In this document: in pieces, positions 1-34,913 of the stretch | Numbering within the stretch: position 1 is the stretch's first letter | Layout: every line of letters begins with the position of its first letter | Origin: Chitinispirillales bacterium | GTDB lineage: Bacteria; Fibrobacterota; Chitinivibrionia; Chitinivibrionales; Chitinispirillaceae | Direction of reading: 5' to 3' | Length of the DNA stretch: 34,913 bases | NCBI GenBank assembly: GCA_031281225.1 | Contig: JAITFQ010000007.1 | Coordinates: 1-34,913, forward strand | Made by a program: the position numbers and the translations under genes | Notes under the pieces: generated by a model | Told to the model about the DNA's origin: nothing | Seen by the model: only the letters and a program-made list of their open reading frames with translations | Database searches by the model: none

Positions 1-1311
1 CGCAGCATCGTATCGGCCATAGAGAAAAACTACTCAACCGGCCTTGAAGAGATGACGCAGCTTTTGGGCAACGTTGTCGCTCAGCAGGACGATCTCGAGG
101 TCGTGAAGGCGCAGGACGATGCCGACCCGCTGACCGACGAAGAGGGCGCGCAGGTCGTCAAGCTTGTGAACCTGCTTGTCAACCAGGCGATAAGCTCCGG
201 CGCGTCGGATATACATTTGGAACCGCTTGAAAACTACACGAGGCTGCGCTACCGGATAGACGGTGACCTGGTGGAGCAAAACCCTATCCCTCTGCAAATG
301 CGGGCACAGATAACCTCGCGCTTAAAAATCATGTCCGGGATGGATATTGCCGAGCGGCGTAAGCCGCAGGACGGCCGTTTCCGCATCAGGCACGAAGGGC
401 GCGAAATCGACCTGCGTGTGTCGTCGTTCCCTGTGATGACGCGGCTGCGCGGCGTAAACGAAAAAATCGTGATGCGTATCCTCGACCCGCAGTCGATGAA
501 CATATCCATAGACATGCTCGGCTTTCTACCCAAGACGAAGGAGATGTTTGAGGAGACCATCGCCAAACCCGACGGTATCATGCTCGTCACCGGTCCCACC
601 GGTAGCGGAAAGAGTTCCACGCTTTACGCCGCGCTCAAGCGGATTAACGACGTGTCCATAAACATCGTGACGATGGAAGACCCCGTGGAGTTCAACCTCG
701 ACGGTATCGCCCAGGGGCAGATAAATACTGGCGCCGGCTTCACTTTCGCTGCCGGCATGCGCTCCATCCTGCGCCAAGACCCCGATGTGGTGATGATAGG
801 TGAAATGCGAGACGCCGAAACCTGCCAGATGGCGATTCAGGCCGCGCTCACCGGTCACCTTGTCTTCTCGACACTGCACACAAACGATGCCCCCAGCGCG
901 TACACGAGGCTTCTCGACATGGGGATAGAGCCGTTCCTCATCACTTCATCCGTAATCGGCATACTCGCCCAGCGGCTGGTGCGTCGCCTGTGCAAGTGCA
1001 GGGAAGAGTACGACCCCGATCCGACGCTGTTGCAAAGGGTTGGTCTGAAGCCCGGCCTCAAATTCTACAAGACCAAAGGCTGCCGTCTTTGCGGCAATAC
1101 CGGTTTCAAGGGCCGAGTTGGCATCTACGAGTTTTTAGTCCCCGACGAAAACATCAATAACATGGTGATACAGCGCCTGCCGTCCGAGCAGGTCAAAAAC
1201 TACGCGGTGAAACGGGGAAGTTTTGACACATTGCGCCGCGACGGGTTAAAAAAAGTGTTGGATGGGACGACGACGATAGAACAGGTTCTCAGCGCTACGC
1301 AGGATGATTAA
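1..1311 (+). CDS. Type IV pilus / type II secretion assembly ATPase (PilB/GspE family), 5'-truncated by window edge
   Basis: Frame is open from position 1 (ORF track Met at 52 is internal). Walker A GPTGSGKSSTL, VTMEDPVE, DPDVVMIGEMRDAET, and zinc-type tetracysteine CKC...CRLCGNTGFKGRVGIYE. Confidence 0.93.
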   Translation, partial: RSIVSAIEKNYSTGLEEMTQLLGNVVAQQDDLEVVKAQDDADPLTDEEGAQVVKLVNLLVNQAISSGASDIHLEPLENYTRLRYRIDGDLVEQNPIPLQMRAQITSRLKIMSGMDIAERRKPQDGRFRIRHEGREIDLRVSSFPVMTRLRGVNEKIVMRILDPQSMNISIDMLGFLPKTKEMFEETIAKPDGIMLVTGPTGSGKSSTLYAALKRINDVSINIVTMEDPVEFNLDGIAQGQINTGAGFTFAAGMRSILRQDPDVVMIGEMRDAETCQMAIQAALTGHLVFSTLHTNDAPSAYTRLLDMGIEPFLITSSVIGILAQRLVRRLCKCREEYDPDPTLLQRVGLKPGLKFYKTKGCRLCGNTGFKGRVGIYEFLVPDENINNMVIQRLPSEQVKNYAVKRGSFDTLRRDGLKKVLDGTTTIEQVLSATQDD

Positions 1312-1347
1312 AACAACCCCCAAAACATCAAACGGAGCTGTCCGCTA

Positions 1348-2448
1348 ATGAAAAAAACGCCTATCCACCCACGCCACCTCTCACTTTCCGCCAAAATGGC
1401 GCCTTTTGCCGGCTACGAGATGCCCTTGCATTACGAGGGTTACGGGGTGATCAAGGAGCACGAGGCCGCGCGTACCGGCGCGGCGCTGTTTGACACCTGC
1501 CACATGGGCGTGTTTCATGTCGGCGGGATCGGCGGGCTTTGGGAGCTTGAGACCATGCTCAGTTGCGACATTGAGGATATGAAAGTCGGCGCGTGCCGCT
1601 ACGGGTTCATGTGCAACCACGCCGGAGGGGTGATAGACGATATGATCGTGTACCGGATGAACGATAAGGATTTTATGTTGGTGACAAACGCGGTGAACGA
1701 AAAAAAGGTTCTGTTTCAGCTCAAGAACTACACCGCCGAGTTTACATGGTTTCGAAACGACACGGAGTCCACGGCGAAGATCGACGTTCAGGGGCCAAAA
1801 TCGCCAAAAATTGTGGCGGGGCTTATGCGGGAGCCGATTGACGGGATTAAGTTTTACAATTTCGCCAAGAATTTTTACAGAGACGCTGAGGTGATTGTCA
1901 GCCGCACGGGGTACACGGGCGAGATCGGGTTTGAGGTGTACTGCCCGGTTGAGGCCGCGGGGGATTTTTGGGACGACTGTGTCGCCGCCGGCGCGGTTCC
2001 GGCGGGCCTCGGGGCGCGGGACATACTCAGGCTTGAGATGGGCTTTCCGCTTTACGGCCATGAACTTGGCGAAGACAGAAACGCGGCGCAATCGGGCTTT
2101 TCCCGCGCGTTATCGGGGAAGAAAGATTTTATAGGTTCGGGCGCGGCGCTTGACCCGTTGGCGGCGGGGCAAATTTTGTGCGGGATTAGTTTGGAGGGGC
2201 GCCGCTCGGCGCGTCAGGGGGACGCAGTGTTGGACGGTGGCGGGACGGCGGTTGGCGTTGTGACAAGCGGCAGTTTTTCGCCGTCGCTGGGCCATGCCAT
2301 AGCGCTGGCCTATGTTGATAAAAATTGCGCGGTGGCCGGCACGGCATTGCGGATTGTTTGCGGCAAGGCCGAGATCGCCGGCAAAGCCTGCCAGCCGCCA
2401 TTTTACAAAAACGCGACGGCTCGGGCGGACATTAAATTATATTTGTGA
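1348..2448 (+). CDS. gcvT: Glycine cleavage system T protein (aminomethyltransferase)
   Basis: 366 aa; N-terminal AKMAPFAGYEMPLHY...EHEAARTGAALFDTCHMG; RTGYTGEIGFEVY; GLGARDILRLEMGFPLYGHEL; lies near gcvH/gcvPA/gcvPB. Confidence 0.95.
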   Translation: MKKTPIHPRHLSLSAKMAPFAGYEMPLHYEGYGVIKEHEAARTGAALFDTCHMGVFHVGGIGGLWELETMLSCDIEDMKVGACRYGFMCNHAGGVIDDMIVYRMNDKDFMLVTNAVNEKKVLFQLKNYTAEFTWFRNDTESTAKIDVQGPKSPKIVAGLMREPIDGIKFYNFAKNFYRDAEVIVSRTGYTGEIGFEVYCPVEAAGDFWDDCVAAGAVPAGLGARDILRLEMGFPLYGHELGEDRNAAQSGFSRALSGKKDFIGSGAALDPLAAGQILCGISLEGRRSARQGDAVLDGGGTAVGVVTSGSFSPSLGHAIALAYVDKNCAVAGTALRIVCGKAEIAGKACQPPFYKNATARADIKLYL

Positions 2449-2643
2449 AGCTGTCAAAAATTTAACTTCACGAACTTTTTCGTCCCTCTCAAATTCGTTT
2501 ATAATCTGTTTGTCAATTATGTCCTCGTATAATTCTTTCAAGGAATGCTTGATTAATGAGGCCTCATCCCGCTCGTAATAATCGGTCAGGAACGTGACGA
2601 TGTCGCTTTCCGCCTGAGTTAATTCTAGTGATATTACTGCCAT
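2437..2643 (-). CDS. Small antitoxin-like protein (RelB / DUF6290-like)
   Basis: 68 aa, MAVISLELTQAESDIVTFLTDYYERDEASLIKHSLKELYEDIID..., resembles short ribbon-helix-helix antitoxins; overlaps the 3' end of the upstream RelE-like ORF by 10 nt. Confidence 0.7.
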   Translation of the reverse strand: MAVISLELTQAESDIVTFLTDYYERDEASLIKHSLKELYEDIIDKQIINEFERDEKVREVKFLTASQI

Positions 2644-2909
2644 TTTCGGTATATATCCTCCCTTTTGTCCAATGCTATTACAAAAATATTATCATTCTCA
2701 ATATAAAAAACCGCCCTGTATTTTCCTTTACGTAAACGATAGTATATACGACCTGTTTCCTCAGATACCTTTAACTGCTTTATATCAAAAAGAGTTAAAT
2801 CTTTTGTTATACCCACTGCCGTAAAAGCATTGTCAATATTCCGAAAAACCTCATGCGGGATAAGAATTTTACGCACCCTTTTAACGATATCATCAGCATA
2901 TCTTGTCAT
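2634..2909 (-). CDS. RelE/ParE-type toxin
   Basis: From internal Met (MTRYADDIVKRV...) 91 aa; contains FDIKQLKVSEETGRIYYRLRKGKYRAVFYIENDNIFVIALDKREDIYRKW, typical of RelE-like mRNA interferases. The ORF track start at 3020 is probably too far upstream. Confidence 0.8.
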   Translation of the reverse strand: MTRYADDIVKRVRKILIPHEVFRNIDNAFTAVGITKDLTLFDIKQLKVSEETGRIYYRLRKGKYRAVFYIENDNIFVIALDKREDIYRKWQ

Positions 2910-3159
2910 ATTAATAAAATATACGATATGGGTGTTGGCAGAGTCAAACCATTTTTTATTAACGTGGTTTCGTCGGCGCGCCGTTCTGCCATTTTTTGTA
3001 TTAAAATTTGATAACATCAACGGAATGATGTATATTATACGGGAAAATGGAATACATGGAGAAAAAAGCGGTGGCGTTTTTTCATAGTTTTATAGAACAT
3101 ATTATCTACGGGCGGCGTGACTGGCGGCGCCTTTTACGGGAAGGGAGACGGGAAGTACA

Positions 3160-3540
3160 ATGATTCCAGACGGTCTGAAATACTCAAAATCACACGAGTG
3201 GGTTAAGTTGGATGGCGGCGTGGCCACGGTTGGTATAACCGATCACGCTCAGGATACCTTGGGCGACATTACGTTTGTTGAACTGCCCAAGGTCGGCGCG
3301 GGCCTCACGAAAGAGGGCGAGGCGGGCGTTATCGAGTCGGTTAAGGCGGCGAGCGATCTGCTCTCGCCGGTTACGGGGGAGGTTGTGTCGGTGAACGGCA
3401 CAATTGAGATGGCGCCGGAAAAGATTAACAGCGACCCGTACGGCGGCGGCTGGCTTTACACGGTTAAGATTGCGGATATGTCGGAGGTCGATGGGTTGAT
3501 GGACGCGGCGAGTTACGGCAAATATTTGGAAACTTGCTAA
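3160..3540 (+). CDS. gcvH: Glycine cleavage system H protein
   Basis: 126 aa; YSKSHEWVKLDGGVATVGITDHAQDTLGDITFVELP and lipoylation motif ESVKAASDLLSPVTGEVV. Confidence 0.97.
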   Translation: MIPDGLKYSKSHEWVKLDGGVATVGITDHAQDTLGDITFVELPKVGAGLTKEGEAGVIESVKAASDLLSPVTGEVVSVNGTIEMAPEKINSDPYGGGWLYTVKIADMSEVDGLMDAASYGKYLETC

Positions 3541-4914
3541 ATGAGCTATGTATCAATAACGCCCGAACAGCGGCAGGAGATGCTGCGCGTTTGCGGGGTG
3601 TCGGCGATTGGTGAGTTGTTTGCGGACGTCCCAGCGTCTCTAGCCCCGCCGGCGGATGAGTTTTGGGAGACGGGCGGGCTCTCGGAGCTTGAGGTTTTGG
3701 CGGAGTGCGAGCGGCTCACGTCTAAAAACCATACCGCGGCCATGACGTCGTTTTTAGGCGGCGGGTTTTACGACCACTACATCCCGGCGGCGATCGACGC
3801 GATAACCTCGCGAAGCGAATTTTACACATCCTACACGCCCTACCAGCCGGAACTCTCGCAGGGAACGCTGCAAGCGATTTATGAGTATCAGTCGCAGATA
3901 TGCAGGCTGACCGGAATGGAGATATCAAACGCGTCGCTGTACGACGGGGGGACGGCGATATTTGAGGCGTGCAACATGGCGGCCGCGCATACGTCGCGGC
4001 GCAAGATCGTTGTTGACAAAGGTGTCAATCCGATATACAGGAAAATGCTGCGGGCGCATTCGGCGGGCTTGGATATTGAGATCGTTGAAATACCGGTTTT
4101 GGGCGGCGGCAGTTTGGACAGGGGCGGCTTTGCCGGGGCTGTTGATGATAGCGCCGCGGCGGTTGTTTTGCAGAATCCGAATTTTTTCGGAATTGTCGAT
4201 GACCATTCGGATATTGTCGATAAATGCAAAGAAAAGGGCGTGATGACGATTCAGTCGGTTTATCCTGTCGCTTTGGCATTGATAAAAACTCCGGCGGAGC
4301 AGGGGTTTGACATCGCGGTGGGGGAGGGGCAGTCGCTTGGGATTCCGTTGTCGTTCGGCGGCCCTTATCTGGGTTTCATCGGGACAAAAAAAACACTGGT
4401 TCGCAGGATGCCGGGGCGGATCGCTGCGCGGGCGGAGGATGTGAACGGCAAGCCGGGATTCGTCCTGTCGTTGCAGGCGCGGGAGCAGCATATAAGGCGG
4501 GAGAAGGCGACGTCAAACATCTGTACAAACAGCGCCCTCTGCGCGTTGCGCGCGCATATCTATCTCTCGCTGATTGGCAAAGAGGGGTTGACGGAGGTCG
4601 CGTCGCTCTGCCACAATAAGGCAATCTACGCGCGCGAGCGTATAGGGTCGGTACCGGGCGTGAAAGTTTCAAAGCAGCCGATTTTTAATGAGTTTTTGGT
4701 TGAGCTGCCGATGGGCGCGTTGGAGTGTGTCAGGGCGCTTGCCGGCGTCGGCGGCGGGTTCGCCGCGGGTATTCCGGCCGGGCTTTTCGGGGGCGATTGT
4801 TTTGGCGCCGGCGTTAATACCGATAACATGCTTATCGTAGCGGTTACGGAGAAACGGACAAAAGAAGAGATCGACAGTTTCGTTGACAATCTGGCGCAGG
4901 TAATAAAATTATGA
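3541..4914 (+). CDS. gcvPA: Glycine dehydrogenase (decarboxylating) subunit 1
   Basis: 457 aa; FLGGGFYDHYIPAAIDAITSRSEFYTSYTPYQPELSQGTLQAIYEYQSQICRLTGM; starts immediately after the gcvH stop. Confidence 0.96.
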   Translation: MSYVSITPEQRQEMLRVCGVSAIGELFADVPASLAPPADEFWETGGLSELEVLAECERLTSKNHTAAMTSFLGGGFYDHYIPAAIDAITSRSEFYTSYTPYQPELSQGTLQAIYEYQSQICRLTGMEISNASLYDGGTAIFEACNMAAAHTSRRKIVVDKGVNPIYRKMLRAHSAGLDIEIVEIPVLGGGSLDRGGFAGAVDDSAAAVVLQNPNFFGIVDDHSDIVDKCKEKGVMTIQSVYPVALALIKTPAEQGFDIAVGEGQSLGIPLSFGGPYLGFIGTKKTLVRRMPGRIAARAEDVNGKPGFVLSLQAREQHIRREKATSNICTNSALCALRAHIYLSLIGKEGLTEVASLCHNKAIYARERIGSVPGVKVSKQPIFNEFLVELPMGALECVRALAGVGGGFAAGIPAGLFGGDCFGAGVNTDNMLIVAVTEKRTKEEIDSFVDNLAQVIKL

Positions 4915-6380
4915 AAATAATATTCGAAAAATCAATAAAAAACCGCCGCGGCGTTACCCTGCCGAAAAATGATGTGCCTGTTAACGCCGCCATCCCCGAA
5001 AAATACGCGCGTAAGTCCCCGCCGGAGCTTTGCGAAATTTCGGAGCTCGACGCGGTACGCCATTTTACCGCCCTGTCGCGGAAAAATTACGGCGTGGACA
5101 CGAATTTCTACCCGCTCGGCTCCTGCACGATGAAGTACAACCCCAAAATCTGCGAAAAAATAGCGGGTATGGGCGGGTTCGCGGGCATACACCCGGTATT
5201 CGGGCGGCTGATTATGAATAACGGCGCGTCGTGGACGCACGGGGCTATGACGGTTCTCCACAACCTTGAAGACCTGCTCTGCCGTATTACCGGTATGGAC
5301 GCGTTTACCTTGCAGCCGATGGCCGGCGCGCACGGGGAGTTTACGGGGATGGCGGTTATCGCGGCGTATCACCGCAAAAAGGGTAACCGCAAGACGGTGG
5401 TGCTAATCCCCGACGAGGCGCACGGCACGAACCCGTCGTCGGCCGCGGCGGCCGGGTATAAGGTCAGGACGGTGCCGACCGATCCAAAGACGGGTATTTT
5501 GGAGATTGAGGCGCTCAAGGCGGCGATGGACGAGAACGTGGCGGCGGTGATGATGACGAATCCGAATACGCTGGGGCTTTTTAACCCGCGGATCAAGGAG
5601 ATCGCCGATATCGCCCATTCGTACGACGCGCTTTTGTACTACGACGGGGCGAACCTGAACGCGATAATGGGCAAGTTCCGCCCTGGCGACGGCGGGTTTG
5701 ATGTCGTGCACCTGAATCTGCACAAAACTTTCGGTACGCCGCACGGCGGCGGGGGGCCGGGGGCGGGGCCAGTGGGGGTGAAAAGCATTTTGGAACCGTT
5801 TTTGCCGGTACCGAGGCTGGCGGCGAAATCGTCCGCGGGCAAAACCGGCGCGCATTTTGAGTTTAGTGACGATTATCCCGACTCAATCGGCCCCGTCGCC
5901 CCGTTCTACGGCAATTTTTCGGTGTGCCTCAAAGCATACGTTTATATATTGATGATGGGCGGCAAGGGGCTAACCGAGGTGAGCGAACAGGCGGTTTTGA
6001 GCGCAAACTATATCATGCACTCGCTGAAAGATTACTACGATGTCCCGTTTTTGAAGACCTGTATGCACGAGTGCGTCCTCACCGCCAAGCGTCAGGCGGA
6101 GCGCGGCGTGGGCGCGGCGGACATCGCGAAGGGGCTGATCGACAGGGGGATACACCCGCCGACTGTCTACTTCCCGTTGGTCGTGAAGGAGGCTTTGATG
6201 ATCGAGCCGACGGAGACGGAGAGCAAGGAGACGCTCGACGAGTTCATCGCGGCGATGATCGATATCGCCAAATGCGCTGAAACAGATCCGGAATCGCTGA
6301 AACGGGCGCCGGTTACGACCCCGCTGGGGCGGCTGAACGAGGCGAAGGCGGCCAAGGATATGGACGTGGCGTTTTTGTGA
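4911..6380 (+). CDS. gcvPB: Glycine dehydrogenase (decarboxylating) subunit 2
   Basis: 489 aa; FYPLGSCTMKYNPK, DEAHGTNPSSAA, PLP-lysine region NLHKTFGTPHGGGGPGAGP; ATGA overlap with gcvPA. Confidence 0.96.
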   Translation: MKIIFEKSIKNRRGVTLPKNDVPVNAAIPEKYARKSPPELCEISELDAVRHFTALSRKNYGVDTNFYPLGSCTMKYNPKICEKIAGMGGFAGIHPVFGRLIMNNGASWTHGAMTVLHNLEDLLCRITGMDAFTLQPMAGAHGEFTGMAVIAAYHRKKGNRKTVVLIPDEAHGTNPSSAAAAGYKVRTVPTDPKTGILEIEALKAAMDENVAAVMMTNPNTLGLFNPRIKEIADIAHSYDALLYYDGANLNAIMGKFRPGDGGFDVVHLNLHKTFGTPHGGGGPGAGPVGVKSILEPFLPVPRLAAKSSAGKTGAHFEFSDDYPDSIGPVAPFYGNFSVCLKAYVYILMMGGKGLTEVSEQAVLSANYIMHSLKDYYDVPFLKTCMHECVLTAKRQAERGVGAADIAKGLIDRGIHPPTVYFPLVVKEALMIEPTETESKETLDEFIAAMIDIAKCAETDPESLKRAPVTTPLGRLNEAKAAKDMDVAFL

Positions 6381-6399
6381 TTTTATTTACAAAAAACAC

Positions 6400-6428
6400 T
6401 TGCATTTTTTTCTGAAATCCTGTATACT
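6400..6428 (+). promoter_or_regulatory. Sigma70-type promoter upstream of small secreted protein 1
   Basis: -35 TTGCAT (6400-6405), 17 nt spacer, -10 TATACT (6423-6428). Confidence 0.7.
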
Positions 6429-6506
6429 GATAATAGGGCGGTGCTGCGGGTGGCGTCCTGACATTTGAGAAGCCAAAATTTAACCCCAAAACATAAGGAG
6501 CAAGCC

Positions 6507-6842
6507 ATGATGCGTATACCTGTGTGGTCAAAGTTAGCAGTAATCGTTGTAGCCGTCGCTGCTTTTTCAGTTTCCGCCCAGCGGAACAGCCGTCAGGTGC
6601 ATACCACCGCGCCGGGCGTGGAGGGCATTATTGAAAATGGCGCGGTTTCAACCGCAAGGGGCGCAGTCAATGCCGCGCACGCTTTCGAGGCAGCGGAGAT
6701 TGTCGGCGGTTTCGGCGACAGGTCAGTTGCCATCATTGATGAATCTACCGTAGACTTTGATCCCCTAACCCTCACCCGTTCATTCAGGGAAGCCCTCAAG
6801 GAGAATGTTGACAGGGAAACTGTCGACAGGCTTTCGAGGTAG
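6507..6842 (+). CDS. Small secreted protein, paralog 1 (shortened, lacks most of the SH3-like region)
   Basis: RBS-like AAGGAG upstream of ATGATG; MMRIPVWSKLAVIVVAVAAFSVSAQR signal peptide; C-terminal SFREALKENVDRETVDRLSR shared with the next ORF. Confidence 0.75.
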   Translation: MMRIPVWSKLAVIVVAVAAFSVSAQRNSRQVHTTAPGVEGIIENGAVSTARGAVNAAHAFEAAEIVGGFGDRSVAIIDESTVDFDPLTLTRSFREALKENVDRETVDRLSR

Positions 6843-6867
6843 GCGGCTTGGGTATGTTATTTTCGCG

Positions 6868-6893
6868 GGGGCGGACAGTGTCCGCCCCTTTTT
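6868..6893 (+). terminator. Intrinsic terminator after paralog 1
   Basis: 9-bp perfect stem GGGGCGGAC-AGT-GTCCGCCCC followed by TTTTT. Confidence 0.75.
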
Positions 6894-6960
6894 GTTTCTT
6901 CATCAATGGCCGGTCCTGTCCCAGCCGCGCCCCCTTCTCAATTTTTTTTTAAAAAAATAC

Positions 6961-6989
6961 TTGCATCTGTGTCCGGCGTTCATTATATT
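6961..6989 (+). promoter_or_regulatory. Sigma70-type promoter upstream of small secreted protein 2
   Basis: -35 TTGCAT (6961-6966), 17 nt spacer, -10 TATATT (6984-6989); followed by ATAGGG as in the 6400-6428 promoter. Confidence 0.68.
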
Positions 6990-7080
6990 GTATAATAGGG
7001 TGATGCTTGGGTGTTGCCGCAGGCAGCGTTCCGGCATCGGGAAAACAGAAACTAGAAATCAAAAACACAAGGAGCAAGCT

Positions 7081-7572
7081 ATGCGTATACCCATGTGGTC
7101 AAAACTCGCAGTACTCGTCGTCGTCGTTGCTGCCGCTTCGGCTTTCGCCCAGCGGGGTAATCAGCAGATGCAGCCTAGAAGGGCCAATACCGGCATATAC
7201 GCCAACGAAACCCGTGAGGCTTTTGAGCAGCCTGTGGCTACGGTGGGGCCAAACGACATCCTCACAGTTATCGAAACGAGGAGAAGGCACTACAGGGTGC
7301 GTACTGCGTCCGGCGTAGAGGGTTTTGTTGAGAGCAACGCCGTTTCGGCAGCGAGAGCGGCGTCGGGTGGCGGCGGCGGGGGCAGGGGCGGAGCTAGCAC
7401 AGCTTTTGCTTTTGAAGCTGCGGAAGTTATCGGCTATTTGGACAACCCCACACCGGTGTTTATTATCGACGTGGATGGTATGGATTCCGACCCTATAACG
7501 CTTGACCGTTCGTTCAGGGAAGCCCTCAAGGAAAACGTCGACAGGGAAACCGTTGAGAGGCTGACACGGTAG
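7081..7572 (+). CDS. Small secreted protein with bacterial SH3-like region, paralog 2
   Basis: Start at ATG 7081 after AAGGAG; signal peptide MRIPMWSKLAVLVVVVAAASAFAQR; SH3-like NDILTVIETRRRHYRVRTASGVEGFVESNAV; C-terminal SFREALKENVDRETVERLTR. Confidence 0.78.
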   Translation: MRIPMWSKLAVLVVVVAAASAFAQRGNQQMQPRRANTGIYANETREAFEQPVATVGPNDILTVIETRRRHYRVRTASGVEGFVESNAVSAARAASGGGGGGRGGASTAFAFEAAEVIGYLDNPTPVFIIDVDGMDSDPITLDRSFREALKENVDRETVERLTR

Positions 7573-7623
7573 TTTTTGCTGCGATTATACGATGTATTTT
7601 ACGTATTTACAAATAGGTAGTCT

Positions 7624-7650
7624 GTAGGGGCGAGCACAGTTCGCCCCTAC
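7624..7650. repeat. Palindromic repeat, GTAGGGGCGA...TCGCCCCTAC
   Basis: 10-bp perfect stem with 7-nt loop (GCACAGT), between convergent genes; related to copies at about 18330 and 21395. Confidence 0.75.
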
Positions 7651-9314
7651 TTGAAGACTTCGTCCTCTTTTTTCTTCATTAATAACCGGCAGACCTTGTT
7701 TACCAGCTCGCTCCCGCTGAATGGCTTTACGATGAAATCGTTGGCGCCGCTGGCGAAGCATTTTTGGATTTCGTCCTCCTGTGCGCCGGCGGAGAAGAAT
7801 GCTATGGGAATGTTTTTTGTCTCTTCCTGAGAGCGCAGTATCCTGCATATTCTGTGGCCGTCGAGCCCCGGCAGTTGCGAGTCCATGAGAATTAGCGACG
7901 GTTTGTGGTTGAACGCGATGATAAGACCCTGCTCGCCGCTCTCGGCTACAAGTATGTCGAAAACGTTTTCTATAGTCGTGCTCGCTATTTCTGTGGATTC
8001 CCTGTCGGGGTCAATGAAGAGTATCACCGGCCTGTCCCTGTCCTCCTCCTCTTCCATATCCTCTATGCAGATTCCGTCGGTTTCCCTGATTCTGCTTTCC
8101 GAGATTTTTGATTCATCGTCGTCCCAACTGATCTCCGAGCGCAGGGGGAGGATTATGTGGAAGGCGCTTCCGGGGAACGTGTCTTTTTTTGTGCCTTCGC
8201 TCTCTACCCACACCCTTCCGCCGTGGCGTTCGACAATTCCCTTGACGATTGAAAGGCCTAGGCCGCTTCCGCTACCCATGAACTTTGTGGAGTCGGTAGA
8301 GTGGCGGGTGGCGCTGCCCACTTCGTAGAACGGGTCGAATATCGTTTTATGCTCGCTCTTGTCTATGCCGATGCCGCGGTCGGTTATGGTGATGTGGTAG
8401 TACTTGCCAGGCTTGACCTCTATGGCGGCCTCCACCGGCGAGCCGTCGGGAGAGTATTTTATTGCGTTATTCAGGAGGTTTGTGAACATTTGCAGCATTC
8501 TTATCTTGTCGCCGTAGAACCTGTGCTCTGCTCCGCAGACGTTTGTGCGGATGGTGATGCCGCGCTTGTCGGCGAGTTGGCCCAGTTCCTCGGCGCAGTC
8601 CCGCATGATCGCCGCGAGGTCGATGTTTTCGGGGCGCAGGCGCAGGCGGCCCTGCTCGATTTTTGTGACATCGAGAATGTTGTTCACCACCTTGTGAAGC
8701 CTGTCGGCTGCCCGGCTGATGCTCTCTATCATCCGAAAAACGTTGGGCTCGGCCTTGTCCCTCATGTTGTCGATAATGATGTCGGAGTATCCTTTGATAG
8801 AGGTAAGCGGCGTGTTGAGCTCGTGCGAGGCGATGCTTAAAAAGTTGGATTTGAGCTCGGAAACTTTTTTGAGCTCCGCGTTGGAGCGGGCGAGCTCGGA
8901 GTTCATTTTGGCCATCTCGACATTCTTCGCCTCAATTAGATCTGCCGCTGCCTGCTCCCGCGTTATGTCGCGTATCACGAGAGCGATGCACTCAGGGTAG
9001 GGTTCGATCTCATCTATGCAGAAAGAGTTGAGAAGGCATACTATGTCGGGGCGCCCCTGAAGTGAAAGCGCCAGTTTGTAATCGGTGACTTTTCCTTCGG
9101 TAATGGCCTTGATGATCGGGGCGGTGTTGAATTTTTTCCTCAGCTTGCCAGCCAGTTCGTTGAGCGTTTTTCCGATTATGTCCTCTTTGCCGACGGTAAA
9201 AAGATTCAGCACGTATTGATTGACGAATACGATGTTGGTGTCACGCTCCAAAATTAGTATCCCAATAGGCGTGTACTCAATAACGTGCGCTAGTAGATGT
9301 CCGTCCGCTTGCAT
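7647..9314 (-). CDS. Hybrid sensor histidine kinase (PAS - HisKA - HATPase - receiver)
   Basis: PAS-like TPIGILILERDTNIVFVNQYVLNLF; HisKA FLSIASHELNTPLTSIKGYSD; GSGSGLGLSIVKGIVERHGGRVWVESE; C-terminal receiver LILMDSQLPGLDGHRICR...KPFSGSEL. Confidence 0.93.
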   Translation of the reverse strand: MQADGHLLAHVIEYTPIGILILERDTNIVFVNQYVLNLFTVGKEDIIGKTLNELAGKLRKKFNTAPIIKAITEGKVTDYKLALSLQGRPDIVCLLNSFCIDEIEPYPECIALVIRDITREQAAADLIEAKNVEMAKMNSELARSNAELKKVSELKSNFLSIASHELNTPLTSIKGYSDIIIDNMRDKAEPNVFRMIESISRAADRLHKVVNNILDVTKIEQGRLRLRPENIDLAAIMRDCAEELGQLADKRGITIRTNVCGAEHRFYGDKIRMLQMFTNLLNNAIKYSPDGSPVEAAIEVKPGKYYHITITDRGIGIDKSEHKTIFDPFYEVGSATRHSTDSTKFMGSGSGLGLSIVKGIVERHGGRVWVESEGTKKDTFPGSAFHIILPLRSEISWDDDESKISESRIRETDGICIEDMEEEEDRDRPVILFIDPDRESTEIASTTIENVFDILVAESGEQGLIIAFNHKPSLILMDSQLPGLDGHRICRILRSQEETKNIPIAFFSAGAQEDEIQKCFASGANDFIVKPFSGSELVNKVCRLLMKKKEDEVFK

Positions 9315-9378
9315 ATTTTTTTATCTCGTTTTAATTAATATTGACCGCTACTTCATTATAACATCCGGGCGGCGTTTT

Positions 9379-11307
9379 TTAAAGGATAAACCAGTTAATC
9401 CCCCACCTGAATGTCACTCCCGGCGAAAAATATCCCGGGACGTACGCTTGGCGCACGTTCAGAATGTTGTCTACCTTATAGAATAGCCTGAATGTTTTGA
9501 TGTGCGCGGTTACCTTGGCGTTCAAATCGTAGATGGGGGAGTTCCAGCCGTAGTGCCCCGCGAAGATGACTGGATCGCGCCCGCTCCAGTAGTCAAACCC
9601 GACCTCGGTTTCAAAAGTGTACGCCATGCCCCTCGGCTGCAAAAGGTATGAAAGGTGCGCAGACGCTTTGAGATACGGCTTGGCGTCGGTAATCATCGCT
9701 CTCGACAAAAGGGAGACTCCGCGGTAACGCGAGAACCACGGCGCTACGATGAACGTGTGGCCGGGCTGCTGGTAGGGCGGATGGCCGGGCCAGTAGCGAG
9801 CCTGGGAATGGTAATCAACCTCCGAGTGCCGCTGGTAGCCGAGCAGAAGCCCTAAATATTGCGACTGCATCTGCCACTGTGCCCCCATTATATGGTATTG
9901 ATCCGTTTCGATAAACAGGCTTGCCTGCATTCCGTCAGTTGGTATAAACTTAACGGAGGCTTCGGCTGTTCCCCCGCAGGCAAGTGCCGCCGAATCGGTA
10001 AAAATATCACAAATTCTGAGTCCGCAAGCCATGTCGAGGATAAAATTACCGATACCGCTCGAAATGTTGCGATTATAAAAGACGCCGGTTTCAATATCGG
10101 AATAAAACCGCTGTACGCCTGAAAAAAAATCAACGCTCCGCACCATCCCCTCAACCGAAAATCCAACATTGCTCGGCAGGGTGATGTCCGCGCCGATAAT
10201 AAAATTGTTTGACCTGCCCTCGTCGTTTCCGACGGACGTATCCGGCGTAAACACTGACTCAACGTTTTCGCTTATGAACGCGGTTTTGATATTGGCGTTT
10301 GACGACCGCACCGCCTTGTCGAGCAGCGACGCGTCGATCCGATATATTCGGCGATCAAGCTGTGCCCAGTGCAGTCTGTCCAATGCCGGCGCCGGGATGT
10401 TGAGAGCGTACTCGTTTTGCAGGCCGGCGTAGGAGAATGCCGTGTACAGTTTTGATGAATCCGCGTTCGTCCGCAAAAGCGAACCGCCGAGCACGCGCTC
10501 GTCGACGAGCGGGTTGTAGCCGTGATTCATTATCGTCGCCGTGTCGGCGTGGAAATTTCTGTAAAAATTGGCGACATCGTTGCGCTCGTGGTTGAAGCGC
10601 ATCCCCTCAAAGTAGCGGTAGTTTGAAAACAGGTTCAGCATCATGTTCGGGGCGAGCGGACGGGTCAGGCGCAGGTTCAGGGTGTTTTGCCTGAACACGC
10701 CGTTTTCCCAAAATATCAAAAGTTCCGGCATGGTCAGCGCGCCGGGGTAGGGCTCGTACAAGAAACCGTCTATCGGGTCAAGCGCGAAGCCGGCCGTTTG
10801 GACGGGGGATACCGGATCGCCGCCCCGAAACGGGCGCGACAAAAAAGAGGCGGACGGCGCCATTGACGGCTCCGTGACGGAGGTCAGGCGGCGGCTCGGT
10901 ACGACATTGCCGTAGGGTAGGAGGCGGTTCAGGCTGCTCGAAAGCGTGAGCGGTATTGATACGGATGTCAGCGACTTGTAGCGCATGATTTCCGGTACAT
11001 CCGCGCCGTCGCTGCGAAAAATGTCGGTTTCGGTAAAGCGCGACGGGTTGAGCGCCCTGGCGCTGTCGACGGGCGCTACAAAGTATACGGCGGCCCTTCG
11101 TTGTTTTAGTAACGTGTCAACGGCAATGGCGGCATTGTTTACGGCGGTATTGGCAGCAATCAGCGTATCAATGGCAACGGCGGTATCGTTTGCCTCGGCG
11201 CCGGTAACAGGTAGCGCGCCGGCGGTATACGTTATCTCATCATCGGCATACCCCGCGGATATTGCCAGCAAGACGACGGTCGTTATAAAAACAAAACTAG
11301 TCCGCAA
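9379..11307 (-). CDS. Putative outer membrane beta-barrel protein
   Basis: 642 aa with signal peptide [21 protein letters not shown]; alternating aromatic strands; C-terminal FRLFYKVDNILNVRQAYVPGYFSPGVTFRWGINWFIL. Start codon is TTG; overlaps the subtilase stop by 11 nt. Confidence 0.7.
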   Translation of the reverse strand: MRTSFVFITTVVLLAISAGYADDEITYTAGALPVTGAEANDTAVAIDTLIAANTAVNNAAIAVDTLLKQRRAAVYFVAPVDSARALNPSRFTETDIFRSDGADVPEIMRYKSLTSVSIPLTLSSSLNRLLPYGNVVPSRRLTSVTEPSMAPSASFLSRPFRGGDPVSPVQTAGFALDPIDGFLYEPYPGALTMPELLIFWENGVFRQNTLNLRLTRPLAPNMMLNLFSNYRYFEGMRFNHERNDVANFYRNFHADTATIMNHGYNPLVDERVLGGSLLRTNADSSKLYTAFSYAGLQNEYALNIPAPALDRLHWAQLDRRIYRIDASLLDKAVRSSNANIKTAFISENVESVFTPDTSVGNDEGRSNNFIIGADITLPSNVGFSVEGMVRSVDFFSGVQRFYSDIETGVFYNRNISSGIGNFILDMACGLRICDIFTDSAALACGGTAEASVKFIPTDGMQASLFIETDQYHIMGAQWQMQSQYLGLLLGYQRHSEVDYHSQARYWPGHPPYQQPGHTFIVAPWFSRYRGVSLLSRAMITDAKPYLKASAHLSYLLQPRGMAYTFETEVGFDYWSGRDPVIFAGHYGWNSPIYDLNAKVTAHIKTFRLFYKVDNILNVRQAYVPGYFSPGVTFRWGINWFIL

Positions 11308-13336
11308 TCACAACCCTCTCGCTGATCATAGCGTGCCCGTGCCGCACCGTTATAAAATACACGCCGGCCGCGACCCTTCTCGCGCCCCGACGGCAGTTCC
11401 AGATGAATTCCGCGCTGCCGTCGGGGCGCAGGCGCAACTGTTCTTCCCACACTTTTTTACCGGTTAGCGTGCGCACGGTCGCGACTGCCGGGGCGGAGAT
11501 GTCTGCGCCGGAGAACATATATTTTCCTCTAACGACGTTATTTCTTCTTACGACGCTCGGCAGCACTCTTAATCCGCCGTCGCGGTTTGTGTCTACGGTT
11601 ATGTTGTCCGTAAACGGAAGCGATCTTACGGTAAATGTTTTTACCTCGTTGTTTCTGAACGATATTTTTATTTCAATGGGCAGCGCGGAAGGCTGTATGT
11701 TATTGATAAGCAGATAACCGGTTTCGTCTACCGTATAGATGTTTGAGCCGGCCTTTACCACCGCTCCCGTGAGTGGTTTTCCCGTGCTATCGGCTATGTT
11801 AACAAATATTTCGTCATTTTGCATTACGGCTCTGAGTGCGTTTGGGATGCCGTGCCCGAACCTGCTGTCGAGGCCGCCGGTTTGGTTTGGCGCGAACGCG
11901 CATGAGGCGTAGAGCCGCTCGCGCGCTTCTTGCGCGCTTATGCCCGGATTTGCCTGCAATATCAGCGCGACTATCCCGCTGACTATCGGCGTGGAGAAAG
12001 ACGTGCCGTTTGCGTTTCGGTAGTTCGTGAGGTTTAGGCCGTGCCCGTCGTACGGGTCGGCGGTTTGCACCCCCGTGCCCGGCGCGACCACTTCCGGTTT
12101 CATGCGCCCGTCAAACGTCGGGCCGACGCCGCTGAACGATGAGAGCGAGCGGTTTCTGTCGACCGCGCCGACCGATACAACGCCCTCAACATCCGCGGGC
12201 GCCGAAAGGGTGCCTGGCCTGACGTTGCCGTAGTTGCCCATTGAGTTTACCACAATAATCCCGCGTGCGACCGCTCCGGCGGCGGCTCGCGATATGATAG
12301 TCGTTTTACCGTCCATGGCGGTGGAATCGTAGTCTTCGTTTGGATCGTCGAAGCCGCTTCTGTATCCGAGCGAACTTGAAATAATGTCGGCCCCAAGGCT
12401 GTCGGCCCATATCACCGCCGCCGCCCAGTTGTCTTCCTCTATCCTCGCCTCAATCGCGATATCCTCCGTGCGGGCAAGCGCGAAGTTCGCCCCCCACGCC
12501 GCGCCCATGTGAATTCCGGGGTGATATCCGGCGACAAGCGAAAGCGTTTGCGTTCCGTGCCTGTCGCTTTGATAGTGCCTGTGGTTGCGGTTGCTCACAA
12601 TCGAATCGTGATCGTGCACATCCGTCTTGCCGTCTACAAAATCATGCGTATACCGTACCGACCCGCTGTCTCCGGCGCGCGTGAGCGCGTGATGGTCGGT
12701 TCTGAACCCGCTGTCAAAAAACGCCATGAGCGCGCCGCTCCCCGGCTCGCCGAGTTTTTTTGCCCTCAGGTATTCGTGCGCAAGCGGGATATTGACCATA
12801 TCCATGTACCAGCCATAACCGCCGTAAGACGCCGCCGCCGTAGTTTTGCCAAGGGCGGGGCTATCAACGTTTCTCCTGATGTAAACTGCGACGGGGGAGA
12901 CCGACTTGACAAATGGAAGCGATGCAATTTCGTTCAGGCGTGATGAGTGCACGGAAAAACTTGCCGCGTTTTCCCACGCGAACGTATGGCGCAGCGCACC
13001 GCCGCGCCGTTCTATTTCCCGTATGTAATCGGGGCTGACGCGCCGTTCGCTTTCGCCTGCCCTGAAGTTGGCGCGCTGACGTCTTTGCATTGCCCGTTCG
13101 GATACGGTTACAATGTCGCCTCGTGCCGGGCGGTCGTTAAAAAACACCCAAACATTGCGGACGGTATCCCTCTCGGCGGCTTTGCGCAGGCTGGGGCTTA
13201 ATCTGTTTTCCGCCGTTGAGTGAATTGGGAATGACAGTATCAATGCAATTAACAGATATGACCACGCGGGTATGGCGGGCGGACGCTGTTCACCCCTACG
13301 GGTTTTTGTTTTTGTATTAATCTTCATGTGGTACAT
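11297..13336 (-). CDS. Secreted subtilisin-like serine protease (S8) with C-terminal sorting-like domain
   Basis: Catalytic signatures [14 protein letters not shown] (Asp), [12 protein letters not shown] (His), [18 protein letters not shown] (Ser). C-terminal [12 protein letters not shown]...[22 protein letters not shown] resembles FlgD-Ig / T9SS type A domains. Start may be 13327. Confidence 0.92.
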
Positions 13337-14861
13337 CCGCTAGTGTTTCGGATCGTTCTTCCCGCCAGGCAAGCAGTTGCTTAATCCTGCTTGGGTGTTT
13401 TAATTTGCTTAGCGCTTTCGTTTCAATCTGCCGCACGCGTTCGCGGCTTATGTTGAATGTTTCGCCTATCTCCTTGAGCGTTTTTATCCTTCCGTCGTCG
13501 AGCCCGAAACGCATCATCAAAATCTCCCTCTCCTTTTCGGCGAGCGAGCCAAGCACCTGTTTTATCTGTTCCCGCAGGTGCAGGAGCGACATTTTTTGCG
13601 TGGGGTCTACTACTGTTGAGTCCTCTATGTATTCGCCTACCGTCACGCCGCTGTCGCCGCCCACTTCCATGTCGAGCGATATGGGGTCGAGAGAATGCTC
13701 AAGCGCTTGCTGTACTTTTGACGCGGGGCAGCCGAGCGTATCGGCAATCTCCTGGCATGAGGGCTCGTAGCCGTATTCAATGACCCATTTGTGGCACAGT
13801 TTGGTGACCTTGTTCAGGAACTCCATTGTGTTGGCGGGTATGCGTATTGCTTTCGACTTGTCGCTTATCGCGCGCAAGATCGCTTGGCGTATCCACCACG
13901 TGGCATACGTTGAAAATTTGTACCCTTTGCGGTAGTCGAAATTCTCCACGGCTTTTATCAGCCCACGGTTGCCCTCCTGTATGAGGTCTATGATCTCCAT
14001 CCCGCGCGAGGTGTATTTTTTGGCGATGCTCACCACGAGGCGCACATTCGCCTCAATCACTGCGCACTTTGCCCGGTTGCGCATCTCCTCCCAACGGGTG
14101 AACGCCTCAACATCCGTCCGGCGTTCCGCGGTTATGAGCGATTCCTTGTGGCTGTCGAGGATGTTTTCGATCTGCTTGGCGTTCAGTTTCATCCCTTTGC
14201 ACAAAGCTACGATTTCGTCCCAAAGCGTCTGTATATTTTTTACATCTGCTGGATCGCCCGCCTTTTCCATTGTGTCTATGGCGCTGTGCTTTTTCTTTAC
14301 GATAGAAAGTGTTCGGAGAAATTCGTTGCTTTTTTTTGCCAGGTCTACCGTTTCCCGCGCCGTCTCTTCGTTTTCGTCTATCCTCAGTGCGTCGGCGCAT
14401 TCGATTTTGCCGTCTTTGAGTTCGTCTCCTAAATTGTAGAGGCTCTCAAGCGCGCCGCGTGAGCGGAAAGCGATCTCAAAAAGTTTTCCCTGCGCGAGTT
14501 CCATGCGCATAGCGTATTCGGTTTCCTGCCCTTTGGAAAGGAGCGGAACTTTGCCGACGCTGTTGAGGTATGCCCATGTCGGGTCGGTATATTGGGGCAT
14601 GACCCTGTATTGCGTGGCGAGCCGTCTGGATTTGCGTTCGTAGAGCGTGGCGGTTCTTTCTCTGACGAAAATGTTAACGGTGATATCCTCACGCTCAAGG
14701 ATACCCTTAATGCGCCCGATATCGTCTACATCCGCGGCGGCGTCTTTGATCTGCGCCTCGGTGACAAAGCCCTGCAAGTTCGCGAGCTTGCGCAGCCGCG
14801 ATACGGCCCTGTCGGCGGGCGGATTGTCCGCAACATTTTTTTTCTCTTTTTTCGTCATCAT
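13317..14861 (-). CDS. rpoD: RNA polymerase primary sigma factor (sigma70)
   Basis: Region 2 [42 protein letters not shown], region 4 [29 protein letters not shown]. Likely start [10 protein letters not shown] overlaps the dnaG stop as ATGA; ORF track start is 14897. Confidence 0.95.
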
Positions 14862-16711
14862 TCTCGCAAATCCAGCTCTTTCAATTGCTCCGCGCAATCT
14901 TTTAATTCTTCCATAAGCCGCCCTTTTTCCGGCTCATGACCCTCTTTGAGTTTTTCCCGCAACCCGGCCATACGCGCCTTAAGGTGCTTCCGCTGCAGAA
15001 GCATTATCTTCTGCACCAGCTCCTCTTCAATGTTCTCCAGGGGCGTAGGCTTGACGGCCAGCATGGAGATCAGGCGCCCGATTTCGGAATCGTTGCTAAC
15101 AACGTCCGGCAGAGCGCTGAGGCCGCCTTTTTGGGCATACGTATCCAATATAATAGAATATACATTAGCGGACAGGGCATCTGTGAGAATTTTGGGAGAA
15201 ATATACTGCTTCGCCTGAACGATAAGTTCCGGGGCAGTCAAAAGTATTCTCAAAAAACTCTCTTCAAGCGCCCCCAAAACGTTTCTTTTGCCAGGCGCGG
15301 CGCTTCCCGCGGTTTCGTAATTTTCGTAATTGCCGTTTGACGAACGGGGCGGGCCGCCTCTTCTGAACCTCTCTGTGATGTGCTGCCTGTCGACCTGCAA
15401 CCGCTGCGCGAGCCGCGCCAGAAAATCATCGCGCACTATCGAATCGGTCAGCGCCCGCGCGTAAGGGATGAGTTCGTCCGCAGCCTTGCTCTTGCCGTGC
15501 GGCGAACCACCATATTCTAATACGAGTTTGTCAATCAAAAAGTCAGCGCCCGCCTTTGCCGCCGCCGAAAGCTCCAAAAACGCCGCCGCCCCCTCCCTCT
15601 TGACAAACGTATCGGGGTCGTCGCCCGCGGGGAGCGTGAGGATCAAGGCCTCCACGTTAAATGGCGCGAGCACAAAAACCGCCCGCTGCGCCGCTGCGAG
15701 CCCAGCGCGGTCGCTGTCAAACACGAGCACCGCTCTGGACGCGAACCGCTTTATCAAATGGGCGTGTTCCTCCGTAAACGCCGTACCGGAAACCGCCGCG
15801 ATGTTGCCGATCCCGTTTTGATAGAGCGTCAAATAATCCATGTACCCCTCGACAATCAGAAGACGCCCCGTGTCGCGGATACCCTGCCGTGCCTTGTGCA
15901 GTCCGTAAAGCACGCGGCTCTTGTGATAGAGCGCCGTTTCGGGCGAGTTCAGATATTTCGGCTGCGCGTCCGCCTCAAGCCCGCGCCCCGCGAAAGCGAC
16001 GACGCGCCCCCCCAGGTCGTGCAGCGGGAATATTATCCTGTCCCTGAAGCGATCGTAAACCGCGCCGCCGTCCTTACTGACCGCAAGCCCGCACTCAATG
16101 ATTTTTGATTGAGAGACCCCCTTTCCCTGCAAATAATCGCAAAGATTCGACCACCCCGCCGGCGCGTAGCCCAGCCCGAACTCTTTTACCGTTTCCGGTT
16201 TAAGTTCCCTTGATCTAAAATAGTCGACAGCCTGTTGGTGGTTTTTGATGTTCCCGTAAAAAAACTTCGCCGCTTCGTTATGTATTGACAATAGCTCCGT
16301 CTTTGTGGTGTGAGGGGTTTGGATTGTGGAGTTTGGGGCGTGCGGGGATGATTGCGCATTATCGTCAAAGCGTCCGCCGTCGTCAAACCGGCCGTCCCCG
16401 CGCCCGCGCTGTTTGGTCTCAATCCGCACGCCGGCCTCTTCCGCCAGCATCTCAAGCGCCTCGCGAAACCCAATCCCCTCAATCTCCTGCAAGAAATGAA
16501 AAACATCTCCCCCCTTCCCGCATCCGAAGCAATAAAAAACCCCTTTCGCAGGATTAACCGTAAACGATGGCGTCTTCTCCTTGTGAAACGGGCAAAGCCC
16601 CAGCATCGTCTGCCCGCGCCCCTTGAGCCCGACGTAACGCCCGATAACCGCGGCGATGTCCGTCCGCGTCCGAACCTGCTCTTTCATATTATCATTAAAT
16701 GTATGATTCAT
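14858..16711 (-). CDS. dnaG: DNA primase
   Basis: Zinc finger [11 protein letters not shown]...[36 protein letters not shown] and [16 protein letters not shown]. Start may be internal Met at 16687 ([10 protein letters not shown]). Confidence 0.96.
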
Positions 16712-16804
16712 AAATATATTATCCCAAATTCATAAAATATAATAACATCCCGCCCCACCCGTAATTTATTTTTATATAACCTTATTTCCCATGAGAGGCA
16801 GGCC

Positions 16805-17284
16805 ATGGTAGTAATGGGCAAACTGATGGAAAACATATCCGGTCTCATCGACCCGCGCTGTGTCCGTCTCGAACTCGGAGCCGGCAGGAAGCAGGAAGCC
16901 GTCGAAGAACTCCTGCGCCTCCTTTCCGACGCCGGCAAGATCGACAATGTCGACCGCTGCTTGAGCGAGATCATGGAGCGCGAGCGGGTATCCTCGACTG
17001 GTGTGGGCGGCGGCATGGCCATCCCGCACCGCCTGATAGCCGGCGTAGGCGAGATTATGATGGCCGTAGGGCGCAAAACCAAGGGGATTCCGTTCGATTC
17101 CATAGACGGCAAGCCCGCGCATTTAATATTTTTGATTATAGGCCCGCAAGGCCGTAACAGCGAGTATCTGAAAGTTTTGAGCACGCTCTCGCGCCACCTG
17201 AACGACAGAGGATTTTTTGACGCGCTGATGAAAGCCAAAACGCCGGACGAAATAATAGAACTGTTTAAAGAGAGAGAACGTTAA
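16805..17284 (+). CDS. PTS EIIA-like (EIIA-Ntr family) protein
   Basis: EIIA type-2 pattern REVVSSTGVGGGMAIPH-like (actual RERVSSTGVGGGMAIPHRL) with active-site His, and AHLIFLIIGPQGRNSEYLKVLSTLSRHL. Confidence 0.85.
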   Translation: MVVMGKLMENISGLIDPRCVRLELGAGRKQEAVEELLRLLSDAGKIDNVDRCLSEIMERERVSSTGVGGGMAIPHRLIAGVGEIMMAVGRKTKGIPFDSIDGKPAHLIFLIIGPQGRNSEYLKVLSTLSRHLNDRGFFDALMKAKTPDEIIELFKERER

Positions 17285-17315
17285 CTTTTATACAAATTTT
17301 CAAAAGGAGTAACTC

Positions 17316-18305
17316 ATGGGCGGTTTATCGTCAATACTGACAGTATTACTCGTAGTCCTCGCCATAGGCGCGTTCGTAGTCTTCTACTTCGTCGGCTCCG
17401 CCATCCAGCTTTGGATGCAGGCGATTTTTTCCGGCACCCGCGTAAGCCTTTTGAGCATCGTCTTCATGCGCTTCCGCAAAGTTTCGCCCAAACTCATAGT
17501 CGAGGCCAAGATCATGGCGGTTAAGGCCGGTATCGAGATTTCGACCGACGAGCTTGAGTCCCACTTCCTCGCCGGCGGCAACGTGCTCCGTGTCGTGCAG
17601 GCGCTCATCGCCGCCGACAAGGCCAACATCCCGCTCGCGTTCAAGCGCGCGGCGGCCATAGACCTCGCGGGCCGCGATGTCCGTCAGGCGGTGCAGATGA
17701 GCGTCAACCCCAAGGTGATCGAAACCCCAAAAGTCTCCGCGATAGCGAAAGACGGCATCCAGCTCATGGCGCTCACGCGGGTTACCGTGCGGGCAAACAT
17801 AGACAGGTTAGTCGGCGGCGCGGGGGAGGAGACGGTTTTGGCCCGCGTAGGGGAGGGGATAGTATCTACCATAGGTTCCGCGAGATCGCACAAGGACGTA
17901 CTCGAAAATCCCGACACGATATCCAAGCGCGTGCTTGAAAAAGGGCTCGACTCGGGCACTGCGTTTGAGATTTTGTCCATCGACATAGCCGACGTCGATG
18001 TAGGCGAGAACATCGGCGCGAACCTTGAAACCGACCGTGCCGAGGCCGACAAAAAGATCGCCCAGGCCAAGGCCGAGGAGCGCCGCGCGATGGCTATCGC
18101 CGCCGAGCAGGAGATGAAGGCGAGAGTCCAGGAGATGCGCGCCAAGGTAGTAGAAGCCGAAGCGCTGGTCCCGCAGGCTATGGCCGAGGCTTTCAGAAGC
18201 GGGAATTTGGGTGTAATGGATTACTACAAAATGAAAAACGTCGTTGCCGACACGCACATGCGCGAATCGATCGGCGGTGCCGGCCAAGGCCCGCAGAAGG
18301 CATAG
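17316..18305 (+). CDS. floA: Flotillin-like protein FloA
   Basis: N-terminal [110 protein letters not shown]. Confidence 0.95.
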
Positions 18306-18329
18306 TTTATATAAACGCGACAATATTCC

Positions 18330-18358
18330 GTAGGGGCGGCAATCTTGCCGCCCGCTAC
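18330..18358. repeat. Palindromic repeat, GTAGGGGCGGCAA-TC-TTGCCGCCCGCTAC
   Basis: Near-perfect inverted repeat (one bulged G) between floA and the next ORF; shares CGTAGGGGCGGCA with the copy at about 21395. Confidence 0.75.
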
Positions 18359-18368
18359 CTTTCGGGGA

Positions 18369-18806
18369 ATGATTATGGACATTTCAGAAATTCTGCACGT
18401 GCTGTTCTACGCCCTGATAGTCATTGTCGGAATAGTCGGCTCCGTCCTCGACTATCAGAAGAAAAACAAGAATAAAAACAAAAACAAACCAAAAATGCCG
18501 GAGAAACGGGAGAAGCACGGGCAGACGCGTCGCTTTCCCAAAGATGGCGACAGCGGCGAAATCGTCAGAACTACTCCGCCCCAAACGGTCAAGAACGCGC
18601 CGCCCAAGGCGCCGGTTCCCAAGCCCAAAAAACACCGTGAAGACGACAGCGCCTATATTATCGAACACAAAGCCGAACCCGCAAAAAGATCCGCTAGAAC
18701 CGAAGCCGCCCCGCCGCCGTCCGAGCCGGAAAACACCCTCGTCCTGCAAGCGCGAACCGGTATAATATGGTCGGAGATATTGCAGCCGCCCGTCAGCATG
18801 AGGTAA
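18369..18806 (+). CDS. Hypothetical membrane-anchored protein with charged low-complexity tail
   Basis: Likely start at ATG 18369 (MIMDISEILHVLFYALIVIVGIVGSVLDYQKKNKNKNK...); single TM followed by Lys/Pro-rich region. Confidence 0.55.
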   Translation: MIMDISEILHVLFYALIVIVGIVGSVLDYQKKNKNKNKNKPKMPEKREKHGQTRRFPKDGDSGEIVRTTPPQTVKNAPPKAPVPKPKKHREDDSAYIIEHKAEPAKRSARTEAAPPPSEPENTLVLQARTGIIWSEILQPPVSMR

Positions 18807-18808
18807 CC

Positions 18809-19540
18809 TCATTCAACCACAAACGAAGCCGTTCCCAGTACCCGCCCTGTTCCGCGTTCCGTCACTTCCACTCTCCAATTCCCCGCCATCTCCGGCGCAC
18901 CAGCGAGGTTGCGCCGACTATGGGTGCGCCAGCTCGGGGATTTTACATGAAGGACGGATGTTTGTATGAGCTGTTCGTTGCGGTACCAGCGGTGTACGAC
19001 CGCCGTGGTATCGTGTGCGCCTGTCACGTGGGTGAAGTAGTATATTCCGCGCAGGTCTTTGGAGAATCTGTCGGATATGCCGTCTGGCATTTTATTTACA
19101 ATTGAGGCGCAGACAGCGGCCTTTTCGATTCTCAGGTTCGACGCCGTAGCCGCCGCGGGCCTTGGGGCCGCCGGTATCGGCGCAGGCGTAGGCGCGGGGG
19201 GTTGCGCCGCTGATTCCGGTTTGGTTTTAGTTTCTTGTGCCGCGGATGTTCGCGTGTTCGGTTCCAGCTCAATTTTTGGCAACCGCTCCGTTGACACCCG
19301 GGTTTCCAGTTCCCTGAGTCTAGGAATCTCCTGCGTTTTCGGCGACAGCAGCGGATCTTCTAACGGTACGCCGTCAGCCATGACGACGGGAATTTCTCCG
19401 TCTGCCGGCTTCTGCGCCGTGCGCGGTTGCTCGTAAGCGCTTTTTTCGGTTTTTTTGTCGGGAATTATGGCCTGGGCGATGAAAAACGAGGCTATCGCCG
19501 CGAAACAAATGATAATTACCGATTTGACACTATAGTTCAT
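18809..19540 (-). CDS. Membrane-anchored protein with C-terminal DUF2914-like domain
   Basis: N-terminal TM, Pro/Ala-rich linker, then VCASIVNKMPDGISDRFSKDLRGIYYFTHVTGAHDTTAVVHRWYRNEQLIQTSVLHVKSPSWRTHSRRNLAGAPEMAGNWRVEV. Confidence 0.75.
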   Translation of the reverse strand: MNYSVKSVIIICFAAIASFFIAQAIIPDKKTEKSAYEQPRTAQKPADGEIPVVMADGVPLEDPLLSPKTQEIPRLRELETRVSTERLPKIELEPNTRTSAAQETKTKPESAAQPPAPTPAPIPAAPRPAAATASNLRIEKAAVCASIVNKMPDGISDRFSKDLRGIYYFTHVTGAHDTTAVVHRWYRNEQLIQTSVLHVKSPSWRTHSRRNLAGAPEMAGNWRVEVTERGTGRVLGTASFVVE

Positions 19541-19584
19541 ATCCTCCTCCCGAAAACACTACGTAATATACATAAAAAGCATAC

Positions 19585-19612
19585 AAAAAATCAAGCCGAA
19601 ACTTGTTTTTTT
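19585..19612. terminator. Possible bidirectional intrinsic terminator
   Basis: AAAAAAT-CAAG-CCGAAA-CTTG-TTTTTTT inverted repeat between flgL and the DUF2914-type gene; short GC part of the stem, so weak. Confidence 0.4.
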
Positions 19613-19686
19613 GAAAAAACGCCGAACTCGTTAACACCCAGCCACACCAAATAGGTGTCAACGTAAAGGAGGAGAAGGTTGCGTCA

Positions 19687-21381
19687 TTACATATAATTCG
19701 CAAGTGATGGCTGGATTACCCGCATCGCCGCTTGCAGCGCCGCGCTGTATACGTTTTCGGCTAGCAGCAATTTTGATATAACTTCCGCAAGGTCGGCGTC
19801 TTCCAGGGCCGATGATTGCGCCGATACTTCTACGAACTGCTCACCATTTCTTTGAAGCGTGAGCTCAAAGCGGTAGATGCGTGCGCCCATTTCGCTCTCG
19901 CTGTTGAGTATGGCGTCGTACATGGTGGAGAGTTCGTCAAGGGCGTGCTGGATGCCGTCGCGGTCGTCTTTGAGCAACGCCTGGCTGTAGCGCATGAACA
20001 CCCCTATCATGTCGTTCCCGCTTCTTCTGTCACGCAGCATCTCGTCGGCGCGCATGTTTATGGGGGCGGTGATCCCTTCTTCAATCGCTCTGAAAATTTC
20101 ACCATGACTCGACACCTTTTCGCCATATATGTCGGTGCCGCGGGTGATGTAGTCAAAGGTTATTTGAAGCTGCCCCGGCCTGTACATATTTTCGGGATCG
20201 CGGTGGTGTGGGTCCTCCGGGTTTTGGAGCCATTCCGGCCGCATATCGCGTAGCAGATCCATGTTGTATACGGTCATTTTACCGGTTTCATAGTCAATGG
20301 AGTAATCGAATTCGTTCTTGCCCTTGTGGTAAACGCCGTCGGCATCATAGAAACCGCCCTCATACTTGCCGAACCCCTCTACGAATTCCCTGTCGCCGAT
20401 TTTAATGCTGAACGAACCGGGAAAAATGTTTCTGATATCCTCGCCGAACTTTCCGTCTATGATCTGGAAAGTGTTGGTAAGGCTGTATTGGAGGATAGGG
20501 GCGGGGTCTCCGTCAATATTCGTGCCGCTGCCGTAAGTGTTATGGGAAATTCCAGTGAGCGCCACTCTATCGTGAGTAGGGGTGTTGTTCAACCGGTCGC
20601 GGAAATTTTCGCTCAGTATGGTCACTTCGCCGCTTCTGTAATCAATCGTGTAATCGATGCCCTTAGTAAATGTTTCCCCGCTGATGGTGTATTGCTCCAT
20701 GGGGAACGATTCCGGGAAGATGTGGTCAAGAGCTTTGCCGTGGATGTTGGGATTTGTGGCGCTGTCCCATGTCAGTTGCACCGTGTCGCCTATTTTCAAC
20801 TGCGACAAACTATAATTGAGATAGATCGTGTCGCCTGCCGTGTGATGGTCGGCGGCGTTTTGCAGGCTGATTTCAAGCTCTTGTCCGTAAGTTGCCATAG
20901 TCCTGTTATTGTAGTCGGGAAGATCTGCGCCCGATCGTTCGATTACGAAGGGCGGGGTTCTCGTATTTGTGCCGTTAAAGACGTAATTGCCCTTGAACTG
21001 TGTGTTAATCACCGACATCATCTGGCGGAATATTTGGTCAACTTCCTTCTGCATATACATACGGTCGCTGTCTGTATATGTGCCGTTCGCAGCCTGCACA
21101 GCGAGCTCTCTCGCCCTGTGAAGCAGCTCATTCATACTGCTCATGGCGCTTGAGGCCACGCCCATTACCGCCAGGCCGTCCTCAATGTTGCGCTTATACT
21201 GGCTGAGCTGCGTTTTTTTGGTGCGCAGCTTGATGGCGTTCGCTACGTCGATCGGGTCGTCGGAGGGTTTTCTGAGGCGCTTGCCAGTCGCGAGCTGCTC
21301 TTGCAGCGAGACCATGTCGCTGTAGCGGCGGCTCAGTTGGTTCTGAACATTTCTGTTTACGGTTACGAATGTTGTTCTCAT
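19687..21381 (-). CDS. flgL: Flagellar hook-associated protein 3 (FlgL), enlarged
   Basis: N-terminal NVQNQLSRRYSDMVSLQEQLATGKRLRKPSDDPIDVANAIKLRTKK...LAVQAANGTYTDSDR; C-terminal SSALEDADLAEVISKLLLAENVYSAALQAAMRVI; 564 aa because of a large central insertion. Confidence 0.94.
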   Translation of the reverse strand: MRTTFVTVNRNVQNQLSRRYSDMVSLQEQLATGKRLRKPSDDPIDVANAIKLRTKKTQLSQYKRNIEDGLAVMGVASSAMSSMNELLHRARELAVQAANGTYTDSDRMYMQKEVDQIFRQMMSVINTQFKGNYVFNGTNTRTPPFVIERSGADLPDYNNRTMATYGQELEISLQNAADHHTAGDTIYLNYSLSQLKIGDTVQLTWDSATNPNIHGKALDHIFPESFPMEQYTISGETFTKGIDYTIDYRSGEVTILSENFRDRLNNTPTHDRVALTGISHNTYGSGTNIDGDPAPILQYSLTNTFQIIDGKFGEDIRNIFPGSFSIKIGDREFVEGFGKYEGGFYDADGVYHKGKNEFDYSIDYETGKMTVYNMDLLRDMRPEWLQNPEDPHHRDPENMYRPGQLQITFDYITRGTDIYGEKVSSHGEIFRAIEEGITAPINMRADEMLRDRRSGNDMIGVFMRYSQALLKDDRDGIQHALDELSTMYDAILNSESEMGARIYRFELTLQRNGEQFVEVSAQSSALEDADLAEVISKLLLAENVYSAALQAAMRVIQPSLANYM

Positions 21382-21393
21382 TTTATACCTCCC

Positions 21394-21424
21394 GGTTACG
21401 CGGACGGCTCTGCCGCCCCTACGT
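21394..21424. repeat. Palindromic repeat copy between flgK and flgL
   Basis: Reverse complement reads CACGTAGGGGCGGCAGAGCCGTCCGCGTAAC; shares CGTAGGGGCGGCA with the 18330 copy. Confidence 0.6.
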
Positions 21425-21431
21425 GAAATTT

Positions 21432-23204
21432 TTACATGTTAAGTAACGTTTCAAGCATTCTGTCTACGGTCGTGATGAGCCTTGCCGCGGCCGTATACGT
21501 GTGCTGAAAACGGATTAGGTTGGCCATCTCCTCGTCGAGAGAGACGCCGGCGATCATGTCCTGCTGGGCCTCATACTGTTCGGCCAAAAATATGCGCGTT
21601 TGCAGGTTCGACTGCGCCTGATTTGTGTTGAGCCCTAAGCGGCCTATCACAGAGCTGAAATACTCGGCGAAAGTGGCCGTGGGGTTACCGATCGAGTCGG
21701 GCGTCATGGTCAGGCTGTTGCGCAGCTCGGCTATCAAAAGGGCGTTGGTGTTGTCGCCCGGCCCCTTGAACCCGCCCACAAAATATTGGAAATCAATATC
21801 AAACTCTTCGCCGTCATAACCGTCGTGCAGCATTTGGAAAGTGCCGAACGTGTAGTCTATGCGGTAATCCACGCCCTCGACTAGGACAATTCTCTCGTGC
21901 GGCTGCAGCGGCACGCCGTTTCTTGTTTTCACCGCTACCGTTACTGTGTCTGCGATAATGTTGCGCGCGTGTGTCTGAACCGGATTGCTTGGATCACGTA
22001 TCAGTTGCACGGGTTGATCGCCGAATTTGTAGCCGGGGTCGACGACATCCACGGAGGCGGGGTCACTCGGATCGGCTGGGGTTATTATTGTACCCGCGAC
22101 CCTGATTGTATTTTTCCCGGCGATTTCCGACTGGTGCGCCGTTGCTGCCGCGATGTTCTGGACGTTGCTGATGATTGCCGGCGCCAGCCTCATTGTGGCC
22201 GCTGTCGTATGGTTGGGGTCAAAGAAATTAAAACCGCTGTATCCTTGCAGGTTATACCCCTGCAGGTGCGCGTCATTGATGGTTTTTACGATGGCTGCCG
22301 CGAAATCATCAAGCTTTTTCTGATATTCGGGAATGTAGATATCCCGGCTGTCGATAAGCCCCCTGAGCTGCCCGCCCGTAGGCATAAAGTTGAGCTTGGA
22401 TTCCGAAAAGCGTATGCCAACATCCCGCAGTATCGTTCCGTCGGGCATCTCTCTTATATTGGTTGTCATTTCGAGGCTCTGCATGTAAGATGGCGCGATC
22501 AGCACGCTTCCGGCGGTGGTTACCGTTACCTGGCCGAGGTCGTTCTCAATCACATTAATCTCAATGAGCATCGAAAGTTCCTTGAGGAGCATATCGCGCC
22601 TGTCACGGCTGTCGTTTGCGTTTTGATTGCCGAGCTCTACCGCCGCTACTTCCTGGTTCAGGTTCATTATTTCGTAAGAAAGCTGATTTACCCTGTTTAT
22701 CCTCATCGGGATTTCATCGTTTTTTTGCTGGCGCAGGTTCGCGAGCTCAATCGCTGCTTTACGGAAATTGTCTATCATAACTTCTGCGTTTGTTCTCACC
22801 ATTGTGCGCGCCGAGAGGTCTTCCGGATTATTCGCGAGGTTTTGCCATGAACTGAAAAATTCGTCGAGGTAGTACATTATCCCGAGGTCGCTTGGTTCTA
22901 CGAGTATCGCTTCCATCCTGTTGAACGACGAGGTCACTTCTGCGAAGTAGCCGACTTCGGAATTTTGTTTTCTGATCTGCGTGTCGAGGAACGTGTTGCG
23001 CATCCGCTCAATGTTTACCACCGTCGCTCCGAGGCCCATCTGCCCGAAAGCGGAATCGTATGCGTAGAGCGTAGTCTGATTTATCCGCTTGCGCGAGTAT
23101 CCCGCTACGTCGGCGTTGGCCACGTTTTGGCCAGTAATGTCAATCCCGAGCTGCGATGTTTGCAGCGCGCGGCTTCCGACGTTTAATACGGACATGAGGC
23201 TCAT
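21432..23204 (-). CDS. flgK: Flagellar hook-associated protein 1 (FlgK)
   Basis: NVGSRALQTSQLGIDITGQNVANADVAGYSRKRI; C-terminal VSLDEEMANLIRFQHTYTAAARLITTVDRMLETLLNM. Confidence 0.96.
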   Translation of the reverse strand: MSLMSVLNVGSRALQTSQLGIDITGQNVANADVAGYSRKRINQTTLYAYDSAFGQMGLGATVVNIERMRNTFLDTQIRKQNSEVGYFAEVTSSFNRMEAILVEPSDLGIMYYLDEFFSSWQNLANNPEDLSARTMVRTNAEVMIDNFRKAAIELANLRQQKNDEIPMRINRVNQLSYEIMNLNQEVAAVELGNQNANDSRDRRDMLLKELSMLIEINVIENDLGQVTVTTAGSVLIAPSYMQSLEMTTNIREMPDGTILRDVGIRFSESKLNFMPTGGQLRGLIDSRDIYIPEYQKKLDDFAAAIVKTINDAHLQGYNLQGYSGFNFFDPNHTTAATMRLAPAIISNVQNIAAATAHQSEIAGKNTIRVAGTIITPADPSDPASVDVVDPGYKFGDQPVQLIRDPSNPVQTHARNIIADTVTVAVKTRNGVPLQPHERIVLVEGVDYRIDYTFGTFQMLHDGYDGEEFDIDFQYFVGGFKGPGDNTNALLIAELRNSLTMTPDSIGNPTATFAEYFSSVIGRLGLNTNQAQSNLQTRIFLAEQYEAQQDMIAGVSLDEEMANLIRFQHTYTAAARLITTVDRMLETLLNM

Positions 23205-23216
23205 ATTTTATCCCTT

Positions 23217-23723
23217 TCAAACCACTTCGTTAAATAGCGATACGTTACATCCGCCCGGCTTAAAGTCGCCCTTGTGCCGATATCCGGTTTTGGGGGCGGC
23301 CGATGCCTTTACCATCTCAATAGACGCGCTAATCCCGCCGAGCGCTTCCCTGAAAAACACAACGTTCGACGTATTAAGCGCTTTAAGTTTGCTTACGCGC
23401 TCCATAAGCGATGCTCTAGCTTCTTTCAGCCGTTCACGCAACCCCGGCTCGCACTGTTCGATAAGCGATATCATGCGCCCCGAAGGCGCTTTGTCGCTGA
23501 GTATATTTTGAAGCCGCCCGCAGACATCCAGCCGCCGCTCTTCCGCCTTTTCGAGACCGCAGATATGGTCGTCAAATATCGAGGACTTTCTTTGCAGCCC
23601 GTCGACGTCATTGCCGCGTGCGCAGTTGTTGATATCCTGCGCGATATTTATCAGGTTCTGATGGATATCGTTTTCCTGAGTTAGAAGCCCTAGAAGTTCA
23701 TTAAATAGAATTTCTTTCGCCAT
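23217..23723 (-). CDS. flgN: FlgN-like flagellar chaperone
   Basis: 168 aa predicted helical protein between flgJ-like and flgK genes; N-terminal LLGLLTQENDIHQNLINIAQD pattern as in FlgN family. Called mainly by context. Confidence 0.65.
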   Translation of the reverse strand: MAKEILFNELLGLLTQENDIHQNLINIAQDINNCARGNDVDGLQRKSSIFDDHICGLEKAEERRLDVCGRLQNILSDKAPSGRMISLIEQCEPGLRERLKEARASLMERVSKLKALNTSNVVFFREALGGISASIEMVKASAAPKTGYRHKGDFKPGGCNVSLFNEVV

Positions 23724-23725
23724 AA

Positions 23726-24556
23726 TTATTCAGCCTCCTCCGCTTTTTGCGCTACCGGTGCGGCCGCTCTTTCTCTGAGCGCCAACACCGCAGTTACATA
23801 TTCCTGCGTTTCCCTGTATGGGGGTATGCCGCCGAATCTTCTCACCGCGCCGGGGCCGGCGTTGTAGGCGGCGAGCGCGAGCCGTTCGTCGCCGTTGAAC
23901 ATTCTGAGCATATTTTTAAGATAACGTACCCCGCCGTCGATATTTTCGGCTGGCGCGAATGAATATTTTACGCCTAATTCGCGCGCTGTGCCATCCATAA
24001 GCTGCATAAGCCCCTTGGCGCCCTTGGGGGAGATAGCGTTGGGGTTGCCCGACGACTCACGCGCTATCACCGCCGTAACAAGGTGTTCGTCCATACCGTG
24101 CCGTGCGCTGATTTCGGAAATGAGCGATTGCCACCTGCCGCGCACTCTATCAATAAGATTGCCATTGTTAGCCGAATTGCCGCCGCGTGAGGATGAAGCC
24201 GATGCCGGCCTCTGCCTCTGCATTGCCCAAAGCGGGGCGTCGGCGTCGGTTGAGGGCATATTCTTCCCTTCGCTGCGTTCAATCTCTTTCTGTATAAGCG
24301 CCGCAAGGCCCAAAGTCCCTTTTTGCGCGCTCATTTTGGCGTATTCGCCGTCGAGCATCTCCGTAAATATGTTTTCACCTAAACTTTTTGGGATAAGGGA
24401 ATTTTCGTTGACGCTGCCGCGCATCGACTTGAACATCATGGAGGTAAACAGCGCCTCAAAGTCCTTGGCGACCTGCTCCGCCCTCGAAGCCTGGCCGGCG
24501 GCGGCAGCGGCTGTATTGCGCGGTAATGTGTTTGTGCTGATATTGTCGATGAACAT
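23726..24556 (-). CDS. FlgJ-like rod-binding domain fused to lytic transglycosylase (SLT) domain
   Basis: Rod-binding AKDFEALFTSMMFKSMRGSV...LGENIFTEMLDGEYAKMSAQKGTLGLAALI; SLT signature VIARESSGNPNAISPKGAKGLMQLMDGTA...LALAAYNAGPGAVRRFGGIPPYRETQEYV. Confidence 0.92.
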   Translation of the reverse strand: MFIDNISTNTLPRNTAAAAAGQASRAEQVAKDFEALFTSMMFKSMRGSVNENSLIPKSLGENIFTEMLDGEYAKMSAQKGTLGLAALIQKEIERSEGKNMPSTDADAPLWAMQRQRPASASSSRGGNSANNGNLIDRVRGRWQSLISEISARHGMDEHLVTAVIARESSGNPNAISPKGAKGLMQLMDGTARELGVKYSFAPAENIDGGVRYLKNMLRMFNGDERLALAAYNAGPGAVRRFGGIPPYRETQEYVTAVLALRERAAAPVAQKAEEAE

Positions 24557-24589
24557 GGTTCGGTTCCCTTTCCTGTATATTATGTATTG

Positions 24590-24606
24590 AGCAATTATCG
24601 TGCCAA
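24590..24606 (-). promoter_or_regulatory. Sigma54 (RpoN) promoter upstream of the flgJ-flgN-flgK-flgL cluster
   Basis: Minus strand reads TTGGCACGATAATTGCT, matching the consensus YTGGCACGRNNNTTGCW at every defined position, 34 nt upstream of the flgJ-like start. Confidence 0.88.
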
Positions 24607-24719
24607 AGGTGTTTTTCTGTTGTAATACGTTGATTTCGGCGGGGAAATGGGGGTTATGGGGGAGGGCGGTGAGAAAAAAATGCCGTGTTGAAGGTAAAAA
24701 TTTCCATCTACCCGCCCAC

Positions 24720-25406
24720 TCATTTTAAGATGTTTTGCCTCACCCGCACATTAAACATCACCACCATCTCCCCCCGGGGTTGGTGTTCGGCAAAATGGAC
24801 CAGCAGTTCTTCCGCGGTTCCGCGTAAAAATTCTTCGTGGATTTTTGTCAGTTCCCGCGCGATGACTACGCGTACACCGCCAAGCACGGTTTTTATGTCT
24901 TCCAGCGTTTTGATGATGCGGTGGGGGGTTTCGTAAAAGATCATTGTTCGCGGTTCATTTTTCAGAGACTCGAACAGTTTTTGCCGCTGCGTGCTTTTGT
25001 GGGGGAGAAAATTTTCGAAAATGAAGCGGTCGGTCGGCAATCCGCTCGCTACCAGCGCGGTAAGTATTGCCGACGCTCCCGGTATGGGGACGACATTGAT
25101 ACCTTCGGCTATCGCGGCCCTTGTCAGGTAAAATCCCGGGTCGGCGATGCCCGGCGTTCCGGCGTCGGTTATCAGCGCGATTTTTTTTTTGTCTTTTAGC
25201 AGCGCAATCAGGCCCGGCGTTACTTTCTCCTTATTAAAATCGTGATAGGCGCTTGTTTGCGCCGTTATCCCCAAATGGTTAAGAAGTTTTTTCGACGTGC
25301 GTGTGTCTTCGGCTAAAATAAGTTCGCATTCCGCCAATATTTTCGCCGCCCTGACGGTTATGTCGCCTAAATTGCCGATGGGTGTTGACACGATGTACAG
25401 GCTCAT
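24720..25406 (-). CDS. rsmI: 16S rRNA (cytidine1402-2'-O)-methyltransferase
   Basis: LYIVSTPIGNLGDITVRAAKILAECELILAEDTRTSKKLLNHLGI; ITDAGTPGIADPGFYLTRAAI; PIPGASAILTALVASGLPTDRFIFENFLPHK. Confidence 0.96.
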   Translation of the reverse strand: MSLYIVSTPIGNLGDITVRAAKILAECELILAEDTRTSKKLLNHLGITAQTSAYHDFNKEKVTPGLIALLKDKKKIALITDAGTPGIADPGFYLTRAAIAEGINVVPIPGASAILTALVASGLPTDRFIFENFLPHKSTQRQKLFESLKNEPRTMIFYETPHRIIKTLEDIKTVLGGVRVVIARELTKIHEEFLRGTAEELLVHFAEHQPRGEMVVMFNVRVRQNILK

Positions 25407-25418
25407 TGTATGCCGATC

Positions 25419-27236
25419 CTATTGATAAATTTCAACGCGGTTTCTCCCGTTTGCTTTTGCCTTATAGAGCGCCTGATCCGCCCATTCCACGAGGTCGTCG
25501 TTGTTTAACGTGCGTCGCGAGTATTCGGCTATGCCAAAACTCATGGTTAGCGTTACGTCTTTGCCGTCGTTTGTTCTGAAAGTTAATTTTTCTATGGTCT
25601 GCCTTATCCGTTCTACTAAATCCTTGGCTTTTTTGCAGTCGGTTTTGTCGAGAATCAGAACAAATTCTTCTCCGCCGTAGCGCGCGGCGGCGTCTATGTC
25701 TATCCGCACGCAGCTTTCGAGTTTGGCGGCTACGCCTTTCAGGACTATGTCGCCGAAGGGGTGGCCGTAGGTGTCGTTGAGTTTTTTGAAGTGGTCTATG
25801 TCGCACAGAACGAGCGACAGCGGGTCCCCGTATCTTTTGCAGGATGTGATTTTATTATTGAGAATTTTCTCGAACTGGCGGCGGTTGTAGATGCCGGTCA
25901 GCGCGTCGTATCTCGCCAGGGCCTGCTCTTTTTGGATGATGAATATTTTTTCCAGCGCCAGCCCCGCGCTGGTTCCCAAGCGCGAAAGCAGTTCCGCGCT
26001 GAAATTCGTGAACGCGTCTTTTTTTACGGATTCAACGAGCATCAGCCCCTTGAATTTATCTGCACTAAGTTTGTTTGAGCCGAACGGCACGGCCAAAAAA
26101 GAGCCAAAACCCTTGCTTTTCGGCTCATTTTCCGCGTAGCGGGGTTCGTGGCGGTCGTCGTTGAAATTTCTGGAAAAAGCGACCTGGGAGTAAGCGACGG
26201 TTGCGATTGTTTTCGGGCTGTCGCCGTCAAGTTGGAAAGTGAGTTTGTCGAACCCCGCCGAGCCTTCGCCGTGTACCCGCACGATGGACGCGGTCATTGT
26301 GTCCTCCTCTTTCAGGCTTATGGTGAGCCTGTCGCACGTGATTGCGTAAGCGATGATGTCGCGCATTTTGTCCATGACGGCGTCGAGTTCCAGATTCTTC
26401 CAAAAATCGTCTTCGACGCTGCTTATAGCCGCGAGCCGCTGGTATTCGAGGCTGTGGTCGGTGTTCAGGTAGGTGTAATATATGGAGCGCCCTATCAGGG
26501 TGGCGATATTTCTGAGGAAATCCAAATCCTGTTTCGAGTAGGCGTTTTCCTTTGTGCTGTCGACCAATACTATGGCTATTGTTTCGCCCGCCGTTTCCGC
26601 GGGGCAGAGCATTATGGAGCGGATGTTTTCTTCGGGCTTGAATTCGTGCTCCTCGTCGTAGTAGTAGAGGGTGGCGTTTTTATTTGTGAAGCTGGGTTCG
26701 TAAAACGGGCGCAGCCCCCCTTCTTCCGCAAGCAGGCTGCCCAAAATCCCGCGGCGGGGGATGATGCGCGCTTCTAGATTGAGAAAGCCCGATTTCGACA
26801 CGCTGCGCCTGAGCGTGTAACCGCCGTCCGTGTGGAAGAAGATCGCGGCGGTGCAAAAAGAAAGTTTGCCGCTGATTGCCGTCAGGAACATATCAAGCGT
26901 TTCGTCGACGACGACTTTGGTTTCCTGCCACTGCCTTTTCTGGTACTCAATACCGAGCGGCGCGGCTTGCGCGCTTGCGCCGGTTATGTCTTCCATGACG
27001 GCTGGCTCCGGTTTTTTGGGACGCTTGAATTCGGTTATGCTGTGCCGCTGCGTTGCGGGCAGCGTGACTGTGGGGCGTTTTTTTGTCGTTTTGGCGGGGC
27101 GCAGCAAAGCGGAAAGGGCGACCCCGAAAAATACCCCGGCGATCACGTCGGCTACGTGCGAGTGGATTAGAAGGAGCAGTACCCCCAAGGTTATGAATAC
27201 CGCCGCCTGCACAGTTTTTTTCTGCGCCCGCTTCAT
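25419..27236 (-). CDS. GAF-like / GGDEF diguanylate cyclase with N-terminal membrane segment
   Basis: C-terminal YDALTGIYNRRQFEKIL...LVLCDIDHFKKLNDTYGHPFGDIVLK...AARYGGEEFVLILDKT; N-terminal hydrophobic segment; central GAF-like region. Confidence 0.92.
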   Translation of the reverse strand: MKRAQKKTVQAAVFITLGVLLLLIHSHVADVIAGVFFGVALSALLRPAKTTKKRPTVTLPATQRHSITEFKRPKKPEPAVMEDITGASAQAAPLGIEYQKRQWQETKVVVDETLDMFLTAISGKLSFCTAAIFFHTDGGYTLRRSVSKSGFLNLEARIIPRRGILGSLLAEEGGLRPFYEPSFTNKNATLYYYDEEHEFKPEENIRSIMLCPAETAGETIAIVLVDSTKENAYSKQDLDFLRNIATLIGRSIYYTYLNTDHSLEYQRLAAISSVEDDFWKNLELDAVMDKMRDIIAYAITCDRLTISLKEEDTMTASIVRVHGEGSAGFDKLTFQLDGDSPKTIATVAYSQVAFSRNFNDDRHEPRYAENEPKSKGFGSFLAVPFGSNKLSADKFKGLMLVESVKKDAFTNFSAELLSRLGTSAGLALEKIFIIQKEQALARYDALTGIYNRRQFEKILNNKITSCKRYGDPLSLVLCDIDHFKKLNDTYGHPFGDIVLKGVAAKLESCVRIDIDAAARYGGEEFVLILDKTDCKKAKDLVERIRQTIEKLTFRTNDGKDVTLTMSFGIAEYSRRTLNNDDLVEWADQALYKAKANGRNRVEIYQ

Positions 27237-27631
27237 TGCACGCCCCCTCTTTTTGCCCTCTTGCTCCCTTCGGTTAAAGCCTTGGCGACAGCGGCCTCGA
27301 CCATCTCCTTTTCCAGCGGCTTGGATAACACCGCGCTAAAACCCATGCTCAGCAGACTCTTGACGGTAACATTTTCGGCGAACGATGTGATGGCGACTAT
27401 CGGCACGTGCCTGATGGCCTCGTTTCTGCCGGCGCGGTTGAAGAAGCGTATGCCGTCCATCACCGGCATAGTGATGTCGGTGGTGATGAGGTCGGGCAGC
27501 TCCTTTTCCGCTTTGGCCAGCCCCTCAAACCCGTTGAGGGCGGTGATGATTTCGTAGTCCTTGTAGAGAAAAAGCTCCAAAAGGTCAAGCGTGTCATGGT
27601 CGTCTTCCACAAGCAATATTTTTTTTCTCAT
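27233..27631 (-). CDS. Stand-alone receiver-domain response regulator
   Basis: ILLVEDDHDTLDLLELFL...DLITTDITMPVMDGIRF...VAITSF...LSKPLEKEMV; ATGA overlap with the GGDEF gene. Confidence 0.93.
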   Translation of the reverse strand: MRKKILLVEDDHDTLDLLELFLYKDYEIITALNGFEGLAKAEKELPDLITTDITMPVMDGIRFFNRAGRNEAIRHVPIVAITSFAENVTVKSLLSMGFSAVLSKPLEKEMVEAAVAKALTEGSKRAKRGGVQ

Positions 27632-27642
27632 AGTTTTTTTCC

Positions 27643-30261
27643 TCAGTGGGCGGCTTTCCTGTAAAGCGCGAGCCCTATAAAAAAGAAAATTACATTACCT
27701 ATCCACGCCCCCGCAAGAACGGGGATGTATCCGTTTTGGGCGAATACGAGCGCGAAGCGGCTCAGTATCCAGAACAGAAATGAGAGCAGAAGCCCCACGC
27801 CGAAAAGCGCCGCCCCGCCCCGCCTGCCCGCACGGGCCGAAAGCGACAGCCCGAAAAGGATAACGATGAAATTCATAAACGGCAGCGCGATCTTGAATTG
27901 CAGCTCCGCCGTGAACCTGTGCACCTTCTCGCCCCTGCGCTTGGCGGCCTCAATGTAGCTTGCCAGCTCCCAGTAGCTCATCGCTTCCTTCGACCTCACC
28001 CGCTTCACAATTTCGAGGGGGACGGTTGTCAGCACATCGTCGGGGAGCGTTGAAAATTTTTGGGTCAGTATGCCCTCTTCGGAGAACGTGTACGTCCGTC
28101 CGTTAACAAAACTCCAGCCCGCGTCGTCAAAATCCGATTCTGCCGCGATTACGCGCTCCGCCAGGCCGTCGCTCTTAAACGTGTAGCGGCGCACGCCCCG
28201 GAAGAATTGCGGCTCGGTGCAGAACTCATTAAAAACATACATAATGTCAGGCGCCGCAAAATAGAAAAAATTTCTTCGATACTCGCGGATAGTTTTTTGG
28301 GTGGATTGCGATTCCTCCTCCGGCGCCTTGCCGAAATTGCTTTGAAGCAGCGTACGCTGCTCATTTGCGTGCGGAATAATCATTTCGCCGCCGTAAAACA
28401 CGCCGCCCGAGAGCAGGAGCCCGAGGAAGAGGAGCGGCATGGTAAGCTGCCTGACATTCACCCCCGCAGCCTTCATCGCCGTGAGCTCGCTGGTCTTGGC
28501 GAGCCTGCCCATCGCAAACATTGAGGAGAGGAACAGGACGATGGGGAGCACCGTTTGGGCTATCCACGGCAGGTAGTAGTAGTAGAACATCACGGTTTGC
28601 AGATGTGTGGCGTTCTCGAATTTCCTCAGGTTGCCGACGTAGTCTATTGTGACGAAGATCACAAGCAACGCGATCAGCAGCCCAACCGCGTATCCCAAGA
28701 ACATCCCTATAAGATACGTAGGCAGTGTGCCGTTGATTTTATTGAGTATCAGCCGGGGGATTTTGAAAATCATCCCCGGCAGGCGGAATATCCATAAATT
28801 TGCGACGCGCTTGGCGAGCGTCCCGCTTTTTCCGAAGATGTTTTTTACAAATCCGAAGTTGATGGACGTTTCGCGGAGCATGAGGAACATGAGAATCAAT
28901 CCGCATATCGCAAGAAACACGTTGCCCGACCACATGCCGACGGCGGGGGATACTATGAGCTTGCCACCCATGTTTTCCCCGGCTATCAGGAATACCCAAT
29001 ACATGATGAAAAAGAATACCGAGTAGCTCGCGCCCACCGCGAGCCCGCCCCTGCGCGCCATGATTCCGAGCGGCGCGCCTATCAGCACAAATATGAGGCA
29101 CGCGGCGGGGATGGCGAACTTTTTGTGCACCTCGACCATCAACTGGGCGATTAGCAGGTCGTTGTTTTTTATGTTTGTCGTTAGCCTGCCGATGGTGCTT
29201 TCGTAAAGCCTGAGCCGGTTTATGGTTCTGCGGGCGGGGGCGGCGCCCGCGCCCTGATCGATTATGTTTTCCAGCGCGCCGACTGTTGGGATATTTTCAA
29301 CAGACGCCGTTTGGACATCGCCACGCCGCCTGTTTCCGCGCCCGCTTGGCCTGAGATCATCCTCGGTTAATTCCGATTCAATGCCGTGCAGTGATGTGAT
29401 GGCGCGGACGGAATCGATCGCCGCGTCGCGTTCCGATATCATACGTGCGTTCAAATTTCTGAATTCCCGCACCTCTTCCATCATCATCGATATGTTTTTT
29501 TCACGATTCCCGCGGGTGCCGGAACTCGTGCGTTCGAAGCGCGTGTCGACGTTTTTTATGTAGATGACCTGCTTTTTGAACCTGGCGAGGAAATAATTTT
29601 GGTCGTTCGCGCGGGAGGTGCTGTGTGTTTCGCCGTTGAACAGGGAGAGCTCCAGATACTCCCCGTCGTTGGTCATGCGGATGTTGCCCCTTTCGGCCAC
29701 CGTTATCATAGGGTCTTCCCCCGGCGCGTCCGAAAATATCCGTATGCCGCTCAGGTCGCCGCTCATAGGTTTTACATCGTCAACATATAGAACATAGTCC
29801 TGGAAATCTCTAATCAAGACCCCCGGTTCTATGAAGGCGGCCGGGCGCTTGCGGGCGATGTCCCCCAAAAGGTTTCCCGCGCGGTGGTTCGCCTCGGGCA
29901 GGATAAGGTCATGGAAGTAAAAAAGCGCTACCGTCACCACTGCCGACGCCGCCATCACAGGCAGCACCAGCGCGGACATATTGCGCCCCGACACCTTGAT
30001 AGCCGTAATCTCGTTGTCTCCGGCCATCCGTCCGAAGGTCATAAGCGTCGCGGAGAGTATTGCCATAGGTATCCCCAGCGCCAGTATCCACCCAAGCTGG
30101 ATAAGAAATACCTCGAGCACCACAATCGGGTCAATATTTTTAGACACAATCCGATCGAGCATCAAAATCGCCTGCTGCATTATAAGCAAAAAGATTATGA
30201 TGCTCAGCGAAGCAATAAACGGGAATATGTGTTCTTTGACGATGTATCTGTATAAAAGCAT
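27643..30261 (-). CDS. LPS export permease, LptF-LptG natural fusion
   Basis: 872 aa holding two consecutive YjgP/YjgQ-type units: MLLYRYIVKEHIFPFIASL...LGIPMAILSATLMTFGRMAGDNEITAIKVSG... and LPTYLIGMFLGYAVGLLIALLVIF...TVLPIVLFLSSMFAMGRLAKTSELTAMKAAGVNV.... Confidence 0.9.
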   Translation of the reverse strand: MLLYRYIVKEHIFPFIASLSIIIFLLIMQQAILMLDRIVSKNIDPIVVLEVFLIQLGWILALGIPMAILSATLMTFGRMAGDNEITAIKVSGRNMSALVLPVMAASAVVTVALFYFHDLILPEANHRAGNLLGDIARKRPAAFIEPGVLIRDFQDYVLYVDDVKPMSGDLSGIRIFSDAPGEDPMITVAERGNIRMTNDGEYLELSLFNGETHSTSRANDQNYFLARFKKQVIYIKNVDTRFERTSSGTRGNREKNISMMMEEVREFRNLNARMISERDAAIDSVRAITSLHGIESELTEDDLRPSGRGNRRRGDVQTASVENIPTVGALENIIDQGAGAAPARRTINRLRLYESTIGRLTTNIKNNDLLIAQLMVEVHKKFAIPAACLIFVLIGAPLGIMARRGGLAVGASYSVFFFIMYWVFLIAGENMGGKLIVSPAVGMWSGNVFLAICGLILMFLMLRETSINFGFVKNIFGKSGTLAKRVANLWIFRLPGMIFKIPRLILNKINGTLPTYLIGMFLGYAVGLLIALLVIFVTIDYVGNLRKFENATHLQTVMFYYYYLPWIAQTVLPIVLFLSSMFAMGRLAKTSELTAMKAAGVNVRQLTMPLLFLGLLLSGGVFYGGEMIIPHANEQRTLLQSNFGKAPEEESQSTQKTIREYRRNFFYFAAPDIMYVFNEFCTEPQFFRGVRRYTFKSDGLAERVIAAESDFDDAGWSFVNGRTYTFSEEGILTQKFSTLPDDVLTTVPLEIVKRVRSKEAMSYWELASYIEAAKRRGEKVHRFTAELQFKIALPFMNFIVILFGLSLSARAGRRGGAALFGVGLLLSFLFWILSRFALVFAQNGYIPVLAGAWIGNVIFFFIGLALYRKAAH

Positions 30262-30315
30262 ATAGCATAAATATAATACAAAACAGAGGCGGCTGGATAA
30301 AATACTTGTACCCCC

Positions 30316-30345
30316 TTGCTTCGTCCCCGTCCCATAGGGTATACT
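30316..30345 (+). promoter_or_regulatory. Putative sigma70 promoter upstream of the small ORF and ispF
   Basis: TTGCTT (30316-30321), 18 nt spacer, TATACT (30340-30345). Confidence 0.5.
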
Positions 30346-30405
30346 TATGGTTAGTGACGTTTTTTGTGTGGAAATTGACGCCGGCTTTTGTAACGGGGAG
30401 GGTTT

Positions 30406-30591
30406 ATGGGCAATAAACCGCGGAGAGAGTTGTTTTGGGTTGAAATTCGTGCTATGTTCACAGACATCGCCCGTCAGCAGGCGGGGATTGCCGGAGGGAT
30501 GAAGGATGCCAAGCGTTTGTTTGCGGAAAGGGCGGCACTAGTATTCAAAGGTAAGGGGGGCGTTGAGGTGCGGGGTGTGCTATGCCGGTAA
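30406..30591 (+). CDS. Small hypothetical protein overlapping the ispF start
   Basis: 61 aa ORF after GGGGAGGG; overlaps ispF by 10 nt, suggesting translational coupling. Confidence 0.45.
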   Translation: MGNKPRRELFWVEIRAMFTDIARQQAGIAGGMKDAKRLFAERAALVFKGKGGVEVRGVLCR

Positions 30592-31097
30592 CCACAATAT
30601 CAATTTCCGCAATAGGCCAGGACTCCCACCGCTTCGAACCAGCCGGTTCGCAAAAGCCGCTGATTCTTGGCGGCGTTGTCATTCCGGGTGCTTTGGGGCT
30701 TATGGGTAATAGTGACGCTGATGTTATTCTGCACGCGGTAACGAACGCAGTTTCCGGTATTTCCGGCGTCAATATACTTGGCAAAATTAGTGACGATTTA
30801 TGTCTTAATCAAGGGATAACCGATAGCCGTGTCTACCTTGAAAAAGCGATTGAAACGCTCGTGCCAAACCGATGGAAAATCATACACCTATCAATATCGG
30901 TCGAAGCTAGAAAACCACATTTGTCTGCCCACATTCCCGCAATAAAGCGCTCCGTTGCCTCATTGTTGTCACTCCCTGAAAGCTGCGTGGGATTGACGGC
31001 GACGACGGGGGAGGGGCTGACCGATTTTGGGCGCGGGGAGGGGGTGCAGGTGTTTGTTATAGCGTCGGCTGCTAAGGAAGTTACGGTAGCAACATAA
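30582..31097 (+). CDS. ispF: 2-C-methyl-D-erythritol 2,4-cyclodiphosphate synthase-like protein (divergent IspF)
   Basis: GQDSHRFEPAGSQKPLILGGVVIPG..LGLMGNSDADVILHAVTNAVSG; SISVEARKPHLSAHIPAIKRSVASLL; TATTGEGLTDFGRGEGVQVF. Confidence 0.85.
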   Translation: MPVTTISISAIGQDSHRFEPAGSQKPLILGGVVIPGALGLMGNSDADVILHAVTNAVSGISGVNILGKISDDLCLNQGITDSRVYLEKAIETLVPNRWKIIHLSISVEARKPHLSAHIPAIKRSVASLLSLPESCVGLTATTGEGLTDFGRGEGVQVFVIASAAKEVTVAT

Positions 31098-33054
31098 CCT
31101 TGCGCCTCTGCGTGTTTCTTCTGTTGGAGACCGGGTTTTGGGAGGTGGCGGATATGAAGAGCACGCCGGGGATTAAACGTCTGTTGGGATACCATTCCAC
31201 ACCGTTTTCGACCTTTCGAAACGCGTTATCCCTGGTGTTATCCCCATTATAATAGCCCAAAAACTTGCCGTCCGCGGTCATTATCCTGATTTCGGATATG
31301 TGGTTGCCGGATATGAGTACCGGATTTCGAGAACTGACTCTTACGACGTTGGGATAGATGTTTAGGGGCGTGTTTGGCGTCGTGTCCGGCGGTTCGATAA
31401 AATCGTTGATTTTCACGGTGACTCTGTTTTGATTCGCGCTCGCGTTTGTGACTACGAGGATACAGCGCTTTTTTTCTTTCCAGTCCGTGAGCGTGAAAAG
31501 ACCGCTTCCGTTTTGATTCATCGTTATTGGCACAATTCCGACGCTGTCGCTTCCGCCGCCTTCCATAACAAGTGCGCTCGCGCTCCATGTTTTGCCGGTC
31601 ATGTCGTTGTCTACTTGACCGTTTATACTTATAAGGAGCGTGTCGGGGTGGTCGGGTCGCGGTTCGTACAGTAGAAATATGGCTGAGTTGCGGTTTACGG
31701 TTACTGTCTCCGACCCTGCTGCTGGCGTTGTTGGGACAGCCCATGCGCGCATCAATTCGGCGTCGTTCACGAAAGCCCACGGGCGTCGCGCGCGGCTTCC
31801 GGTGAAGTAGCTCTCGGCGTGGAAGCCGTTGAGCGTTTCTGCCCAGCTTTTGCCGGCGTGGTTTTGGGAAACCCGCTCAATGTTTCTGTGAAAAGCCAGC
31901 GTTCTCTCGTTATAACTGTTGTACTGGATGGCTTTCACAAATCCGATGCTGTCTTCGGGGTTTGTTTTTTCGTATAGGTATTTGAGGAGGATTGAGTTCG
32001 CGTACATGTTGTTGCTGTTGTCAAAAAATGACATTCGCGGGTTCGTGAAAAATCTGCCTATGTACTGAATGTAGTCTTTTACTTCCGGAAACGCTACATC
32101 TTCCATGAGCACGGCCGAACCTTCGAGCCAACCGAAGGACAAATTATCCAACTGGCCATCCCCCCGAATTGTATGAACCATTGCGTACTGTACCGCGTGA
32201 AAGAGTTCGTGGGCGCAGGTCACCCGCACCGCGTCGTATGGCCGGAGATGGTAGCCAAGATCATCCCAGTCCGACCAGTCGCTGTTTATCTCTATGTAGC
32301 TTGAAAAACCTGGCGCGCCAGTTGTTTGCCTTGCGTAGGGCCACGTTACGCCGTAATAGTCATATAAATAACTGATTAGGACGCTGTAATGCGCGGTCGC
32401 CCCGTCCGCGTCGGGCGCGTTTATTGGCTCAATAAAGCCGAAGCGGTCTACGAGCATGGCCCACGCGCTGTCGAGCGCGAATGCCGTTTCGTCAATGTAG
32501 TCGGGGACGCCGTTTGACCACGGGCTCCGCACATGCCACGACGACGGGTCGTCGTTGGCTCCGTAGCCCATCGTATCGGTGAGGTTTACTGCGTTCATGC
32601 CGGACGTGGAGTAATAAATCTTAAACTTACCCGACGGCGATATATGGAACGTATCGTAATCTTCAGGGAGGATGTCCGTGGCCCTCCTGTAAAGCTCACG
32701 GAACTCCGGCGTCAGGTCGTCCCACATCCGCACAAGCGCAAATAGGTCTTGTTGTGTAGGGCGGACGGGCCGGCCTGTCGCGTGTGCGCCGTGTTGCTGC
32801 GTCCGCGTACCGCCGCGCCGGTTATTAACCCTCTCCTCAAAAAACGACCGGAACCTGGCCTCAATTTCGACCGGTGAAAGATCGTTGCCCCGCGCGTCAT
32901 TGATACTGACGCGTGACAAACCTTGAGCGTTACCGCTACGCTCACGTTCTTTTGCCTGTAGTGGGTATACGCAAAAAACGATCAGCAAGGCGGACAAAGA
33001 AACAATCTGCGGGAAACTATTTTCGGCAATGGTATGTTTTATTGATTTGCGCAT
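31081..33054 (-). CDS. Secreted putative zinc metalloprotease with T9SS-type-A-like C-terminal region
   Basis: Signal peptide; CAHELFHAVQYAM (HExxH) followed by SFGWLEGSAVLMED; C-terminal PLNIYPNVVRVSSRNPVLISG...GVEWYPNRRLIPGVLFISATS...RRKVMLLP. Confidence 0.8.
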   Translation of the reverse strand: MRKSIKHTIAENSFPQIVSLSALLIVFCVYPLQAKERERSGNAQGLSRVSINDARGNDLSPVEIEARFRSFFEERVNNRRGGTRTQQHGAHATGRPVRPTQQDLFALVRMWDDLTPEFRELYRRATDILPEDYDTFHISPSGKFKIYYSTSGMNAVNLTDTMGYGANDDPSSWHVRSPWSNGVPDYIDETAFALDSAWAMLVDRFGFIEPINAPDADGATAHYSVLISYLYDYYGVTWPYARQTTGAPGFSSYIEINSDWSDWDDLGYHLRPYDAVRVTCAHELFHAVQYAMVHTIRGDGQLDNLSFGWLEGSAVLMEDVAFPEVKDYIQYIGRFFTNPRMSFFDNSNNMYANSILLKYLYEKTNPEDSIGFVKAIQYNSYNERTLAFHRNIERVSQNHAGKSWAETLNGFHAESYFTGSRARRPWAFVNDAELMRAWAVPTTPAAGSETVTVNRNSAIFLLYEPRPDHPDTLLISINGQVDNDMTGKTWSASALVMEGGGSDSVGIVPITMNQNGSGLFTLTDWKEKKRCILVVTNASANQNRVTVKINDFIEPPDTTPNTPLNIYPNVVRVSSRNPVLISGNHISEIRIMTADGKFLGYYNGDNTRDNAFRKVENGVEWYPNRRLIPGVLFISATSQNPVSNRRNTQRRKVMLLP

Positions 33055-33072
33055 GAGTTGTCAAAAAGAAAA

Positions 33073-33146
33073 TGGCTGGGGTGCAAGGATTCGAACCTCG
33101 ATAACTGGAACCAGAATCCAGAGTCCTGCCATTGGACGACACCCCA
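33073..33146 (-). tRNA. tRNA-Gln (anticodon CUG), 3' CCA encoded
   Basis: Minus strand TGGGGTGTCGTCCAATGGCAGGACTCTGGATTCTGGTTCCAGTTATCGAGGTTCGAATCCTTGCACCCCAGCCA; acceptor TGGGGTG/CACCCCA, anticodon stem CTGGA/TCCAG with loop TTCTGGT, GTTCGAATC T loop. Confidence 0.95.
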
Positions 33147-33194
33147 GTAGGTTTACTTTTGGCTACCCATCAATATAGTTGATGGGAAATTGAA

Positions 33195-34067
33195 ATGCAA
33201 GAGGGAAATTTTATTTTTTTGGTTTCAAGCCGGCCAATCAAGTATATTCTAGTCGGTAAATCCTACGATTTTTACATCAAGGCGGATAAATTGCCCGGCA
33301 AACACCCGTTTAGCAGACTCGAACTGCTCGTCGGCCCCGAGCGCCTGAAAGCGCTTGCGGGGGCGCGGGTTATTGTTTTTGGGGTAGGGGGGGTGGGGAG
33401 CTGGTGCGCCGAGGGACTTGTACGGTCGGGGGTAGGGACAGTGACAATTGTGGATTTCGACGACGTGTGCGTGACGAATATCAACCGGCAGTTGCAAGCT
33501 ACGTCTCTCTCCGTCGGAAAATCCAAGGTGGAGGAGATTGTGCGCAGACTGCGGGAGATAAACCCGAAGGCGGAGATTGAGGGGCGGCACAGGATATATA
33601 ATCTGGAAACTAAAAGAGAGTTTGATTTGGGCGGGTATGACTATGTAATAGACGCTATTGACAGCCTGTCGAGCAAGGTCGACCTTATCATGAACGCGTC
33701 GGCGTCGGGAGCGGCCGTATTTTCGTCGCTCGGCGCGGCTTGCAAGGTTGACCCCACGCGGGTGCGGGTCAGTTCGATTTGGAAATCGGACAGGTGCAGG
33801 CTTGGGAAATTTGTCAGGAAGCGGTTGAGAAGGTGGGGGTTCAAGGGGGATTTTTTGTGTGTTTGGAGCGACGAGCCGGAGTTTTGCGTTGATAGCGGCA
33901 ATGATGTTTCTGTTGAGGATATTGTTGATGAAGATATAAACGCAAATACCAACGACGCCCCCACAAACAAAACAATAAACGGCTCGTTAGTCAACGTAAC
34001 CGCCGTATTCGGTTTCACGCTTTCCGGCCTTGTCTTTCAGGACATTATCAAGCAAGCCCGGCCATAA
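33195..34067 (+). CDS. tcdA: tRNA threonylcarbamoyladenosine dehydratase-like E1 enzyme (TcdA/CsdL, ThiF fold)
   Basis: FSRLELLVGPERLKALAGARVIVFGVGGVGSWCAEGLVRSGVGTVTIVDFDDVCVTNINRQLQAT; DYVIDAIDSLSSKVDLI. True start may be TTG at 33291, since family members usually begin near FSRTELLIG. Confidence 0.9.
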   Translation: MQEGNFIFLVSSRPIKYILVGKSYDFYIKADKLPGKHPFSRLELLVGPERLKALAGARVIVFGVGGVGSWCAEGLVRSGVGTVTIVDFDDVCVTNINRQLQATSLSVGKSKVEEIVRRLREINPKAEIEGRHRIYNLETKREFDLGGYDYVIDAIDSLSSKVDLIMNASASGAAVFSSLGAACKVDPTRVRVSSIWKSDRCRLGKFVRKRLRRWGFKGDFLCVWSDEPEFCVDSGNDVSVEDIVDEDINANTNDAPTNKTINGSLVNVTAVFGFTLSGLVFQDIIKQARP

Positions 34068-34161
34068 TTGCCGAAAGCCGGGGGTTTTATTTTGTTACGC
34101 CGCGCGCGCGCCCCCTCGCGGTGCAAATATTTTTATTTTGATTTTTGTCTTTGGCGGGTAG

Positions 34162-34167
34162 TATATT
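34162..34167 (+). promoter_or_regulatory. Putative -10 element upstream of the AAA ATPase gene
   Basis: TATATT in an AT-rich stretch with a possible TTGATT -35 at 34138-34143 (18 nt spacer). Confidence 0.4.
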
Positions 34168-34217
34168 ATAGTATTATTGTGTTAAAAATCTCTAAAAGTG
34201 GAGGATAGAGCAGACTC

Positions 34218-34913
34218 ATGCCCAAATCCAAACGTTTTTTTAACGTCGCCGGGCCGTGTTTGGCGAGCGATCACTATATGCTCGACCCGTTTCGGGGTAT
34301 CCACACCGAGTTGATGGACCTTATCGACGGCAAACAGTATTTTGTCATCCACGCGGCGCGGCAAACGGGGAAGACCACGCTGCTTTGGGGGTTAGTCAAC
34401 GCCATAAACGCGAAAGGCGACTATTACGCCCTGTATTGCTCGCTGGAAACGGTAGGGATATTTACCGACCCGAAAGACGGGATGCCGGAAATGGTTAATG
34501 TAATAAAAAACTGCCTCGAACGGCAAGGTTTACCGGCAGGATTTGCCAAAGACGCAGATGAAAGCAATGTTGGCTATTTGCTGAACACCTCAATTGTGAA
34601 CTACTGCCGCTCGCTCGACAAGCCGTTAGTTATATTTTTTGATGAAGCGGACTGTCTCGGCGGTGAAACCCTGATTACTTTTTTGAGGCAACTCAGAGAC
34701 GGTTATATTTCCAGAGGTACGGTACCGTTCCTCCACTCCACCGCGCTTGTCGGGTTGCGGAATCTCAGGGATTACAGGGTAAAAATCCGGCCCGACTCAG
34801 AAACGCTGTTGACCGCGAGTCCGTTTAATATCGCAACAAAGAGTTTTCGTTTAAGATGTTTTACAAAACCGGAAGTTGCCGAGCTTTATGCGCAACATAC
34901 GGCTGAAACGGGG
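34218..34913 (+). CDS. AAA-type P-loop ATPase (AAA_35-like), 3'-truncated by window edge
   Basis: Not in the ORF track because it has no stop in the window; translates openly from ATG 34218: MPKSKRFFNVAGPCLASDHYMLDPFRGIHTELMDLIDGKQYFVIHAARQTGKTTLLWGLV...KPLVIFFDEADCL. Confidence 0.82.
   Translation, partial: MPKSKRFFNVAGPCLASDHYMLDPFRGIHTELMDLIDGKQYFVIHAARQTGKTTLLWGLVNAINAKGDYYALYCSLETVGIFTDPKDGMPEMVNVIKNCLERQGLPAGFAKDADESNVGYLLNTSIVNYCRSLDKPLVIFFDEADCLGGETLITFLRQLRDGYISRGTVPFLHSTALVGLRNLRDYRVKIRPDSETLLTASPFNIATKSFRLRCFTKPEVAELYAQHTAETG

Follow-up and report, generated by a model that had tools for sequence, protein, structure and literature searches.

The hook-filament junction proteins FlgK and FlgL of a Chitinispirillales bacterium (phylum Fibrobacterota; assembly GCA_031281225.1) share a short motif, DYxIDYxxG, in their central regions, and this locus raises the question of what the repeated element is and what it does at the junction. 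We analyzed positions 1-34,913 of contig JAITFQ010000007.1 (34,913 nucleotides; the window) within the draft genome, which comprises 2.57 Mb in 163 contigs. The best reading of the results is that the motif belongs to an ancient and duplicating beta-module that serves as domain D2 of both junction proteins.

The junction proteins and their motif

The genes lie in the order flgJ-like, flgN, flgK, and flgL, and the features are as follows.

19687-21381, minus strand: flgL, hook-filament junction protein FlgL (TIGR02550), 564 aa, two module copies
20125-20475, minus strand: FlgL module copy 2, ancestral, residues about 303-419
20527-20787, minus strand: FlgL module copy 1, an extra copy, residues about 199-285, core 220-259
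21432-23204, minus strand: flgK, hook-filament junction protein FlgK (TIGR02492), 590 aa, one module copy
21762-22016, minus strand: FlgK module, residues about 397-481
23217-23723, minus strand: flgN, FlgK/FlgL export chaperone (Pfam FlgN, 45.3 bits; cut-off, 30.5)

The scores of FlgK against TIGR02492 (351.8 bits; curated cut-off, 170.75) and of FlgL against TIGR02550 (238.3 bits; curated cut-off, 127.2) place both proteins in their families. FlgK_D1 (residues 95-328) and Flg_bbr_C in FlgK and Flagellin_N (10-140) in FlgL scored over their cut-offs, and Flagellin_C in FlgL scored 16.7 bits, under its cut-off of 23. The position of flgN beside flgK indicates from context that FlgK and FlgL are ordinary flagellar export substrates. 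Apart from their unusual outer domain, both proteins are ordinary members of the FlgK and FlgL families.

Elsewhere in the window, flgL is followed by a gene for a DUF2914 protein that has a stretch rich in proline and alanine (18809-19540); several relatives carry a second flagellin-like gene at this place. At 27643-30261 lies an 872-aa permease of the LptF/LptG family, more than twice as long as the Pfam model (353 positions); the model matches it in two stretches. A 657-aa protein (31081-33054) matches DUF6055 slightly under the Pfam cut-off.

In the six-frame translation of the window, DYxIDYxxG occurred exactly three times, twice in FlgL (GIDYTIDYRSGEVTIL, 20614-20661, and FDYSIDYETGKMTVYN, 20263-20310) and once in FlgK (GVDYRIDYTFGTFQML, 21828-21875), all on the minus strand and all where the earlier note had placed them. 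Shuffling of FlgK and FlgL gave 0.0001 motifs per trial. A degenerate DNA pattern of the motif matched the 2.57-Mb genome four times, namely at the three sites of the window and once in a 2108-aa SprA homologue on another contig, and the reversed control pattern gave 0 matches in the whole genome. A chance frequency of the motif, which the earlier note had regarded as fatal to its proposal, is therefore rejected by the shuffling and by the genome-wide count.

Relation of the module to SprA

The module that has DYxIDYxxG at its core spans about 55-65 residues and has the strand order QL / SVxV / LxEG / DYxIDY / GxIxLL / IxVxFxY. Segments taken from the FlgL, FlgK, and SprA of relatives follow one common pattern in their alignment, the three parts of which are N-I-[IL]-x-G-[ST]-x-x-[VIL], G-x-x-[LFY]-x-E-[GN]-x-D-[YF]-x-[IV]-[DN]-Y-x-x-G-x-[IF]-x-[LI], and x-[IV]-x-[IV]-x-[FY]-x-[YR]; in the 30-row module alignment, no positions other than the D of DY and the G are invariant. 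Against the FlgK/FlgL module profile, residues 406-481 of FlgK scored 83.0 bits (the profile contains that very sequence), FlgL copy 1 scored 24.8 bits, and FlgL copy 2 matched in two pieces (14.4 and 28.5 bits).

The profile-profile probabilities were 98.3% for FlgK versus FlgL, 97.9% for FlgK versus SprA, and 97.1% for FlgL versus SprA; the segments had been picked because they hold the motif, and these probabilities are therefore not equal to the odds of a blind search. When the nine motif columns were masked, the same comparisons gave 94.9, 94.2, and 82.8%. Against the FlgK and SprA profiles, 70-residue decoy windows gave maxima of 21% and 9%, respectively, and the high-scoring decoys against the FlgL profile overlapped the module itself. 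The recurrent beta module common to FlgK and FlgL that the earlier note had proposed is thus borne out. In favor of convergence on a short beta-hairpin motif, the signal of the divergent extra copies against SprA was largely lost on masking (4% and 42%), and a likeness confined to the motif is not disfavored for that comparison. It is disfavored for the main FlgK, FlgL, and SprA modules, which retained 83-95% when masked, and the blind match to a solved structure described below extends over 48 residues at an E value of 2.6e-9. We consider convergence improbable.

SprA, also known as Sov, is the outer-membrane translocon of the type 9 secretion system. The curated NCBI model identifies the 2108-aa protein as SprA (358.9 bits; cut-off, 200), and Pfam SprA_N also matches it; the SprA segment with the module was not recognized by Pfam and was recognized by NCBIfam. 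We searched the PDB (177,635 sequences) with a profile built from FlgK and FlgL modules only, with no SprA in the seed. The best match was Flavobacterium johnsoniae SprA (6H3I and 6H3J, residues 695-742) at an E value of 2.6e-9, and the next PDB entry had an E value of 0.27. When 17 single FlgK/FlgL modules were each compared with NCBIfam, the SprA model (TIGR04189) was matched by all 17, with a best E value of 5.2e-12. In the reverse direction, a SprA fragment used as the query against relatives retrieved SprA and, in several genomes, also FlgK or FlgL (E values, 1e-5 to 1e-3). In the module tree, the three families separate, with weak deep branches.

The homology of the FlgK, FlgL, and SprA modules is well supported by these sequence comparisons. 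The SprA segment concerned comprises residues 593-640 in the SprA of this genome and residues 695-742 in 6H3I. The earlier note had pointed to a resemblance to SprA, and the genome-wide motif search reached SprA unprompted; the resemblance is one of homology and concerns one defined segment of 50-60 residues rather than loose strings. SprA otherwise differs, being a protein of more than 2000 aa with a 36-strand outer-membrane barrel, and has nothing else in common with FlgK and FlgL. The outer domain of both junction proteins thus has a relative of solved structure in SprA. We found no paper on a module common to FlgK/FlgL and SprA in a literature search conducted mostly without subscription journals.

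A second, weak module copy, LTENQDYTIDADRGWV, was observed in the SprA of this genome (L041, G000:C134) at residues 384-400 (6.9 bits), about 210 residues upstream of the main SprA module.

Position, distribution, and copy number

The D2 domains of junction proteins are usually regarded as variable decoration. Residues 4-329 and 480-589 of FlgK align with residues 3-330 and 449-552 of Salmonella FlgK and flank the module, which indicates that the FlgK module (about 397-481) occupies the place of D2. In both FlgK and FlgL, the module sits between the D1 halves, where other bacteria have a surface-exposed D2. At the junction, FlgK and FlgL expose their D2 domains (PMC12221982), which in Proteobacteria have a common beta-sandwich fold (PMC6155364).

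The Fibrobacterota module and the D2 of other bacteria (4UT1, 5ZJ0) are therefore alike in their place and in being a beta domain common to both junction proteins (PMC6155364), whereas they have no detectable sequence similarity. In hhalign comparisons with FlgK and FlgL of other phyla the probability was 0.3-1.1%, and the module profile gave no match to the junction proteins of other phyla. The main evolutionary rival to our reading is that the module is an ordinary FlgK/FlgL D2 that has merely diverged, with the SprA likeness a general feature of such beta domains. The shared position, the beta-sandwich common to both proteins in Proteobacteria, and the contact of one module with a Pfam FlgK D2-like model (E value, 0.18) are consistent with this. 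Yet FlgK and FlgL of other phyla remain at 0.3-1.1%, and SprA of another phylum is found at an E value of 2.6e-9; we regard mere divergence as an unlikely account.

Matches to the FlgK/FlgL-only profile were found in 161 of the 168 Fibrobacterota genomes. Across the phylum, the module occurs in both FlgK and FlgL, the usual state being one copy each, and a SprA-sized gene with the module was found in most Fibrobacterota searched. Typically, the profile matched only once in each of the many genomes of one genus (g24), and the ORF concerned was about 2260-2450 aa long; the members sampled had no FlgL match. In three of these genomes (G040, G042, and G044) this match coincided with the site of the SprA match, and the other large ORFs of the genus are, to judge from their length, presumably SprA as well. 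When 30 further genomes were searched, matches in FlgK or FlgL, assigned by size and neighborhood, were found in a Fibrobacteres genome (G083) alone, and the remaining matches were judged from length and sequence to be other proteins. Among the genomes checked, the module thus marks the FlgK and FlgL of Fibrobacterota.

This distribution also bears on the idea that the common module reflects an interaction of FlgK and FlgL with SprA or the type 9 system, or their passage through it. A SprA with the same module is indeed present in this genome and in nearly all relatives. However, flgN adjoins flgK, SprA retains the module in Fibrobacter genomes without FlgL, and relatives of the module occur in phage tails. 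A direct link to type 9 secretion is very unlikely.

A single module is present in the FlgLs of about 402 aa from relatives; it aligns with copy 2 of the window, and copy 1 is missing from these proteins. Copy 2 contains a clade-specific loop of about 21 residues within the module. Two FlgL copies were found in the window and in its nearest sister (L042), and three or more in further sisters (L043, L044, and L045), with one L045 copy lying inside the loop of the last copy. FlgK has one copy, or two in L043, L045, and L073. The clade of the window has multiplied the module by duplication within FlgL and FlgK. The earlier note had described an inserted domain. Since the main module is conserved across the phylum and lies in the D2 position, this description fits only the extra copies, which look like recent insertions.

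The extra copy in the FlgL of the window clusters with FlgL modules in the module tree. For the extra FlgL copies in two sister species, L043 and L045, the FlgK profile gave higher scores (51.3 and 42.6 bits, respectively) than the FlgL profile (29.3 and 25.2 bits), which suggests that the module has been exchanged between the neighboring flgK and flgL, a point that the module tree does not resolve.

We built AlphaFold models from 15 (FlgL) and 18 (FlgK) sequences. The mean pLDDT values were 73.8 and 67.2, respectively, and the values of about 55-91 in the module region are moderate. Strands were predicted at residues 229-232, 235-239, 243-246, and 251-254 of FlgL copy 1 (the last strand is missing in the model), at 324-327, 330-332, 359-362, 367-370, and 404-413 of FlgL copy 2, and at 420-424, 438-440, 446-449, 454-457, and 467-473 of FlgK. 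The strand order was identical in the three copies, which argues against the unrelated folds that the earlier note had named as a reason to abandon its proposal; the agreement is one of secondary structure only. Foldseek searches of the whole models retrieved flagellar proteins in the PDB and did not pick out the module, and nothing in the viral library was found below an E value of 0.001.

Phage tail proteins and the proposed role

The module is also related, as far as sequence profiles can tell, to phage tail proteins, a relation absent from the earlier note. In the NCBIfam comparison, 16 of the 17 single modules matched the chi-like tail-tube model (NF052337, phrog_807) at positions 114-170, with a best E value of 3.9e-8; residues 419-474 of FlgK matched it at 2.2e-3. 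The best module scored 33.1 bits, under the curated cut-off of 60 bits for the family. By these scores, FlgK and SprA are not tail-tube proteins and are alike to them in one segment. When this genome was searched with the tail-tube model, there were matches at three sites, one each in SprA, in FlgK, and in an outer-membrane-like protein some 1100 aa long. The chi tail protein, of 381 aa, has a full-length match to YSD1_22 of 6XGR and is covered by the tail-tube model at residues 8-273. Its alignment with the module is weak (residues 165-201, 4.5-6.3 bits), and the phage link therefore rests on the family model. A tblastn search against phages gave only weak matches (best E value, 0.03). As to phage distal tail proteins, TIGR02217 was matched by 4 of 17 modules (best E value, 0.002) and DUF2460 by 10 of 30 (best E value, 3.4e-4), in every case far under the cut-offs, and perhaps the hairpin alone is common to these families and the module. 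The flagellum, type 9 secretion, and phage tail parts are thus linked by detectable sequence homology.

The 1100-aa outer-membrane-like protein (L164:4300-7602, G000:C141) is conserved and carries a weaker module copy at residues 235-287 (21.7 bits). It also has a weak DUF2460 match, and ORFs of similar length were matched in most relatives.

In the phage tail tube, domain 2 is wrapped around the adjacent subunits in the manner of a latch (PMC7385642), and the order of strands suggests that the region matched by the module would be this Ig-like domain. Because phage domain 2 latches adjacent subunits and the D2 of FlgL has been proposed to reinforce contacts between subunits (PMC6155364), we propose by analogy that the module probably clamps neighboring FlgK and FlgL subunits and stiffens the hook-filament joint. 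According to the moderate-confidence models, it would fold as a small Ig-like beta-sandwich or as part of one. It would pack against neighboring subunits and girdle the junction ring as domain 2 does the phage tube, and extra copies would thicken the girdle. We assign a probability of about 0.6 to this reading, in which a beta-module related to SprA and phage proteins, Ig-like in fold, forms the D2 of both junction proteins and clamps their subunits. It regards the outer domain of both as one conserved, duplicating module and provides a testable model for reinforcement of the junction. A bolder and rather doubtful extension is that one mobile latch module serves the type 9 translocon, the tail tubes of flagellotropic phages, and the hook-filament junction, and moves between flgK and flgL; the junction proteins would touch through homologous modules, the number of which would set the thickness of the girdle.

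In the main functional rival to the clamp, the modules are display domains that bind a ligand close to the hook (chitin, cellulose, or a different polymer of the gut), a function also presumed for the Ig-like domains of adhesins and phage tails, and their copy number tracks the niche. The raised copy number in the genus of the window and in one neighboring genus, the weak profile matches to adhesins in the PDB (E values, 0.02-0.8), and the occurrence of related modules in surface proteins outside Fibrobacterota are compatible with display. However, the adhesin matches span only 20-30 residues, and the conservation of the ancestral copy across the phylum in both junction proteins fits a structural function better than a niche; we therefore hold display to be the less likely function, with a small share of the probability.

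Large proteins with the pattern GPYxL..I..GSExVxVDG..L..G.DYTIDYxTGxIxF were observed in Armatimonadota and relatives (L166, L167, L169-L171, L174, L176, and L178), and the module may therefore have a wide distribution among surface proteins outside Fibrobacterota.
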